Origin: Tannerellaceae bacterium
Lineage (GTDB): Bacteria > Bacteroidota > Bacteroidia > Bacteroidales > Tannerellaceae
Length of the DNA stretch: 57,867 bases
Assembly: GCA_031259845.1 (NCBI GenBank)
Contig: JAIRKZ010000004.1
Location: 1 to 57,867 of the forward strand
Direction: 5' to 3'
The notes below the pieces were generated by a model. That model was not told the DNA's origin. It saw only the letters and a list, made by a program, of their open reading frames with translations, and searched no databases. Within the stretch, counting starts at the first letter, position 1. Each line of letters starts with the position of its first letter. Made by a program: the position numbers and the translations under genes. This document shows positions 1-57,867 of this stretch, in pieces.

Positions 1-115
1 TGACAAAGATGGCGAGAAACAGGTATGGCAGGATGAAAACAGTTCGGATAGCTTTCAAACGGCAAGTAAAAATTGGAAAGTGATTTATTTGTTTGGCGAT
101 GCTTTAATTTATTAA
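1..115 (+). CDS. C-terminal end of an unidentified protein (partial)
   Basis: An open frame starting at base 2 runs 37 codons to a TAA at 113-115, so the gene begins outside the window. The visible tail is polar and ends in the hydrophobic stretch WKVIYLFGDALIY. I do not recognise the family. It lies just upstream of, and co-directional with, the two exported paralogues that follow, so it may belong to the same cluster. It is too short for a functional call. Confidence 0.45.
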   Translation, partial: DKDGEKQVWQDENSSDSFQTASKNWKVIYLFGDALIY

Positions 116-128
116 AAAAGTGTATTAT

Positions 129-173
129 ATGAAAAAGTTATTATCAGTAATTCTATTGCTCAATGGGCTATAA
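129..173 (+). pseudogene. Possible decayed signal-peptide start
   Basis: An ATG at 129 opens 14 codons reading MKKLLSVILLLNGL and then a TAA. A Lys-Lys start followed by a leucine-rich run is what the first half of a Sec signal peptide looks like, but the frame stops before any mature protein. It may be the leftover start of a lost member of the neighbouring exported family, or chance. No coding signal continues in this frame before the next gene at 204. Confidence 0.2.
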
Positions 174-203
174 TTTATATATAATTAAAAAAGACAGACA
201 GTA

Positions 204-938
204 ATGAACTATAAAATTTTTCTATTTACAGTATTGAGTTTGCTTACATGTGGGTTAAATGCACAAATAGCAATCAATAAAAAAGTGACGTGGGACTATC
301 CTGTGAAACCGGGAACCGAAGAATGGAAAAAGTGCAATTCTCCGGAAGAAATATATCAGGCGCTACAAATCCCTGAAAATGTATTAAAAACGATAGATAC
401 AAAATCATTGGCGCAAATCTGTTTAAATTATCCTGCACCTGCGGTTTTCTATCTTTTCAATACCCCTCAGCAGGGATTTGACGGATTTTACAGGCAATTT
501 AACGGCATACAGGAATTAATGCGCAGGAAAGACGCAGGCTCTCATCTGCTGAATAAATATGCAGGCATGTCCATGAAAGATTTCAACCCGTTATGGACAC
601 TTGAAGAACAGGGAAAATTCGTGGAAAAATTTTATTACATGGAATTATTCCTGGCACAGCCAGTCATTATGCAATCGTTCAGCAAAGAAGAACGTAAAAT
701 CCTAATGAAGGAATCCTTAAATAAATTTGATATGAAGCTCTCGCGGGGAGATTTGTTTGGAGGCCTTAATCCCATGGCTACCGTATGGATTATGGCACGG
801 GCATTGCATACCGAAAACAAATTGAATCTTGATATGACAAATTATTCAACAATAACCCATTCCCTGGAATCGGGTCTGCTGACAGATTTTGATGCAATAG
901 CTGTTTATCAACAAGTAAAATCATATAGCAATGAGTAA
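204..938 (+). CDS. Exported protein, tandem paralogue 1
   Basis: A 244-residue protein with a clear Sec signal peptide (MNYKIFLFTVLSLLTCGLNA, about residues 1-20, probable cleavage after LNA) and therefore probably periplasmic or outer. I do not recognise a named family. It resembles the next gene, also 244 residues: both have a 'YPVxxGTEEW' segment after the signal, a middle 'K..L..Y A' block and a late 'M/ATxxxMAWIM/ATVWIMARA' segment, so the two look like an old tandem duplication. The next ORF starts 8 bp before this one stops, implying translational coupling. Enzyme motifs are not visible. The context, upstream of a T9SS-secreted Cys/His protein, would suit a partner, inhibitor or immunity role, but that is inference. 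Confidence 0.7.
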   Translation: MNYKIFLFTVLSLLTCGLNAQIAINKKVTWDYPVKPGTEEWKKCNSPEEIYQALQIPENVLKTIDTKSLAQICLNYPAPAVFYLFNTPQQGFDGFYRQFNGIQELMRRKDAGSHLLNKYAGMSMKDFNPLWTLEEQGKFVEKFYYMELFLAQPVIMQSFSKEERKILMKESLNKFDMKLSRGDLFGGLNPMATVWIMARALHTENKLNLDMTNYSTITHSLESGLLTDFDAIAVYQQVKSYSNE

Positions 939-1665
939 GTTTGTTTTTTGTCCGTTAATGTTCATTTGCTGTTTCTTCACCCGGTGTGCAGACGATAATA
1001 TGATTGGCGATATACCGGATGGTTTGATAGTAACGCAGGGAGAATGTCTGCCGGATGTAGAAGACAGATATGTATACCCTGTTATATATGGGACAGAAGA
1101 ATGGTATTCGGCCTCCATGGAAGAAAGAGAGGAGTTAAGTCAGTTATCCGGCGACAGGATAAAAACACTGTCTTCATACGCTTTAATCCGCAGCCTGCTG
1201 GATAAACCGAGGATATGGTTGGACTACCTTTTGTCGAGCAGTTTATCCCCGGTTGCCATATGCGACAGGATTATATTTTCAAGCCATAACAGCGTTCCCG
1301 AATTTGAAAAACGGGGAGATCGTGTACAGGCGCTCATCTCGTATTATGCCGTCGTCAGTCTTAACTGTTATGGGCAGACGGATTTCGATACTCAGTTGAA
1401 AGTGCTCGAAGTCTGGTTTATCCGCGATGCGATACTCCATGCGATGAATGACGCCCAAAGAAAGCAGGCCGTGGCTCTGCTGCTGCAGAAACATAAAAAA
1501 AAGCAGTCGTATAACCAGGCTACGCTGGTTGCGATGGCATGGATTATGTATGAAGACCGGTATCCGCCCATTGTGGAGCATTACAAAACCATAAAGTTAA
1601 CCAAGGAACATTATTTCGAAAAAAAAGATAATATTATTTCGTTTGCAAAAAAATATTGCGATTAA
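931..1665 (+). CDS. Exported lipoprotein-like, tandem paralogue 2
   Basis: A 244-residue protein starting MSKFVFCPLMFICCFFTRC, which reads as a type II signal with a lipobox-like FTRC. Cys19 would be the lipidated residue, followed by Ala-Asp-Asp as often seen in Bacteroidetes surface lipoproteins. The mature part is alpha-helical in character and aligns by eye with the preceding protein (YPVIYGTEEW against YPVKPGTEEW; ATLVAMAWIM against PMATVWIMAR). It overlaps the upstream gene by 8 bp and precedes the T9SS cargo by 12 bp, so the three are probably one operon. The family and function are unknown to me. Confidence 0.7.
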   Translation: MSKFVFCPLMFICCFFTRCADDNMIGDIPDGLIVTQGECLPDVEDRYVYPVIYGTEEWYSASMEEREELSQLSGDRIKTLSSYALIRSLLDKPRIWLDYLLSSSLSPVAICDRIIFSSHNSVPEFEKRGDRVQALISYYAVVSLNCYGQTDFDTQLKVLEVWFIRDAILHAMNDAQRKQAVALLLQKHKKKQSYNQATLVAMAWIMYEDRYPPIVEHYKTIKLTKEHYFEKKDNIISFAKKYCD

Positions 1666-1677
1666 ATTGGAAAAATT

Positions 1678-3072
1678 ATGAGAAAGATCATATTAAGTTT
1701 TATATTATTAAGTATGCTATGTTCATACATGTATCCACAGTGTGCCCCTACATATACTAATACGAATGTATCTACTTGCAATAATTATGCGATTGCTGCA
1801 GAGTTGGCAAGTTGCGAATATACAACCGCCCAAAAGGCTAGTATAAGAAGTTCTGTACTGACCGAATATGCTCCTATAGGAATCACAGCTGCCGATATTT
1901 TGGATGAAGCCAGTGTAGCATATAACTGTCATGCGTATGCCTGGCATTTGACGGAAGAACGTACAAACCGGGTTTTGATTTATCAAACTGAGAATGGAAG
2001 CGCTAATCTCAATAAATATTGGAGTGGTACGAATCCCTGTTTTATTGAATGTACCGAAGCAAGCGCCGAGAAGATATTTTATTATGCAGGAGATCATTCT
2101 GCCGTAAAATCAACTGTTTCCGGGAAATACGAGTCCAAGTGGGGGCAATACCCCTTAGTCAGGCATTCGCCCACCCAGGTTCCGGATATATATATAGGAG
2201 CATCCCGCAGATATTACAAGAGAAATAACATTACCATCAGCGGCCCCTCCGCTGTTTGTTCCGGTTCTTCCGCCAGCTTTACTGTAAGCAATGCTCCGTC
2301 TGGTTATACCTGGAGTAAAAGCTCCAACCTCACCCTCTCTTCCACTTCCGGCAATACGGCCACATTCACCGCGAACGCGAGCGGCCCCGCGTGGGTAAGC
2401 GTCGTGGTGAACGGCACGGAAGTAAAACGTAAAACGCTGTACGCCGGCGTTCCGCAAACGGCAGACTTTTCCGGGAGCTGTGGCGGCCCCGAAACGGGCA
2501 GTACCGGTTTATTTACCGGAAGCGCAAGCCCCGCTTCAAGTTCGTACGGCATAGACGCATTCGAGTGGAGCGCATATCCCGGCTGGACGGTGGTTTCGCA
2601 TCCCAACTTCCCGAGCAGCATTCCTATGGGCAAGGTGCGGATTACGCGCACCAGTTCCTCCGCATACACCACAACGCCCGTATGGGTGCGGGCGCACAAC
2701 AGTTGCGGCTGGAGCGATGAAAAACAGGTAGGGACGCTATCCTCCTCGTCATATTACAGCATGTCGGCCGGGCCGAATCCCGTATCGGATGTGCTAAGCG
2801 TGCTGATTGAGGAAGACGCGGCGGCATTGGCCCTGTTCGAGACGGCAGGCGCTACGGTATCCGGCGCCGGAACTGCCGCGAGGGCAAAGCCTGTTTATAC
2901 GATACGCCTGTACAGCATTATGGGTGGTGCGCCGGCGCTTCAGATTTCCGCCAATGAAGCGGGGACGGTTCAGCTCAACGTAAGCAGCCTGCCGGGTGGC
3001 ATTTATGTGCTCCATGTGCACGACGGCACGGAAAATCCGCCGCTCACGCAACGCATCGTCATCTCCCATTAA
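1678..3072 (+). CDS. Type IX secretion cargo with N-terminal Cys/His domain
   Basis: A 464-residue protein with a signal peptide (MRKIILSFILLSMLCSYMYPQ). Residues about 80-185 hold the motifs YNCHAYAWH, DHSAVKS and SKWGQYPLVRH. The spacing of a Cys-His pair, a later His and Lys-Trp-Gly resembles papain-like (NlpC/P60 or CHAP-type) cysteine hydrolase domains, so a peptidase or amidase role is possible but not shown. An Ig-like segment (about 190-250) follows. The last 90 or so residues carry a T9SS type A sorting domain (GPNPVSDVLSV near its start, GGIYVLHV near its end), which directs Bacteroidetes cargo through the outer membrane. The first half is AT-rich and the second half clearly GC-rich, suggesting a mosaic gene. 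Confidence 0.75.
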   Translation: MRKIILSFILLSMLCSYMYPQCAPTYTNTNVSTCNNYAIAAELASCEYTTAQKASIRSSVLTEYAPIGITAADILDEASVAYNCHAYAWHLTEERTNRVLIYQTENGSANLNKYWSGTNPCFIECTEASAEKIFYYAGDHSAVKSTVSGKYESKWGQYPLVRHSPTQVPDIYIGASRRYYKRNNITISGPSAVCSGSSASFTVSNAPSGYTWSKSSNLTLSSTSGNTATFTANASGPAWVSVVVNGTEVKRKTLYAGVPQTADFSGSCGGPETGSTGLFTGSASPASSSYGIDAFEWSAYPGWTVVSHPNFPSSIPMGKVRITRTSSSAYTTTPVWVRAHNSCGWSDEKQVGTLSSSSYYSMSAGPNPVSDVLSVLIEEDAAALALFETAGATVSGAGTAARAKPVYTIRLYSIMGGAPALQISANEAGTVQLNVSSLPGGIYVLHVHDGTENPPLTQRIVISH

Positions 3073-3115
3073 GACTAACTCGGCGGCGCGCGGTGAAAAA
3101 AAAAATCGCGATTTG

Positions 3116-3146
3116 TTTGCAACTTGTCAGACAATCTGTATATTTG
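3116..3146 (+). promoter_or_regulatory. trp operon promoter
   Basis: TTTG at 3116-3119 and TATATTTG at 3139-3146 are separated by 19 bp. This matches the Bacteroidetes sigma consensus (TTTG, 19-21 bp, TAnnTTTG). Transcription would begin near 3153, some 20 bases before the trp leader peptide. Confidence 0.75.
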
Positions 3147-3172
3147 CTGCCGAAATAATAGAAAAGAAGATT

Positions 3173-3253
3173 ATGAATACGGTTTTAGTAAATACATTTT
3201 GGTGGCGCTTCCTGTTACTCCAAGTCGCAAGGAACGCAGAGCCGTGTATCTAA
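3173..3253 (+). CDS. trpL: trp operon leader peptide with tandem Trp codons
   Basis: A 26-codon ORF (ATG 3173, TAA 3251-3253) with two adjacent TGG codons at codons 10-11 (3200-3205); the local peptide is [10 protein letters not shown]. It starts about 20 bases after the predicted trp transcription start and ends 27 bases before a strong terminator hairpin, 102 bases before trpB. This is the layout of a ribosome-stalling leader peptide controlling transcription attenuation. GCG-TTCC (3205-3212, C3208 bulged) can pair with GGAACGC (3231-3237). GTCGCAAG (3224-3231) can pair with CTTGCGGC (3295-3302) in the loop and 3' arm of the terminator, a candidate antiterminator. The role is inferred from layout. 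Confidence 0.75.
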
Positions 3254-3280
3254 TCCGGGATAATAAGGATATTTTCAAAA

Positions 3281-3317
3281 GGAGGCCTGTCGCACTTGCG
3301 GCGGGCCTTCTTTCTTT
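3281..3317 (+). terminator. trp attenuator (intrinsic terminator)
   Basis: The 13-base arms GGAGGCCTGTCGC (3281-3293) and GCGGCGGGCCTTC (3298-3310) pair fully when G-U wobbles are allowed, with a 4-base ACTT loop, followed by TTTCTTT (3311-3317). It sits between the trp leader peptide and trpB, so it would decide whether transcription enters the operon. Confidence 0.8.
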
Positions 3318-3354
3318 ACGGCAACGACAGTTTAATTTTAAAGCGAACAACAGG

Positions 3355-4551
3355 ATGAAAACGTATCATGTTAATGAAAATGGTTATTATGGCGAGTTCG
3401 GGGGGGCTTACATCCCTGAGATACTTCACCGGTGTGTAGAGGATTTGAAAGATAATTACCTCAAAGCGCTGGAAAGCGAGAGTTTCCGGCAGGAATATGC
3501 GCAGTTGCTGCGCGACTATGTGGGCCGGCCTTCACCGCTTTACCTTACAGGGAGGCTGAGCCGGAAATACGGTTGCCGGATTTACCTCAAGCGGGAAGAC
3601 CTGAACCACACCGGGGCGCATAAGATAAATAATACCATCGGACAGATTCTGCTGGCCCGAAGGATGGGGAAGACGAGGATTATCGCCGAAACAGGCGCCG
3701 GGCAGCATGGCGTGGCAACGGCTACCGTGTGCGCGCTGATGGACATGGAATGTATCGTGTATATGGGGACAACGGATGTGGAACGCCAGCAACCGAACGT
3801 TCGGAAGATGCAGATGCTGGGGGCGAAGGTAGTACCGGTTACTTCGGGGAATATGACGCTGAAAGACGCTACCAACGAAGCGATACGAGACTGGTGTTGC
3901 CACCCTTCGGATACCTTTTATATTATTGGCTCCACCGTGGGGCCGCATCCTTACCCCGACATGGTGGCGCGCCTGCAATCCGTTATCAGTGAAGAAATCA
4001 AAAAGCAACTGGCCGGATGCGAAGGGCGCGATTATCCCGATTACCTCGTAGCCTGCGTGGGCGGGGGAAGCAATGCCGCCGGCACCATTTACCACTATAT
4101 AGACGATGAAAGGGTGAACATCGTGCTGGCCGAAGCCGGCGGGAAAGGCGTATACTCCGGCATGAGCGCCGCCACCATACAGCTCGGCAAAAAAGGTATC
4201 CTGCACGGAGCCTGTACCCTGGTGATGCAAAGCGAAGACGGGCAGATAGAAGAGCCTTACTCCATATCGGCCGGGCTGGACTATCCCGGCATCGGCCCCA
4301 TCCATGCCAACCTGTATGCCTCGAAAAGGGCAACTATCCTGGCCGTCGACGACCACGAAGCCCTGGCGGCCGCCTTTGAACTGACCCGGCTCGAAGGCAT
4401 CATCCCCGCCCTTGAAAGCGCCCACGCCCTGGGAGCCCTCGGCAAGCTAACCTTCCGCCCCGAAGACGTAGTGGTAGTAACCCTGTCGGGAAGGGGAGAC
4501 AAAGATATGGACACGTATTTAAACACACACACGTATGGTTTACAAGTATAA
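3355..4551 (+). CDS. trpB: Tryptophan synthase beta chain
   Basis: 398 residues. The enzyme condenses indole with L-serine to tryptophan using PLP in the TrpA2B2 complex. The PLP lysine is Lys90 in HTGAHKINN; the phosphate-binding loop GGGSNAAG lies near residues 233-240; and the family block [13 protein letters not shown] is present. I start at ATG 3355 because [22 protein letters not shown] matches the usual TrpB N-terminus. The frame stays open upstream to 3124 but would run through the attenuator. trpB is the first gene of trpBEGDCFA, the order typical of Bacteroidales, and its end overlaps the trpE start by 17 bp. Confidence 0.97.
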
Positions 4552-5929
4552 CACAAGAAGCAAAAAGCTACTGGGCGATTTGCATACGCCGGTAAGCATC
4601 TATTTAAAGGTAAGGGATATTTATCCCAAGTCCGTATTGCTGGAAAGCTCGGACTTTCATGGCAATGAAAACAGCCATTCCTTCATCGCCCTCTGCCCCC
4701 TGGCCAGCATAGGTATCAACAACGGGGTATGCACCGCCGCCTGGCCCGGCGGGATGGTAGCCTCTTCCCCCCTGTCGTCTCCTTCGGAGAGTCTGCAAGC
4801 CTTCCTCTCCTGCTTTGAAGTAGAAGGGGAGCATAAAGACGTTTGCGGCCTGTTCGGTTACACCGCATTCGACGCCGTCCGTTACCTCGAAGAAATCCCC
4901 GTGATGGAAGCCCACCACAAAGAGAACGACGCGCCGGATATCCTCTACATCCTGTATCGCTACGTGCTGGTGTTCGACCATTTCAACAATGAACTCACCC
5001 TGGTGGAACTCCTGCAGGAACACGAAACCAGCCGGCTGCAGGAAATAGAAACAATCATAGAAAACCGCAACTTTGCCTCGTACAACTTCCAGCCCGCAGG
5101 AAAAGAAACCTCCTCCATTACAGACGATGAATACAAGGCGATGGTGCGCCGGGGTATCAGGCATTGCCTCCGGGGAGACGTTTTCCAGATTGTACTGAGC
5201 CGCCGGTTCGAACAGGCATTCCGGGGAGACGACTTCAAGGTATACCGCGCCCTGAGGAGCGTCAACCCCTCGCCCTACCTGTTCTATTTCGACTTCGGGG
5301 GATTCCGCATCTTCGGCTCCTCGCCCGAAACGCACTGCAAGATAACAAACGGGCATGCCGCCATCGACCCCATCGCCGGGACAGCCTTCCGCTCGGGCAA
5401 CATGCTGGTAGACAAACAACGGACGGAAGCCCTCCTGGCCGATCCCAAAGAGAATGCCGAACACGTAATGCTGGTAGACCTCGCCCGCAACGACCTCAGC
5501 CGAAACGCCCATCATGTAAAGGTGGATTTCTATAAGGAAGTACAGCATTACAGCCATGTGATTCACCTGGTATCAAGGGTGAGCGGCGATATTAACCCGG
5601 AGAGCAGCCCCGTACGCACTTATATCGACACCTTCCCTGCCGGCACCTTAAGCGGGGCCCCTAAAATACGCGCCATGCAGCTGATTACGGAGATAGAGAA
5701 ACATAACCGCGGAGCCTACGGCGGCTGCATCGGCTTTATCGGCCTCAATGGAGACTTAAACCAGGCCATCACCATCCGGAGCTTCGTAAGCCGGGGAAAC
5801 GTACTCTATTACCAGGCCGGCGCCGGCATCGTGGCCCAAAGCAATGACGAACGCGAACTGCAGGAAGTAAACAGCAAGCTGGGCGCCCTGAAGAAAGCCA
5901 TCGACCTGGCCGGACAACTTAAAAATTAA
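4535..5929 (+). CDS. trpE: Anthranilate synthase component I
   Basis: 464 residues. It converts chorismate to anthranilate with ammonia supplied by TrpG. Signature blocks of the chorismate-binding domain are visible: DPIAGTAFR, the [16 protein letters not shown] segment and [15 protein letters not shown]. Near the N-terminus LLESSD (residues 35-40) corresponds to the LLES element that binds tryptophan for feedback inhibition in characterised enzymes. So control at enzyme level probably supplements the transcription attenuator. The start at 4535 overlaps trpB; trpG follows after 6 bp. Confidence 0.96.
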
Positions 5930-5935
5930 TGTACG

Positions 5936-6495
<560 letters not shown>

Positions 6496-6499
<4 letters not shown>

Positions 6500-7497
6500 A
6501 ACATACATTATACAGATTATTCGAACACCAGTATTTAGGACGCGAGGAAGCCCGCCGGATACTGCACAACATAGCCGGCGGACAATACAACGACTCCCAG
6601 ATTGCCGGGCTGATTACCGTCTTCCTGATGCGCAATATTTCCGTAGAAGAACTGATCGGGTTCAGGGAAGCCCTGCTGGAAATGCGCGTCTCCACAGACC
6701 TGTCGGAATACAAGCCCATAGACATCGTGGGGACAGGCGGAGACGGTAAAAATACCTTCAACATCAGCACGGCAGCCTGCTTTGTTGTTGCCGGAGCCGG
6801 TTACAACGTAGTGAAGCATGGCAACTACGGCGCAACTTCAATCAGTGGAGCAAGTAATGTAATGGAGCAACACGGCGTGAAGTTTACCTGCAACACGGAT
6901 AAACTTCGCGAATCGATAGATAAATGCCATATCGCCTACCTGCATGCCCCCTTATTCAATCCGGCGCTGAAAGCGGTAGCCCCGGTACGCAAGGCTTTAG
7001 GGGTACGAAGCTTCTTCAATATGCTGGGCCCATTGGTAAACCCCGTTATCCCGGCCTATCAATTGCTGGGCGTGTACAACCTGCCGCTGCTACGCCTTTA
7101 CAGTTATACCTATCAGGAGAGCGGCGCCCGTTTCGCCGTAGTGCACAGTTTAGACGGCTACGATGAAATATCGCTCACTTCCGAATTTAAGGTAGCCATG
7201 CCCGGAATGGAAAAAGTGTACACCCCCGAAGCATTGGGCTTCAGCAGATGCAGCGAAGCTGATTTGGACGGCGGGGAAACGCCCGGGCAAGCTGCCGGTA
7301 TCTTTGACAGGGTACTGCGCAACGAGGCTACTCCGGCACAAAAGAATTGCGTTGTAGCCAATGCCGCCTTCGCCATCCAGGTAATCTGCCCGGAAAAAAA
7401 TATAGCCGCCTGCATCGCCGAAGCAAAAGAATCGTTAGAGAGCGGGCAAGCCTTAGGGCGGTTTAATACGTTCCTTTCAATAAACAGTTCGCTATGA
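6496..7497 (+). CDS. trpD: Anthranilate phosphoribosyltransferase
   Basis: 333 residues. It transfers the phosphoribosyl group of PRPP to anthranilate. The glycine loop GTGGDGKNT (79-87) and KHGN (107-110) are the PRPP/anthranilate-binding motifs of the family, and the N-terminal helical part is intact. It overlaps both trpG and trpC by 4 bp, indicating translational coupling through the operon. Confidence 0.96.
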
Positions 7498-8303
7498 AAG
7501 ATATCCTTCACGAAATAATAAGTAACAAACGGGTGGAGGTAAGCGAGCAAAAGCGGGCCGTAGACTTACGAACCCTGCTAACGATAGGAAACGACTCCCT
7601 GGAACGTAAAACGCGCTCCATGAAAAACGCCCTGGCCGCCTCTGCCACCGGAATCATCGCCGAGTTTAAACGCAAGTCGCCCTCGAAGGGATGGCTGTAT
7701 CCCGATGCCATGATAGAAGACATTGTTCCCCAATACGAAAAGAATGGCGCGGCCGCTTGCTCCATATTGACAGACAAGACTTTCTTCGGCGGTTCGTTAA
7801 CCGATTTGCAGGCAGCCCGCAGACTGGTAAATATCCCGTTGCTGCGGAAAGATTTCATCATAGACGAATACCAGGTTTACCAGGCCCGTATCATGGGAGC
7901 CGACGCCATCCTGTTAATAGCAGCCGGCCTCGCCGAAAAAGAATGCCTGTCGCTGGCAAAAACAGCCCATGAGCTAAGCCTCGAAGTGCTTTTGGAGATT
8001 CACTCGGATACGGAATTGTCTTACCTGAATCCTTACATCGATATGCTGGGGGTAAACAACCGCAACCTGGGAACCTTCCATACGGATGTGGAAAATTCTT
8101 TCCATCTGATAGAAAAGATGCAACTTGCCGCCAAAGCAACAGGCTTATCCCCCTTGCTGGTTTCGGAAAGCGGTATCTCCCGCGCCGGGACAGTGAAGGA
8201 ACTGAGGAAGGCCGGATTCGGCGGATTCCTGATGGGTGAAACATTTATGAAAACGAAACAACCGGGCGAGAGCCTGCTCAACTTCACAGAAAGCCTGCTA
8301 TGA
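7494..8303 (+). CDS. trpC: Indole-3-glycerol-phosphate synthase
   Basis: 269 residues forming a TIM barrel that closes the indole ring. IAEFKRKSPSKG (55-66) carries the catalytic lysine and phosphate-binding region; LLRKDFIIDEYQVYQAR and GVNNRNLGTF are the other hallmark blocks, and VSESGIS lies near the C-terminus. It is a monofunctional enzyme, not fused to trpF. It overlaps trpD and trpF by 4 bp each. Confidence 0.96.
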   Translation: MKDILHEIISNKRVEVSEQKRAVDLRTLLTIGNDSLERKTRSMKNALAASATGIIAEFKRKSPSKGWLYPDAMIEDIVPQYEKNGAAACSILTDKTFFGGSLTDLQAARRLVNIPLLRKDFIIDEYQVYQARIMGADAILLIAAGLAEKECLSLAKTAHELSLEVLLEIHSDTELSYLNPYIDMLGVNNRNLGTFHTDVENSFHLIEKMQLAAKATGLSPLLVSESGISRAGTVKELRKAGFGGFLMGETFMKTKQPGESLLNFTESLL

Positions 8304-8947
8304 TTATAAAAGTATGCGGTATGCGGTATCCCGGTAATATCCGGCAGGTGGCTTCTATCAACATCAACTGGATGGGATTTATCTTTTACAGGAAGTCTCC
8401 GCGCTTTCTTTCCTTAAATGCCAGGGAGGTGGATGATGAGTTGCCGGCTACCCGGCAGCAGCCGGAAAGGGTGGGCGTATTCGTTAATGCCTCTGTAGAG
8501 GAGATGATTGAAACGGCCCTCCGATACAGGCTTGATTATTTACAGCTGCATGGAAACGAATCGCCGGCCGTTTGCCATACCTTATATAAAAGGGGCTATG
8601 CTCTGATTAAAGCTTTTCCTGTCTCCACAGAAAAAGACCTGATACAAACGGAAGCTTACGAAGATAAAGCAGCATACTTCCTCTTCGACACAAAATGCGA
8701 GGGATACGGCGGCTCGGGGAAACGTTTCGACTGGGCTGTCTTATCCTCTTACACAGGAAAAACGCCCTTCCTGCTAAGCGGAGGCATTACGCCCGGCAGC
8801 ATAGAAGACATCCGGCAGTTACGGCATCCCCGTTTGTGCGGCATCGATTTAAACAGCGGATTCGAAACAGCGCCCGGACGTAAAGATACAGATACGATAA
8901 ACAGTTTTGTCAAAGAAATACGAACAATTAATCCTCAAAAAAAATGA
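8300..8947 (+). CDS. trpF: Phosphoribosylanthranilate isomerase
   Basis: 215 residues, a TIM-barrel isomerase catalysing the Amadori rearrangement before TrpC. The family N-terminus IKVCGMR carries the catalytic Cys at position 5, and GIDLNSGFE near the C-terminus holds the partner region; LQLHGNES and the GGSGKRFDW block are typical. Overlap with both neighbours is 4 bp. Confidence 0.95.
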
Positions 8948-9717
8948 ATCGCATAAACCAATTATTCCAAACAAAGAAAAGCGACATTCTTTCTGTCTAC
9001 TTTACGGCAGGATATCCCCGGCTTACGGATACGCCCGCTATTTTAAAGGTTTTACAGGAAAAGGGCATTGATATGGTAGAAATAGGCATCCCGTTTTCCG
9101 ACCCCATGGCCGACGGGCCGGTCATACAAGAGGCGTCAACAATCGCTTTGCGAAACGGCATGTCGCTCCGCCTGCTGTTCGAACAATTAAAAGACATCAG
9201 GAAAGAAGTGCGGATACCTCTTCTATTGATGGGATATTTAAACCCCATTATGCAGTACGGCTATGCTAACTTCTGCCAGAAATGTGCAGAAACGGGAATA
9301 GACGGCGTAATCATCCCCGACCTCCCTTTTGCCGATTACATAGCTCGCTATAAACCCGTGTCTGAACAATCCGGGCTTAAAACAATTATGCTGATTACGC
9401 CGGAAACGCAAGATGAGCGCATCCGCCTGATTGATGAGAACACCGATGGGTTTATCTATATGGTATCGAGCGCCGCCGTCACCGGAGCGCAAAAGAGCTT
9501 CGACGAACAGAAGCAGGTTTACTTCCAGCGAATCAATGCAATGAATCTCCGTAATCCCCGCCTGACAGGTTTTGGCATTAGCAATAAAGAAACCTGTGAT
9601 GCCGCAAAGGCTCATTCATCGGGCGTTATTATCGGCAGTAAGTTTGTGCAATTGCTAAACGAAGAAGCCACTCCGGGAGAGGCTGTTGATAAGTTATTCC
9701 AACTCTTAAAAACATAA
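8944..9717 (+). CDS. trpA: Tryptophan synthase alpha chain
   Basis: 257 residues. It cleaves indole-3-glycerol phosphate and channels indole to TrpB. The catalytic acids are Glu46 and Asp57 in [15 protein letters not shown], with the usual spacing of 11. YFTAGYP at 19-25 is the family start block. It is the last gene of the operon and ends 1 bp from the convergent Crp-type regulator, with no terminator between them. The nearest plus-strand hairpin with a U tract is at 10354-10390, beyond that gene. Confidence 0.96.
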
Positions 9718-9718
9718 A

Positions 9719-10297
9719 CTATAACGTCCCGGAGCGTATGCGGCTTAACGTTTCGGGCGACATCAGCAGATAGGAAGCAATATGAACCAAAGGCGCCCTT
9801 TTTATAATTTCAGGGCGCTCTTTCAACAAACGGTAATACCGTTCGCTGGCTGTTTCAAAACGAAACGAATCTATTTTCTGATGGATATGAGTCAGTTTCT
9901 GTTCCATAAATTTCCGGTACAATATATCTATATCCCGGCATTCATCCATTAGTACAGACAACTGCCTGTAAGGTATTCTATACAATACGGTTGGTTCCAG
10001 AGCTTCGATTGTCAAATTCATGGGTTCTTGGAGAAGAGAACTTTCTATATTAATGAATATATCATTTTCGTGGGCGAAATGTTCCGTTAACTCTCTCCCG
10101 TTTTTATAGTAATACTGACGAATCAGGCCGCTTTGGACAAAATACAGTTGATTGCTGATTTCCCCTTCTCTCAGAATCGCTTCATTCTTCTTCAGTTCTG
10201 TACGTATAAGTATGGAGGCAAACTTCTTAACAGCATTATCGCTCAATGGGGAGACGATTTCGCCTAACCGTTGAGCAATACTCTTATTTATATCCAT
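9719..10297 (-). CDS. Crp/Fnr-family transcriptional regulator
   Basis: 192 residues with an N-terminal cyclic-nucleotide-binding-like beta barrel (about 20-120, with GEISNQLYFVQSGLIRQYYYKNGRE) and a short C-terminal helix-turn-helix ending LVHIASYLLMSPETLSRIRSG. This compact form is common in Bacteroidetes; the ligand is usually unknown. No cysteine cluster for an Fe-S switch is visible. It is convergent with trpA and shares no operon with it. Its promoter lies at 10320-10352. Confidence 0.85.
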   Translation of the reverse strand: MDINKSIAQRLGEIVSPLSDNAVKKFASILIRTELKKNEAILREGEISNQLYFVQSGLIRQYYYKNGRELTEHFAHENDIFINIESSLLQEPMNLTIEALEPTVLYRIPYRQLSVLMDECRDIDILYRKFMEQKLTHIHQKIDSFRFETASERYYRLLKERPEIIKRAPLVHIASYLLMSPETLSRIRSGTL

Positions 10298-10303
10298 TGT
10301 TTA

Positions 10304-10348
10304 AATTTAAATTCGGCGACAAATATAAAAGAATTATGTCAAAATATA
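10304..10348. repeat. Direct repeat copy A (upstream half)
   Basis: This 45-base segment matches 12032-12077 with only a few differences (shared core TTCGGCGACAA). Together with the fragment at 10422-10507 it shows that the DNA flanking the DUF4143 ATPase gene is duplicated. Confidence 0.8.
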
Positions 10349-10352
10349 CAAA
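10320..10352 (-). promoter_or_regulatory. Promoter of the Crp/Fnr-type gene
   Basis: On the minus strand TTTG (10352-10349) and TATATTTG (10327-10320) are 21 bp apart, 23 bases before the ATG at 10297. The same stretch is repeated at 12032-12077, where both boxes are altered. Confidence 0.65.
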
Positions 10353-10353
10353 T

Positions 10354-10390
10354 AATTCCCCTGTATAATTAAATATACAGGGAATTTTTA
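10354..10390. terminator. Hairpin with U tract in the regulator's upstream region
   Basis: AATTCCC-C-TGTATA (10354-10367) and TATACAGGGAATT (10374-10386) form a 13-bp stem with one bulged C and a 6-base loop; TTTTA follows on the plus strand. It could terminate plus-strand transcripts (for example trp read-through antisense to the regulator), or be a palindromic operator for the regulator itself. The duplicate at 12032-12095 lacks it. Confidence 0.45.
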
Positions 10391-10421
10391 TACTTTATAT
10401 ATTATTTTTATAAAAAAACGA

Positions 10422-10507
10422 TTATTCCTGACTTCGATAAGTAGTTTGCGAAGACTTTTTGCCACGCGGACATTATACGCACTCAGGCCTTCGCCTGCCC
10501 AGGCGCC
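10422..10507 (-). pseudogene. Fragment of the TlpA-like gene 3' end
   Basis: On the minus strand this encodes a GAWAGEGLSAYNVRV stretch joined directly to AKSLR and a short tail. The intact gene at 12088-13089 has 13 further residues between those two segments. Bases 10465-10507 match 12192-12234 with one mismatch, and 10447-10466 match 12132-12151 exactly. It is a truncated, internally deleted copy of the last part of the thioredoxin-like gene left on the other side of the ATPase gene. Confidence 0.75.
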
Positions 10508-10613
10508 CTGGCAATCCTTTTTGGGTATTCAAATTGTAACCAATCTGCATTTACCGGCCATTAAAAATGGAAAACAATTATCTTAATTGCCTATTCATAC
10601 TGGAAAAACGTAT

Positions 10614-10621
10614 TATATTTG
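10614..10621 (+). promoter_or_regulatory. -7 box of the ATPase gene
   Basis: TATATTTG, 34 bases before the ATG at 10656. No good TTTG -33 element is seen at the usual distance. Confidence 0.5.
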
Positions 10622-10655
10622 CGGAATAAAAACAGTAAAGTAATTCTGCAGAACT

Positions 10656-11987
10656 ATGAGTAAGGAATATTTGGAGCGCAGTATTGACAGAGATTTATTG
10701 GAATGGAAGAAAGCGGAAAAGCATAAACCAGTATTGCTTCGCGGAGCGCGGCAGGTTGGGAAATCCTCGACGGTGAGGGAATTGGGGAAGCAGTTCGACT
10801 ATTTTCTGGAAATCAACTTTGAGAAGAAAGAAAACAGGGACGCCAAAGTGTTGTTCGAGCGAAGTTCTTCCCCCAGGCAGATATGCGACGAGCTTTCACT
10901 GATATATGATACCCCGATTATTCCGGGACGGACGTTGCTGTTTTTCGATGAAGTACAGTCCTGCATTCCGGCTATTTCTTCACTGCGCTATTTCTACGAA
11001 GAATACCCCGAATTGCATGTTATCGCCGCCGGATCGCTGTTGGAGTTCGCATTGCAGGAAATCCCTTCGTTCGGGGTTGGTCGCATCCGCTCGCTGTTCC
11101 TTTATCCTTTTTCGTTCAACGAATATTTGCGGGCAATGAATTTGACGATGCTTGCAGATGCCTTGCAGAAAGCGTTGCCCGAAAAACCATTTTCCGATGC
11201 CGTACATAACAAATGCCTGCAACAGTTGATTTACTTTATGCTTATCGGCGGAATGCCGGAGGCGGTGGCTACTTATGCAAGAGGTGGCTCTTTACTCGAT
11301 TGCCAGCAAGTGCTGGACGATTTGACGCTTTCGCTGTACGATGATTTTTCAAAATACAAGGAGCGGGTACCGGCATCACGTTTACGAGAAATATTTGCAT
11401 CCGTTATCCGCCAAACAGGAGGCAAATTCACTTATTCAGAATCATCACAGGATGCCAACCACAAACAGATAAAAGAAAGCATGGGATTGTTGGAATTGGC
11501 AGGCATCATTTATCCCGTAACACATACCTCGGCCAATGGTTTGCCGCTGGCCGCCGAAATGAATACGAAGCACCGGAAATACTTGATTTTCGATACCGGA
11601 ATATACCAACGCTTTTTGAAGTTGGACTTAGGGCAACTGCTTACCGCCGAAAGTCTGGAACAGATAAACAAGGGCGCGTTGGCAGAATTGTTCGCAGGAC
11701 TGGAATTGCTTAAATCCGCGCCGAGTAATAACCCGACCCAGCTTTACTATTGGCTGCGTGAAAAACGCGGCAGTAATGCCGAAGTTGATTATGTGGTGCA
11801 ATGTAATACCGATATTGTCCCCATCGAAGTAAAATCGGGGACGAAAGGCTCCATGCAGAGTATGTTCCAATTCTTATCAGAAAAGGAATATAAATACGGA
11901 ATCCGTTGTTCGATGGAAAACTTCGGTACATATCAGAACATCAAAATTTCCCCGCTTTACGCAGTTTCACGGATTGGAAAACAGTAA
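10656..11987 (+). CDS. AAA-type ATPase with DUF4143 domain
   Basis: 443 residues. Walker A is GARQVGKSS (30-38), Walker B is TLLFFDEVQ (93-101) and a sensor-like VIAAGSLLEF follows. The C-terminal DUF4143 part includes EKRGSNAEVDYVVQ and PIEVKSGT, the D-x-E/V-K pattern of a PD-(D/E)XK-like nuclease fold. Such ATPases are common and patchily distributed in Bacteroidetes, and their cellular role is not established. The gene stands alone and is bracketed by a duplicated, decayed flank (10304-10507 and 12032-12234), consistent with arrival by an insertion or duplication event. Confidence 0.88.
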   Translation: MSKEYLERSIDRDLLEWKKAEKHKPVLLRGARQVGKSSTVRELGKQFDYFLEINFEKKENRDAKVLFERSSSPRQICDELSLIYDTPIIPGRTLLFFDEVQSCIPAISSLRYFYEEYPELHVIAAGSLLEFALQEIPSFGVGRIRSLFLYPFSFNEYLRAMNLTMLADALQKALPEKPFSDAVHNKCLQQLIYFMLIGGMPEAVATYARGGSLLDCQQVLDDLTLSLYDDFSKYKERVPASRLREIFASVIRQTGGKFTYSESSQDANHKQIKESMGLLELAGIIYPVTHTSANGLPLAAEMNTKHRKYLIFDTGIYQRFLKLDLGQLLTAESLEQINKGALAELFAGLELLKSAPSNNPTQLYYWLREKRGSNAEVDYVVQCNTDIVPIEVKSGTKGSMQSMFQFLSEKEYKYGIRCSMENFGTYQNIKISPLYAVSRIGKQ

Positions 11988-12031
11988 AATTCAGAACCTG
12001 CACCATCCCGGCAAGGTCTTTATGATGCACT

Positions 12032-12077
12032 AATTTAAAATTCGGCGACAATTATAAAAGAATTACGTCAAAATATA
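12032..12077. repeat. Direct repeat copy B
   Basis: Near-copy of 10304-10348 between the ATPase stop and the TlpA-like stop. In this copy the minus-strand -7 box is changed to TATAATTG and the -33 TTTG is absent, so it no longer looks like a working promoter. Confidence 0.8.
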
Positions 12078-12087
12078 AAAAAAACGA

Positions 12088-13089
12088 TTATTCCTTACAA
12101 AATGTCTCTATCAATTGATCTAAATCATCACTGCGAAGACTTTTTGCCACGATAATTCCTTCTTTGTTTATCAGGTAATTGTTCGGAATAACGCGGACAT
12201 TATACGCGCTCAGGCCTTCGCCTGCCCAGGCGCCGGTGTCAATCAGTTGTGGCCAGGTGAAATGGTCGTCGTGGATGGCTTTCTTCCACGCATCAACCGA
12301 CAGGTCTAAAGACAATCCTACGATTTCGAGCCCGCGGCCTTTATATTTTTCATAAAGTTTGACGAGCGACGGGCTTTCTCGCCGGCAGGGGCCGCACCAC
12401 GACGCCCAGAAATCTATGAGCACATGTCCTTTCCCTAAATAGTCGGACAGCCGCACCTCTTTCCCCTCCGTATCCAGTGCGCGGAAGTCGGGCGCTTTTT
12501 TCCCTATTGCAACATTGTCGTCATTGGCGGCCACGGCTTTGAGCAACTCAGCGTAGGTTGTGTTTTGCAGTGTCGTGTCTAACAGTTCGATATGCTGCCG
12601 GATTTCTTCCGGCGAAAGGCGGTAGGAATAATAGCGGTAAAACACATACAGCGCGGCGAGAGATGATGGATGTTCTTCAAGTATGTCACGCAGCGGCGTT
12701 TTCAATTGTTTTAATAATTTTTCATACAAATCCTGTTCTGCAGAGCCGGTGACCTTTGTGTTTTTATACCTTTGGACGGTATCAAATTCAATCCGTACAG
12801 GTTCCTTTCCCAGGAAAAGAAGATACGAGTGTGTAGGATTGCTCGAATTATCGAGCGACAGGCCGTATATCTCCGGAAGTGTGGTCAGTCCGGAGAATTG
12901 AAAGGCTCCGTTGCTGATCTCTGCCGAATCAATCGTGAAAAAAGACTTGTTGTCATAACGTTGCAGATAAATTTTGCCGGCAGTTGCGCTGGCCACCGTA
13001 CCCGACAGGTTGGGCTCCCTGTTGTTCCCGCATCCGGCGAGGCATAGTATTCCCAAAATACCGGCAAAAAGCCATTTTATTCGTTTCAT
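12088..13089 (-). CDS. TlpA-like thiol-disulfide oxidoreductase lipoprotein (DUF4369 N-terminus)
   Basis: 333 residues. A lipobox LAGC places lipidated Cys at 20. Residues about 28-110 are the beta-rich DUF4369 domain, and from about 195 an AhpC/TSA/TlpA thioredoxin fold carries WCGPC at 231-235 with the usual DFWASWCGPC lead-in. It probably reduces or oxidises thiols in the periplasm. It is the last gene of susC-susD-tlpA, starting 24 bp after susD. Such thioredoxin lipoproteins often travel with SusCD pairs in Bacteroidales, sometimes linked to peptide or oxidative-stress functions. A broken copy of its 3' end lies at 10422-10507. Confidence 0.9.
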   Translation of the reverse strand: MKRIKWLFAGILGILCLAGCGNNREPNLSGTVASATAGKIYLQRYDNKSFFTIDSAEISNGAFQFSGLTTLPEIYGLSLDNSSNPTHSYLLFLGKEPVRIEFDTVQRYKNTKVTGSAEQDLYEKLLKQLKTPLRDILEEHPSSLAALYVFYRYYSYRLSPEEIRQHIELLDTTLQNTTYAELLKAVAANDDNVAIGKKAPDFRALDTEGKEVRLSDYLGKGHVLIDFWASWCGPCRRESPSLVKLYEKYKGRGLEIVGLSLDLSVDAWKKAIHDDHFTWPQLIDTGAWAGEGLSAYNVRVIPNNYLINKEGIIVAKSLRSDDLDQLIETFCKE

Positions 13090-13113
13090 TGCATCAGTTA
13101 TTTATTTGACGAA

Positions 13114-14472
13114 TTAATATCCTGTGTTTTGATTGAGATTTGCATCGGTTTGAACATCGTTGTAGGGCAATGGGAATATCCATTTATTCCTGTCGGTGAT
13201 GCCCAAAACCTCTCCTGCCCGTTCTGTCCGGACAAGGTCAAACCAGCGATGAGGCTCGAAAGCCAGTTCCAGGCGGCGTTCGTTTTCAATATCAAGCACT
13301 ATTTGCCCGGTTGTCAAAGCTGTGGCAGGCTCAACGTTCGCCCGCTCTCTTACGGCGTTCAGGTCGCTAAGGGCGCCGGGCAGGTCGGGATTTGCTTTTT
13401 TCGCCCTTGCTTCTGCACGGATCAGGTATTGTTCGGCAATGCGGAAAAGATAGGTGGGGTTGTCGTTATTAGGCCGCCAATATAATAACTGGACATAATA
13501 ATCGAGTTTGGTATCGGTCGAAACATCCTTCACCAGTTTGGCGCGCTCACCTCCCGCCCCGGAATGTAACAGGTCGTACAGGGTGCGCGAAGGGGCCAGC
13601 GTGTTGCGGTAGGAATCAGAAGACCATACCGAAAAGTAATTGCTTTTATCCGATGTGCTGAATGCCAGCTCCCAGATGGATTCTTTCGTGTTTTTCGCCG
13701 TCAGGATATTATCCCAGCCCACTAAACCGAAGTGGATGTTGCCAATCAGTTTACTGGCATATTCTTCGGCCTTATCCCACTGCTTCAGGTAGAGATACAC
13801 CCTGGCTTTGAAAGCATAGATTGTGTATACGTTCACCCGGTTGCTGTCGAAAACCGGACTGGCCAGTTGTTCTGCGGTTTCCAAATCACTCAATACATGT
13901 GCATAGACTTCCTGCTGAGAGCTTTGATTGACGTCGGAAGCCGACGAAGGGCTGGTAGTGGGACTGGTTACAATGGGGATATTGCCCCATGCGCGCGCCA
14001 GGTCGAAATGCACCAGGGCGCGGATCGTATAGGCTTCGCCCAGCCAATGTTTTTTGGTCTCTTCCAACAGTCCTGTAACGTTCAGCCGGGGTATTTTGTC
14101 AATCACCTGGTTTGCGCGGTTCACCACCTGGTTCATTGCGTTCCAGGAGTCGTTCAGCGTGCGGTTGTCGGGGCGGTACGTGTGGGTCACAAACGTGTAA
14201 TAATGATTCTGCGTGCCCACCCAGATATGATCGCCGCCCGACAAATTGGCTGCCGACTGAAAGCCGTCGCCACCATAATATTCACCGTGTTGCAGTGCGC
14301 TGTATGTACCCAGCACCGCCGTTTCGGCCGACTGTGCATCGGTAATCGCAAATTCGTCTGAAATATACTGGGGCGATTCGGGATTCAGGAAATAATCCGT
14401 GCATGAAGCAAACAGCACAATGAAGGAGACAGCACAGCCCAGCGCTTTTCTCTTTGAAATATATTGTTTCAT
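13114..14472 (-). CDS. SusD/RagB-family nutrient-binding lipoprotein
   Basis: 452 residues. Signal with lipobox FASC (Cys24) followed by TDYF, as expected for a surface lipoprotein. The SusD/RagB helical scaffold is recognisable from AETAVLGTYSALQ, WNAMNQVVNRANQVIDKIP, LGEAYTIRALVHFDLARAWG and the C-terminal NERRLELAFEPHRWFDLVRT. It caps the SusC barrel encoded immediately upstream (15-bp gap). No glycoside hydrolase or sulfatase is present, so the substrate cannot be read from context and a peptide or glycan is equally possible. Confidence 0.93.
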   Translation of the reverse strand: MKQYISKRKALGCAVSFIVLFASCTDYFLNPESPQYISDEFAITDAQSAETAVLGTYSALQHGEYYGGDGFQSAANLSGGDHIWVGTQNHYYTFVTHTYRPDNRTLNDSWNAMNQVVNRANQVIDKIPRLNVTGLLEETKKHWLGEAYTIRALVHFDLARAWGNIPIVTSPTTSPSSASDVNQSSQQEVYAHVLSDLETAEQLASPVFDSNRVNVYTIYAFKARVYLYLKQWDKAEEYASKLIGNIHFGLVGWDNILTAKNTKESIWELAFSTSDKSNYFSVWSSDSYRNTLAPSRTLYDLLHSGAGGERAKLVKDVSTDTKLDYYVQLLYWRPNNDNPTYLFRIAEQYLIRAEARAKKANPDLPGALSDLNAVRERANVEPATALTTGQIVLDIENERRLELAFEPHRWFDLVRTERAGEVLGITDRNKWIFPLPYNDVQTDANLNQNTGY

Positions 14473-14487
14473 ATTTATTCCGTTTTT

Positions 14488-17400
14488 TTAGAAAGTTAGA
14501 TTCAAACCAAATACAATTGTTCGCGGATGAGGGGGCGTTGAAAAGTCGAGGCCCTGAACCGTTCCGACGCCTCCGTTGTAATCGCCTGCCACGTTTACCT
14601 CCGGATCCGCGCCGGAATAGTTCGTAAATGTCAGCAGGTTGGTAGCGTTTACATACACCCTGAGCTGATTCAATCCGGTTTTGGCGATGATCTTTGGGGG
14701 GAAAATGTAGGCCAGCGAAATATTTCTTACCCGCAGATAGGAAGCGTCTTCAAGAAAGCGGCTGCTTTCGTAGTTGTGGTTAAAACTGCCGTCGGCATTC
14801 TGCGTATTCGTGATGCGCGGGATATCCGTTTGGTCGCCCGGCTGTTGCCATCGCCTCATCATGCTTGCCTGTAACGACCACTGCGTGCCCCTGTTACCGG
14901 CATGTTCCTGGAAATAGCGGTTCATGTTGAACACCTCATTCCCGTATGAAAAATTAAATAGTAAAGACAGCTCGATATTCTTATACTTAAAAGCATTAAA
15001 CAATCCTCCCGTAAATGCAGGCCAGATGTCGCCAACGATCTGCCGGTCGTCTGTCGTGATCTTGCCATCACCGGTGCGCGAGTCGTCATACACTGCGTTG
15101 CCGGTTTGAGGGTCAACGTAGAGCTGCTTATACAGCCAGAAGGAATACATCGGATAGCCCTCTTCCAGCCTCACCCAGTCGCGGTTGTACTGCGTGAACG
15201 AAGACGGAAGCTTTTCAATACGGTTCACGTTTCTGAAGAAATTCAGCGAGGTATTCCATTTGAATGTCTTGGTTTGGATATTCTCCAAGCCGATTTCTAT
15301 TTCGAAACCCTTATTGCTCATTTCGCCGATATTGCCGAAGGTGGAACTGAAGCCCGTTTTGGCCGGCACCGGCACATTGAGTAAAAGATCGTATGTATAT
15401 TTATTGTAATAGTTGAACTTCACATCCAGCCTGCTTTTGAAAAAGGAAGACTCTATTCCCACATTTGTTTGCCGCGTAGTTTCCCACTTCAGGTCCGGAT
15501 TCGCCAATTGATAGGGAGCCGTTCCGGCCTTGTCCTGATAATTGTTTCCGCCCGCCCATAACCCCAGCGCTGCGAAATCGGCAATGTCCTGATTCCCGGT
15601 CCATCCGATGCTTGCTATCAGCTTCAATTCCGAGATAACCGGAATATCTTTAATAAATTTCTCCTCGCCGGCGCGCCATGATGCGCCAAAGGAAGGGAAA
15701 TACCCCCATTGATTACTTTTCCCGAACCTCGACGACGCATCGGCCCGCAGGTTTACATCAACACTGTATTTGTCGGCATAACTATAATTGGCCCGGCCGA
15801 ACCACGAAAGAAGCCCCGATGATATTTTACCCGTATTCGTACCTGTGGTGACAGCCGCGGATGATATGGATGAAAACGCGATGCTGGGAAAGTTCGTACC
15901 CGTAAGGCGACTTCTTTCAAAGACATTATGCTGCAACGTGTTTCCGGCAAACAGCGAGATGAAGTGCTTATCATAAGACGCCAGCCAGGAGAGCAACTGT
16001 TCCGCTGTCCACAACTGATTCGTCGTGTAGGATTCCGTTGCCGAGCCATCGGTCGATTTCCCTTCGTTCAGGTTTGCGTTATAATACGCGTTTTCCTTAT
16101 AATCACTGTTGTCAAGGCTCCACGACGATTTGAAGGACAGGTTCCTGATGATCTCCCACGTCAGATACGCATTACCAATCAGGTGGCTCCCCTGCGTGTG
16201 ATGATTGTTGTTCTCTAACAAAACGTAGGGATTGTTAAACCTTTCCGAACGGTTATACGCCCCATCTTCCGTAAAAATGGGCGTAAGCGTTGGCGTATGT
16301 ATCCCCGTATTGAGAATCCCGCCCGTATCTCCCGCGCGGCACAGGTGACGCAAGGTGCTGGCATACGACAGACTGCTGCCGATCCTAACCTTCGTACTTA
16401 AGTCATGGTCAAGGTTCACCCGGAATCCGTACCGTTGAAAATCCTGCAATTTAATAATCGCCTCCTGACTTGTATATTCGCCCGACAAATAGAAACGAGT
16501 CTTTGCATCGCCGCCGGAGACCGACACGTTGTAAGTTTGCTGAAGCGCCGTGCGAAACAACACATGCATGCGGTCATACGTCCCCTGCTCCTCAGGAGCG
16601 CCCAAGCCCGGTTCACCGTTTACCAGTTCATTTTTAGGACGGAACGGACGCGTTTCATAAGGATTCCCGTCATTCACCCAAGCCTCGTTGATCACCTGGG
16701 CGTGCTCCGGCCCGGTAGCCAGCGCCCACAACTTATCATAATGCCCAAAGCCCGCTTCCGCATTGAAATGAACCGTTGTTTTCTGCGCCGCCCCCCGTTT
16801 GGTAGTGACAAGAATCACCCCGTTAGAGCCGCGCGAACCATAGATGGCAGTTGCGTTGGCGTCTTTCAATATCTCTACCTTTTCGATATCGGCAGGATTG
16901 AGGTCGGCCAGCGCATTCGTTGTCTGCCCGCCGGAAGCAATGCCTTGCAAGGTCTTGTTGTTGATAAACACGCCATCAACCACATAAAGCGGCTCATTGC
17001 CGGCATTGACCGACGTTGTGCCCCGGAGCCGAACCAGCATAGCCGAACCAGGCACACCGCTACTGGACGAAACAAGCAAACCGCCCGCTTGTCCCTGTAA
17101 TTTTTCCGTCAGGCTACTCGCCGCAACAGGCGTGATTTTGTCTTGATCAATCTTCGATATCGCGCTGGCCACCGCACTCCTTTTCGTCTGCGCATAGCCA
17201 ATCACAACCACTTCATCCAGCAACGTGGCCGTTCGCAGCCGTATAGACAGAGGATCCGTGTATTCATATACGTCTACCTCTTCCGTGTGATAGCCAATAT
17301 AACTGATTTGCAATCCAACAGGCAGCACGTTGACTGTAAGCGAAAACCGCCCGTCTACATCCGTTTCCGTCCCGTTCCCCGTTCCGGCAACAATGATTCG

Positions 17401-17604
17401 CGCCCCGATAAGCGGCTCACTCGTATGCCTGTCGGCCACGACTCCCTCTATTTTCACACCCGCGTGCTGCGCAAAACCCTGAACAGGTAGAAAGACAAGC
17501 GCCAATAACAAAAGACAGGCCGCTTTAACCGTGCTTTTTACCTGCCCAAAATCAGGGATACCCCTGCCTGGTTTGTAGCATTTACTTCTTACTTCTTTAT
17601 TCAT
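14488..17604 (-). CDS. SusC/RagA-family TonB-linked outer-membrane transporter
   Basis: 1038 residues. An N-terminal signal is preceded by about 28 polar residues (hydrophobic core AACLLLLALVFLPVQGFA), so translation may begin further downstream. Next come a carboxypeptidase-regulatory-like domain (about 52-130, PLIGARIIVAGTGNGTETDVDGRFSL), a plug domain with SusC hallmarks (LRGTTSVNAGNEPLYVVDGV, EKVEILKDANATAIYGSRGSNG) and a 22-strand-type barrel ending in NLTF. It imports a substrate presented by the SusD partner, energised by TonB. No anti-sigma/ECF pair is adjacent. A terminator hairpin in the leader suggests control at transcription elongation. Confidence 0.95.
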   Translation of the reverse strand: MNKEVRSKCYKPGRGIPDFGQVKSTVKAACLLLLALVFLPVQGFAQHAGVKIEGVVADRHTSEPLIGARIIVAGTGNGTETDVDGRFSLTVNVLPVGLQISYIGYHTEEVDVYEYTDPLSIRLRTATLLDEVVVIGYAQTKRSAVASAISKIDQDKITPVAASSLTEKLQGQAGGLLVSSSSGVPGSAMLVRLRGTTSVNAGNEPLYVVDGVFINNKTLQGIASGGQTTNALADLNPADIEKVEILKDANATAIYGSRGSNGVILVTTKRGAAQKTTVHFNAEAGFGHYDKLWALATGPEHAQVINEAWVNDGNPYETRPFRPKNELVNGEPGLGAPEEQGTYDRMHVLFRTALQQTYNVSVSGGDAKTRFYLSGEYTSQEAIIKLQDFQRYGFRVNLDHDLSTKVRIGSSLSYASTLRHLCRAGDTGGILNTGIHTPTLTPIFTEDGAYNRSERFNNPYVLLENNNHHTQGSHLIGNAYLTWEIIRNLSFKSSWSLDNSDYKENAYYNANLNEGKSTDGSATESYTTNQLWTAEQLLSWLASYDKHFISLFAGNTLQHNVFERSRLTGTNFPSIAFSSISSAAVTTGTNTGKISSGLLSWFGRANYSYADKYSVDVNLRADASSRFGKSNQWGYFPSFGASWRAGEEKFIKDIPVISELKLIASIGWTGNQDIADFAALGLWAGGNNYQDKAGTAPYQLANPDLKWETTRQTNVGIESSFFKSRLDVKFNYYNKYTYDLLLNVPVPAKTGFSSTFGNIGEMSNKGFEIEIGLENIQTKTFKWNTSLNFFRNVNRIEKLPSSFTQYNRDWVRLEEGYPMYSFWLYKQLYVDPQTGNAVYDDSRTGDGKITTDDRQIVGDIWPAFTGGLFNAFKYKNIELSLLFNFSYGNEVFNMNRYFQEHAGNRGTQWSLQASMMRRWQQPGDQTDIPRITNTQNADGSFNHNYESSRFLEDASYLRVRNISLAYIFPPKIIAKTGLNQLRVYVNATNLLTFTNYSGADPEVNVAGDYNGGVGTVQGLDFSTPPHPRTIVFGLNLTF

Positions 17605-17640
17605 ACTTTATAGATTTAAAATTGATCCTATCCACTCATA

Positions 17641-17676
17641 AAACAAAAGAGTCGCCCTACACCATTCGGACAACTC
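17641..17676 (-). terminator. Terminator-like hairpin in the susC leader
   Basis: Read on the minus strand, GAGTTGTCC (17676-17668) and GGGCGACTC (17657-17649) pair over 9 bp with G-U wobbles, with a 10-base loop, followed by TTTTGTTT. It lies 37 bases upstream of the susC start, so it would cut the susC transcript short. CGGACA further 5' in the leader (minus strand, near 17715) is complementary to TGTCCG in the hairpin and could compete with it. Confidence 0.5.
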
Positions 17677-17793
17677 TTTCAGTCATATAATTATATGTAT
17701 ACAACTCATGCGCTGTCCGTCTGCCGGCGGTCATCCATCATACACATACACATATAAAAACCATAAACACTCATGTTGTTCTATTTGATGATG

Positions 17794-17801
17794 CAAAAAT
17801 A
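17794..17801 (-). promoter_or_regulatory. Candidate -7 box of susC
   Basis: TATTTTTG on the minus strand, about 190 bases before the susC ATG. The -33 element is poor. The long leader in between holds the terminator-like hairpin and only very short ORFs. Confidence 0.4.
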
Positions 17802-18080
17802 AACGCCTTGGCAAATAGCAGCAATACCACCTTTATGGTATATTTCAGTTATACAGTTTTTGCAGGGTAAAGCTCATGGTTAGGAGGGTAAAGTCCATAT
17901 TGACTTTAACTTGTTCCATAACCTGTAACGATTTTTATGTTTCCAATTACAATCGTTGGGTACGCTATATAACAAGTCTCTTATTCATTACAAATAAAAA
18001 CAAATACAATTAATTATAATAAAAATATTAGCCGTAATTGATTGCCGGATGGGGTGTGAAGTGCGTGATAATTATTTCAT

Positions 18081-18172
18081 CATATAGTCTTCAGTAAACC
18101 ATTATAATGCTTTTACAAAACTATTATAATGGTTTTTGAAAACTATTATGATGGTTTGCCGAAGACTATATA
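18081..18172. repeat. AT-rich inverted repeat with three related modules
   Basis: Arms 18081-18108 and 18145-18172 are inverted copies matching at about 24 of 28 positions (shared TATAGTCTTC and AAACCAT). A third related module, ACTATTATAATGGTTT, lies at 18120-18135. It sits in the 778-base gap between the carAB stop and the susC promoter. No gene is seen in this gap. Confidence 0.6.
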
Positions 18173-18238
18173 ATGACTTTTTCTTGATTGAATATCCTTT
18201 ATCGATTGGGGGAATGTTCATGCCGGCAGGATTGAAAA

Positions 18239-18299
18239 GTGACGAGGGTGTGACTGAACGGTGACTGAATCATAGCTCAATCACCCTCGGTCACACCCT
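18239..18299. repeat. GC-rich overlapping inverted repeats downstream of carAB
   Basis: AGGGTGTGAC (18245-18254) pairs with GTCACACCCT (18290-18299), and GTGACGAGGGTG (18239-18250) pairs with CACCCTCGGTCAC (18282-18294, one extra G). These are alternative hairpins from the same bases, plus GTGACTGAA units. It lies about 85 bases after the carAB stop and could be a terminator or a dispersed repeat. Confidence 0.5.
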
Positions 18300-18383
18300 T
18301 AATCACACTTATTTATCTGAATATACTATAGTTGCAGAAAATGTGACTGAAAAACCGAAAAAAATAAAGTTTTGAGGATTATC

Positions 18384-21300
18384 CTATTTGTATTCTTTCC
18401 AGCTTTTTATTTGCAAATCGTCAATGCTTAACGTACAGAAAGCCGTAATAAAGGCGTCGGCCAGCCGGGCGTTGGTAAGTAATGGAATGTTCAAATCAAT
18501 AGAGGCGCGGCGGATTTTATATCCGTTGTCTAATTCTCCGGCAGACAAATCGCGCGGGATATTTACCACCATATCTATCTTCTTTTCGTGGAGTAATGTG
18601 AGGGCTTGCGGTTCGCCCTGTTCGCTCGGCCAATATACATGCGTACAGTTTATGTCGTTTTCTTTTAAAAACCGGAAGGTTCCGCCTGTGGCAAATAAGC
18701 TATACCCTTTCTTTTCCAGGAGGCGGGCGGCGTCGAGCATATCGACCTTCTGCTTAGGCGTACCTGTGGACAGCAAGATGTTTTTTTCCGGTATCCGGTA
18801 TCCCACAGAAAGCATACTTTTCAGTATGGCCTCATACGTGTCGTCGGCAATACATCCTACTTCGCCGGTAGAGGCCATGTCAACCCCCAATACAGGGTCG
18901 GCTTTCTGAAGGCGGCTGAAGGAGAACTGCGAAGCCTTTATGCCTACGTAATCCAGGTCGAAGGCATTTTTGGTGGGTTTATGCGCCGGCAAGCCTAACA
19001 TGACACGGGTGGCCAATTCGATAAAATTAATCTTCAACACCTTACTTACAAAAGGAAAACTCCGCGAGGCCCGCAGGTTACACTCTATTACCTTAATTTC
19101 ATTTCCCCTGGCAAGGTACTGGATATTGAACGGGCCCGAAATATTCAGCTCTTTCGCTATCCGCCGGCTGATACGTTTGATTCGGCGCACCGTTTCAACA
19201 TAAAGCTTCTGGGCCGGGAATTGTATGGTGGCGTCGCCGCTATGAACGCCGGCAAATTCGATATGCTCGCTAATGGCATACATGATTATTTCACCCTTTT
19301 CGGCCACCGCATCTACTTCTACCTCTTTGGCATGTTCGATAAACCGGCTTACTACCACGGGATGTTTCTTACTGACGTTGACGGCTAATTTAAGGAAACG
19401 CTCCAATTCTTCCTGGTTTGAACAAACATTCATCGCCGCCCCGCTCAATACATAGCTCGGACGAACCAATACGGGGAAACCGACTTCTTCAACAAAGTTA
19501 TTGATATCTTCCAAATTGCTGAGTTCTTTCCAGCGTGGCTGGTCTACGCCGATACGGTCGAGCATTGCCGAGAATTTATGCCGGTCTTCCGCATTGTCAA
19601 TACTTTTAGCAGACGTTCCCAGGATATTGACATGCTGTTCGTCTAACCGCATCGCCAGGTTGTTAGGTATCTGCCCGCCTGTTGATACAATGATGCCGTA
19701 CGGATTCTCCAGTTCGTGAATATCCATCACCCGTTCAAAGGTAAGTTCGTCGAAGTAGAGGCGGTCGCACATGTCATAATCCGTCGATACCGTTTCCGGG
19801 TTGTAATTAATCATCACAGAACGCCATCCTTCCTTTCTTACCGTATTGAGCGCCTGAACGCCACACCAGTCAAATTCTACCGAACTCCCGATGCGATAGG
19901 CTCCCGAGCCTAATACTACAATTGATTTCTTATCGCCTAAATAATGAACATCATCCTCAATGCCGTTGTAAGTAAGATACAAATAGTTTGTCTGGGCAGG
20001 ATATTCGGCGGCTAATGTGTCTATTTGTTTTACTACCGGCTTTATTCCCCTGTGTTTCCTTTCCCGGCGTACCTGCATACTGGCTTTTTCCGAATCGGCC
20101 ATGCTTTCTTTAAGTATCGCCCGCGCTATTTGAAAGTCTGAGAATCCCTGTATTTTCGCTTCCCTGAGTAAGGGGTCCGGAATAGCGGGGATTTCATTAA
20201 GGCGTTCCAGTTGTCCGGCTGTCCGGATAATGCGGTACAGCTTCTGTAAAAACCATTTATCTATCTTCGTCAAATCATGAATCTGATCAATTGTATAGCC
20301 GGCGCGGAAGGCTTTGCTGATAACGAATATACGGTGGTCGGTAGGTTCGTTCAGGGCTTTGTCTATATCGGGCAATACCAGTTCTTTGTTCTCTACAAAC
20401 CCATGCATCCCCTGCCCTATCATACGGAGTCCTTTCTGGATTGCTTCTTCAAATGTCCGTCCGATAGCCATTACCTCGCCTACCGATTTCATGCTCGAAC
20501 CTAACTCGCGGGCCACTCCCTGGAATTTCGCTAAATCCCAACGCGGAATCTTACAAACTACATAATCCAAAGCCGGCTCAAAAAAGGCGCTTGTCGTCTT
20601 GGTTACCGAGTTTTTCAAGTCGAATAATCCATACCCCAAGCCTAATTTAGCGGCAACGAAAGCCAGCGGGTAACCTGTCGCTTTAGAGGCCAGCGCGGAA
20701 GAACGGCTCAGGCGGGCATTTACCTCAATCACGCGGTAATCTTCACTTTCCGGGTCTAACGCATATTGCACGTTACATTCACCTACAATCCCGATATGGC
20801 GTATGATATGAATGGCCAACTCGCGCAGTTTATGATATTCCGAATTAGTAAGCGTTTGCGACGGGGCTATTACAATACTTTCGCCCGTATGGATGCCTAA
20901 GGGGTCGAAGTTTTCCATATTACACACGGTCATACAGTTGTCAAAGCGATCGCGCACTACCTCGTATTCTACTTCTTTCCATCCTTTCAGGCTCTTCTCT
21001 ACTAATACTTGCGGAGAAAAGGAGAATGCTTTTTCGGCCAATACATTCAGTTCTTCTTCATTGTCGCAAAAGCCGGAGCCTAATCCTCCCAAGGCATAAG
21101 CGGCGCGGATAATCACCGGATAGCCTAAGGCTGTTGCTGCCCTGCGGGCGTCTTCTATATTGTTTACAGCCTCGCTCCTGATTGTTTTTACATTAATTTC
21201 ATCTAATTTACGGACAAACAATTCGCGGTCTTCCGTGTCCATAATAGCCTGCACGGGGGTTCCCAGCACCTTTACATTATACTTTTCCAATACGCCGCTT

Positions 21301-22775
21301 TGGTATAAGGCAACGCCGCAGTTTAACGCCGTTTGTCCGCCAAAGGCTAAAAGAATACCTTCGGGGCGTTCTTTCTCAATTACTTTCTCTACAAAGAACG
21401 GCGTAATGGGAAGGAAATAAACGGTATCCGCTACGCCGTCAGACGTTTGTACGGTTGCAATATTAGGATTTATCAATACGGTTTCAATGCCTTCTTCCTT
21501 TATCGCTTTAAGCGCTTGCGAACCGGAATAATCAAACTCTCCCGCTTCTCCAATCTTTAAAGCTCCCGAACCTAAAATGAGGACTTTCTTTAGTGGTGCG
21601 TTGTACGTTGCAGGTTGCAAGTCTGTTTCTTTTCCTATCGCCAGTTGCCCGCTTTCCATTGATTCAACGAATAAATCGAATATAAACTCCGTATCGGTAG
21701 GCCCGCTATTGGCTTCGGGATGGAATTGTGTAGAGAAAAAAGGTTTTGTTTTATGTTTTATACCTTCATTGGTTCCATCGTTCATATTGATGAAGAGAGG
21801 TTCCCATTCGTCGCCCAATGTATTATTGTCTACTGCATAGCCATGATTCTGCGAGGTGATAAAGCACCTTTGCGTACCCTCCATTCTTACCGGCTGGTTA
21901 TGGCTTCGATGGCCGTATTTCAGTTTATAAATGGAAGCGCCTCCGGCTTTGCCCAGCAATTGGTTTCCCATGCAGATACCGCACACCGGCTTATCGCCCG
22001 ATAAGGCTTTCCGTATATTCCTGACGGCGGCATCACAGGTATCCGGGTCGCCGGGGCCGTTACTGATAAACAATCCGTCGTAATCCATACCGTTAAAATC
22101 GTAGTCCCAGGGAACCCGGATCACCGTTACATTCCTCTTCAGCAGGCAACGGATAATATTGTGTTTCACGCCACAGTCTACAAGCACCACTTTCTTTTTG
22201 CCTTCTCCCTGGCCGTAGGTAATTATTTCTTTGGTAGAAACCCTGTCTACATAATTGACGTTTTCATAATCTACGGCAGCAAGTTGTGAATTAGCCGCTT
22301 CCTTTATTTCTTCATCGCTCATGGCCGGGTATTCATCGCCGATAAGAACGGCGCCCGTCATGATTCCCCGTTCGCGCAATAGCTTTGTCAGGCTCCGGGT
22401 ATCAATACCGTAAATACCGGGTATCTGTTCCCTTTTCAACCAATCGCCCAGACTCTCTTTTGCATTCCAGTGGCTGTATTCATGGCTGTAATCGCTCACA
22501 ATAATAGCATCGGCATAAATACGGTCGCTTTCCATAAAGGTTGCCAAGCCGTTTGGCTCGAAAGTAAATGGAGGGACGCCATAATTTCCAATCAACGGAT
22601 AGGTAAGAACCATCAATTGGCCTGCGTACGAAGGGTCTGTCAAACTTTCAGGATAACCTGTCATGGCTGTATTGAATACTACTTCACCGGCAACGGGCTT
22701 TTCATATCCAAAAGATTTACCACGAAAAACGCTGCCATCGTCTAAAACTAAAATCGCTGCTCTTTCTGTATACAT
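18384..22775 (-). CDS. carAB: Fused carbamoyl-phosphate synthase (glutaminase + synthetase subunits)
   Basis: 1463 residues in one uninterrupted frame. Residues 1-370 are CarA: N-terminal domain (VFNTAMTGYPESLTDPSY) and class I glutaminase with nucleophile Cys268 in CGICMGNQ and His352/Glu354 in FHPEAN. A linker of about 25 residues leads to CarB from about 396 (KKVLILGSGALKIGEAGEF), with both ATP-grasp halves (second at VVLGSGAYRIGSSVEFDWC) and a C-terminal MGS-like regulatory domain (LFATGGTFRFLKE). No Met codon stands at the CarB start; that position is CTA. So this is a real fusion rather than overlapping genes. It makes carbamoyl phosphate for pyrimidines and arginine. Bacterial CarA and CarB are normally separate; fused order A-B is known from eukaryotic enzymes. 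It is 12 bp after purF. Confidence 0.95.
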   Translation of the reverse strand: MYTERAAILVLDDGSVFRGKSFGYEKPVAGEVVFNTAMTGYPESLTDPSYAGQLMVLTYPLIGNYGVPPFTFEPNGLATFMESDRIYADAIIVSDYSHEYSHWNAKESLGDWLKREQIPGIYGIDTRSLTKLLRERGIMTGAVLIGDEYPAMSDEEIKEAANSQLAAVDYENVNYVDRVSTKEIITYGQGEGKKKVVLVDCGVKHNIIRCLLKRNVTVIRVPWDYDFNGMDYDGLFISNGPGDPDTCDAAVRNIRKALSGDKPVCGICMGNQLLGKAGGASIYKLKYGHRSHNQPVRMEGTQRCFITSQNHGYAVDNNTLGDEWEPLFINMNDGTNEGIKHKTKPFFSTQFHPEANSGPTDTEFIFDLFVESMESGQLAIGKETDLQPATYNAPLKKVLILGSGALKIGEAGEFDYSGSQALKAIKEEGIETVLINPNIATVQTSDGVADTVYFLPITPFFVEKVIEKERPEGILLAFGGQTALNCGVALYQSGVLEKYNVKVLGTPVQAIMDTEDRELFVRKLDEINVKTIRSEAVNNIEDARRAATALGYPVIIRAAYALGGLGSGFCDNEEELNVLAEKAFSFSPQVLVEKSLKGWKEVEYEVVRDRFDNCMTVCNMENFDPLGIHTGESIVIAPSQTLTNSEYHKLRELAIHIIRHIGIVGECNVQYALDPESEDYRVIEVNARLSRSSALASKATGYPLAFVAAKLGLGYGLFDLKNSVTKTTSAFFEPALDYVVCKIPRWDLAKFQGVARELGSSMKSVGEVMAIGRTFEEAIQKGLRMIGQGMHGFVENKELVLPDIDKALNEPTDHRIFVISKAFRAGYTIDQIHDLTKIDKWFLQKLYRIIRTAGQLERLNEIPAIPDPLLREAKIQGFSDFQIARAILKESMADSEKASMQVRRERKHRGIKPVVKQIDTLAAEYPAQTNYLYLTYNGIEDDVHYLGDKKSIVVLGSGAYRIGSSVEFDWCGVQALNTVRKEGWRSVMINYNPETVSTDYDMCDRLYFDELTFERVMDIHELENPYGIIVSTGGQIPNNLAMRLDEQHVNILGTSAKSIDNAEDRHKFSAMLDRIGVDQPRWKELSNLEDINNFVEEVGFPVLVRPSYVLSGAAMNVCSNQEELERFLKLAVNVSKKHPVVVSRFIEHAKEVEVDAVAEKGEIIMYAISEHIEFAGVHSGDATIQFPAQKLYVETVRRIKRISRRIAKELNISGPFNIQYLARGNEIKVIECNLRASRSFPFVSKVLKINFIELATRVMLGLPAHKPTKNAFDLDYVGIKASQFSFSRLQKADPVLGVDMASTGEVGCIADDTYEAILKSMLSVGYRIPEKNILLSTGTPKQKVDMLDAARLLEKKGYSLFATGGTFRFLKENDINCTHVYWPSEQGEPQALTLLHEKKIDMVVNIPRDLSAGELDNGYKIRRASIDLNIPLLTNARLADAFITAFCTLSIDDLQIKSWKEYK

Positions 22776-22787
22776 TATATAATATGC

Positions 22788-24692
22788 TTAAATAGGTAAC
22801 TGGATATTTTTAGTAAGATAATCTTCTTCCATAAAATGGATGAAGGCATTGTTTACCATCCGCACGCCGCCGGGAGTAGGGTAATCGCCAGAGAAATACC
22901 AGTCGCCCGAATGATTAGGACAAGAGGCGTGTAAACCCTCAAGCGTCTGGAACACGATTTCTACCTTCGCTTTGGTTCCTTTGGGTATTAATAATTCAAC
23001 CATTTTAGCAGCTATTTCTTCATCAGTAAACGGCGCATATATTTCTTTTACGCAGTTTACAAGTGTATCATCCGGTTTGTCTTGTTGCTCTTTTGCTTTC
23101 TTATAGACAGTTTGTATGAGCGACACCAGTTCTCTCTCTTCCAATAAAGCCACCGCCGCCCTAAAGGCAATAAACTCATTCATTCTTGACATATCTATGC
23201 CATAACAATCCGGGTATCTTATCTGCGGAGAAGAAGAAACAATCACAATCTTTTTAGGGCCCAAACGGTCCAGAATGCCGATAATACTTTGCTTCAGCGT
23301 CGTCCCCCTTACAATACTGTCGTCTATCACCACCAGGTTGTCTACTCCCGGACGGATGCTTCCGTAGGTAATATCATATACGTGTGCCGCCAGGTCATTA
23401 CGGCTGTTTCCTTCGGCAATGAAGGTGCGCAGTTTTATATCTTTTATAGCAACCTTTTCGGTACGAACCCGCATGGATAAAATCTGTTCCAACTCTTCTT
23501 CGCTCATCCACGAGTTTCGTCCGGCTATCCATTCTTTCTTTTTCCTGTTCAGATATTCATTCAGGCCCTCCTGCAAACCAAAATAAGCTACTTCGGCCGT
23601 ATTGGGTATGAATGAAAAAACCGTATGGTTCGTATCATAATCCACTGCCTTTAAAACAGGGTACACCAGGTTCATCCCCAAATGCTTCCTTTCTCCATAA
23701 ATATCCACGTCGCTACCGCGTGAGAAGTATATCCGTTCAAAGGAACAGGCGCTTAACTTTTTCGGTTCAATAACCTGGGAAGTCCGGATTTGTCCGGATT
23801 TACTTACGATAACTGCCTCTCCCCTGTTCAGTTCCCTTACTTTGTCGACAGACACATTCATCGCGGTTTGTATTACCGGGCGTTCGGAAGCAACTATCAC
23901 TATCTCGTCGTCTTGATAATAAAATGCCGGACGAATCCCCCAAGGGTCGCGCACGGCAAATGATTCGCCGCTGCCTGTAAGCCCGCAAATAACAAAACCG
24001 CCGTCCCAAAGAGGGGCGCAGCGTTTCAATACATTCGATATATCTACCCGGTCTTCAATAGCATGCGTAATATCCATTCCCTGCAAGCCTTCTTTTTCGC
24101 ACTGTTGATACAGGCGTTCTACCTCCCGGTCTAAGCGGTGGCCCATTTGTTCCAGTATAATATAAGCGTCGGCATATAACCGGGGATGTTGCCCGATAGA
24201 TGTTATCTCCCTGAAAATCTCATCCACATTCGTAAAATTGAAATTCCCGCAAACAGCTAAATTCTTTGCGCGCCAGTTATTACGGCGAAGAAACGGGTGG
24301 ATAAAAGAAATACCGGACTTGCCGGTAGTACTGTAACGCAAATGGCCCATGTAAAGTTCGCCTGCGAATGGTAATTGAGCTTTTGCAAAAAGGGGGTCGG
24401 CAAGCTTTTCTTTGGGAATATCTTTAAAATGCCTGTATACCGAAGCGAAGATATCTGTTATAGCCCCGGTTCCGATGGCTCTCTCCCTGAACATGTATTC
24501 TTCCCCAGCCTTTGCCTGTAATTTTACACAAGCTAAACCTGCGCCTTCCTGTCCCCGGTTATGTTGTTTTTCCATTAACAGATAGAGCTTGTTTAAGCCA
24601 TACATCCAACTTCCATACTTTTGATGATAATACTCCAAAGGTTTCAATAATCGAACCATGGCAACTCCGCACTCATGCTTTAGCTCTTCCAT
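22788..24692 (-). CDS. purF: Amidophosphoribosyltransferase (PurF-type)
   Basis: 634 residues. A class II glutamine amidotransferase domain begins HECGVAM; Cys8 would become the N-terminal nucleophile after removal of a 7-residue propeptide. KQHNRGQEGAGLA and MGHLRYSTTGKSG follow. A phosphoribosyltransferase domain carries the PRPP loop VVIDDSIVRGTT at about 452-463. It is longer than the roughly 500 residues of the best-known PurF, as is usual for the Bacteroidales form, so a related amidotransferase role is not excluded. It precedes carAB by 12 bp, linking purine and pyrimidine entry steps in one transcript. Confidence 0.88.
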   Translation of the reverse strand: MEELKHECGVAMVRLLKPLEYYHQKYGSWMYGLNKLYLLMEKQHNRGQEGAGLACVKLQAKAGEEYMFRERAIGTGAITDIFASVYRHFKDIPKEKLADPLFAKAQLPFAGELYMGHLRYSTTGKSGISFIHPFLRRNNWRAKNLAVCGNFNFTNVDEIFREITSIGQHPRLYADAYIILEQMGHRLDREVERLYQQCEKEGLQGMDITHAIEDRVDISNVLKRCAPLWDGGFVICGLTGSGESFAVRDPWGIRPAFYYQDDEIVIVASERPVIQTAMNVSVDKVRELNRGEAVIVSKSGQIRTSQVIEPKKLSACSFERIYFSRGSDVDIYGERKHLGMNLVYPVLKAVDYDTNHTVFSFIPNTAEVAYFGLQEGLNEYLNRKKKEWIAGRNSWMSEEELEQILSMRVRTEKVAIKDIKLRTFIAEGNSRNDLAAHVYDITYGSIRPGVDNLVVIDDSIVRGTTLKQSIIGILDRLGPKKIVIVSSSPQIRYPDCYGIDMSRMNEFIAFRAAVALLEERELVSLIQTVYKKAKEQQDKPDDTLVNCVKEIYAPFTDEEIAAKMVELLIPKGTKAKVEIVFQTLEGLHASCPNHSGDWYFSGDYPTPGGVRMVNNAFIHFMEEDYLTKNIQLPI

Positions 24693-24714
24693 TTAAATGT
24701 ATTTAAAAATCGCA

Positions 24715-24722
24715 CAAAGATA
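24715..24722 (-). promoter_or_regulatory. -7 box of purF-carAB
   Basis: TATCTTTG on the minus strand, 22 bases before the purF ATG. The leader is short and leaves no room for a riboswitch. Confidence 0.5.
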
Positions 24723-24793
24723 CATAATAATATAATTTTATCACTACTGACCGGAAAAAATACCTTTTTTTGTATCGCAGCAGGATGCAGGGG

Positions 24794-25567
24794 CTATTCT
24801 ATCTTCTGCCTGATTTCTGATAAATACTTTTTCATCGCATCCGTATCTTTGTTTTCTATAATGGTCAGAAGTTTGGATAATTGTTCCTGTATTCGTTCTA
24901 TCTGCTTGGGCGAACGTGGATTAAATAATATTTCAGTTAATAAATAATCATCTTCCGACATCAATCCGCGGGCTATTTTCATGTGTTTTTTAAACGTTGT
25001 CCCAGGAGCGTCCTGATGCTTCATGGTGGCGGCAAACACTAAAGTGGATGCAAAGGGGATTCCGAGCGAATAGGCCACTACGCGGTCGTGTTCTTCAAAA
25101 GTGTATTCGAATATATTTAATTTCAGCCGGGAGTATAAATCTTTGAAAAATATTTTTCCTAAATGGTCTCCCTCTGAAATTATGATGGTATTTTCTTTTT
25201 CCAGATTCCCTAAATTGGCAAAAGTAGGGCCAAACATAGGGTGCGTAGAAACATACGGAAAGCCGCAGGCAGTGTAAAATCCGGCTAAATTTGTCTTTAC
25301 CGAAGCTATATCCGCTATAATACAATAGGGTTTCAGATAAGGCAGAATCGCTTTGAAGGCATCTATCGTTTTATTCAATGTAACGCAATTGATTACTAAT
25401 TCGGGGGCGAAAGTGGCTATTTCACCGGGTTCTTTCATTCGAAGTGCATTGTATATAAACCGCATGCGTTGCGGGTCGCTTTCCAATACGGCTACTTCAT
25501 GGTCGAAACTCAACAGGTCGGTAAAGAAAGAACCCATCTTCCCTGCTCCAAGTATTGCTATTTTCAT
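24794..25567 (-). CDS. tyrA: Prephenate dehydrogenase
   Basis: 257 residues. An N-terminal Rossmann fold (GAGKMGSF, 7-14) for NAD(P) is followed by the helical dimerisation part. THPMFGP (108-114) holds the conserved His of the family. It oxidatively decarboxylates prephenate to 4-hydroxyphenylpyruvate for tyrosine. No ACT domain is fused, so end-product control is likely at the level of the operon attenuator. It is the last gene of pheA-aminotransferase-aroF/CM-tyrA, 9 bp after its neighbour. Confidence 0.92.
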   Translation of the reverse strand: MKIAILGAGKMGSFFTDLLSFDHEVAVLESDPQRMRFIYNALRMKEPGEIATFAPELVINCVTLNKTIDAFKAILPYLKPYCIIADIASVKTNLAGFYTACGFPYVSTHPMFGPTFANLGNLEKENTIIISEGDHLGKIFFKDLYSRLKLNIFEYTFEEHDRVVAYSLGIPFASTLVFAATMKHQDAPGTTFKKHMKIARGLMSEDDYLLTEILFNPRSPKQIERIQEQLSKLLTIIENKDTDAMKKYLSEIRQKIE

Positions 25568-25576
25568 CTTTACTGA

Positions 25577-26644
25577 TTAATTTGTCATTATCTCCATCTG
25601 CTGGCGTACTGATTCTTCGTGTATCTCTCTTAATACCTCCTTTACAAATTCGGGGCTTAAATCCATCGATTCCCCCATATTAGAACGGTTTTCAAGGATT
25701 TCGTTATAGCGGGGCGATTGCAAGACAGGCATGTTATGTTCTTTTTTATAAATCCCTATTTCGCGCGAAATACGCATCCGCTTGGATAATAATTCCAATA
25801 ATTGTTCATCTATCTGGTCTATCTGGCGGCGTAATTCGGAAAGGTTTTCGGTTGTTTGCGTTACATCGCGTATCACTAAGAGATTCAATACATAATCAAG
25901 CACATCGGGCGTAATTTGTTGTTCCGAATCACTCAATGCGGCATCCGGATTACAGTGTGATTCAATAATTAAACCATCGAAACTCAAATCCATCGCCTGC
26001 TGGGAAAGAGGAGCTATCAATTCACGTTTCCCGCCAATATGGCTGGGATCGCAGAAAATAGGTAATTGAGGCAGACGCCTGCGTAATTCAATAGGAATAT
26101 GCCAAAGCGGAAGGTTACGGTAGATTTTCTTATCATACGAACTAAATCCCCGGTGTATGGCTCCGATACGTTGGATACCGGCCCCATAAATGCGTTCGAT
26201 GGCCCCAATCCAGAGTTCGAGATCGGGATTAACCGGGTTTTTTATTAATACGGGGATATCCACTCCTTTCAGGGCATCCGCTATTTCCTGTACGGCAAAA
26301 GGATTAACCGTAGTACGGGCGCCTATCCAAAGGATATCAATCCCGGCTTTTAACGCTTCAAATACATGGTCGCGGGTAGCAACTTCGGTGGCCACATACA
26401 TGCCTGTTTCTTCTTTTACGCGTTTCAGCCATTTCAAACCGATAACCCCAACACCCTCGAAACCTCCGGGCTTAGTCCGCGGCTTCCAGATACCCGCCCG
26501 GAATATCTTTATATCTTTACTTGCTATACTGCGGGCGGCAGCCATAACTTGTTCTTCCGACTCGGCGCTGCATGGCCCTGCTATTACAACAGGCCGTTTG
26601 GGGTCTACGCCGGGCAATACAATTGATTTTAATTCCATCTTCAT
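25577..26644 (-). CDS. Bifunctional DAHP synthase / chorismate mutase
   Basis: 355 residues. Residues 1-260 are the DAHP synthase type I barrel (VIAGPCSAES, KPRTKPGGFEGVG, WIGARTTVNPFAVQEIADAL, IFCDPSHIGGKRE, IIESHCNPD). Residues about 268-355 are a chorismate mutase type II helix bundle (LRRQIDQIDEQLLELLSKRM, IYKKEHNMPVLQSPRYNEIL). The fusion puts the first step of the shikimate route and the branch point to Phe/Tyr on one chain, as in other Bacteroidetes. There is no separate regulatory domain; in such fusions the mutase domain often mediates inhibition by prephenate. Confidence 0.94.
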   Translation of the reverse strand: MKMELKSIVLPGVDPKRPVVIAGPCSAESEEQVMAAARSIASKDIKIFRAGIWKPRTKPGGFEGVGVIGLKWLKRVKEETGMYVATEVATRDHVFEALKAGIDILWIGARTTVNPFAVQEIADALKGVDIPVLIKNPVNPDLELWIGAIERIYGAGIQRIGAIHRGFSSYDKKIYRNLPLWHIPIELRRRLPQLPIFCDPSHIGGKRELIAPLSQQAMDLSFDGLIIESHCNPDAALSDSEQQITPDVLDYVLNLLVIRDVTQTTENLSELRRQIDQIDEQLLELLSKRMRISREIGIYKKEHNMPVLQSPRYNEILENRSNMGESMDLSPEFVKEVLREIHEESVRQQMEIMTN

Positions 26645-26660
26645 CTATTGTTCTTATCGT

Positions 26661-27839
26661 TTATAATCTTTTTATTCTTTGTAAGGCTTCTCTTAATGTT
26701 TCTTCCTTGCAACACAAAGAGATACGTATATATCTATCCCCCCGGCTTCCGAATATAAAGCCGGGCGTAAGGAACACATTCGCCTCATATAATAGTTTAT
26801 CGGCCAATGCTTCACTGTTTTTAATACCCGAAGGAATTTTCCCCCATAAAAACATACCCGCCTGGTTATCGTCATACGTACAACCGAGCGCCCTCATGAT
26901 TTCTCCGGCAAGCCCTCTTCTGCTACGGTAAACCTTATTCATCCCGGTATACCATTCTTTGGGCGCTTTTAAGGCTTCAATAGCTGCATATTGCATCGGT
27001 TTAAACTGTCCGGAATCAATATTGCTCTTCACTTTGAGCACCCATTGTACAAACTGTGCATTCGAAGCCAGCATCGCCATACGCCATCCGGGCATATTAT
27101 GCGATTTACTCATCGAGTTTAATTCAATGCAACAATCTTTTGCCCCGGGAATGCTCAAGATGCTTAACGGTTTGTCGTTCAGGATAAAGCTATAAGGATT
27201 ATCATTCACTATTACAATATTATGCCTGCGTCCGAAGCTTACTGTTTTTTCAAAAAGTTCCCTGCTGGCTTTGGCGCCGGTGGGCATGTTGGGATAATTT
27301 ATCCACATTAGTTTTACCCCCGACAAATCTTTTTCTTCCAAAGCATCAAAATCGGGATACCAGTCAAGTTCTTCACTTAAATCATAAGATATGATACGGG
27401 CTTCCACCAAATTACTGACAGAAGTATAGGTAGGATAACCGGGATTGGGCGCTAATACGCCATCTCCGGGATTAAGAAAAGCCAGCGAAATATGCAAGAT
27501 GCCTTCTTTCGAACCAATTAACGGCTGTATTTCCGTGGCGGGATTGAGCGCTACGTTATACCAGGCTTTATACCAGTCGGAAAACGCTTTACGAAGTTCG
27601 GGGATTCCAATATAAGGCTGATAACCATGTTCATCGGCATTCAATGCATGCGTACGCAAGGCTTGAACCGTTTGCTCGGAGGGAGGAAGGTCAGGGCTTC
27701 CCACACCCAGATTAATCACATTTTTTCCGGCAGCATTCATTTCAGCCACTTCTTTCAGTTTCCTGGAAAAATAATATTCACTTACACTATTCACCCGTTT
27801 TGCCGGTACGGCATTAAACGCTTTGTTTTCCTTCTGCAT
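26661..27839 (-). CDS. Class I/II PLP aminotransferase (aromatic/aspartate type)
   Basis: 392 residues. The fold-type I PLP enzyme shows NPGYPTYTS, NYPNMPTGA, the ND.PYS block and the Schiff-base lysine near 245 in NSMSKSHNMPGWR. Its place between the prephenate dehydratase gene and the DAHP synthase/mutase gene argues that it transaminates phenylpyruvate and 4-hydroxyphenylpyruvate. An aspartate or LL-diaminopimelate-like specificity is the alternative from sequence alone. It overlaps pheA by 26 bp. Confidence 0.88.
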   Translation of the reverse strand: MQKENKAFNAVPAKRVNSVSEYYFSRKLKEVAEMNAAGKNVINLGVGSPDLPPSEQTVQALRTHALNADEHGYQPYIGIPELRKAFSDWYKAWYNVALNPATEIQPLIGSKEGILHISLAFLNPGDGVLAPNPGYPTYTSVSNLVEARIISYDLSEELDWYPDFDALEEKDLSGVKLMWINYPNMPTGAKASRELFEKTVSFGRRHNIVIVNDNPYSFILNDKPLSILSIPGAKDCCIELNSMSKSHNMPGWRMAMLASNAQFVQWVLKVKSNIDSGQFKPMQYAAIEALKAPKEWYTGMNKVYRSRRGLAGEIMRALGCTYDDNQAGMFLWGKIPSGIKNSEALADKLLYEANVFLTPGFIFGSRGDRYIRISLCCKEETLREALQRIKRL

Positions 27840-28659
27840 ATTCTCCTAATATTGTAAAGTCTTTTGTTAATGGAATAACTGCATCTAAAGCCTGTTTATA
27901 ACGCATATAATCATTGAAAGTAAGATCGGTGTAAAATAAGTATTGCCACTCGCGGCCAACGATTGGGAGTGATTGTATCTTGCTGAGATTCATATCATAA
28001 AAAGAGAGTATGGACAGCACTTGCGATAAACTGCCCACGGAATGTGGAAGAGCAAAAACAAGCGAGGCTTTATTTTTTTCCGTTCCTCTCATAATCTCAT
28101 CCGCCGTCCACTTATCTGCAATAGCAAGGAAACGGGTGAAATTGCGTTTATTGGTTTCAATCCCTTCGGCGAGCGTTTCCAAACCGTAAAATTCAGCTGC
28201 TTGCCGGCTGCAAATGGCCGCATGCCCCTTCAGTTTATTTTCGGCAATCCATTGGGCGCTTGCCGCAGTATCTTCTTTTTCCACAATCTTTATTTTAGGC
28301 AATGTATCCAGAAAATCCATACATTGCATCAAGGCTATCGGATGAGAATCTACTTCGGTTATTTCATGAATAGATGTTCCCGGAAGCGCTGCCAATGAAT
28401 GGGATATCCGCAGTTTATACTCGCCGACTGTACGGAAACCGCTCTGGCGAATTAATTCGTGGTTTTGTAACAGGCTGCCGGCTATGGTATTTTCAATTGC
28501 CATTAACCCTGCGATGGAAGGGTCTTTTTTAATTTCAGCTATTACATCCTTAAACGTCTCACATGCTACAATTTCAATCTCTTCTCCTTCGTAATACTTA
28601 TGGGCGGCTATATCGTGGTATGAACCCGCTATCCCCTGAATCGCAACTTTTTTTTTCAT
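27814..28659 (-). CDS. pheA: Prephenate dehydratase
   Basis: 281 residues, monofunctional. The dehydratase domain includes GSYHDIAA, AIENTIAGS and the catalytic TRF motif (175-177, in NFTRFLAI). A C-terminal ACT domain (about 195-275) would sense phenylalanine, although the classical ESRP element reads QSLP here. The product is phenylpyruvate. It is the first structural gene of the aromatic operon and directly follows the Phe/Tyr leader attenuator at 28684-28843. Confidence 0.95.
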   Translation of the reverse strand: MKKKVAIQGIAGSYHDIAAHKYYEGEEIEIVACETFKDVIAEIKKDPSIAGLMAIENTIAGSLLQNHELIRQSGFRTVGEYKLRISHSLAALPGTSIHEITEVDSHPIALMQCMDFLDTLPKIKIVEKEDTAASAQWIAENKLKGHAAICSRQAAEFYGLETLAEGIETNKRNFTRFLAIADKWTADEIMRGTEKNKASLVFALPHSVGSLSQVLSILSFYDMNLSKIQSLPIVGREWQYLFYTDLTFNDYMRYKQALDAVIPLTKDFTILGEYAEGKQSV

Positions 28660-28683
28660 CGTTCTTTCTTAAAGATTTATACA

Positions 28684-28718
28684 AAACAAAAAAGCCCCAC
28701 CGTTTTACGGCAGGACTT
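28684..28718 (-). terminator. pheA operon attenuator
   Basis: On the minus strand AAGTCCTGCCGT (28718-28707) and ACGGTGGGGCTT (28703-28692) form a 12-bp stem including G-U pairs with a 3-base loop, followed by TTTTTTG. It lies 24 bases before the pheA ATG. Its 5' arm contains TCCTGCC, exactly complementary to GGCAGGA inside the leader ORF (28781-28775), giving a ready antiterminator. Confidence 0.85.
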
Positions 28719-28744
28719 TTATATTACTTCGTTGATTCTATTTT

Positions 28745-28843
28745 TTAATTTATCAATCTCTTTACATAATATTTTCCTGCCTTTACTCTGCTAAAGTAAA
28801 AATAAAAGTAGAAATAATAATATGCAAAGCTAAATTGATTCAT
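28745..28843 (-). CDS. pheL: Phe/Tyr-rich leader peptide of the pheA operon
   Basis: A 32-codon ORF (ATG at 28843, TAA at 28747-28745) preceded by an AGGA-containing site. It has 6 Phe and 8 Tyr codons; codons 8-17 are an unbroken run of Tyr and Phe (YYYFYFYFYF), and two more Tyr are at 25-26. It precedes an intrinsic terminator and the pheA-tyrA genes, the layout of amino-acid-sensing attenuation. If ribosomes stall in the run, GGCAGGA (28781-28775) stays free to pair with the terminator 5' arm. If they proceed, that segment is covered and the terminator forms. Confidence 0.85.
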   Translation of the reverse strand: MNQFSFAYYYFYFYFYFSRVKAGKYYVKRLIN

Positions 28844-28864
28844 TGTTTCCTTCTGTTTCGGGGA

Positions 28865-28898
28865 CAAATGTAATACTTTTATTCAAAATGCAAGCAAA
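28865..28898 (-). promoter_or_regulatory. pheA operon promoter
   Basis: TACATTTG on the minus strand (28872-28865) lies 21 bases before the leader ATG. A TTTG at 28898-28895 is 22 bp away, slightly longer than the usual 19-21. Confidence 0.6.
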
Positions 28899-28950
28899 AA
28901 GTAAATTATTTCAGCAATTCAGGAAGAAAAAATCTTATTCATGCAATAAC

Positions 28951-30597
28951 TTACTTTACTTTCAAAAGCAACCGGCGTTTATTTATATCCGCCCATTCTA
29001 TCATAAGATTGCGGAAAGAAGCATAATCGGCGGGAGTTATCAATTGTTTATTGATGTTCAATGTGCGCTTTACTTCCACCCGGTTACCGTCTTGGCGGAC
29101 AGCATAGGTTGCTTTTCCTGCAACGTTGTCTGTCGTTTGGGTTGTTTCGGGCGTACACAGTTCCATACCGGGCGGCAACTGAATGGTATACGTATAGTTT
29201 TCATTGGCTTTACCGGGCAGTAATAAATTTACCTCCCGTTTGCTGTTATACGTCTTGTAAGCGGCGTTAGAGATACTTTCGGCGCTTTCCGGAAGCGAAA
29301 GGAGGATATATCCGTTGTTGTTTATCAGTGGCTGCTCCCTTTTGTCCGTACCGTTCGTTTGAATCTCGGCTTTCTCCGCAGATAAAGCAATGGAACAGGC
29401 GTATTCCAGCTTTTTATCGGGGGCTTTGAGCGTTATTTGTTTACCCGGGTTTGTAATACTTACATACTGTGCATAATCGGTATAGTTATCTACCGGAGAC
29501 GCCAGCTTTGTCTTTGGAGTAAGCAAATATTGTTCACCGCCGGCGTTTGCCAGCACAAACAATTCATCAATACCGCTAAGGCCGTAACTATTCAGATCGG
29601 CGCGGGTATAATAAGCGGCGGCAGCTTCCGCTTTAATGCCGGCAGCATTGAGTAAGCCGGTAAGTAAATTCAGTTTTTCCGCTTCCGTTCCGTAAGCCGA
29701 GGGATTCACATCATCCGCCGAGCGGATACGGAAACCTGTTTCCGGCAACGATAAACGGCAGAATCCTACATGGTCGTCCACATGCGCAAGGATTGCCTGA
29801 AGCTTCTCCGTATCGGTTGCCGAATGTTCCGTAAGGGTTTCGGAAAGCGATAGCAGCGGCATATCGCCCGCAGGCGTAAATTGTTTGCTTAACGTTTTAA
29901 TGGCTTCTTCATTTGAAGCATAGGTAGAAGCTACAAGTAATTGTTTACCCCCTCCCGCGGCGCTGACTAACGGCGCTACAGACGCTGCCGGCAGGTTGCG
30001 TATCCGCCAGCTTACTTCCGTCACTCCGTTTGTAGTACGAACCGAGGGTTTAACGGCTGAATTAACCAATGCATAATGCAGCGGCTTATTTTCAGGAACC
30101 GAAAGGGTAATTGTGTACTCTTTTACAGGCGACGTCTGTTCAATCGCATCGCATATATCCAGTTCGGGCAGATAACCCGGTTTGGAAATAACAGAATAAT
30201 CAAGGAAGATCGTTGCGCCAAGTTCCAATCCGGTGTGTACAACTACCATTTCTTTCAGGTGATTGTAAGCCGGAGCATTGGCCGCCTGGCGGGGTAGTAC
30301 TTCCACAAAGGCGTTTTCGGGCGTTTTTATGATCGTTCCGTCTTTCTGCCTGGTATATGAGGTATGTATTTTCAATTCCTGAAACGCAGGATTGTACACA
30401 ATAAAGCTTTCTCCATACGTACGATTCATCGCCGTGTGGGTAAACAGCGTTAAATTCATATTGTATCTGTATTCAAAACTACCATCGGCGTTCAGCCTGT
30501 ATGTTTTGGAAAGCGCTCCATATTCGGCTTCCAAAACGGCAAACAGTGAAAGCGAAGTGATGAAGTTTAGAAGTATTATAGTATATATTCTTTTCAT
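28951..30597 (-). CDS. Exported DUF3857-domain protein, without an obvious catalytic site
   Basis: 548 residues with a signal peptide (MKRIYTIILLNFITSLSLFA). An N-terminal DUF3857 beta domain (DGSFEYRYNMNLTLFTHTAMNRTYGESFIVYNP) is followed by a transglutaminase-like region and a C-terminal beta domain. The Cys-His-Asp triad seen in the upstream paralogue is not evident here; DHVGFCRL is present but the GVCKD block is not. It lies 39 bp after the larger DUF3857 gene, so they are co-transcribed and may act as an active/inactive pair in the periplasm. The substrate is unknown. Confidence 0.75.
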   Translation of the reverse strand: MKRIYTIILLNFITSLSLFAVLEAEYGALSKTYRLNADGSFEYRYNMNLTLFTHTAMNRTYGESFIVYNPAFQELKIHTSYTRQKDGTIIKTPENAFVEVLPRQAANAPAYNHLKEMVVVHTGLELGATIFLDYSVISKPGYLPELDICDAIEQTSPVKEYTITLSVPENKPLHYALVNSAVKPSVRTTNGVTEVSWRIRNLPAASVAPLVSAAGGGKQLLVASTYASNEEAIKTLSKQFTPAGDMPLLSLSETLTEHSATDTEKLQAILAHVDDHVGFCRLSLPETGFRIRSADDVNPSAYGTEAEKLNLLTGLLNAAGIKAEAAAAYYTRADLNSYGLSGIDELFVLANAGGEQYLLTPKTKLASPVDNYTDYAQYVSITNPGKQITLKAPDKKLEYACSIALSAEKAEIQTNGTDKREQPLINNNGYILLSLPESAESISNAAYKTYNSKREVNLLLPGKANENYTYTIQLPPGMELCTPETTQTTDNVAGKATYAVRQDGNRVEVKRTLNINKQLITPADYASFRNLMIEWADINKRRLLLKVK

Positions 30598-30636
30598 TTT
30601 TATCTAATTGTTTGTTTATTTATTTGATCATACTGA

Positions 30637-32598
30637 TTATTTACTGATAACGAGGTACTCCCCATAGCTTTTCTGTGTATTTACGGCGTCACGGAAACCC
30701 TCCCAGTCCGAAGCGTCATAAATGCGTTTTTTCAGGGCGAGCTTCTGGTAAAGCCTGATTGTATTGCCTTCTTGTTGCAGGAAACCGTCAAAATCGGCCG
30801 CCCCGCTTTTCTTTGTGTCCTTTTTAGAAGTTGTCAATAATTTGTAACCTTTGGGAAGTTGTATCGTTTCATCCAGTTCTACCAGGCGTGAGCAAGCATC
30901 GCGAAAACCATATTCGCGATTTTCCAAGTCCGTATTGATACGGAGATGCGACTGTACGGATACATACAGATTATTCATTACCATCGGTTTTACCAGCATT
31001 TCCTCTTTCCCGGGGATTGCATAATCCGGTATTTCGTAACGGAAGGTTATTTTGATAGGCGCCGCCAGGTAATCTTTCGGATTTTTGCCGTAGTCTACAT
31101 GGATTAATTTGGCTTTAGGCGAGACGGCCAATAGTTGTTGCTCCATGGCATTCTGCCATTCGGTTTGCAGGCCTTGTGTAAATATCCGGCGGATATTACT
31201 GTCCGATTGTCCTTCGGCGGTAATGGTAAATTGCCCGTTTAATGTACCTTTTTCGTCCAGCGTATGATGGGCGGTGATACGTACGTAATGATTTTCGGGA
31301 GGAGAAAGAGGCGTCCGGAGCAAGCCTGAACCTTCCGGTATACCGGGTAAATAGTTCTGTTGCTGTTCGGCGCTGCTCCACAATTCGCGAACAAAAGGAA
31401 CCCATGTCGGGTCGAGCGGCATATACGTTCCATTTGCTAATTTAACCACCGCCACACAGTGGTTGAAATGGTCTGCCGGAATGGTTTCCACGCGGCTGCC
31501 GGCCATCGTCATCGCCGGATAAGATTCAAAACCCGCCATACGCAGAAACGAAACAAGCGTACCGGCAATATCCTTGCACACCCCGCAGCGATCCGTATAA
31601 TTCATCTTTGTATTATGAAGCGTATACCCTTCTCCTTTTCCCATCGAGATGCCCGAATAGCGGATATTATCGGCCACCCAGTGAGTAAGCGCTTCTATTT
31701 TCTCCATTTCCGTTTTTTTCCCTTTTATCAATTCGTCTACTTTCTTTTGGGCTTCGGGCAGCGGGGCAAAACTTCCAAAATCTTCGTTCACTTTATAAAA
31801 CCACAGCGATTTATCCTGCCACCGGGGAGTAGACGACATAAATAGTTTAGGGGCGGAATCAAATAAATCCACCATATTAGGTTCCCCTTTAAACGGCATG
31901 GCATTATCTAAAGCGAAAGTATATACCTTCCCGCCCTCTTCATAGCGCATGGAGGAAGCGCATTCGCCCTGGTAAAACTGGTATTGCAGCTCTTTCTCCA
32001 TGGGTAAAGAAACCTGGTATATTTTCCGCACGGTAGGCTCCGGAACCCAGAAAGGAACGATATCATAGAACTGCCCGCGCATCGGAGGAATAAAGCGGGA
32101 TTCATCATCGCCGGGCGATAACAGGGCGTAAGTAAATCCTTTTTTAACAATTTCATATTCCACAATATCACCCGGTTCGAGCCGACCTGTTTCCAGCATA
32201 ATCTGGCGGGCTCCCCAAAAGATTGCCCGTGCGGGAGCGGCATAGTCGCATGCCCGGGTTACATCCAGGTTTACCACATCGCCGTTCGCCCGGTAAATAA
32301 CGGCATACCGGAATTGGGCAAAAGCGGTTAGCGGATCGTAGTCGTATACAACGACCCGGTTGTTTACCGCCCCTTTGGGCGTTTGCACTTTAAAAGCCTT
32401 ATAAACGGAAAATGTCCCGGAACCGGTAGGCTGTACAACAACCCGCGTACTATCAAGCAGCGTTACTACATCAAACCCTTTATATACATCCGGTTTGTTT
32501 AACGTAGGGTCTTGCGGAAACCTGCAAACCTCGCCTGTCTGCGCCATTGCAGGCATAAACGAAAATAAGGCTAAGAGAATAATTATCAACTGTTTCAT
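30637..32598 (-). CDS. Exported DUF3857 / transglutaminase-like protein
   Basis: 653 residues with a signal peptide ending AMAQ (about residue 20). After the DUF3857 domain comes a transglutaminase-like core with Cys in YTDRCGVCKDIAGTLVSFLR, His in ADHFNHCVAVV and Asp in PLDPTWVPF, the expected Cys-His-Asp order. A C-terminal beta domain (DUF3858-like) follows. Such proteins are widespread in Bacteroidetes, and a periplasmic protease or crosslinking role is inferred, not known. It heads a two-gene transcript with 28951-30597. Confidence 0.82.
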   Translation of the reverse strand: MKQLIIILLALFSFMPAMAQTGEVCRFPQDPTLNKPDVYKGFDVVTLLDSTRVVVQPTGSGTFSVYKAFKVQTPKGAVNNRVVVYDYDPLTAFAQFRYAVIYRANGDVVNLDVTRACDYAAPARAIFWGARQIMLETGRLEPGDIVEYEIVKKGFTYALLSPGDDESRFIPPMRGQFYDIVPFWVPEPTVRKIYQVSLPMEKELQYQFYQGECASSMRYEEGGKVYTFALDNAMPFKGEPNMVDLFDSAPKLFMSSTPRWQDKSLWFYKVNEDFGSFAPLPEAQKKVDELIKGKKTEMEKIEALTHWVADNIRYSGISMGKGEGYTLHNTKMNYTDRCGVCKDIAGTLVSFLRMAGFESYPAMTMAGSRVETIPADHFNHCVAVVKLANGTYMPLDPTWVPFVRELWSSAEQQQNYLPGIPEGSGLLRTPLSPPENHYVRITAHHTLDEKGTLNGQFTITAEGQSDSNIRRIFTQGLQTEWQNAMEQQLLAVSPKAKLIHVDYGKNPKDYLAAPIKITFRYEIPDYAIPGKEEMLVKPMVMNNLYVSVQSHLRINTDLENREYGFRDACSRLVELDETIQLPKGYKLLTTSKKDTKKSGAADFDGFLQQEGNTIRLYQKLALKKRIYDASDWEGFRDAVNTQKSYGEYLVISK

Positions 32599-32751
32599 GT
32601 GTATTAAATAATTTGTGAATATTTTATCCGCTAAAATACATTATTTTCGTGTATAAACCCATTTGATGATAAACAAAAAACATCACAGGATGGCCGGCAG
32701 GTGAACAGGATGGTAAAAGGCAGAATATTAATAGAAATAGTGAAAAGTATA

Positions 32752-32796
32752 CAAGTCTTTATTGGGTCGATGACTGTCGGCCACAATAAAGACTTG
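32752..32796. terminator. Perfect 13-bp inverted repeat
   Basis: CAAGTCTTTATTG (32752-32764) and CAATAAAGACTTG (32784-32796) form a perfect stem with a 19-base loop. It follows the stop of the arginine decarboxylase gene on the minus strand; the U tract is weak, so it may mainly protect the 3' end. Confidence 0.55.
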
Positions 32797-32809
32797 CAAT
32801 ACAAAAATT

Positions 32810-33352
32810 TTATTTTTCTTCAATTTCCGGGACGAGGAAATCTATAAAGCAAAGAGCGGCGATAGCCGTACCATATCTCTTTTCTATTGTAATACCTTCC
32901 GTAATGAAGTTTAATTCGCCCAAATAATAAGCATCATACGTATTTTGATGGAGGTCATTAATCACACGGATAAGGCGGGATTCCAGTTCTTCAATACGGT
33001 AACGCCCGCTAACCTCGCAAACCAAGCCTCCTACTTTTTCATCAAAATTTTCATCTTTGTACATCCAGGCATATACCACGCCGGCAGAAACAAACTCGTC
33101 CTGGTATCCGTGAGACATAGCCATGATGGTTTTCAATTCCGAACCAAATGGAGGAAGATCAATCTCATCCATAGTAGCTAAATGCGCCGTAGCCGGAATA
33201 ACAGACGAATAAGTCATGATATTAAAGTCTGAGATACCGGCATCGTAAAGAGCCATATGATAGGAACCTGCATGTTTTTCCAAATCAGATTCGCCGCTTC
33301 CCTTTGTTATAAAAAAGGTGTTTGGAATTAAATTCCCAACTTTTTTTGTCAT
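32810..33352 (-). CDS. Pyruvoyl-dependent arginine decarboxylase
   Basis: 180 residues matching the PvlArgDC family. The Ser-Ser of TYSSVIPA (about 48-55) is the expected self-cleavage site that creates the pyruvoyl group. Conserved blocks include NTFFITKGSGES at the start and MAMSHGYQDEFVSAGVVYAW. The enzyme converts arginine to agmatine, the first step of a polyamine route. It is monocistronic with a TATTTTTG -7 box at 33401-33394. The length is normal. Confidence 0.88.
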   Translation of the reverse strand: MTKKVGNLIPNTFFITKGSGESDLEKHAGSYHMALYDAGISDFNIMTYSSVIPATAHLATMDEIDLPPFGSELKTIMAMSHGYQDEFVSAGVVYAWMYKDENFDEKVGGLVCEVSGRYRIEELESRLIRVINDLHQNTYDAYYLGELNFITEGITIEKRYGTAIAALCFIDFLVPEIEEK

Positions 33353-33393
33353 CTACGAATATGTTTAACTAATTAATAAATGATTTGAGGGCA

Positions 33394-33401
33394 CAAAAAT
33401 A
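33394..33401 (-). promoter_or_regulatory. -7 box of the arginine decarboxylase gene
   Basis: TATTTTTG on the minus strand, 41 bases upstream of the ATG. No convincing -33 element. The remaining sequence up to the tRNA gene shows no ORF or structure. Confidence 0.45.
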
Positions 33402-33577
33402 GAAACTAATTTGATTTTATCCCGCATGAAAACATACAAAAAACATTATGGGTTCTATTTTAACACATTAAAACGTTGATTACACCACTTCATAGAGGGC
33501 GTTGTCTTTGAGGCGGCAGACAAAATGAACCCCTGTGTAAAGTTGTATTGATTATTATCGGTTTTGTCCGCTTGAGT

Positions 33578-33647
33578 TGTTCTACTAGGATTCGAACCTA
33601 GACAAACAGGACCAGAATCTGTTGTGCTGCCATTACACCATAGAACA
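33578..33647 (-). tRNA. tRNA-Gln (anticodon CTG)
   Basis: Minus-strand cloverleaf: acceptor TGTTCTA/TAGAACA (perfect 7 bp), D arm GGTGTAATGGCAGCA, anticodon loop TTCTGGT giving CTG (reads CAG) and T arm CTAGG-TTCGAAT-CCTAG. The pair closing the anticodon loop (31-39) is A with C, a mismatch. CCA is not encoded. Confidence 0.9.
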
Positions 33648-33749
33648 ATTTTGATGGTGCAAAGATAGAGGGTTTTTTGTTTGGAACAAATTTTTGAAAC
33701 AAATATTTATTTATTGGGGTTATATCATTAGCATACCAAATTTAAGAAT

Positions 33750-33757
33750 TATATTTG
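33750..33757 (+). promoter_or_regulatory. -7 box of rsfS-ftsH-cdsA
   Basis: TATATTTG, 33 bases before the rsfS ATG at 33791. The -33 element is weak. Confidence 0.5.
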
Positions 33758-33790
33758 TTCCCTCAAAAAAGGATTTTCAATAGTTAATGC

Positions 33791-34150
33791 ATGAATCAAA
33801 CAAAAGAATTAGTTGAATCAATTATCAAAGGCCTTCAGGAGAAAAAAGGCAAAAGGATTGTAACCGTAGACTTAACCAAAATTTCGGGAGCTATTTGTGA
33901 ATATATGGTGATAGGAGAAGGAAATACTCCTACGCAAGTATCTGCTCTTTCCGATTCCGTATGGGATTTTGTACGGAAAGAATCGCAGGAGAAACCTCTT
34001 TCTGTAGATGGTTATCAGCATGCTCATTGGATAGGAATGGATTATGGCACAGTATTGGTACATATTTTTTTGCCGGAACAGCGTCAGTTTTATAATCTGG
34101 AAAATCTCTGGGCTGATTCGAAAGTAAACATAATTCCGGATATTGATTAA
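33791..34150 (+). CDS. rsfS: Ribosomal silencing factor RsfS
   Basis: 119 residues, normal for the family. RsfS binds L14 on the large subunit and blocks subunit joining in poor nutrient conditions. Recognisable segments are VTVDLTKISGAICEYMVIGEG, WIGMDYGTVLVHIF and the terminal FYNLENLWAD. First of a probable three-gene transcript; ftsH follows after 14 bp. Confidence 0.95.
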   Translation: MNQTKELVESIIKGLQEKKGKRIVTVDLTKISGAICEYMVIGEGNTPTQVSALSDSVWDFVRKESQEKPLSVDGYQHAHWIGMDYGTVLVHIFLPEQRQFYNLENLWADSKVNIIPDID

Positions 34151-34164
34151 AAAAAGAAATAGAT

Positions 34165-36132
34165 ATGTCTAATAATAAATTCCCTAAAAACGAAAAATCA
34201 ACGAATAAGATGTTCAGATTCAATATTTATTGGATGTATGGGCTGATTATTTTAATGCTTGTTGCCCTTTATTTAACAGGTGGTTCATCATCAACAAAAG
34301 AATTGGGATGGACTGAGTTTCAACGATTGGTTCAAGACAATGTGTTCGACAAAATGACTATTTATAATAAAAAGAACACATTGGAAGCTACTGTCAGGGC
34401 CGGGAAAAGAGGCTTGGTGTTTAGAGGAGACAGCGCCAAAATGGGCGACTCTCCAAAAGTTGTTGTGAGAATCCCTTCTGCCGATAAATTCTCGGACTTT
34501 TATGATAAAGCGGTAGCTGAAAATCATATTACTACACAGGTTAGCTTTGAAGAAGGAGACGACACGGTTTGGAACTTTCTGCTTTCATTGGCTCCCTTTG
34601 CCTTTTTTATTATTCTTATGCTATTTCTGATGCGTAAGATGTCGGGAGGCGCTGCCGGCGGAGGCGGTAATGTATTTAGCGTGGGAAAATCGAAAGCCCA
34701 GTTGTTTGATAAGGATAACGATAAGAAAGTTACATTTAAGGATGTAGCCGGTTTATCCGAAGCGAAGCAAGAAGTAGAAGAGATCGTTTCTTTTTTGAAA
34801 GACCCCGCCAGGTATACGGAATTAGGGGGAAAGATACCGAAAGGCGCTTTATTGGTTGGCCCTCCGGGGACAGGCAAGACCTTATTGGCCAAAGCGGTTG
34901 CCGGCGAAGCGGATGTACCCTTTTTCTCTTTATCGGGGTCTGATTTTGTAGAAATGTTTGTCGGGGTAGGAGCTTCACGTGTGCGCGACTTATTCCGCCA
35001 GGCAAAAGAAAAGGCTCCCTGTATTGTTTTTATTGACGAAATTGACGCCGTAGGGCGCGCACGTGGTAAGAACGTAAACATGAACAGTAATGATGAACGG
35101 GAAAACACCTTGAATCAATTGCTTACGGAGATGGACGGCTTTGGTTCCAACAGCGGCGTCATTATTTTAGCGGCTACCAATAGAGCCGACGTGTTAGACA
35201 AAGCCTTACTTCGCGCCGGTCGTTTCGACCGCCAGATACATGTGGAATTGCCGGATTTGAATGAACGGAAAGAGATATTCGGAGTGCATTTACGCCCGAT
35301 TAAGATAGATAATAGTGTAGACACGGAGTTCCTTGCCCGTCAAACGCCCGGTTTCTCCGGCGCCGATATTGCTAATGTTTGTAATGAAGCTGCATTGATA
35401 GCTGCCCGTAATGAAAAGAAATTTGTTCAGAAAGAAGATTTCATGAGCGCTGTAGACCGTATTGTCGGCGGCTTGGAAAAACGGACGAAGATAACGACAG
35501 CCAGCGAGCGTAACAGCATTGCCAATCATGAGGCGGGCCATGCCACGCTGAGCTGGCTACTTGAACATGCCAATCCATTGGTAAAGGTAACGATTGTCCC
35601 GAGAGGAAAAGCCTTGGGCGCTGCCTGGTATTTACCGGAAGAGCGCCAAATCACCACGCGCGACCAATTGCTGGATGAAATGTGCGCTACACTGGGAGGG
35701 CGCGCTGCGGAAGAATTATTCTTAGGTAAAATTTCCACCGGCGCTTCCAATGATTTGGAACGTGTAACCAAGCAGGCGTATGCGATGGTGGTTTATTTCG
35801 GGATGAGCGATAAATTACCGAACCTGAATTATTATGATTCATCCGGCCAGGATTGGGGATTTACCAAACCTTATAGCGAAGAAACGGCCAAGTTGATAGA
35901 CCATGAGGTGCAGCGTATCGTTAATGAACAGTATGCCCGCGCCAAACAGATTTTGTCTGAATACGCCGTGGGGCACAATAAGTTAGCAAAAGTATTATTA
36001 GAGCGCGAAGTAATCTATGCAGAAGATGTGGAAGAGATATTCGGCAAACGTGCATGGGGCTCCCGCTCGGAAGAAATATTAGAGCAACAGGAAAAAGAGA
36101 AAGAAGAAAAAGAAAAGCAAACGAACCTTTAA
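34165..36132 (+). CDS. ftsH: ATP-dependent zinc metalloprotease FtsH
   Basis: 655 residues. Two membrane segments (about 14-31 and 133-151) flank a periplasmic domain. The AAA module has Walker A GPPGTGKT (about 231-238), Walker [10 protein letters not shown] and the SRH arginines (RAGRFDRQ); the protease zinc site HEAGH lies near 455. It degrades membrane and regulatory proteins. The acidic Glu/Lys tail is typical. Between rsfS and cdsA, as in other Bacteroidales. Confidence 0.97.
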
Positions 36133-36146
36133 AATAACACATAATC

Positions 36147-36980
36147 TTGAATAACTTAGTTATAAGAACCTTATCAGGAGCAATATTCGTTGCTATTGTT
36201 GTAAGCGGACTATGTATACACCCTTACGTGTTTCTTCTCGTTTTTTCTTTGATTGTAGCGCTTACCGTATGGGAGTTTTCCGGGCTTTTTAATCAGAATA
36301 AGAACGCTTTGCCGGAACGTTTGATCTGTATGTTGGGAAGCGTTTATCTTTTCTTTTCAACGTTTGCTTATGTAAATGACCTGTCGGGGAAGGAGATATT
36401 TCTCCCCTACCTCCTTTTTTTAATGTATCTGTTTATTGCCGGGTTATACCGCAGAGAGGCTAATCCTGTCAACAATCTGGCTTATACTTTATTAGGGCAG
36501 GTTTATTGCGCCGGTTCGTTTTCTTTGTTGAATTTTATTTTGTTTACCCCGGCCGATTCGGGCGGAGTTACGTTTACGCCCTTATTCGGATTAACGCTAT
36601 TTGTGTTTGTCTGGTTAAATGACACCGGCGCCTACCTGGTGGGTTCTACTATTGGCAAACACTGTCTTTTTGAACGGATATCTCCCAAGAAGTCCTGGGA
36701 AGGTTTTTGGGGTGGGCTTATTATCGTTTTACTCTCCTCTCAATTGTTCGCGTATTATGTACCCGGTTTAAGTTGGTATAACTGGTTGGGGTTATCGGCT
36801 ATTGTCGTTCTTTTTGCTACGCTGGGCGATTTGGCGGAGTCGTTGTTAAAGCGGACGCTTGCTATTAAAGACTCCGGCGCTATAATTCCCGGGCATGGAG
36901 GCATGTTAGACCGCCTCGACAGTATCCTTATGGCTATACCGGCGATGTATATTTATATAGAACTCTCTACTCGAAATTAA
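36147..36980 (+). CDS. cdsA: Phosphatidate cytidylyltransferase
   Basis: 277 residues, polytopic. It makes CDP-diacylglycerol for phospholipid synthesis. The C-terminal signature is visible: GDLAESLLKRTLAIKDSG, then PGHGGMLDRLDS. The start codon is TTG at 36147: the reading LNNLVIRTLSGAIFV matches the usual N-terminus and no nearby ATG exists in frame. It begins 14 bp after ftsH and its last 14 bp overlap the convergent porT-like gene. Confidence 0.93.
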   Translation: MNNLVIRTLSGAIFVAIVVSGLCIHPYVFLLVFSLIVALTVWEFSGLFNQNKNALPERLICMLGSVYLFFSTFAYVNDLSGKEIFLPYLLFLMYLFIAGLYRREANPVNNLAYTLLGQVYCAGSFSLLNFILFTPADSGGVTFTPLFGLTLFVFVWLNDTGAYLVGSTIGKHCLFERISPKKSWEGFWGGLIIVLLSSQLFAYYVPGLSWYNWLGLSAIVVLFATLGDLAESLLKRTLAIKDSGAIIPGHGGMLDRLDSILMAIPAMYIYIELSTRN

Positions 36981-37677
36981 AGGTCAGTATAATCATGCGG
37001 GAAGTTGCTTTTGATAGAGCATCCGTATAAATACCCAACTCCGGCTGTGTTAAATCCGTCCGGTTTGTCACCAATAAATCACTTAATCCAACGTGGAATT
37101 TAAGTTCGGGACAGAGCTTAAAATAAGGCAGGTAAATGTCGCATCCAACGCCCAGCGTGATTCCATAGTCCGTTCCTTTCAGAAGGATTGACTCCCCTTT
37201 TTTACGCCCTAAATCCAATGCGCCGTAAACGCCGGCAGTCAGATACGGGCGGTAATTGTTCAAACGGAAAGAACTGTATTTCACTTCCAAAGGAAATGTC
37301 AGGTAATTTGAGCGGACTGTGGCCGTATGTTCTTCTCCCGACTTATATTCGCGAAATACAATTTTTTTATCTCCAAAATGAATGCTTGGTATAAAACGGA
37401 GATTAAAATAAGGATTTATAAACATATCGCCGATTATTCCCACGCTGAACCCCGGCGAGTAAACAGGGATTTCGGCAAACCATGTTTCATCGTCGGCGGT
37501 AACCGCGCCTGTATTCGTAAGAATCAAATCTTGTGTATGAAGCCCGACATGAAATCCAAGATGATATAATTTCATGTCGGCATACGGCTGATTCTTAACT
37601 TTTTCAATCTGCGCCATAGCGCTGTTTGTTAAGAGGCTGAGCAGATATAATGATATTAAAAAACGTCTCAATTGCAA
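36967..37677 (-). CDS. porT: PorT-family outer-membrane beta-barrel protein
   Basis: 236 residues with a signal peptide ending AMAQ. Alternating polar/hydrophobic strands ending in MIILTFNFE indicate an outer-membrane barrel, and the size and context next to rsfS-ftsH-cdsA fit PorT/SprT of the type IX secretion system. That agrees with the T9SS cargo at 1678-3072. PorT is an essential T9SS component in Porphyromonas gingivalis; its exact role there is still debated. A generic PorT-family barrel is the alternative. Confidence 0.75.
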   Translation of the reverse strand: MQLRRFLISLYLLSLLTNSAMAQIEKVKNQPYADMKLYHLGFHVGLHTQDLILTNTGAVTADDETWFAEIPVYSPGFSVGIIGDMFINPYFNLRFIPSIHFGDKKIVFREYKSGEEHTATVRSNYLTFPLEVKYSSFRLNNYRPYLTAGVYGALDLGRKKGESILLKGTDYGITLGVGCDIYLPYFKLCPELKFHVGLSDLLVTNRTDLTQPELGIYTDALSKATSRMIILTFNFE

Positions 37678-37777
37678 TTCATTTTGTGTAATAACGAGGA
37701 TTCAAACAATTTATTGCAGAAATTGGTTATATGAATAAATAAAGGGGGATATGTTTTTTTTACTTCAAAGAAAGCTA

Positions 37778-37785
37778 TATTTTTG
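37778..37785 (+). promoter_or_regulatory. -7 box of the ferredoxin gene
   Basis: TATTTTTG, 47 bases upstream of the ferredoxin ATG, preceded by a T-rich stretch around the -33 position. Confidence 0.45.
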
Positions 37786-37832
37786 TACCCACTAATAGTT
37801 TTTTTAATAATTGAATTTAAACGTTTAATAAA

Positions 37833-38000
37833 ATGGCTTACGTAATTAGCGAAGATTGTATTGCATGTGGTACTTGTATTGACGAATGCCCGGTTGGGGC
37901 AATTTCAGAAGGCGATATATATGCCATAGATCCGGAGGCTTGTACGGATTGTGGAACATGTGCAGACGCCTGCCCGACAGAAGCAATTCACCCGGCATGA
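37833..38000 (+). CDS. 2x[4Fe-4S] ferredoxin
   Basis: 55 residues. Two CxxCxxCxxxCP clusters: CIACGTCIDECP near 9-20 and CTDCGTCADACP near 38-49, giving eight cysteines for two [4Fe-4S] clusters. It is a small, acidic, soluble low-potential electron carrier typical of anaerobic Bacteroidales, where it serves oxidoreductases such as pyruvate:ferredoxin oxidoreductase. It is monocistronic, with its own promoter and a strong terminator 20 bases after the stop. Confidence 0.95.
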   Translation: MAYVISEDCIACGTCIDECPVGAISEGDIYAIDPEACTDCGTCADACPTEAIHPA

Positions 38001-38020
38001 TACATGATGTACCTTTAAGA

Positions 38021-38053
38021 AAGGCTGGCTTTATAACAAAGTCAGCCTTTTTT
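38021..38053. terminator. Ferredoxin terminator, shared with the convergent gene
   Basis: AAGGCTGGCTTT (38021-38032) and AAAGTCAGCCTT (38038-38049) pair over 12 bp (one G-U), followed by a T run. Its 3' arm encodes the last codons of the convergent PUR-domain gene, whose stop is at 38033-38031. Confidence 0.8.
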
Positions 38054-38369
38054 CGTCTGCCGCCTCTCCTGAAGCAGTTTCATTTTGTTTCCGGATATAT
38101 CCTATAATATCCTGTATGCCTTCTAAAAATTTATCAAAATCTTCCTTGTAAAGAAATATCTTATGTTTCTCAAATGATAAAGGAGAGCCGTCTTTCGGCT
38201 GAATTTTCTTACTTTCCGTTATGGCCAGAAATAAATCTTCTTTCTGATTCTTTTTCACATCCAGATAATAAATCCGTTTTCCTGCTTTTATGGCTTTTGA
38301 GTATAGAATCTCTTTATCCCCACTTTCACCTTGCGTCTTCTTCACTGATTCTTCCATGGCAGTTGACAT
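38031..38369 (-). CDS. PUR-alpha-like DNA/RNA-binding protein (DUF3276)
   Basis: 112 residues. The core YSKAIKAGKRIYYLDVKKNQKEDLFLAITESKK plus KHKIFLYKEDFDKFLEGI is the bacterial PUR repeat (DUF3276), a whirly-like fold that binds single-stranded nucleic acid. It is nearly universal in Bacteroidetes and of unknown cellular role. A second ATG four codons in (MEESVKK) could be the true start. The C-terminal codons lie in the shared terminator hairpin. Confidence 0.88.
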   Translation of the reverse strand: MSTAMEESVKKTQGESGDKEILYSKAIKAGKRIYYLDVKKNQKEDLFLAITESKKIQPKDGSPLSFEKHKIFLYKEDFDKFLEGIQDIIGYIRKQNETASGEAADEKRLTLL

Positions 38370-38461
38370 TTGTTAAATACCCCACGCTTTTATCTTAACT
38401 TTTCCCCAAATATGTGCATTTTTTTTTAATTGTCAACTATAAAATTCAACTATTTTTGCAT

Positions 38462-39784
38462 TTAGATACGTTTGTTTTGCCAATTACCTTTTTTTAGATA
38501 GAAGGCGCTGAGCGTTAATAGCCCTCCGTAGTAAATTATTTCGGACGTAAAGCAGATATGTACCGGCATTTTCAGGTAGATTCCGATGACAATAATATAA
38601 ATTGTATAAAAAATTAAAACAACAGTCTCTATCAGGAGGGCAGAGCGTGTATTGCCTGTTCCCGACACGCCGTTGAACACAATATTCCCCACGGCGCATA
38701 TCAGCATTGCCCCGGCAATAACATATACGGAGGCTACGGAGCCTGCGATGAGCGTATGATCGTTCGTATAAATAGATATGACATAGTGGGGTATCAAACA
38801 AATAATAAGGGCGCAAAGGGCCATGATGAAGAACGATATACGGGCGATTTTCCGGATAATGGGAATTACCTGATTAGTCTGTCCGGCGCCGATTGCGTTG
38901 CTGACAAACGAATTGGTTGCCGTAGCCAGCGAATTGACGGGGATGAACAGTATGATGTAAATACTGCGGATAATATTAGCGATTGCCAGTTCGCGCTGCC
39001 CGATACGTTCTACGGCGATAAAGAACAGCAGGAATGTACTCATGGATATGAAGTACTGCATCATGGTAAAGATAGAGATATTCAGTATCCGTTTTAAAAG
39101 TTTAAAATCGAATCCTTCGAATTGGTTAAGCCCGTATTTCCGTATATCTACCGTAAAGCGTGTGTATACAGCGAGAAAGAGGATAGATACCGCTTCTGCC
39201 GCAACGGAAGCAATAGCCGCCCCTTCAAGCCCCATCTCGGGGAATCCGCCATGTCCGAATATTAACAGATAGTCTAGGATAATATTCGTGATAGCCATTA
39301 ATATGGCGTTGAGCGTAAGTACTTTGGTTCGGGTTATCCCAACAAAGAACGCTCTGAACATAACACTTGCGAAAGAGAAAAAGAAACCGAATACGCGGAG
39401 ATTCAGAAAGCCGGCCGCCGCATTCATAATGGTATCCGACGAGATAAGCACGCGCATGATATCCGTAGAAAAGAAACGGGTGAGGGTAAATAACAGCATG
39501 GCCAGAACGATTAGAAAGCATACGCCCTGTATCATCACCGGGCCTACTTGCCTGTATTCTCCTTCGCCATTCCTCCGGGCTATCATAATTTGTGACCCTG
39601 TGCTGAAGCCAAAAGCAATCGTAAAGCAGCAGATATAAAACAGGCCGCCCAATGCCGAGGCGCCCAGTTCTACCTCTCCCACCCTTCCAAGGAAGGCCGT
39701 ATCTGTTACATTAATTATGTTTTGCGCCAGCAGGCTGAGGAATATGGGATAGCTTACATTCCGTATTTGTTTGTTGGTATACAT
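38462..39784 (-). CDS. MATE-family efflux transporter
   Basis: 440 residues with about twelve membrane segments. The N-terminus (SYPIFLSLLAQNIINVTDTAFLGRVGEVELGASALGG) and FGFSTGSQIMIARRNGEG identify the multidrug/toxin extrusion fold, DinF-like branch. It exports organic cations or drugs by Na+ or H+ antiport; the substrate is not predictable. It starts 1 bp after panD on the same strand and may be co-transcribed with panC-panD. Confidence 0.92.
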   Translation of the reverse strand: MYTNKQIRNVSYPIFLSLLAQNIINVTDTAFLGRVGEVELGASALGGLFYICCFTIAFGFSTGSQIMIARRNGEGEYRQVGPVMIQGVCFLIVLAMLLFTLTRFFSTDIMRVLISSDTIMNAAAGFLNLRVFGFFFSFASVMFRAFFVGITRTKVLTLNAILMAITNIILDYLLIFGHGGFPEMGLEGAAIASVAAEAVSILFLAVYTRFTVDIRKYGLNQFEGFDFKLLKRILNISIFTMMQYFISMSTFLLFFIAVERIGQRELAIANIIRSIYIILFIPVNSLATATNSFVSNAIGAGQTNQVIPIIRKIARISFFIMALCALIICLIPHYVISIYTNDHTLIAGSVASVYVIAGAMLICAVGNIVFNGVSGTGNTRSALLIETVVLIFYTIYIIVIGIYLKMPVHICFTSEIIYYGGLLTLSAFYLKKGNWQNKRI

Positions 39785-39785
39785 G

Positions 39786-40148
39786 CTACCGGTTTATATC
39801 AGTCAGTCTGTTTGTTGCCGTATCGGGGAAAATAATGGCCGGCGTAAAAAGTTTGGCTTCTTCAAAGTCCATAAGGGCAAATGACATGATAATAATAATG
39901 TCGCCGGGCTGCACTTTCCTGGCTGCCGCCCCGTTGAGGCAGACAACGCCCGATCCGCGTTCTCCTTTTATTATATATGTTTCAAACCGTTCTCCGTTGT
40001 TGTTATTTACAATGGTAACCTTTTCGTTGGGAATCATATTGGCGGCGTCTAATAAATCCTGATCAATCGTAATACTGCCGATGTAATTCAAGTTTGCTTC
40101 GGTTACTGTGACCCGATGGATTTTCGACTTAACAATTTCGATAAACAT
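39786..40148 (-). CDS. panD: Aspartate 1-decarboxylase
   Basis: 120 residues. A pyruvoyl enzyme that makes beta-alanine from aspartate. Self-cleavage is expected between Gly24 and Ser25 (YIGSITID), exactly the conserved position. Tyr22, HRVTVTEA and [19 protein letters not shown] are typical. Its product is the substrate of PanC, encoded 15 bp upstream. Confidence 0.95.
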
Positions 40149-40163
40149 GTGATTGTGTTAAGA

Positions 40164-41012
40164 CTATTTATTTCTGTACGTTATGTTATCTATCAACCTG
40201 GTTTCACCACAAAAGGCGGCTATACAGCCTACCGGGTCAACCGTTTCTTCCCAATTTTTAACAGATTGTAATGTATTCCTGTCTACAATGTCGAAATATT
40301 CTACCTGTAATACCGGCTCTTTGTTAATGGTATTCACTACGTAATCTATTACCTCTTGCACCTTTTTTCCGGGTACAAAGGTAGTACTTTCTTTCAATGT
40401 ACGAGCTATCAAAGGCGCTTTTTGATGTTGTCCGGGAGTCAGGCGCATATTCCGGCTGCTCATCGCAAGGCCGCTGGCTTCGCGCAGGATAGGGCAGGGA
40501 ACAATTTCCACCGGCAGGTTTAATTCTTTCACCATCACCCGGATCACAGCTATTTGCTGAAAGTCTTTTTCGCCAAAATAAGCTTTTACCGGCTCTACGA
40601 TATCGAACAGTTTACTTACTATTTGCGCCACGCCGTTGAAGTGCCCCGGGCGGTGCGCCCCTTCCATCACTTCCGCTACCGGCCCCAGATTGAATATCCG
40701 CGTATCCGGTTCGGGATACATTTCTTTTTCTGCCGGGGCAAATACGTAATCGCACCGGGCTGCTTCAAGTAATGCGTAATCATTTTCCGGTGTACGGGGA
40801 TAGGTGGCGAGGTCTTGTTTGTTGTTAAATTGCGTTGGATTTACAAACAGGCTGGCCACGCATATATCATTCTCTTCTACACAGCGTTTTACCAAACTTA
40901 TATGGCCGTCGTGCAAAGCGCCCATGGTAGGAACAAGCCCGATTGTCTTGCTTTTTCGCCTTTCTCCGGAAAGGCAATTTTTCAATTCGCAGATACTGGA
41001 AATTACTTTCAT
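40164..41012 (-). CDS. panC: Pantoate-beta-alanine ligase
   Basis: 282 residues. It condenses pantoate and beta-alanine with ATP. The nucleotidyltransferase motifs are [15 protein letters not shown] (residues about 27-41, with the HxGH element), [23 protein letters not shown] and MSSRN. First gene of panC-panD-MATE. It diverges from the glycogen synthase-like gene across a 394-base gap that contains 22-bp tandem repeats. Confidence 0.95.
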
Positions 41013-41130
41013 TGTAAACCGTATTTAAAAACGAGCACAAAGCAAAGAAATAATTATCGTTTATGAAAGCAAAGCGTAAATTTATTATTCCCACATTGCA
41101 TATTATACAATCCATCGAATCTCTTTTCAT

Positions 41131-41215
41131 CGTTCACATGGGTGAACGACTCCCGTCACGGCTGTGAACGGAGCCTGTCACATTGGTGAACGGAGCCTGT
41201 CACGGCTGTGAACGG
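41131..41215. repeat. 22-bp tandem repeats between panC and the GT5 gene
   Basis: Three full units (41142-41163, 41164-41185, 41186-41207) and a partial fourth (41208-41215) of GTGAACGGAGCCTGTCAC plus a 4-base tail that alternates GGCT, ATTG, GGCT. The first unit's GTGAACG also pairs with CGTTCAC at 41131-41137. GTGA...TCAC symmetry within each unit suggests protein binding or hairpins. Nothing else is seen in the 394-base gap except a -7 box. Confidence 0.8.
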
Positions 41216-41372
41216 TAGAAAATATGGTAAGCCAAACAATAATTTCATACAGAGGCGCTATTACTTTTTCATATAGAAGGGCCAAAGAGACGGGAATAAG
41301 AAGGAAAGACTGAATAATACGGTGTTAGGGCTTATTTTGAATTTTTATAACGGTTTTCCCTCAAAAAAGTGT

Positions 41373-41380
41373 TATCTTTG
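41373..41380 (+). promoter_or_regulatory. -7 box of the GT5 gene
   Basis: TATCTTTG, 26 bases before the ATG at 41407. The -33 region is T-rich without a clear TTTG at the right distance. Confidence 0.5.
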
Positions 41381-41406
41381 TACCATCTTAAAATAATTTT
41401 ATTGGA

Positions 41407-42225
41407 ATGGATGCAAAAAGAATTTTGTTTATCACTCAAGAAATAACCCCTTATCTACCGGAATCAGAAATAGCTATCATAGGCAGGAATTTGCCTCAGG
41501 GCACACAAGAGTGTGGACGCGAAATCAGGACATTCATGCCTAAATTCGGAAACATTAACGAGAGGCGTAACCAGTTGCACGAGGTGATCCGTTTGTCTGG
41601 AATGAATTTGATTATTGACGATACAGACCATCCACTGATAATAAAAGTTGCTTCTATACAATCTGCCAGGATGCAGGTATATTTTATTGATAATGAAGAT
41701 TTTTTTCAGCGAAAGGCTCTTGTATGCGATGCAGGGGGAAAGGAATATGAAGATAATGACGAACGTTCCATTTTTTATGTACGCGGAGTATTGGAGACGA
41801 TTAAAAAACTCCGCTGGATGCCGGATTTGATACATTGCCATGGATGGATGTCGGCTTTAACGGCCCTTTATATCAAACGTATGTATGCCGACGATCCTTG
41901 TTTGAAGAATGCAAAGATTGTTTATTCTGTATATGATGATGGATTTAACACGCCTCTGCGGAAAGATTTTGCAGGCAAACTGAAAATGGACGGAGCTACC
42001 GACGAAGATGTGGCCCTGTTAAAGAATGATACAAGTTTTGTTTCCCTGACGAAATTGGCGATTGATTTCGCGGATGGCGTTATACTGGGCAGCGAACGCG
42101 TTAACCCGGAAATAACTTCTTATATTTCAGGCATGAATGGAAAGCCCTTCCTGCCTTATCAATCTCCGGATGATTATATAGACTCTTTTAATAAGTTTTA
42201 CGATATAGTATTGGATTCCAAATAA
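41407..42225 (+). CDS. Glycogen/starch synthase-like protein (GT5 N-terminal domain only)
   Basis: 272 residues. It matches the N-terminal catalytic half of GT5 glycogen synthases: ILFITQEITPYLPES at the start, PKFGNINERRNQLHEVIRLSG, and PDLIHCHGWMSALTALYIKRMY. The C-terminal nucleotide-binding half is absent; full glycogen synthases have about 450-500 residues. The short form is usual at this place in Bacteroidales, so it is probably a family-specific version and not a local truncation. Its activity is uncertain. The DUF4270 gene follows after 15 bp. Confidence 0.82.
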   Translation: MDAKRILFITQEITPYLPESEIAIIGRNLPQGTQECGREIRTFMPKFGNINERRNQLHEVIRLSGMNLIIDDTDHPLIIKVASIQSARMQVYFIDNEDFFQRKALVCDAGGKEYEDNDERSIFYVRGVLETIKKLRWMPDLIHCHGWMSALTALYIKRMYADDPCLKNAKIVYSVYDDGFNTPLRKDFAGKLKMDGATDEDVALLKNDTSFVSLTKLAIDFADGVILGSERVNPEITSYISGMNGKPFLPYQSPDDYIDSFNKFYDIVLDSK

Positions 42226-42240
42226 GAAATACAATAAAAA

Positions 42241-43674
42241 ATGAAAATCAAACTTTTTATACTTGGGATTGTTGCAGGGAGTATATTCCTGAACAGTTGT
42301 AATGATGATTTTGGATTGGTAGGGCCAAGTATTCAGCCGGATGAGGATACGCCTACGTTAAAGTCTGACACGTTTATGCTCAAAGCCTCTACGGTATTGC
42401 TTGATTCGGTATATGCCAAAACGGCAACCGGCTTACTGGGAGAGATATATGATCCGTTATTCGGCGATCTGAAAGCAGATTTTATCTGCCAGTTCTATGT
42501 GCAGGATGGTTTTACCTTCAGGCACGAACCGGTAGACGGCAAGATAGACTCGGTTCAGTTCATGCTCTTTTATCCCAACAGAGACTGGATTGGCGACTCT
42601 TTAGCTTCGATGCAGGCAACCCTGTATCCTGTTATAAAACCGCTGGAAAGAAATTATTATACGAATATTGACCCGGCGCAATATGTGGATTTTAATAATC
42701 CGCTGGCTTCCAAAACATATTCCCCCCGCGACCAGACTGTGTCCGATTCGTTATGGAATGACGTAACCGTAACCACGAGCGGCAGCTATCATACGTATGA
42801 TGCACATATTAAAATAAAGCTGCCCGTCTCATTCGGGCAAAAGTTCTATGACGAATCAATTAATAACCCGGGGTATTTTGCCAATCAGGAGGCTTTCAAT
42901 AACTTCTTCCCCGGATTATATCTTACCAATACATTCGGGAGCGGGAATATTTTATCTGTCAGTGATACGCGGATCGTTATTTATTATAATTATTATGCGA
43001 AAAGGGCTTCTACCGGAGCCGTAGATTCAGCCGTCATTGCTTATGAGGTATTTCCTGTAACAAAGGAAGTGATTCAGATGAACCGTATGAAAAATGCCGG
43101 TTTGGATAAATTATTGGTTCCCAATGACCGGTATACGTATATAAAGTCTCCGGCCGGCGTAGCCACACGTTTAACGATACCGGTTAAAGAAATAAAGGAA
43201 AAGATAGAAGGCCGGCGGATAAATACCTTTTATTTCGAACTGAAAACGATGCCGCAGGATGATTGGAAATACGCCCTGTCGCCTCCCGGAAATGTATTGT
43301 TAATCCCGGAAGATTCCGTTAAAACATTCTTTGAAAAAGGGAAAACGGAAGATAATATAACTACGTATTTAGGAACCTATAATTCCGCTTCCTTGCTATA
43401 CTTTTTTACTCCTATTACGAGTACTTCTACTGTTGCTACGAGCGTTACAGCTAAAACAAATCTGGCCAATCTGATAAAGTATCAGTTGCTGTATGCGCCG
43501 GATGAGGATTTGAATATGCTGGTTATCCCTGTAAGCAGAACGGCTGTATCGACAGGTACTAATACGATAGCAACGGAATCAATAAGCAACTACCTGAAAC
43601 CGGCAAGCCTTACCCTTCGTACAGACTCGTCAACGATGCAGGTGCAGGTGATTACAAGTATATATGATGAGTAA
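42241..43674 (+). CDS. DUF4270 lipoprotein
   Basis: 477 residues. Lipobox NSC with Cys20 followed by Asn-Asp-Asp, then a beta-rich protein with the DUF4270 pattern (DTFMLKASTVLLDSV, LLGEIYDPLFGDLKADF, IDSVQFMLFY). Such lipoproteins are conserved in Bacteroidetes, usually next to the short glycogen synthase-like gene as here, and are of unknown function. It is probably surface-exposed or facing the periplasm. Confidence 0.85.
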   Translation: MKIKLFILGIVAGSIFLNSCNDDFGLVGPSIQPDEDTPTLKSDTFMLKASTVLLDSVYAKTATGLLGEIYDPLFGDLKADFICQFYVQDGFTFRHEPVDGKIDSVQFMLFYPNRDWIGDSLASMQATLYPVIKPLERNYYTNIDPAQYVDFNNPLASKTYSPRDQTVSDSLWNDVTVTTSGSYHTYDAHIKIKLPVSFGQKFYDESINNPGYFANQEAFNNFFPGLYLTNTFGSGNILSVSDTRIVIYYNYYAKRASTGAVDSAVIAYEVFPVTKEVIQMNRMKNAGLDKLLVPNDRYTYIKSPAGVATRLTIPVKEIKEKIEGRRINTFYFELKTMPQDDWKYALSPPGNVLLIPEDSVKTFFEKGKTEDNITTYLGTYNSASLLYFFTPITSTSTVATSVTAKTNLANLIKYQLLYAPDEDLNMLVIPVSRTAVSTGTNTIATESISNYLKPASLTLRTDSSTMQVQVITSIYDE

Positions 43675-43740
43675 ACAGGGAAGGAACAACTAAAAAATAA
43701 AGAAGGCAAGTCTCTTTGGGTCTGCTTATCAAAAGGGAAT

Positions 43741-44412
43741 ATGATTAAGTTTGAGGAAATAGAAAAACAGTTTGAGTTAAATCGTAATGCCGATAATGCT
43801 TGTAAAATGGCTCAATATATGAGAAATCAATTCAAATTTTATGGTTTGGCAACGCCCATAAGAAAAAATATTTATAAAGATTTTTTGAAAACAGAAAATT
43901 CGAAAAAAAATATTGATTGGGAGTTTTTAGACAAATGCTATCAAAATGATTATCGGGAATTTCAATATCTGGTTATGGACTATCTTGTCGTTATGCAAAA
44001 ATATTTGACGTACGAAGACATTCCAAAAATTAAAAATTATGCGAAGACCAAACAATGGTGGGATACCATTGACGGACTTGATAGAATAATAGGCAATATA
44101 GGGCTTTCTGACAACAGGGTTAACGATTTAATGGTAGCGTGGTCCGAAGATAAAGATATTTGGATTAGGAGGATAGCCATCGACCATCAATTATCAAGAA
44201 AAGAAAAAACAAATGTTGATTTACTGTCAAAAATAATCTGTAATAACTTTGGCATCAATGAGTTTTTTATAAATAAAGCCATTGGCTGGAGTTTAAGAGA
44301 GTATTCAAAATATAATCCCAAATGGGTAAAAGATTTTGTAGAATATAATAAAGACAGAATGGCGAAATTAAGTATAAAGGAAGCAACAAAATATTTGCTA
44401 AAATTCATATAA
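43741..44412 (+). CDS. AlkD-like DNA alkylation repair protein
   Basis: 223 residues, all-helical HEAT-like repeats. MAQYMRNQFKFYGLATPIRK and WDTIDGLDRIIGNIG with the WSEDKDIWIRRIAI segment match the AlkD family of DNA glycosylases, which remove bulky or cationic alkylated bases without base flipping. The gene is much more AT-rich than its neighbours and lies in an accessory patch near tRNA-Leu, consistent with horizontal acquisition. Confidence 0.85.
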   Translation: MIKFEEIEKQFELNRNADNACKMAQYMRNQFKFYGLATPIRKNIYKDFLKTENSKKNIDWEFLDKCYQNDYREFQYLVMDYLVVMQKYLTYEDIPKIKNYAKTKQWWDTIDGLDRIIGNIGLSDNRVNDLMVAWSEDKDIWIRRIAIDHQLSRKEKTNVDLLSKIICNNFGINEFFINKAIGWSLREYSKYNPKWVKDFVEYNKDRMAKLSIKEATKYLLKFI

Positions 44413-44422
44413 TGAAAACATT

Positions 44423-44588
44423 CTGAGTAAATACGATCCATTATGGAAGTATCTTCAAGCCTGCGGGAAGCAGAGTTTACAACTCACATTTGAAGAGGTC
44501 AAAAGCACAAACAGGCTTTGACATCGGCCATTCTTTCTTAAACTATATGAATATAGATTTCCCACCACCATCCAAAGGCATATATTAA
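44423..44588 (+). pseudogene. Frameshifted small gene (DUF7662-like)
   Basis: One frame reads LSKYDPLWKYLQACGKQ followed by LTFEEVKST and then a stop. A +1 frame from about 44505 continues TGFDIGHSFLNYMNIDF to a stop at 44588. The pattern YDPLWxYL...LTFEEI...H.FLNY is what I recall for small DUF7662-type proteins, so this looks like one gene broken by a frameshift and lacking a good start codon. Confidence 0.5.
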
Positions 44589-44589
44589 T

Positions 44590-45189
44590 ATGAACATTTT
44601 AATCATCTATGCACATCCGAGCAATAAATCCTTTACATATAAGGTATTGCAAACGTTGTTGAAGGCTCTGAATATGGGCAACCACCGGGTTGAAATATTG
44701 GATTTATACAAAATGAAATTTCAATCCGATATGACGGAAGAAGAATATGAAAGGGAAGGATTTGCAAAAACCGAACTTCCCTTATCCGAAGATGTTATCG
44801 AAGAACACCGGAAAATAGAATGGGCGGATGCTGTCATTTTTCTCTATCCGGTTTGGTGGAGTGATTGCCCTGCAAAGATGAAAGGCTGGTTCGACCGGGT
44901 TTATTCCGTCGGATATGCTTACGGCTATGACAAAAATGGAGGAAAAACAGTGAAAATGAAGAAAATCAAACTGGGACTTGTCATTTGTACCGCAGGGCAT
45001 CCAAACGAATTTCTGGATAAAACGGGAATTGCAGAGAGTATGCGAAATGTAATGCTTGACGACAGGCTGGGTATTCGATTCGGGAAAAAAGAAATGATAA
45101 TACTCGGCGGTACACTGGAACTTGAGAAAGTAGCAAACAGTCATTTGGAAAAGATAATGAATGTAGGAATCAACATGGATGAATTTTAG
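44590..45189 (+). CDS. NAD(P)H dehydrogenase (quinone)-like flavoprotein
   Basis: 199 residues with a flavodoxin-like fold of the NQO/KefF type. The FMN/FAD phosphate-binding start is ILIIYAHPSNKSFTYKVL, and the DAVIFLYPVWWSDCPAKMKGWFDRV segment is the quinone-reductase signature. It probably performs two-electron reduction of quinones or similar electrophiles. It lies in the accessory patch and its end overlaps the convergent HXXEE gene by 4 bp. Confidence 0.88.
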   Translation: MNILIIYAHPSNKSFTYKVLQTLLKALNMGNHRVEILDLYKMKFQSDMTEEEYEREGFAKTELPLSEDVIEEHRKIEWADAVIFLYPVWWSDCPAKMKGWFDRVYSVGYAYGYDKNGGKTVKMKKIKLGLVICTAGHPNEFLDKTGIAESMRNVMLDDRLGIRFGKKEMIILGGTLELEKVANSHLEKIMNVGINMDEF

Positions 45190-45653
45190 AAAACATACCC
45201 AAGCGTAAGAAAAACAGCCAACAGCGCTATTCCTGCTATTCCACCGGAAAGAATGACCGTTATAAATTGCTTTGTTGAAAATGCTTTTGACTGAAACGTT
45301 TTCCACAAGATAGAACCTGTAAGCGGGAGAATAAGCAGCAACGCCGTAATAAAACCGGGCATATATGCCCTGAAATAGATAGTTGCAAGTATATGAGGGA
45401 AAAAGGCGTTCAAGAAGAGCATTCCGGCAAATCCGGTTGTTGAGAATTGATAGTATTGCTGATTCCGGTATAGTTTTTTTCCGAACACAAGAACAAATCC
45501 CAGCACAGTGAACAGAGCGACTGCAATGATAAACTGATTGCTGCTGACAACGAACGGATTATGCTCAAACTTTCCCGCTTTGCAGATAGCCCATGCTTCC
45601 TCAAAGTTATGCAGTGCAAAGGCAAAAGGCAATATTTTGATACTATTCATCAT
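45186..45653 (-). CDS. HXXEE-domain membrane protein
   Basis: 155 residues with four or more membrane segments. The family motif HNFEE occurs near residue 15 and a second conserved His is in HILATIYF. The function of the HXXEE family is unknown; the His/Glu motif at the membrane hints at metal binding or hydrolase chemistry. Part of the accessory patch. Confidence 0.8.
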   Translation of the reverse strand: MMNSIKILPFAFALHNFEEAWAICKAGKFEHNPFVVSSNQFIIAVALFTVLGFVLVFGKKLYRNQQYYQFSTTGFAGMLFLNAFFPHILATIYFRAYMPGFITALLLILPLTGSILWKTFQSKAFSTKQFITVILSGGIAGIALLAVFLTLGYVF

Positions 45654-45865
45654 TCCAATTTTCGGTGGTGTTCTCCAATGTATGCTAATTTAGACAAAGC
45701 CTTTATTTTTTCTGCATAGGCATTCCATTCGCTTTCCCGGGGCTTGTAATGCAAGGCCATTAAGCCTTCCACTCCTTTTTTCCGGTAAATACGAATCCAT
45801 GTGTCAACACTATTGCGATGAACAAGTGATTTGGGTGGCGCATTGACGAAGTCAGGACAGTTATA
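45650..45865 (-). pseudogene. Transposase-like helix-turn-helix remnant
   Basis: The minus-strand frame encodes LVHRNSVDTWIRIYRKKGVEGLM and ends LEHHRKLE-like at 45650. It resembles the second helix and wing of an IS630-type transposase N-terminal HTH, without an upstream start codon, first helix or catalytic domain. It begins about 15 bases from the tRNA-Leu 3' end. I read it as a relic of a mobile element inserted next to the tRNA. Confidence 0.5.
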
Positions 45866-45882
45866 CCAAAAAGAAGAAATGT

Positions 45883-45965
45883 GCCCGGAACAGGACTCGA
45901 ACCTGCACGTCCGTAAAGACACTCGCACCTGAAACGAGCGCGTCTACCAATTCCGCCACCCGGGC
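45883..45965 (-). tRNA. tRNA-Leu (anticodon CAG)
   Basis: Minus strand, 83 bases with the long variable arm of class II tRNAs (TGTCTTTACGGACG). Acceptor GCCCGGG/TCCGGGC, D arm TGGCGGAATTGGTAGAC, anticodon loop TTCAGGT giving CAG (reads CTG) and T loop TTCGAGT. CCA is not encoded. Borders the accessory patch 43.7-45.9 kb. Confidence 0.93.
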
Positions 45966-46268
45966 TATTCAAATTGAGGCTAAAAGTATATCTTTTTTTT
46001 GAAACCGCCAAATCTTATAAAACATGTCAGCGATTCAGCGATTAAAAATTTCTCTGTATCTATTATCTCTGTTTAAACTTGAAGACAATCCTTTCCCTGT
46101 CGAACAGGTTTGTAACTGTTCGATAAAAAAGGATTTCTCATGTACATACTGTCTGTTTCCTGTTATAGTTTGATTTGATTGATTCATCCTGTATTGGAGA
46201 TCAAGATATATCCGCCACGGTCGTAAACAGTTAAAACCAACAACAGCGTGGCCGGGAAATGGCAGTGA
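45966..46268. other. Gene-free stretch with a nested inverted repeat
   Basis: 303 bases without a supportable ORF. At 46087-46135 an outer pair AATCCTTT / AAAGGATT encloses a perfect inner pair TCGAACAG (46100-46107) / CTGTTCGA (46116-46123) with an 8-base loop. No U tract follows on either strand, so a plain terminator is unlikely; a structured RNA or a protein site is possible. Confidence 0.5.
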
Positions 46269-46577
46269 TTACGTATGTTCGGGATAATTTCTTTTTGGAT
46301 TTTTAGGAAACCAACCTTTCAATACGCGCCCTTCCTGTTCGAACACTTCTTTTATCGACCAGAAAGACGAAAAGGCAAACACTCCGCAAATAGCCGACAG
46401 CAATACATTTTCAATAAATAAAGAAGCTATGATACCTGAAATACCGAACACCAGAAAAAACCACCAGCACTTGGTTCCCCAATAATATTCCGCTTTAACA
46501 ACAATGGGGTGGAACAACCCTATAATGAAAAAAGTAATAACTCCAATCAGTAAACCATCCAAATGAATTGACGTCAT
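46269..46577 (-). CDS. DUF4491 family membrane protein
   Basis: 102 residues with about three membrane segments (LLIGVITFFIIGLFHPIVV, WWFFLVFGISGIIASLFI, LLSAICGVFAFSSFW) and a basic C-terminal tail. It matches the small DUF4491 family common in gut Bacteroidales, of unknown function. It diverges from the larE operon across a 190-base regulatory gap. Confidence 0.8.
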   Translation of the reverse strand: MTSIHLDGLLIGVITFFIIGLFHPIVVKAEYYWGTKCWWFFLVFGISGIIASLFIENVLLSAICGVFAFSSFWSIKEVFEQEGRVLKGWFPKNPKRNYPEHT

Positions 46578-46706
46578 AATTTTATTTTTCCGCCAAAGAT
46601 AATATTTTTAGGTGTTCCGTGTGCCCATGATAGAGAAGCTATTCGCTTTTAGTTGATAATTTTTCGTTTTTAATGCCTAATTATTAGTATGGTATTAATT
46701 ATATCT

Positions 46707-46714
46707 TACTTTTG
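46707..46714 (+). promoter_or_regulatory. -7 box of the larE operon
   Basis: TACTTTTG, 53 bases before the larE ATG. The transcription start would fall near 46720, inside the inverted repeat at 46714-46741. Confidence 0.55.
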
Positions 46715-46741
46715 TAACATGTTTTTGGTTACACGTGTTAC
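46714..46741. promoter_or_regulatory. NikR-type operator candidate
   Basis: GTAACA (46714-46719) and TGTTAC (46736-46741) are perfect inverted half-sites separated by exactly 16 bases. The known E. coli NikR operator is GTATGA-N16-TCATAC, the same 6-16-6 geometry with a related half-site. It starts at the last base of the -7 box and covers the expected transcription start, so a bound repressor would block larE transcription. A NikR homologue is encoded at 53620-54021 beside the operon. Confidence 0.65.
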
Positions 46742-46767
46742 TAATCGTTATAAAAAGGCGCTATACA

Positions 46768-47592
46768 ATGGATAAGCTAACATCCATACTTCATGACAAA
46801 CTGTCTTGCCTGGAAGATTGGTTTGGGAAACGAAAAGGTTCTATCATCGCTTTTTCCGGAGGAATTGATTCCGCCTTCGTTTTGTTTTTAGCCGGAAAGA
46901 TACAGGGGAAAAGCAATGTCATCGGGGTCATATCCCATTCGGAAAGTTTAAAAACGAAGGACTTTGAGCAAGCGAAAGAGTTCTGCGGGCAATTTGATAT
47001 TTCTCTTGAAGTTATAAAAACAAGGGAGATAAATGATGAACGGTACAATCAAAATCCTAAAAACCGCTGCTTCTTCTGCAAACAACATCTTTACCGGGAA
47101 TTGCAGTTTGTTAAAGAGAAATATCCTTTGTTTGATGTGCTGAACGGCACGAATTATGACGACTTGGGCGATTACCGTCCCGGATTGCAAGCCGCAGCGA
47201 ACTACCAGGTACAATCGCCCTTAGTTGATTGTAAAGTAACGAAAGAGGATATCCGCCTGCTCGCCTGGTATTTCGGATTGCCCAATTGGAACAAGCCGGC
47301 AAGCCCATGCCTGAGTTCCCGCATTCCTTACCTTCAGGCTATCACGGCTGAAAAACTGGCGCAGATAGAACGGGCGGAAGATATTTTGAATACGTTTGGT
47401 TTCAAAGATGTACGGGTAAGGCATTACGGCGCTTCGGCACGGATAGAGGTTCCGGCGGACGAGCTTTCCCGTTTACACGCTATATCAGACAGGGTTGCCG
47501 AACAAATAAAGGCTGCCGGATTTGAACAGGTATGGATTGATCCCGAAGGCCTGGTTTCCGGCAAACTGAACAGGGGCGTTACAAATCCTTAA
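46768..47592 (+). CDS. larE: LarE, sulfur transferase for nickel-pincer cofactor
   Basis: 274 residues from ATG 46768 (MDKLTSILHDKL); an in-frame ATG at 46735 is less likely because it falls within the operator and the transcription start. PP-loop SGGIDS (30-35) activates the substrate carboxylate with ATP. LarE adds sulfur to pyridinium-3,5-biscarboxylate mononucleotide. Cys181 in PCLSSRIPY matches the sacrificial Cys of Lactiplantibacillus LarE. In addition Cys101/Cys104 (CFFC) give a three-cysteine set of the kind reported for LarE homologues that carry a [4Fe-4S] cluster. First gene of the operon. Confidence 0.92.
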   Translation: MDKLTSILHDKLSCLEDWFGKRKGSIIAFSGGIDSAFVLFLAGKIQGKSNVIGVISHSESLKTKDFEQAKEFCGQFDISLEVIKTREINDERYNQNPKNRCFFCKQHLYRELQFVKEKYPLFDVLNGTNYDDLGDYRPGLQAAANYQVQSPLVDCKVTKEDIRLLAWYFGLPNWNKPASPCLSSRIPYLQAITAEKLAQIERAEDILNTFGFKDVRVRHYGASARIEVPADELSRLHAISDRVAEQIKAAGFEQVWIDPEGLVSGKLNRGVTNP

Positions 47593-47604
47593 AAAAACTA
47601 CACC

Positions 47605-48795
47605 ATGAGAATACTGCATTACGATTGCTTTGCCGGAATCAGCGGCGATATGAATCTTGGGGCGTTGATCGACCTCGGAGTAGATGCCGGTTATCTGTCT
47701 GCCGAACTGGAAAAACTTGGGATAGACGGTTTCCGGCTTTCGGTAAAAAAAGACTGCCGGAAGAATATCTATGGAACGAAAGTAGACGTCGTTATCAAAA
47801 ATCCTAAAAAAGAAAAACACCGCCATTGGCAGCATATAGAAGAAATCATTTGTAACAGTACGTTGCAGGAACCTGTAAAGGAGCTTGCCCTGAAAATATT
47901 CAGCCGGGTAGCGGAAGCCGAAGCGAAAGTGCATAACTGTCCGAAAGAAAAAGTACATTTCCATGAAGTAGGCGCATTGGATTCGATAGTCGATATCGCA
48001 GGAGCAGCCATTTGCCTTACTTATCTGAACGTAGATAAAGTGACGTCGTCGTCTGTTCAACTGGGAAGCGGAACGGTTAAGTGTGCGCATGGCGTCATGC
48101 CTGTTCCGGCTCCTGCCACAGCGGAGATTGTAAAAAACATACCGGTGAAAGTGGGGCTTGTAGCTTACGAAGCAACAACGCCCACCGGGGCAGCCATTCT
48201 TGCCGCAACGGTAGACGAATTTACTGACGCCTGCCGTTTCCGCATCATCCGTACAGGCTGCGGGCTCGGAACCATTGACAGGGAGATTCCGAATATACTG
48301 CGGGTATTCCTTTGCGAAGGCGGCGAAAACGGTGAAGAAACGCCGGATGTGACAACCGAAGAAGTTACCTTGCTGGAATGTAATATAGACGATATGAATC
48401 CGGAACATTATGACTTTCTACTGGAACAATTACTCAATGCCGGGGCCAATGACGCCTGGATGACGCCTGTTATCATGAAAAAATCACGTCCTGCCGTACA
48501 GCTTTCCGTTCTTTGCAAACCTCCGGCCAAAGAGGTAATGAAAAAGATTCTATTCACCCACAGTACCTCTATCGGTATTCGCTGCCAAACCTTATCCAGA
48601 GATGTATTGAGGCGGGAAGAACGGTGTGTGGAAACGCCCTACGGGAACGTACGGGTAAAACAATCGTATTACAAAGGAACATTAGTTAACGCCAAGCCGG
48701 AGTCAGATGATTGCCGACGCCTGGCCGAACAACATCAGGTATCGCTATCCGAAATAGAAAAATCCGTTATACAGTATGGAAAACAAAGCGATTGA
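47605..48795 (+). CDS. larC: LarC, nickel insertion cyclometallase
   Basis: 396 residues. LarC inserts nickel into the dithio-pincer nucleotide in a CTP-dependent reaction. Family blocks: [22 protein letters not shown] at the start, [21 protein letters not shown] and [19 protein letters not shown]. In some lactobacilli larC is split and joined by programmed frameshifting; here it is one continuous frame. It overlaps larB by 20 bp. Confidence 0.95.
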
Positions 48796-49444
48796 AGATA
48801 TGGGCTTTGCCATGTTAGACATGGACAGGCTGAAACGGACTGGTATCCCGGAAGTAATCTACGGAGAAGGAAAAACGCCGGATCAGATTTGCCGGATTGC
48901 CGCCCGTTTATATGAGAAAGAGGCCGATATATTGATAACCCGTATAGATGCAGACATGGCGCAGGCCGTCATGAAAATAGCGCCCGGAGCCGAATACCAC
49001 GCACTGGCGCGCGTATTGCTATGGAGAAAAAGCCGGGAGATGAATGAAAAAGGCTACATTGCCGTGGTAGCGGCAGGAACCTCCGACTTACCGGTAGCCG
49101 AAGAGGCTGCGCTCACTGCCGCTTTCCTCGGAAATAAAGTAGAACGGGTGTACGATGTGGGAGTAGCCGGTCTGCACCGGCTTTTTAATAAACTCGATAT
49201 AATAAGGCAAGCCCGGGTAGTGATCGTTATTGCCGGAATGGAAGGGGCTTTGGCAAGCGTTGTAGGAGGATTGGTAGACAAACCGGTTATCGGCGTACCC
49301 ACAAGTGTTGGCTACGGGGCAAACCTTGGAGGCGTCTCTGCGCTGCTTTCCATGCTGAACAGTTGCGCCAGCGGCGTGAGTGTCGTAAATATAGATAACG
49401 GATTCGGGGCGGCTTGCCAGGCGTCTCTCATAAATAAACTATAA
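48776..49444 (+). CDS. larB: LarB, NaAD carboxylase/hydrolase
   Basis: 222 residues with a PurE-like core. LarB carboxylates the pyridinium ring of nicotinic acid adenine dinucleotide and hydrolyses the phosphoanhydride, the first step of the nickel-pincer route. Visible: [43 protein letters not shown] and [14 protein letters not shown]. The larE-larC-larB set is complete, but no larA-type enzyme is in the window, so the cofactor user lies elsewhere. Confidence 0.95.
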
Positions 49445-49448
49445 AAAC

Positions 49449-50102
49449 ATGAATGAACTGACAATTCTTTTAGCCACGGCTGCTTCCTTAGGATTTATCC
49501 ACACGTTATTAGGACCTGACCACTATCTGCCGTTTATCGTATTAAGCAAGGCGCAAGGCTGGACAATGGCTAAAACGATGTGGATCACCTTTATCTCAGG
49601 TATCGCACATGTGGCAAGTTCCGTTTTGATAGGGATAATCGGGATTGGACTGGGCGCCAGCCTGAATAAACTCGAATCTATCGAGTCCTGGCGGGGAGGC
49701 GTCGTTTCGTGGGCATTATTCCTTTTTGGGGTAGGTTATACAATCTATGGCATATATAAATATGTACGGCATTCCCATCATTCTCATCTGCCCATCGCAG
49801 AAGAAGAAGCCAGGACGTTTCGCGCTACGCCCTGGATTGTTTTCCTGATTTTCTTTTTCGGCCCTTGCGAAGTACTTATCCCCTTACTGCTTTACCCTGC
49901 TTCCCAGCACAATACGTTTTCCATATTCCTGATAGCGCTTGTATTTGCCATCGCTACGATAGGGACGATGCTGGTTATGGTTTTTCTGGGATATAAAGGT
50001 TTTTCTTTGGTAAAAATACGAAACCAGGAGCGATACGTACACTTGCTGGCGGGCCTGATTATACTTGTCAGCGCCGGAGGTATGCTGTTCTTAGGATGGT
50101 AA
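49449..50102 (+). CDS. UreH/NicO-type nickel permease (putative)
   Basis: 217 residues, six or so membrane segments. HTLLGPDHYLPF near residue 18 is the His-x5-Asp-His form of the metal motif seen in UreH/NicO-superfamily nickel-cobalt permeases, and a His-rich loop HSHHSHLPIAEEEA lies mid-protein, as in RcnA/UreH-like proteins. It starts 4 bp after larB, which supports nickel import (export cannot be excluded from sequence). Confidence 0.78.
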   Translation: MNELTILLATAASLGFIHTLLGPDHYLPFIVLSKAQGWTMAKTMWITFISGIAHVASSVLIGIIGIGLGASLNKLESIESWRGGVVSWALFLFGVGYTIYGIYKYVRHSHHSHLPIAEEEARTFRATPWIVFLIFFFGPCEVLIPLLLYPASQHNTFSIFLIALVFAIATIGTMLVMVFLGYKGFSLVKIRNQERYVHLLAGLIILVSAGGMLFLGW

Positions 50103-50132
50103 CAATAACAACTCATATAAAATAAAAAAGAA

Positions 50133-52025
50133 ATGAAAAAAGGAATGCTCTTATTTGTATCGGCTTGTTTGTATTCAACAATCAGCCTGGCTCAGGGTAT
50201 CGGCGTCGTATCACCGGATACGGTAAGAAACCAAACGGTAGACCTGAGTGAAGTAGTAGTAACCGGTACACGGATACCTGTCCCACGAGACGTTATACCT
50301 GTTCCGGTCACCGTGGTACATCGCAGTATGATAGAGCAAAGTGAAGAGACGGCTTTGCTACCGGTACTGATGCAACAGGTTCCGGGATTATTCGTTACCT
50401 CCCGTGGGATGGCCGGTTATGGCGTTTCGGGAGGAGCGGCGGGAGGTATTAATATGCGCGGCTTTTCGGGAGGCTCCGGACAAGTGCTTATCCTTATCGA
50501 CGGACATCCGCAATATGCTACTATTTACGGGCATCCGGTGGCCGACGCCTATATCGCATCGGATGCACAACGTGTGGAAGTGTCGCGCGGCGCTTCATCT
50601 ATACTTTACGGTGCAAGTGCAATGGGAGGCGCCATCAATATTATTACCCGGCAGGCTACCGGAGAGGGGAACAAACTGTCGGCAAGGTTAATGGGCGGTT
50701 CGTACGGCACACAGAGATACTCCGTAACAGACGCCTGGCGTAAGGGGAGGTTCTCAAGCGTTGTCAGCGGTAATTACGAACGGACAGACGGGCATCGTCC
50801 CAATTCCGACTTTGACTCGTGGACGGGATTCGTAAAATCAGGTTATGATTTGTCTGACAACTGGAAAGCCACAGGAAATGTAAATATAGCAAAAGCTAAA
50901 GCCCAGGTACCGGGACAGGAAAGCCGTCCTTTATTGGATGGAACTACCGACGTGCTGCGCGGTATGGCAGGGCTTTCTTTAGAAAATAATTATGAGAAAA
51001 CAAAGGGAGCGGTGAATTTCTATTATAATTGGGGAGAGCATGAAATTAACGACGGCTATTATGAAGGAGGAACTCCCCAGCCCTATCTTTTTGAATCGAC
51101 AGACTATATGGGCGGCGTAAATATATACCAGGCGGTAAACCTGTTTCAAGGCAATACCCTTACCGGCGGATTTGATGTGAAGCTATACGGTGGTAACGCC
51201 TATCGCAACCCGGTGAATGAGATATATGCCGACCATGTAAAACTAAATGAAGTGGCCGGATACATCCTTGCCCAGCAGCAACTCCGGAGGTTTATGCTGG
51301 AAGCGGGGCTCCGCCTGGAGAATCATAAGTTATACGGCGCCGAATGGGTTCCGCAAGCGGGCGTTTCATTCAAGGCCGCAGAACAAACAAGCCTGAAATT
51401 TTCAGTTTCCAAAGGGTTCCGTTCCCCGAATATGCGGGAATTGTACATGAATTTTTTTCCGGGTGGACCGAGTAATTCCGAATTACTGCCGGAACGCAGT
51501 TTCAGCTACGACTTCACCGTATCACAAGGGCTGTTAGACAATCGCCTGTCGGCAGAATTAACCCTGTATTATATCAAAGGAGATAATATGATAGCTGTTA
51601 TCCCGGTAGACGGGATTGCCAAAAACATGAACACGGGAAAGTTTGCCAATAAAGGAATCGAATTTAGCCTCAACTACCTGATATTGGATAACCTCAGCCT
51701 GAATACCAACTATAGCTACCTGGATATGGAAACGCCGATTACCGGCGCACCCGGAAATAAATTTTATGCCGGAATGGCTTACCGTCCCGGTAAATTTACC
51801 TTGAGCGCCGGAGTGCAGGCGATAGACAAGCTCTACCTCGTCGCCGGAGATAACCCCCAAACCACAGACTATACGCTGGTAAATGCACGGGCAGGCTGGC
51901 GCCCGCTGAAATGGATGGAAATTTTCGTGAAGGGAGATAACCTGTCTGGGAAAAAATACGAAACAATGGCCGGTTACCCAATGCCCGGAGCTACCTGTAT
52001 GGGAGGAATATCACTAAATCTATAA
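50133..52025 (+). CDS. TonB-dependent outer-membrane receptor, nickel-locus type
   Basis: 630 residues with a signal peptide (ISLAQ end near residue 22), TonB-box-like DLSEVVVTGTR, a plug with VLILIDGHPQYATIYGHPVADAY and VEVSRGASSILYGASAMGGAINIITR, and a 22-strand-type barrel ending GGISLNL. It lacks the SusC N-terminal domain, fitting metal, metallophore or cobalamin receptors. Being inside the larECB-nickel permease operon suggests uptake of a nickel complex across the outer membrane; that assignment is from context. Confidence 0.88.
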   Translation: MKKGMLLFVSACLYSTISLAQGIGVVSPDTVRNQTVDLSEVVVTGTRIPVPRDVIPVPVTVVHRSMIEQSEETALLPVLMQQVPGLFVTSRGMAGYGVSGGAAGGINMRGFSGGSGQVLILIDGHPQYATIYGHPVADAYIASDAQRVEVSRGASSILYGASAMGGAINIITRQATGEGNKLSARLMGGSYGTQRYSVTDAWRKGRFSSVVSGNYERTDGHRPNSDFDSWTGFVKSGYDLSDNWKATGNVNIAKAKAQVPGQESRPLLDGTTDVLRGMAGLSLENNYEKTKGAVNFYYNWGEHEINDGYYEGGTPQPYLFESTDYMGGVNIYQAVNLFQGNTLTGGFDVKLYGGNAYRNPVNEIYADHVKLNEVAGYILAQQQLRRFMLEAGLRLENHKLYGAEWVPQAGVSFKAAEQTSLKFSVSKGFRSPNMRELYMNFFPGGPSNSELLPERSFSYDFTVSQGLLDNRLSAELTLYYIKGDNMIAVIPVDGIAKNMNTGKFANKGIEFSLNYLILDNLSLNTNYSYLDMETPITGAPGNKFYAGMAYRPGKFTLSAGVQAIDKLYLVAGDNPQTTDYTLVNARAGWRPLKWMEIFVKGDNLSGKKYETMAGYPMPGATCMGGISLNL

Positions 52026-52034
52026 AAATACTTC

Positions 52035-52643
52035 ATGATACGATATTTCATACCTTTTATCGTTTTAACAATGGCTCTGGCGTCTTGTAAAGATACGAAA
52101 AGCGAACAGATTCGTGTGGCGGTAAAAAACCAGTTAAGCCTGTACCCGAAGTCTACTTTGCAGGATATCTATAAGAATTTTTTTCAGGATTATTTCGGCC
52201 CGGGACATATTGTGAGCGATACCACGTCTGCCGGCGCTTATTTAGACAGGGAATTTGCTTCATTCGAACAAGCGGACGGCCCGTATTATGAACCAACCGG
52301 TTATAACGGAAACTTTTTCAGGGTTAATTTGTCCGTTATAAAAGAAGGGCTTATTTCACGCGACGCCTTTTTCGATGCTTTTTTACGAAGTGTAAGTAAT
52401 ATACAAATCATCACACTTGAGGAGTGGGAAGGAGAATGGCAAGAAATAGATGCGGTGATCCACACAATGAATCTACCGCTTGCCGATTACGAACAGGAAC
52501 GGGCAAAGATATTTTCGCTACTCGAACAAGACAAGTATGTGATGCATCACAGCGAACCCTTTTCCGAAGCGTATGATCCTCACTACCGGATTATCCGGCG
52601 GGAGATATTCCTGAAGGAGATTCGCCCGCAACTTCCCCAATAG
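52035..52643 (+). CDS. Conserved lipoprotein of unknown function
   Basis: 202 residues. Lipobox ALASC puts lipidated Cys at 18, followed by Lys-Asp. The conserved-looking core is YPKSTLQDIYKNFFQDYFGPGHI, with a late MHHSEPFSEAYDPHYRI. Several His and acidic residues (GPGHI, MHHSE, DPHYR) could bind metal, but no named family comes to mind. It lies 9 bp after the receptor gene and is probably part of the same uptake or sensing unit. Confidence 0.7.
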   Translation: MIRYFIPFIVLTMALASCKDTKSEQIRVAVKNQLSLYPKSTLQDIYKNFFQDYFGPGHIVSDTTSAGAYLDREFASFEQADGPYYEPTGYNGNFFRVNLSVIKEGLISRDAFFDAFLRSVSNIQIITLEEWEGEWQEIDAVIHTMNLPLADYEQERAKIFSLLEQDKYVMHHSEPFSEAYDPHYRIIRREIFLKEIRPQLPQ

Positions 52644-52662
52644 TCATACTTATTTTACAGCT

Positions 52663-53079
52663 ATGGACAAACTGATCGGATTATTGCACGAGGGAGGCTA
52701 TTCCTGCGTAGTATCCAAAGGAGGTGAATGCCGCACTTTTACAAAGCCCGGCATAATGGATTTGTATGAATTGATTGAAAACGACCCGGAGTTCCTGCAT
52801 GGCGCATCGGTAGCAGATAAAGTAGTGGGTAAGGCCGCCGCAACGCTTATGATACGCGGCGGCGTAGCCCGTATGTATGCCGATGTGATCAGCGAACCTG
52901 CCATTGCCTTGCTGAGGAACTCGACCGTTGAATCCGGCTTCGGACAATCCGTACCTTTTATTGAGAACAGGGACAAATCGGGTATTTGTCCGTTGGAAAA
53001 TGCCTGTATGCATACCGGCTCTTTAGAGGAGCTTTTCATATTGATCAAGGGATTTGTAAGCAAGATATGTCATAGATAA
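52663..53079 (+). CDS. DUF1893 protein
   Basis: 138 residues. Matches DUF1893: MDKLIGLLHEGGYSCVVSKGG, then GASVADKVVGKAAATLMIRGGV and a Cys-containing C-terminal GICPLENACMHT. The family has a cytidine-deaminase-like fold and no established function. Its place between a lipoprotein and an ECF S-like protein in the nickel-cofactor operon is noteworthy and could tie it to the cofactor pathway, but nothing in the sequence proves it. Confidence 0.8.
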   Translation: MDKLIGLLHEGGYSCVVSKGGECRTFTKPGIMDLYELIENDPEFLHGASVADKVVGKAAATLMIRGGVARMYADVISEPAIALLRNSTVESGFGQSVPFIENRDKSGICPLENACMHTGSLEELFILIKGFVSKICHR

Positions 53080-53102
53080 AAAACCATTTAATATATAAAA
53101 GA

Positions 53103-53615
53103 ATGCAAACAACATCGTTACAGTTCTATTCATTGAACTACTCACAAGAGAAAACGTACCTGTTGGCCGTAGCTTTTGTGGCAGGGAATATCATCCTGCC
53201 GCAGCTCTGCCATTTTGTTCCGCAAGGCGGTTTGATGCTGCTTCCCATCTATTTCTTTACGCTTATCGGCGCGTATAAATATGGTTGGAAATTGGGTATT
53301 CTTACGGCCGTCTTGTCTCCTGTTGCCAATTACCTGCTCTTTGGCATGCCTGCATTACCGGCGCTTCCGGCTATTCTTGCAAAGTCTGTTTTGTTGGCGC
53401 TTTCGGCAGGATTGGCCGTGATATATTTTAAACGGATCACTATTCCTATCCTGGCGTTGGTTATTCTGGCTTACCAAACAGTCGGCACCTTGCTGGAATG
53501 GGCCATGCTTGGCGATTTCTTTAAAGCTATACAGGATTTCAGTACCGGCATCCCCGGAATGCTTATACAAATAGTGGGTGGGTATCTTGTTATCAACTAT
53601 TTAATTCGTAAATAA
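53103..53615 (+). CDS. ECF transporter S component-like membrane protein
   Basis: 170 residues with about six membrane segments. The arrangement (FVAGNIILPQLCHFVPQGGLMLLPIYFFTLIGAYKYGWKLGILTAVLSPVANYLLFGMPALP) resembles the substrate-binding S components of energy-coupling-factor importers. The vitamin or metal ligand is unknown. No ECF T or A1/A2 subunits are in the window, so it would share a module encoded elsewhere. Last gene of the operon; it ends 4 bp from the convergent nikR-like stop. Confidence 0.75.
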   Translation: MQTTSLQFYSLNYSQEKTYLLAVAFVAGNIILPQLCHFVPQGGLMLLPIYFFTLIGAYKYGWKLGILTAVLSPVANYLLFGMPALPALPAILAKSVLLALSAGLAVIYFKRITIPILALVILAYQTVGTLLEWAMLGDFFKAIQDFSTGIPGMLIQIVGGYLVINYLIRK

Positions 53616-53619
53616 CCGT

Positions 53620-54021
53620 TCAGTCGGCCCTGCTCATCACTAATTTTCCATGCTTAATGCCTTTTATCGTTGTGAGTTGGTCGGATAATTCGGTGAGGCG
53701 ATACGCCTCTCCCATTACCGTTACGATGTGCATGCAAACGTTATCGTTAATATAATGTTGGGATGATGAAAGGATTACATCCGTATAGCTTAGCTGGATA
53801 GAAGTTATTCTGGATGTAATCTCTTTTTTATTGCGGTGGTACATGATGATGATTGTGCCGCCTACAATATGGTTGCATTGCCATTTTTGTTCGGTAACAT
53901 ATTTCTTAATCAAGAACCCGATTGCTTGTGAACGGTTGGCAAAACCATTCTCGTTTGTATACGTATCAAGTTCTTCAAGCAGTTTATCCTCAAGGGATAC
54001 TCCGAATCGTTTTAAAGCCAT
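53620..54021 (-). CDS. nikR: NikR-family regulator with degenerate nickel site
   Basis: 133 residues from ATG 54021 (MALKRFGVSLEDKLL), preferred over the upstream ATG at 54051 because a TAATTTTG -7 box lies at 54056-54049. An N-terminal ribbon-helix-helix (1-45) is followed by the ACT-like metal domain (about 55-133, ending IKGIKHGKL). Aligned by eye with E. coli NikR (ligands His76, His87, His89, Cys95), only Cys is kept: the others read Leu, Gln and Tyr, with a His at the position of residue 88. It may use altered ligands or another signal. It converges on the lar operon. Confidence 0.85.
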   Translation of the reverse strand: MALKRFGVSLEDKLLEELDTYTNENGFANRSQAIGFLIKKYVTEQKWQCNHIVGGTIIIMYHRNKKEITSRITSIQLSYTDVILSSSQHYINDNVCMHIVTVMGEAYRLTELSDQLTTIKGIKHGKLVMSRAD

Positions 54022-54048
54022 AACTAATAAATAAGAATAGTACGAACA

Positions 54049-54056
54049 CAAAATTA
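54049..54056 (-). promoter_or_regulatory. -7 box of the nikR-like gene
   Basis: TAATTTTG on the minus strand, 28 bases before ATG 54021, overlapping the fcl-nikR junction. fcl lies 36 bp upstream on the same strand, so read-through from fcl is possible too. Confidence 0.4.
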
Positions 54057-54057
54057 A

Positions 54058-55128
54058 TTAAGAGATATACCAATCGTATAACTTGCATACCCCTTCTTCT
54101 ATATCAATCCGGTGACGCCAACCTAAAGAATGTAGTTTAGACGGGTCTGTGAGTTTACGCATGGCGCCATCCGGCTTTTCCGTATTAAAGATAATGCCGC
54201 CGTCATAACCAACCGTTTTCACTATTAATCCGGCTAACTCTTTGATGGAAATTTCTTTTCCCGTGCCTATATTGATGTGGCAGTTACGAATTTCTTTCTT
54301 ATCCTTGGCCAAATCCTTAAAATCAACATGCTCCATTATATATACGCAGGCATCGGCCATCTCTTCGCTCCAAAGAAATTCGCGTAACGGCTTCCCTGTA
54401 CCCCATAATTCAACGGCATTGGCTGTAATACCGTATTTGTGCAGAAGCTGTACGATGGCCTCTTCCCTGATGGTTTCTCCATCTTTCCCCTCCACCGGGC
54501 GTTTGTTCAGGTCATTGCGAATGGCGTCCCAATCCTGCCTTTTCAGTGCATTGGCCAGGTGGATTTTACGGATCATGGCTGGCAATACGTGGCTTCGTTC
54601 CAAATCGAAATTATCATTCGGCCCATACAGGTTCGTTGGCATTACGGCGATATAGTTCGTTCCATACTGTAAGTTGAAATTTTCACACATCTTCAGTCCG
54701 ACAATCTTTGCAATGGCATAAGGTTCATTGGTATATTCCAAAGGGGCGGTAAGCAGTTCATTTTCACTCATCGGCTGCTTCGATTCTTTGGGGTAAATAC
54801 AGGTGCTTCCCAGGAACAATAGCTTTTTTACCTGATGGCGGAAAGATTCGCCGATTATATTTTGTTGTATCTGCAGATTATTATAAATAAAATCGGCCCG
54901 GTAGGTGGTATTTGCCATGATACCTCCCACCTGTGCTGCTGCTATCAACACATATTCCGGTTGCTCTTTATCAAAGAAATCCTTTACAGCCATACTATCC
55001 CGCAAATCCAACTCATGGGAGCTTCTTCCCGTCAAGCGGGAATATCCTTTCTGTTTGAGGTTGTTCCAGATGGCGGAACCTACTAAGCCTAAATGACCGG
55101 CTACATATATTTTAGCATTTTTATTCAT
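54058..55128 (-). CDS. fcl: GDP-L-fucose synthase
   Basis: 356 residues, extended SDR fold. GHLGLVG (12-18) binds NADP; the active site Ser-Tyr-Lys is represented by GSTCIYP and YAIAK. It epimerises and reduces GDP-4-keto-6-deoxymannose to GDP-L-fucose. [12 protein letters not shown] and the KPLREFLW element are typical. It overlaps the gmd gene by 8 bp, forming a two-gene pathway whose product feeds fucosylated capsule, O-glycan or protein O-glycosylation. Confidence 0.95.
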
Positions 55129-56212
55129 TCGTATCTTCCGGCATTTGGCGCAGATGAAGTTTCTTTACAAATTTCATATCATGGTGAGCCATTATTTTCA
55201 CTAATTCGGGAAAACCTGTTTGGGTTGGGTTCCATCCTAATAATCTCTTTGCTTTGAACGGGTTTCCCAGCAACTGTTCAACTTCCGCCGGACGGAAATA
55301 TTTCGGATCTACTTCCACTAATACCTTTCCGGTAGCCACATCAATCCCTTTTTCATCAATCCCTTTGCCTTCCCATCGAAGTTCGATGCCCACTTCTTTA
55401 AAAGCGAGCGTACAAAATTCGCGTACCGTATGATATTCGCCGGTAGCAATCACAAAGTCTTCCGGGGCATGATATTGAAGCATCAGCCACATACACTTCA
55501 CATAATCTTTAGCATATCCCCAGTCGCGTAGCGAATCCAGGTTGCCTAAATAAAGTTTATCCTGGAATCCCTGTACGATACGGGCAGCCGCCAGCGTAAT
55601 CTTCCGGGTAACAAACGTCTCTCCTCTCCTTTCGCTTTCATGATTGAACAAAATACCATTCACGGCGAACATTCCATAGCTTTCCCGGTAATTTTTTGTT
55701 ATCCAGAAGCCATATTGTTTCGCTACGCCGTATGGGGAGCGGGGGTAGAAAGGCGTTGTTTCGCTTTGTGGCGTTTCCAGTACCTTCCCATACAATTCGG
55801 AGGTAGAGGCCTGATATATCTTCGTTTTTTGCTCCAACTTCAATATGCGGATGGCTTCCAGTATACGCAATGTACCCACGGCATCTGCTTCGGCCGTATA
55901 TTCCGGTACATCAAACGAAACCTTTACATGGCTCTGGGCCGCCAGGTTATAAATCTCGTCCGGTTGTACCGCCTGGATAATCCGGATGAGCGAGCTGCTG
56001 TCCGTCATATCCCCATAATGCAGGTTTACCAACCGCTGCTGTTTCATATCCCGCACCCATTCATCCAGATACAAGTGTTCAATCCGCCCTGTATTAAAAG
56101 AAGACGACCGCCGGATAATCCCATGCACCTCGTATCCTTTCTCTATTAAAAACTCTGCCAGGAATGACCCATCCTGTCCGGTTATACCGGAAATTAATGC
56201 TATTTTTTTCAT
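55121..56212 (-). CDS. gmd: GDP-mannose 4,6-dehydratase
   Basis: About 363 residues from the ATG at 56212 ([16 protein letters not shown]). The frame is open to 56257, but a TACATTTG -7 box at 56262-56255 would place transcription start downstream of that codon, so 56212 or 56218 is the real start. SDR features: GITGQDGS nucleotide loop, [32 protein letters not shown] (Tyr/Lys) and [18 protein letters not shown]. It makes GDP-4-keto-6-deoxymannose for Fcl. Confidence 0.94.
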
Positions 56213-56254
56213 ATTCATACTCTTTTTGCTTAAAAAGAACTCACGTTTGAGATG

Positions 56255-56262
56255 CAAATGTA
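56255..56262 (-). promoter_or_regulatory. -7 box of gmd-fcl
   Basis: TACATTTG on the minus strand; a TTGG occurs about 20 bases upstream (56286-56283). It decides the gmd start, because transcription would begin near 56248. Confidence 0.5.
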
Positions 56263-56350
56263 CATAAAACTTCTTTGCTAACCCAAGTGATGCAGCACGA
56301 AGTTCGATGCTTTGTTCTGCCTGGCCGAAGTTGTGTTGGACGCAAGCGGA

Positions 56351-57240
56351 TTACAATCTGATTTTAACACCTGCATTTATCACAAACCCATCGAGTGGCG
56401 CATAGATGTCTTTAAATACAGGATTGGTAATTGTTCCTGTATAAATACTTCCGAATTTTGTTTGCCGCGTATCCGTGAAGTTTTCAAAATTGGCATAAAT
56501 GGAAATATGATTCCATATTTTTTCTATCATTGCCCCGAAAATCCAGTAATCGCGTCCAGTTGTCCCGTCATTCAACTTTTGCGGACTGTAATAGTAGGCT
56601 TCCAGTCCTATTTTCCAACGGTCTTCTACCTCATACATCAGAATAGAATTTAGCCTGTGTTTGGATGTCAATGGATTTGGGTACTCGACACTGTTTTCAT
56701 CAACTATTGCATCGGTGAATGTGTAACCTGAAAATAATTGGAAGTCATCGTATGAAATTTTTATATTTGTTTCTGTTCCTTTCGTATCAATATGTCCGTC
56801 TGTGTTTTGGAATTGATAGGTGTCGTTTTGCCGTATTTTAAGCATTAACGGACTTTTAAGATACGTATAGAAAAATAATTGGTTGAATGTCAGGAATACT
56901 TTTTCGCCGATATTCGTTTTGTAATTAATGTCGGCATTTGCCCCGCAGCTCCGTTCCAACTGATTGTAATCACTGTTGACGGGCATAACGTTTTGATAGT
57001 GCATTCGCTCACTGTCTTCTGTAAAGACAGTGGGTGTCTTATAACCTAAACCGCCTCCGATTCGGGAAGACAACTTGTTGTTGATTTTGAATAATGCCGA
57101 TAGTCTTGGAAGCAGGGCAAAGCCGTAATCTACCACATAATCGCCCCGCAAACCGCTTTCAATGCTTAACCAACCGGTCACTTTTGCCGTATTTTGAATG
57201 AATAAACCTGTTGTTATCTGATCGTAGTTCCACCGGGACT
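56351..57240 (-). pseudogene. 5'-truncated TonB-dependent receptor
   Basis: The minus-strand frame from about 57240 (KSRWNYDQITTGLFIQNTAK) to the stop at 56351 encodes only the C-terminal half of a TonB-dependent barrel (RDYWIFGAMIEKIWNHISIYANFENFTDTR, ending INAGVKIRL). Plug, TonB box and signal peptide are missing. Homology-like sequence continues about 20 codons upstream of the first ATG (57181) and is cut by an in-frame stop near 57240, so this is a deletion remnant and not a short gene. A -7 box at 57383-57376 could still transcribe it. Confidence 0.7.
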
Positions 57241-57375
57241 TTTAATTTATTTTTTATTTATCTGAAAGACAATAAGATAAGTCGTTGTTTCAGTCTTATG
57301 GGGTACGATTTGGGGCTTGTCCAAGGGTACTGTTTGTCCGCCTCTGTCTTGTCTTTGTCTGCATAAAACCCGATA

Positions 57376-57407
57376 CAAAGGTACAAACTGTTTTTCAGAA
57401 AAACAAG
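57376..57407 (-). promoter_or_regulatory. Promoter upstream of the truncated receptor
   Basis: CTTG (57407-57404) and TACCTTTG (57383-57376) on the minus strand, spaced 20 bp. The leader of about 130 bases between it and the receptor fragment holds no ORF I can support. Confidence 0.4.
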
Positions 57408-57436
57408 AAAAAAATACATCCCTGAATATTAATATT

Positions 57437-57619
57437 TTAACAGAGGTGCAAGGTGTACGTATCTATATATAGATACACGTACACCTTGCACTCCTTCATG
57501 ACTTGATACACCTCCTCCAAGTCTCCCACCTCATTTTTTCTTCCGGTAAAATCCTGTTTTATATCAAAATCATCCTGTTTCAAGCCATTTTGGACATATT
57601 TCTGATTGTGATTCGTCAT
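57437..57619 (-). CDS. Possible small protein, unrecognised
   Basis: A 60-codon ORF beginning MTNHNQKYVQNGLKQDDFD, rich in charged residues in its first two thirds (FTGRKNEVGDLEEVYQVMKECK). The last 14 or so codons are encoded by one arm and the centre of the palindrome at 57446-57491. No homology is recognised and no clear promoter box is seen. It could be real or a chance frame. Confidence 0.25.
   Translation of the reverse strand: MTNHNQKYVQNGLKQDDFDIKQDFTGRKNEVGDLEEVYQVMKECKVYVYLYIDTYTLHLC
57446..57491. repeat. 46-bp near-perfect palindrome
   Basis: GTGCAAGGTGTACGT (57446-57460) and ACGTACACCTTGCAC (57477-57491) are perfect 15-bp inverted arms around ATCTATATATAGAT, itself self-complementary, plus two extra bases. 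No T tract follows directly. It is a very stable cruciform or hairpin, and could be a mobile-element end, a terminator between the truncated receptor and its neighbours, or a recombination site. Confidence 0.75.
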
Positions 57620-57842
57620 AATTTACTTATTGTCAAATATTTATATTCAAGAAAAAATATAATGTGTTTTTCACCGGACTGTTCTTTTTCTTTCAGTTTT
57701 TATGGTTTTGTAAATTATTAATTGTCAAATGCTTAATTTCTCTTCTGCCATTGTCTGAATGTTAAAAACATACCCTGAAACACATTACCAATGAAACCGG
57801 GTTTTGCCAACTCCCGACCTTTGCAGAAAAATATTTCAGACA

Positions 57843-57867
57843 ATGGAAACATTCATTCACAGGTTAC
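57843..57867 (+). CDS. Start of a gene running off the window
   Basis: ATG at 57843 opens METFIHRL and continues past the end. A purine-rich CAGACA precedes it, with GACCTTTG as a weak -7 candidate about 20 bases upstream. Too short to identify. Confidence 0.3.

Follow-up and report, generated by a model that had tools for sequence, protein, structure and literature searches.

The window is a 57,867-nucleotide stretch of DNA from a Tannerellaceae bacterium. On its minus strand, pheA heads an operon that the initial annotation described as pheA-tyrA. Pfam matches placed both genes there and refined the operon to four, adding an aminotransferase and a DAHP synthase fused to chorismate mutase (Table 1), while none of the four reached an NCBIfam cut-off. 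Given this content, the operon serves both phenylalanine and tyrosine. A leader lies upstream, on the same strand, between pheA (28659-27814) and a DUF3857 gene (28951-30597). Directly upstream of the leader, 28951-32598 holds a pair of adjacent DUF3857 genes, of which one also encodes a transglutaminase-like domain.

Table 1. Genes, leader elements and predicted RNA folds at the pheA locus of the window.
Feature	Position	Strand	Remarks
pheA, prephenate dehydratase	27814-28659	minus	Pfam PDT, 177 bits (cut-off 25.2)
Class I/II aminotransferase	26661-27839	minus	Pfam Aminotran_1_2, 203 bits
DAHP synthase fused to chorismate mutase	25577-26644	minus	Pfam DAHP_synth_1 and CM_2
tyrA, prephenate dehydrogenase	24794-25567	minus	Pfam PDH_N, 31.0 bits (cut-off 26.5)
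Promoter-like element TACATTTG	28872-28865	minus	Fits TAnnTTTG; motif recurs upstream of relatives' leaders
Leader ORF	28843-28745	minus	32 codons, 6 Phe and 8 Tyr; peptide MNQFSFAYYYFYFYFYFSRVKAGKYYVKRLIN
Segment 1	28793..28822	minus	Ten consecutive Phe/Tyr codons (codons 8-17)
Segment 2, GGCAGGA	28781-28775	minus	Antiterminator 5′ strand, inside the ORF
Segment 3, TCCTGCC	28715-28709	minus	Common to antiterminator and terminator
Protector hairpin	28752..28839	minus	Phe/Tyr run pairs with segment 2 and flanks
Antiterminator	28709..28781	minus	GGCAGGA/TCCTGCC plus AU-rich distal stem
Intrinsic terminator	28720-28684	minus	14-bp stem (28720-28707/28703-28690) plus U tract

The leader ORF has every feature claimed for it in the initial annotation: its length, its Phe and Tyr counts and the uninterrupted run. 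Comparison with 5,000 dinucleotide shuffles of 28660-28950, read in the three minus-strand frames, revealed a longest Phe/Tyr run of 10 in the real sequence versus 7 in the shuffles. No other run of at least six was found in any of the six frames of the window, and one leader-DNA search plus one RNA-model search of the window's own genome found no second leader copy. The promoter-like motif annotated ahead of the leader was also present: TACATTTG, with the ATG of the ORF 21 nt downstream, fits TAnnTTTG, the consensus of the Bacteroidetes -7 promoter element.

In the closest relatives (L003 and L004), the leader ends at 25 codons, with KAGKYM, versus 32 in the window. Comparison of the three sequences across 28775-28745 revealed one extra T in the window (TATTATGTAA versus TATATGTAA). 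The window ORF reaches 32 codons because this T shifts the frame beyond the stop used by the relatives. The extra T may be a real change or an assembly slip; four other leaders (L006, L016, L093 and L097) likewise continue beyond the usual stop.

Three folds were predicted for the leader RNA. The terminator hairpin and its U tract lie where the initial annotation placed them, but the stem is 14 bp, counting G-U pairs, rather than 12. With its AAA loop it has a folding energy of -18.4 kcal/mol (z = -5.36). The proposed antiterminator held as described, in that segment 2 is the exact complement of segment 3 (28792-28708, z = -4.90). The protector (28843-28730) has a folding energy of -25.8 kcal/mol and z = -4.45. 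For each fold, 0 of 200 shuffles were as stable. As predicted from the sequence, the antiterminator excludes both the protector and the terminator, so that the three are alternative folds.

We examined 111 pheA loci for conservation of the leader. Eighty were found through PheA, mostly in Tannerellaceae and neighbouring families and many of them metagenome-assembled; a further 30 came from 60 relatives, 43 of which had a match. The total includes L001, counts the window twice (L001 and L002) and has some genomes in both sets. Of the 111 loci, 101 have a Phe/Tyr-rich leader, and the hairpins carry two-sided pair changes, so the refuting outcome named in the initial annotation, no conserved run or hairpin in relatives, was not seen. 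At 99 the terminator was scored; at the other two (L084 and L108), the terminator passed the script in neither, although hairpins were visible by eye. Of the ten loci without a leader, six were true negatives at our threshold (L027, L086, L104, L105, L106 and L110), three were short of upstream DNA (L046, L080 and L102) and one had Ns in the run (L077). A common leader peptide among the relatives is MNRFSFTYYFYYFYFSRVKAGVCM. Among the 79 distinct leaders whose upstream DNA was long enough, TAnnTTTG precedes 77, whereas neighbouring DNA gives an expectation of 0.018 per 60 nt; this recurrent, putative promoter motif speaks against a transcription start inside the ORF.

Beyond these loci, a covariance model matched 70 of 247 genomes of the order; this figure is rough because the matches include related and chance ones and strict filters miss divergent leaders. 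The matches L169, L175, L179 and L180, which do not lie before pheA, had no leader of the Phe/Tyr kind. At class level, PheA was found in 89 of 296 genomes, from which we fetched 20 loci, one per family. A Phe/Tyr leader was found at 13 of the 20 and not at the other 7; L182 lacked a detected terminator.

Pairing between segment 2 and the 5′ arm of the terminator is conserved. An exact complement of at least 7 nt was present in 71 of 83 distinct leaders versus 37 of 4,150 shuffled regions, the shuffles being single-base rather than dinucleotide. (The count took 83 of the 84 distinct leaders, omitting L083, for which the wrong hairpin was chosen.) The longest complement was GGCAGGA in 61 of the 83. 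Elsewhere both strands have changed, giving GACAGGA with TCCTGTC in a Symbiothrix/Dysgonomonadaceae-type group, ACGGGAT/ATCCCGT in L096, GACGGG/CCCGTC in L103 and GCGGGA/TCCCGC in L107. Swaps within the segment 2/3 pairs ran from GC to AU in 10 sequences and from AU to GC in 3.

We aligned 63 of 82 non-redundant leaders and measured how often the predicted pairs could form. For the 11 terminator pairs, 98.8% of cells were paired, versus 37.2-61.9% when the strands were slid. For the 14 antiterminator pairs, the figures were 89.5% and 40.0-49.4%; the outer AU-rich pairs were looser than the seven GGCAGGA/TCCTGCC pairs, and two of five covariation measures failed to beat shuffles (167/500 and 201/500). 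The protector was paired in 93.8% of cells, but in 77.5% when slid by one, so its pairing is partly what any U-rich and A-rich sequence would give. An inner helix, TTGAT/ATCAA, was visible by eye in many rows of the alignment and was absent from the RNAalifold consensus.

The spacing of these elements bears on how a ribosome could control them. In 50 of 83 leaders, segment 2 starts 11 nt past the final codon of the run; in 51, the stop codon starts 9 nt past segment 2. Measured from the first base of the P-site codon, a ribosome shields about 15 nt downstream and 14 nt upstream. A ribosome waiting in the run would therefore leave segment 2 exposed, whereas one that has reached a stop at the 9-nt distance would mask it. 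The stop starts before segment 2 ends in 13 of the 83, so segment 2 is kept whether it is coding or not. The window, unlike the common 9-nt geometry, has its stop codon 27 nt beyond segment 2. A ribosome at this stop would therefore not cover segment 2, and holding it is probably the job of the stable protector hairpin.

Since the run pairs with segment 2 and its flank, it could be U-rich solely for RNA pairing, with the amino acids irrelevant. The strong conservation of the run end, TTTTACTTT, as RNA fits such a role. However, across the last eight run positions of the 84 distinct leaders, 650 of 672 codons encode Phe or Tyr and none encodes Leu. As Leu is one base away, its absence suggests that the amino acid itself is under selection in addition to RNA pairing. 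The order of Phe and Tyr inside the run varies freely (by per-position counts), and over nine run positions of the distinct leaders, Tyr is encoded by TAC 210 times and by TAT 164 times. Together with the loss of Tyr codons from the run of lone-pheA leaders, while the partner operons retain them (below), the codon counts at the eight run positions make it very unlikely that pairing alone accounts for the run.

Loci at which pheA stands alone provide a natural experiment. There were 24, of which 12 had a leader, 11 did not (L224, L226, L249-L253, L257, L258, L260 and L276; none found at threshold) and one was cut (L140, where the fetched stretch ends inside pheA). By eye, L224 and L226 have coding-like sequence close upstream of pheA. 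The 12 leaders come from three families: one genome of f19 (G053), two of f29 and nine of f39. Set aside from this count were L140 and extra ORFs in L172 (-337) and L223 (-70). Tyr was absent from the run in 11 of the 12, the exception being L277, with one Tyr two residues after six Phe. The G053 leader (L172) reads MTRFFTHFFFFFTQQ, and no partner genes were found in the 4.9 kb downstream of its pheA (L202). The f29 run is FRFFFFFAFFF and the f39 runs are mostly FFFFFF. Tyr occurs outside the run in L223, L225, L254, L259 and L274; the script failed to detect an antiterminator complement for L259.

Operons that contain the partner genes retain Tyr. Among distinct leaders of operons that have aroF/tyrA/aspC but lack pheA, all 19 had both Phe and Tyr in the run. 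These include the tyrA-aroF operon of G053 (MNNTFGYYAFYYYFFYNN) and the aspC-aroF-tyrA operon of G063 (MIKNISVFAYFYYYFYFSKK). In the f39 partner operons, the run is mostly FFFFYF, with more Tyr just before it (one Tyr only in L270); no leader was found at L268. Where pheA is joined to aroF/tyrA/aspC, both amino acids were in the run of 95 of 96 ORFs, and the same was true of 84 of 84 in the first set of loci. The Tyr-free ORF, L178 (-206), is a neighbour of the mixed leader at the same locus, and some others among the 96 are probably not leaders. Seven other f19 genomes have pheA in an operon with a mixed leader. Second copies of the DAHP synthase/chorismate mutase gene (L228-L230) had no convincing leader. 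The simplest reading of these sequences is that Phe and Tyr codons act as separate sensors, each sharing the fate of the genes it serves, although three separations are few and we judged their independence by family labels rather than a tree. The Phe-only runs at stand-alone pheA lend further weight to the initial annotation's idea of a single leader that reads both end products.

A model that accommodates these data, and which we hold to be very probably correct, is ribosome-mediated transcription attenuation in which one leader peptide ORF responds jointly to charged tRNA-Phe and tRNA-Tyr; the comparisons thus support the reading first given to the locus. Transcription would start just upstream of the leader ORF. 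When Phe and Tyr are plentiful, the ribosome would clear the run and pass segment 2, so that segment 2 is covered or the protector re-forms between it and the run. With segment 2 occupied, segment 3 would pair with segment 4 and transcription would terminate after about 175 nt. When either charged tRNA is scarce, the ribosome would stall in the run and block the protector. Segments 2 and 3 could then pair as the antiterminator, allowing polymerase to enter the four-gene operon. In an untranslated leader, protector and terminator would both form, making off the default. The sequences themselves show the ORF, the three alternative folds and their conservation, and codons that suit the operon; the stalling of the ribosome, its coupling to polymerase and the effect on transcription are what we infer.

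Some regulatory ORFs stall ribosomes through their own peptide. The strongly aromatic leader peptide could similarly act in the exit tunnel as a nascent chain, or the leader could act on translation, instead of responding to charged tRNA supply. We consider this slightly less probable even than a run kept for RNA pairing: an intrinsic terminator and a competing antiterminator precede pheA, the Phe/Tyr order is free, and the residues after the run differ by lineage and follow the segment 2 RNA. Least credible is a constitutively damping terminator behind a functional small protein, given that the peptide sequence flanking the run varies across lineages (its endings include KAGVCM, KRDFNV and PEKGL) and that antiterminator and terminator arm change together.

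While the window has a single gate, tandem leaders stand before pheA in other Bacteroidales. Among 36 leaders at 18 hand-picked loci with two Phe/Tyr ORFs in series, a set with no shuffle control of its own, the script found a terminator belonging to the leader in 33 and a complement of at least 6 nt to its arm in 24. Some of the 6-nt matches may be chance; a 6-nt complement occurred in 180 of 4,150 shuffled regions. Both leaders passed at L145, L163, L209, L219, L236, L239, L240 and L241, which represent seven families. By eye, the two gates of L103 (4682-4985) use distinct arms, GACGGG/CCCGTC and AGGTGGGAT/ATCCCACC; L125, with the same leader pair, scored poorly with the script.

The Phe/Tyr RNA model also caught two Trp-rich leaders, L144 (MRTILVNTYWWRYLQLTKS) and L161 (MKSILVNAYWWRHLQLQKS), which have a terminator and the same layout. 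The gene downstream of each is presumably trpB. Separately, the distant Phe/Tyr leaders L157/L238, L160 and L167 have runs that include or adjoin Trp codons, which would be consistent with the sensing of a third aromatic amino acid.

Leader-peptide attenuators are textbook systems in Proteobacteria and sparsely documented in Bacteroidota. In the proteobacterial ones, a short ORF with many end-product codons is combined with a terminator before the first gene and with antiterminator and protector folds. The window leader resembles them in all of these elements, but interleaves Phe and Tyr in one run before an operon that makes both. In a comparative study of 2004, Vitreschak and colleagues reportedly mention attenuators in Bacteroidetes. 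The E. coli pheA, trp, his, thr and ilv operons are named as controlled by such leaders in PMC1183508. The Rfam Phe_leader family (RF01859) scored 18 bits in the window, below its gathering score of 55. At gathering score, Rfam 15 found two tRNAs only across the whole window, with no T-box, riboswitch or other cis-regulator in the leader.

The Bacteroid-trp motif (RF01692; Table 1 of PMC2864571) is likewise a cis-regulator of Bacteroidetes. The Trp-rich L144 and L161, laid out like the Phe/Tyr leader, are candidate members, but that motif has other codons and another operon, and the window has no RF01692 match. In the same phylum as the window, attenuation by short ORFs has been proposed before amino acid operons of Flavobacterium psychrophilum (PMC9723704) and for leader-like sORFs of Bacteroides thetaiotaomicron (PMC7366714). 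Phenylalanine is absent from the main text of both papers, and tyrosine from that of PMC7366714. The accessible parts of PMC4833913 and PMC7160235 hold nothing on a Phe/Tyr leader in Bacteroidota. More widely, we found no description of one in a literature search that left most subscription papers and all supplements outside. As for serial gates, Salmonella mgtCBR has two leader ORFs with serial attenuators that read ATP and proline (PMC3641672); the relatives' tandem leaders are also serial, but both of their gates read Phe/Tyr. According to a 2010 survey, such leaders had been demonstrated in Proteobacteria and Actinobacteria alone until its own His leaders in Firmicutes (PMC2965389). A 2013 study still suggests a gamma-proteobacterial origin of leader-peptide attenuators with few transfers (PMC3766115). 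The mechanism proposed here is classical; its bispecific Phe/Tyr form, widespread in the class, is apparently new to the literature.

On balance, we favour, with some reserve, the view that the bispecific Phe/Tyr attenuator is old in Bacteroidia, that its codons have been re-tuned to the genes served (mixed with aroF/tyrA, Phe-only for lone pheA) and that several lineages doubled it, so that two serial gates read one signal. Why one signal should need two gates is a question that the tandem forms pose. The codons of a leader offer a way to predict operon content, and the relatives without Tyr codons at lone pheA provide a ready test of codon sensing. Translation initiation in Bacteroidia proceeds largely without Shine-Dalgarno sites. 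If the view just given is correct, ribosome and polymerase would be tightly coupled in this class despite that mode of initiation. The leader also allows a direct test of how transcription and translation are coupled in these gut bacteria, a major group.
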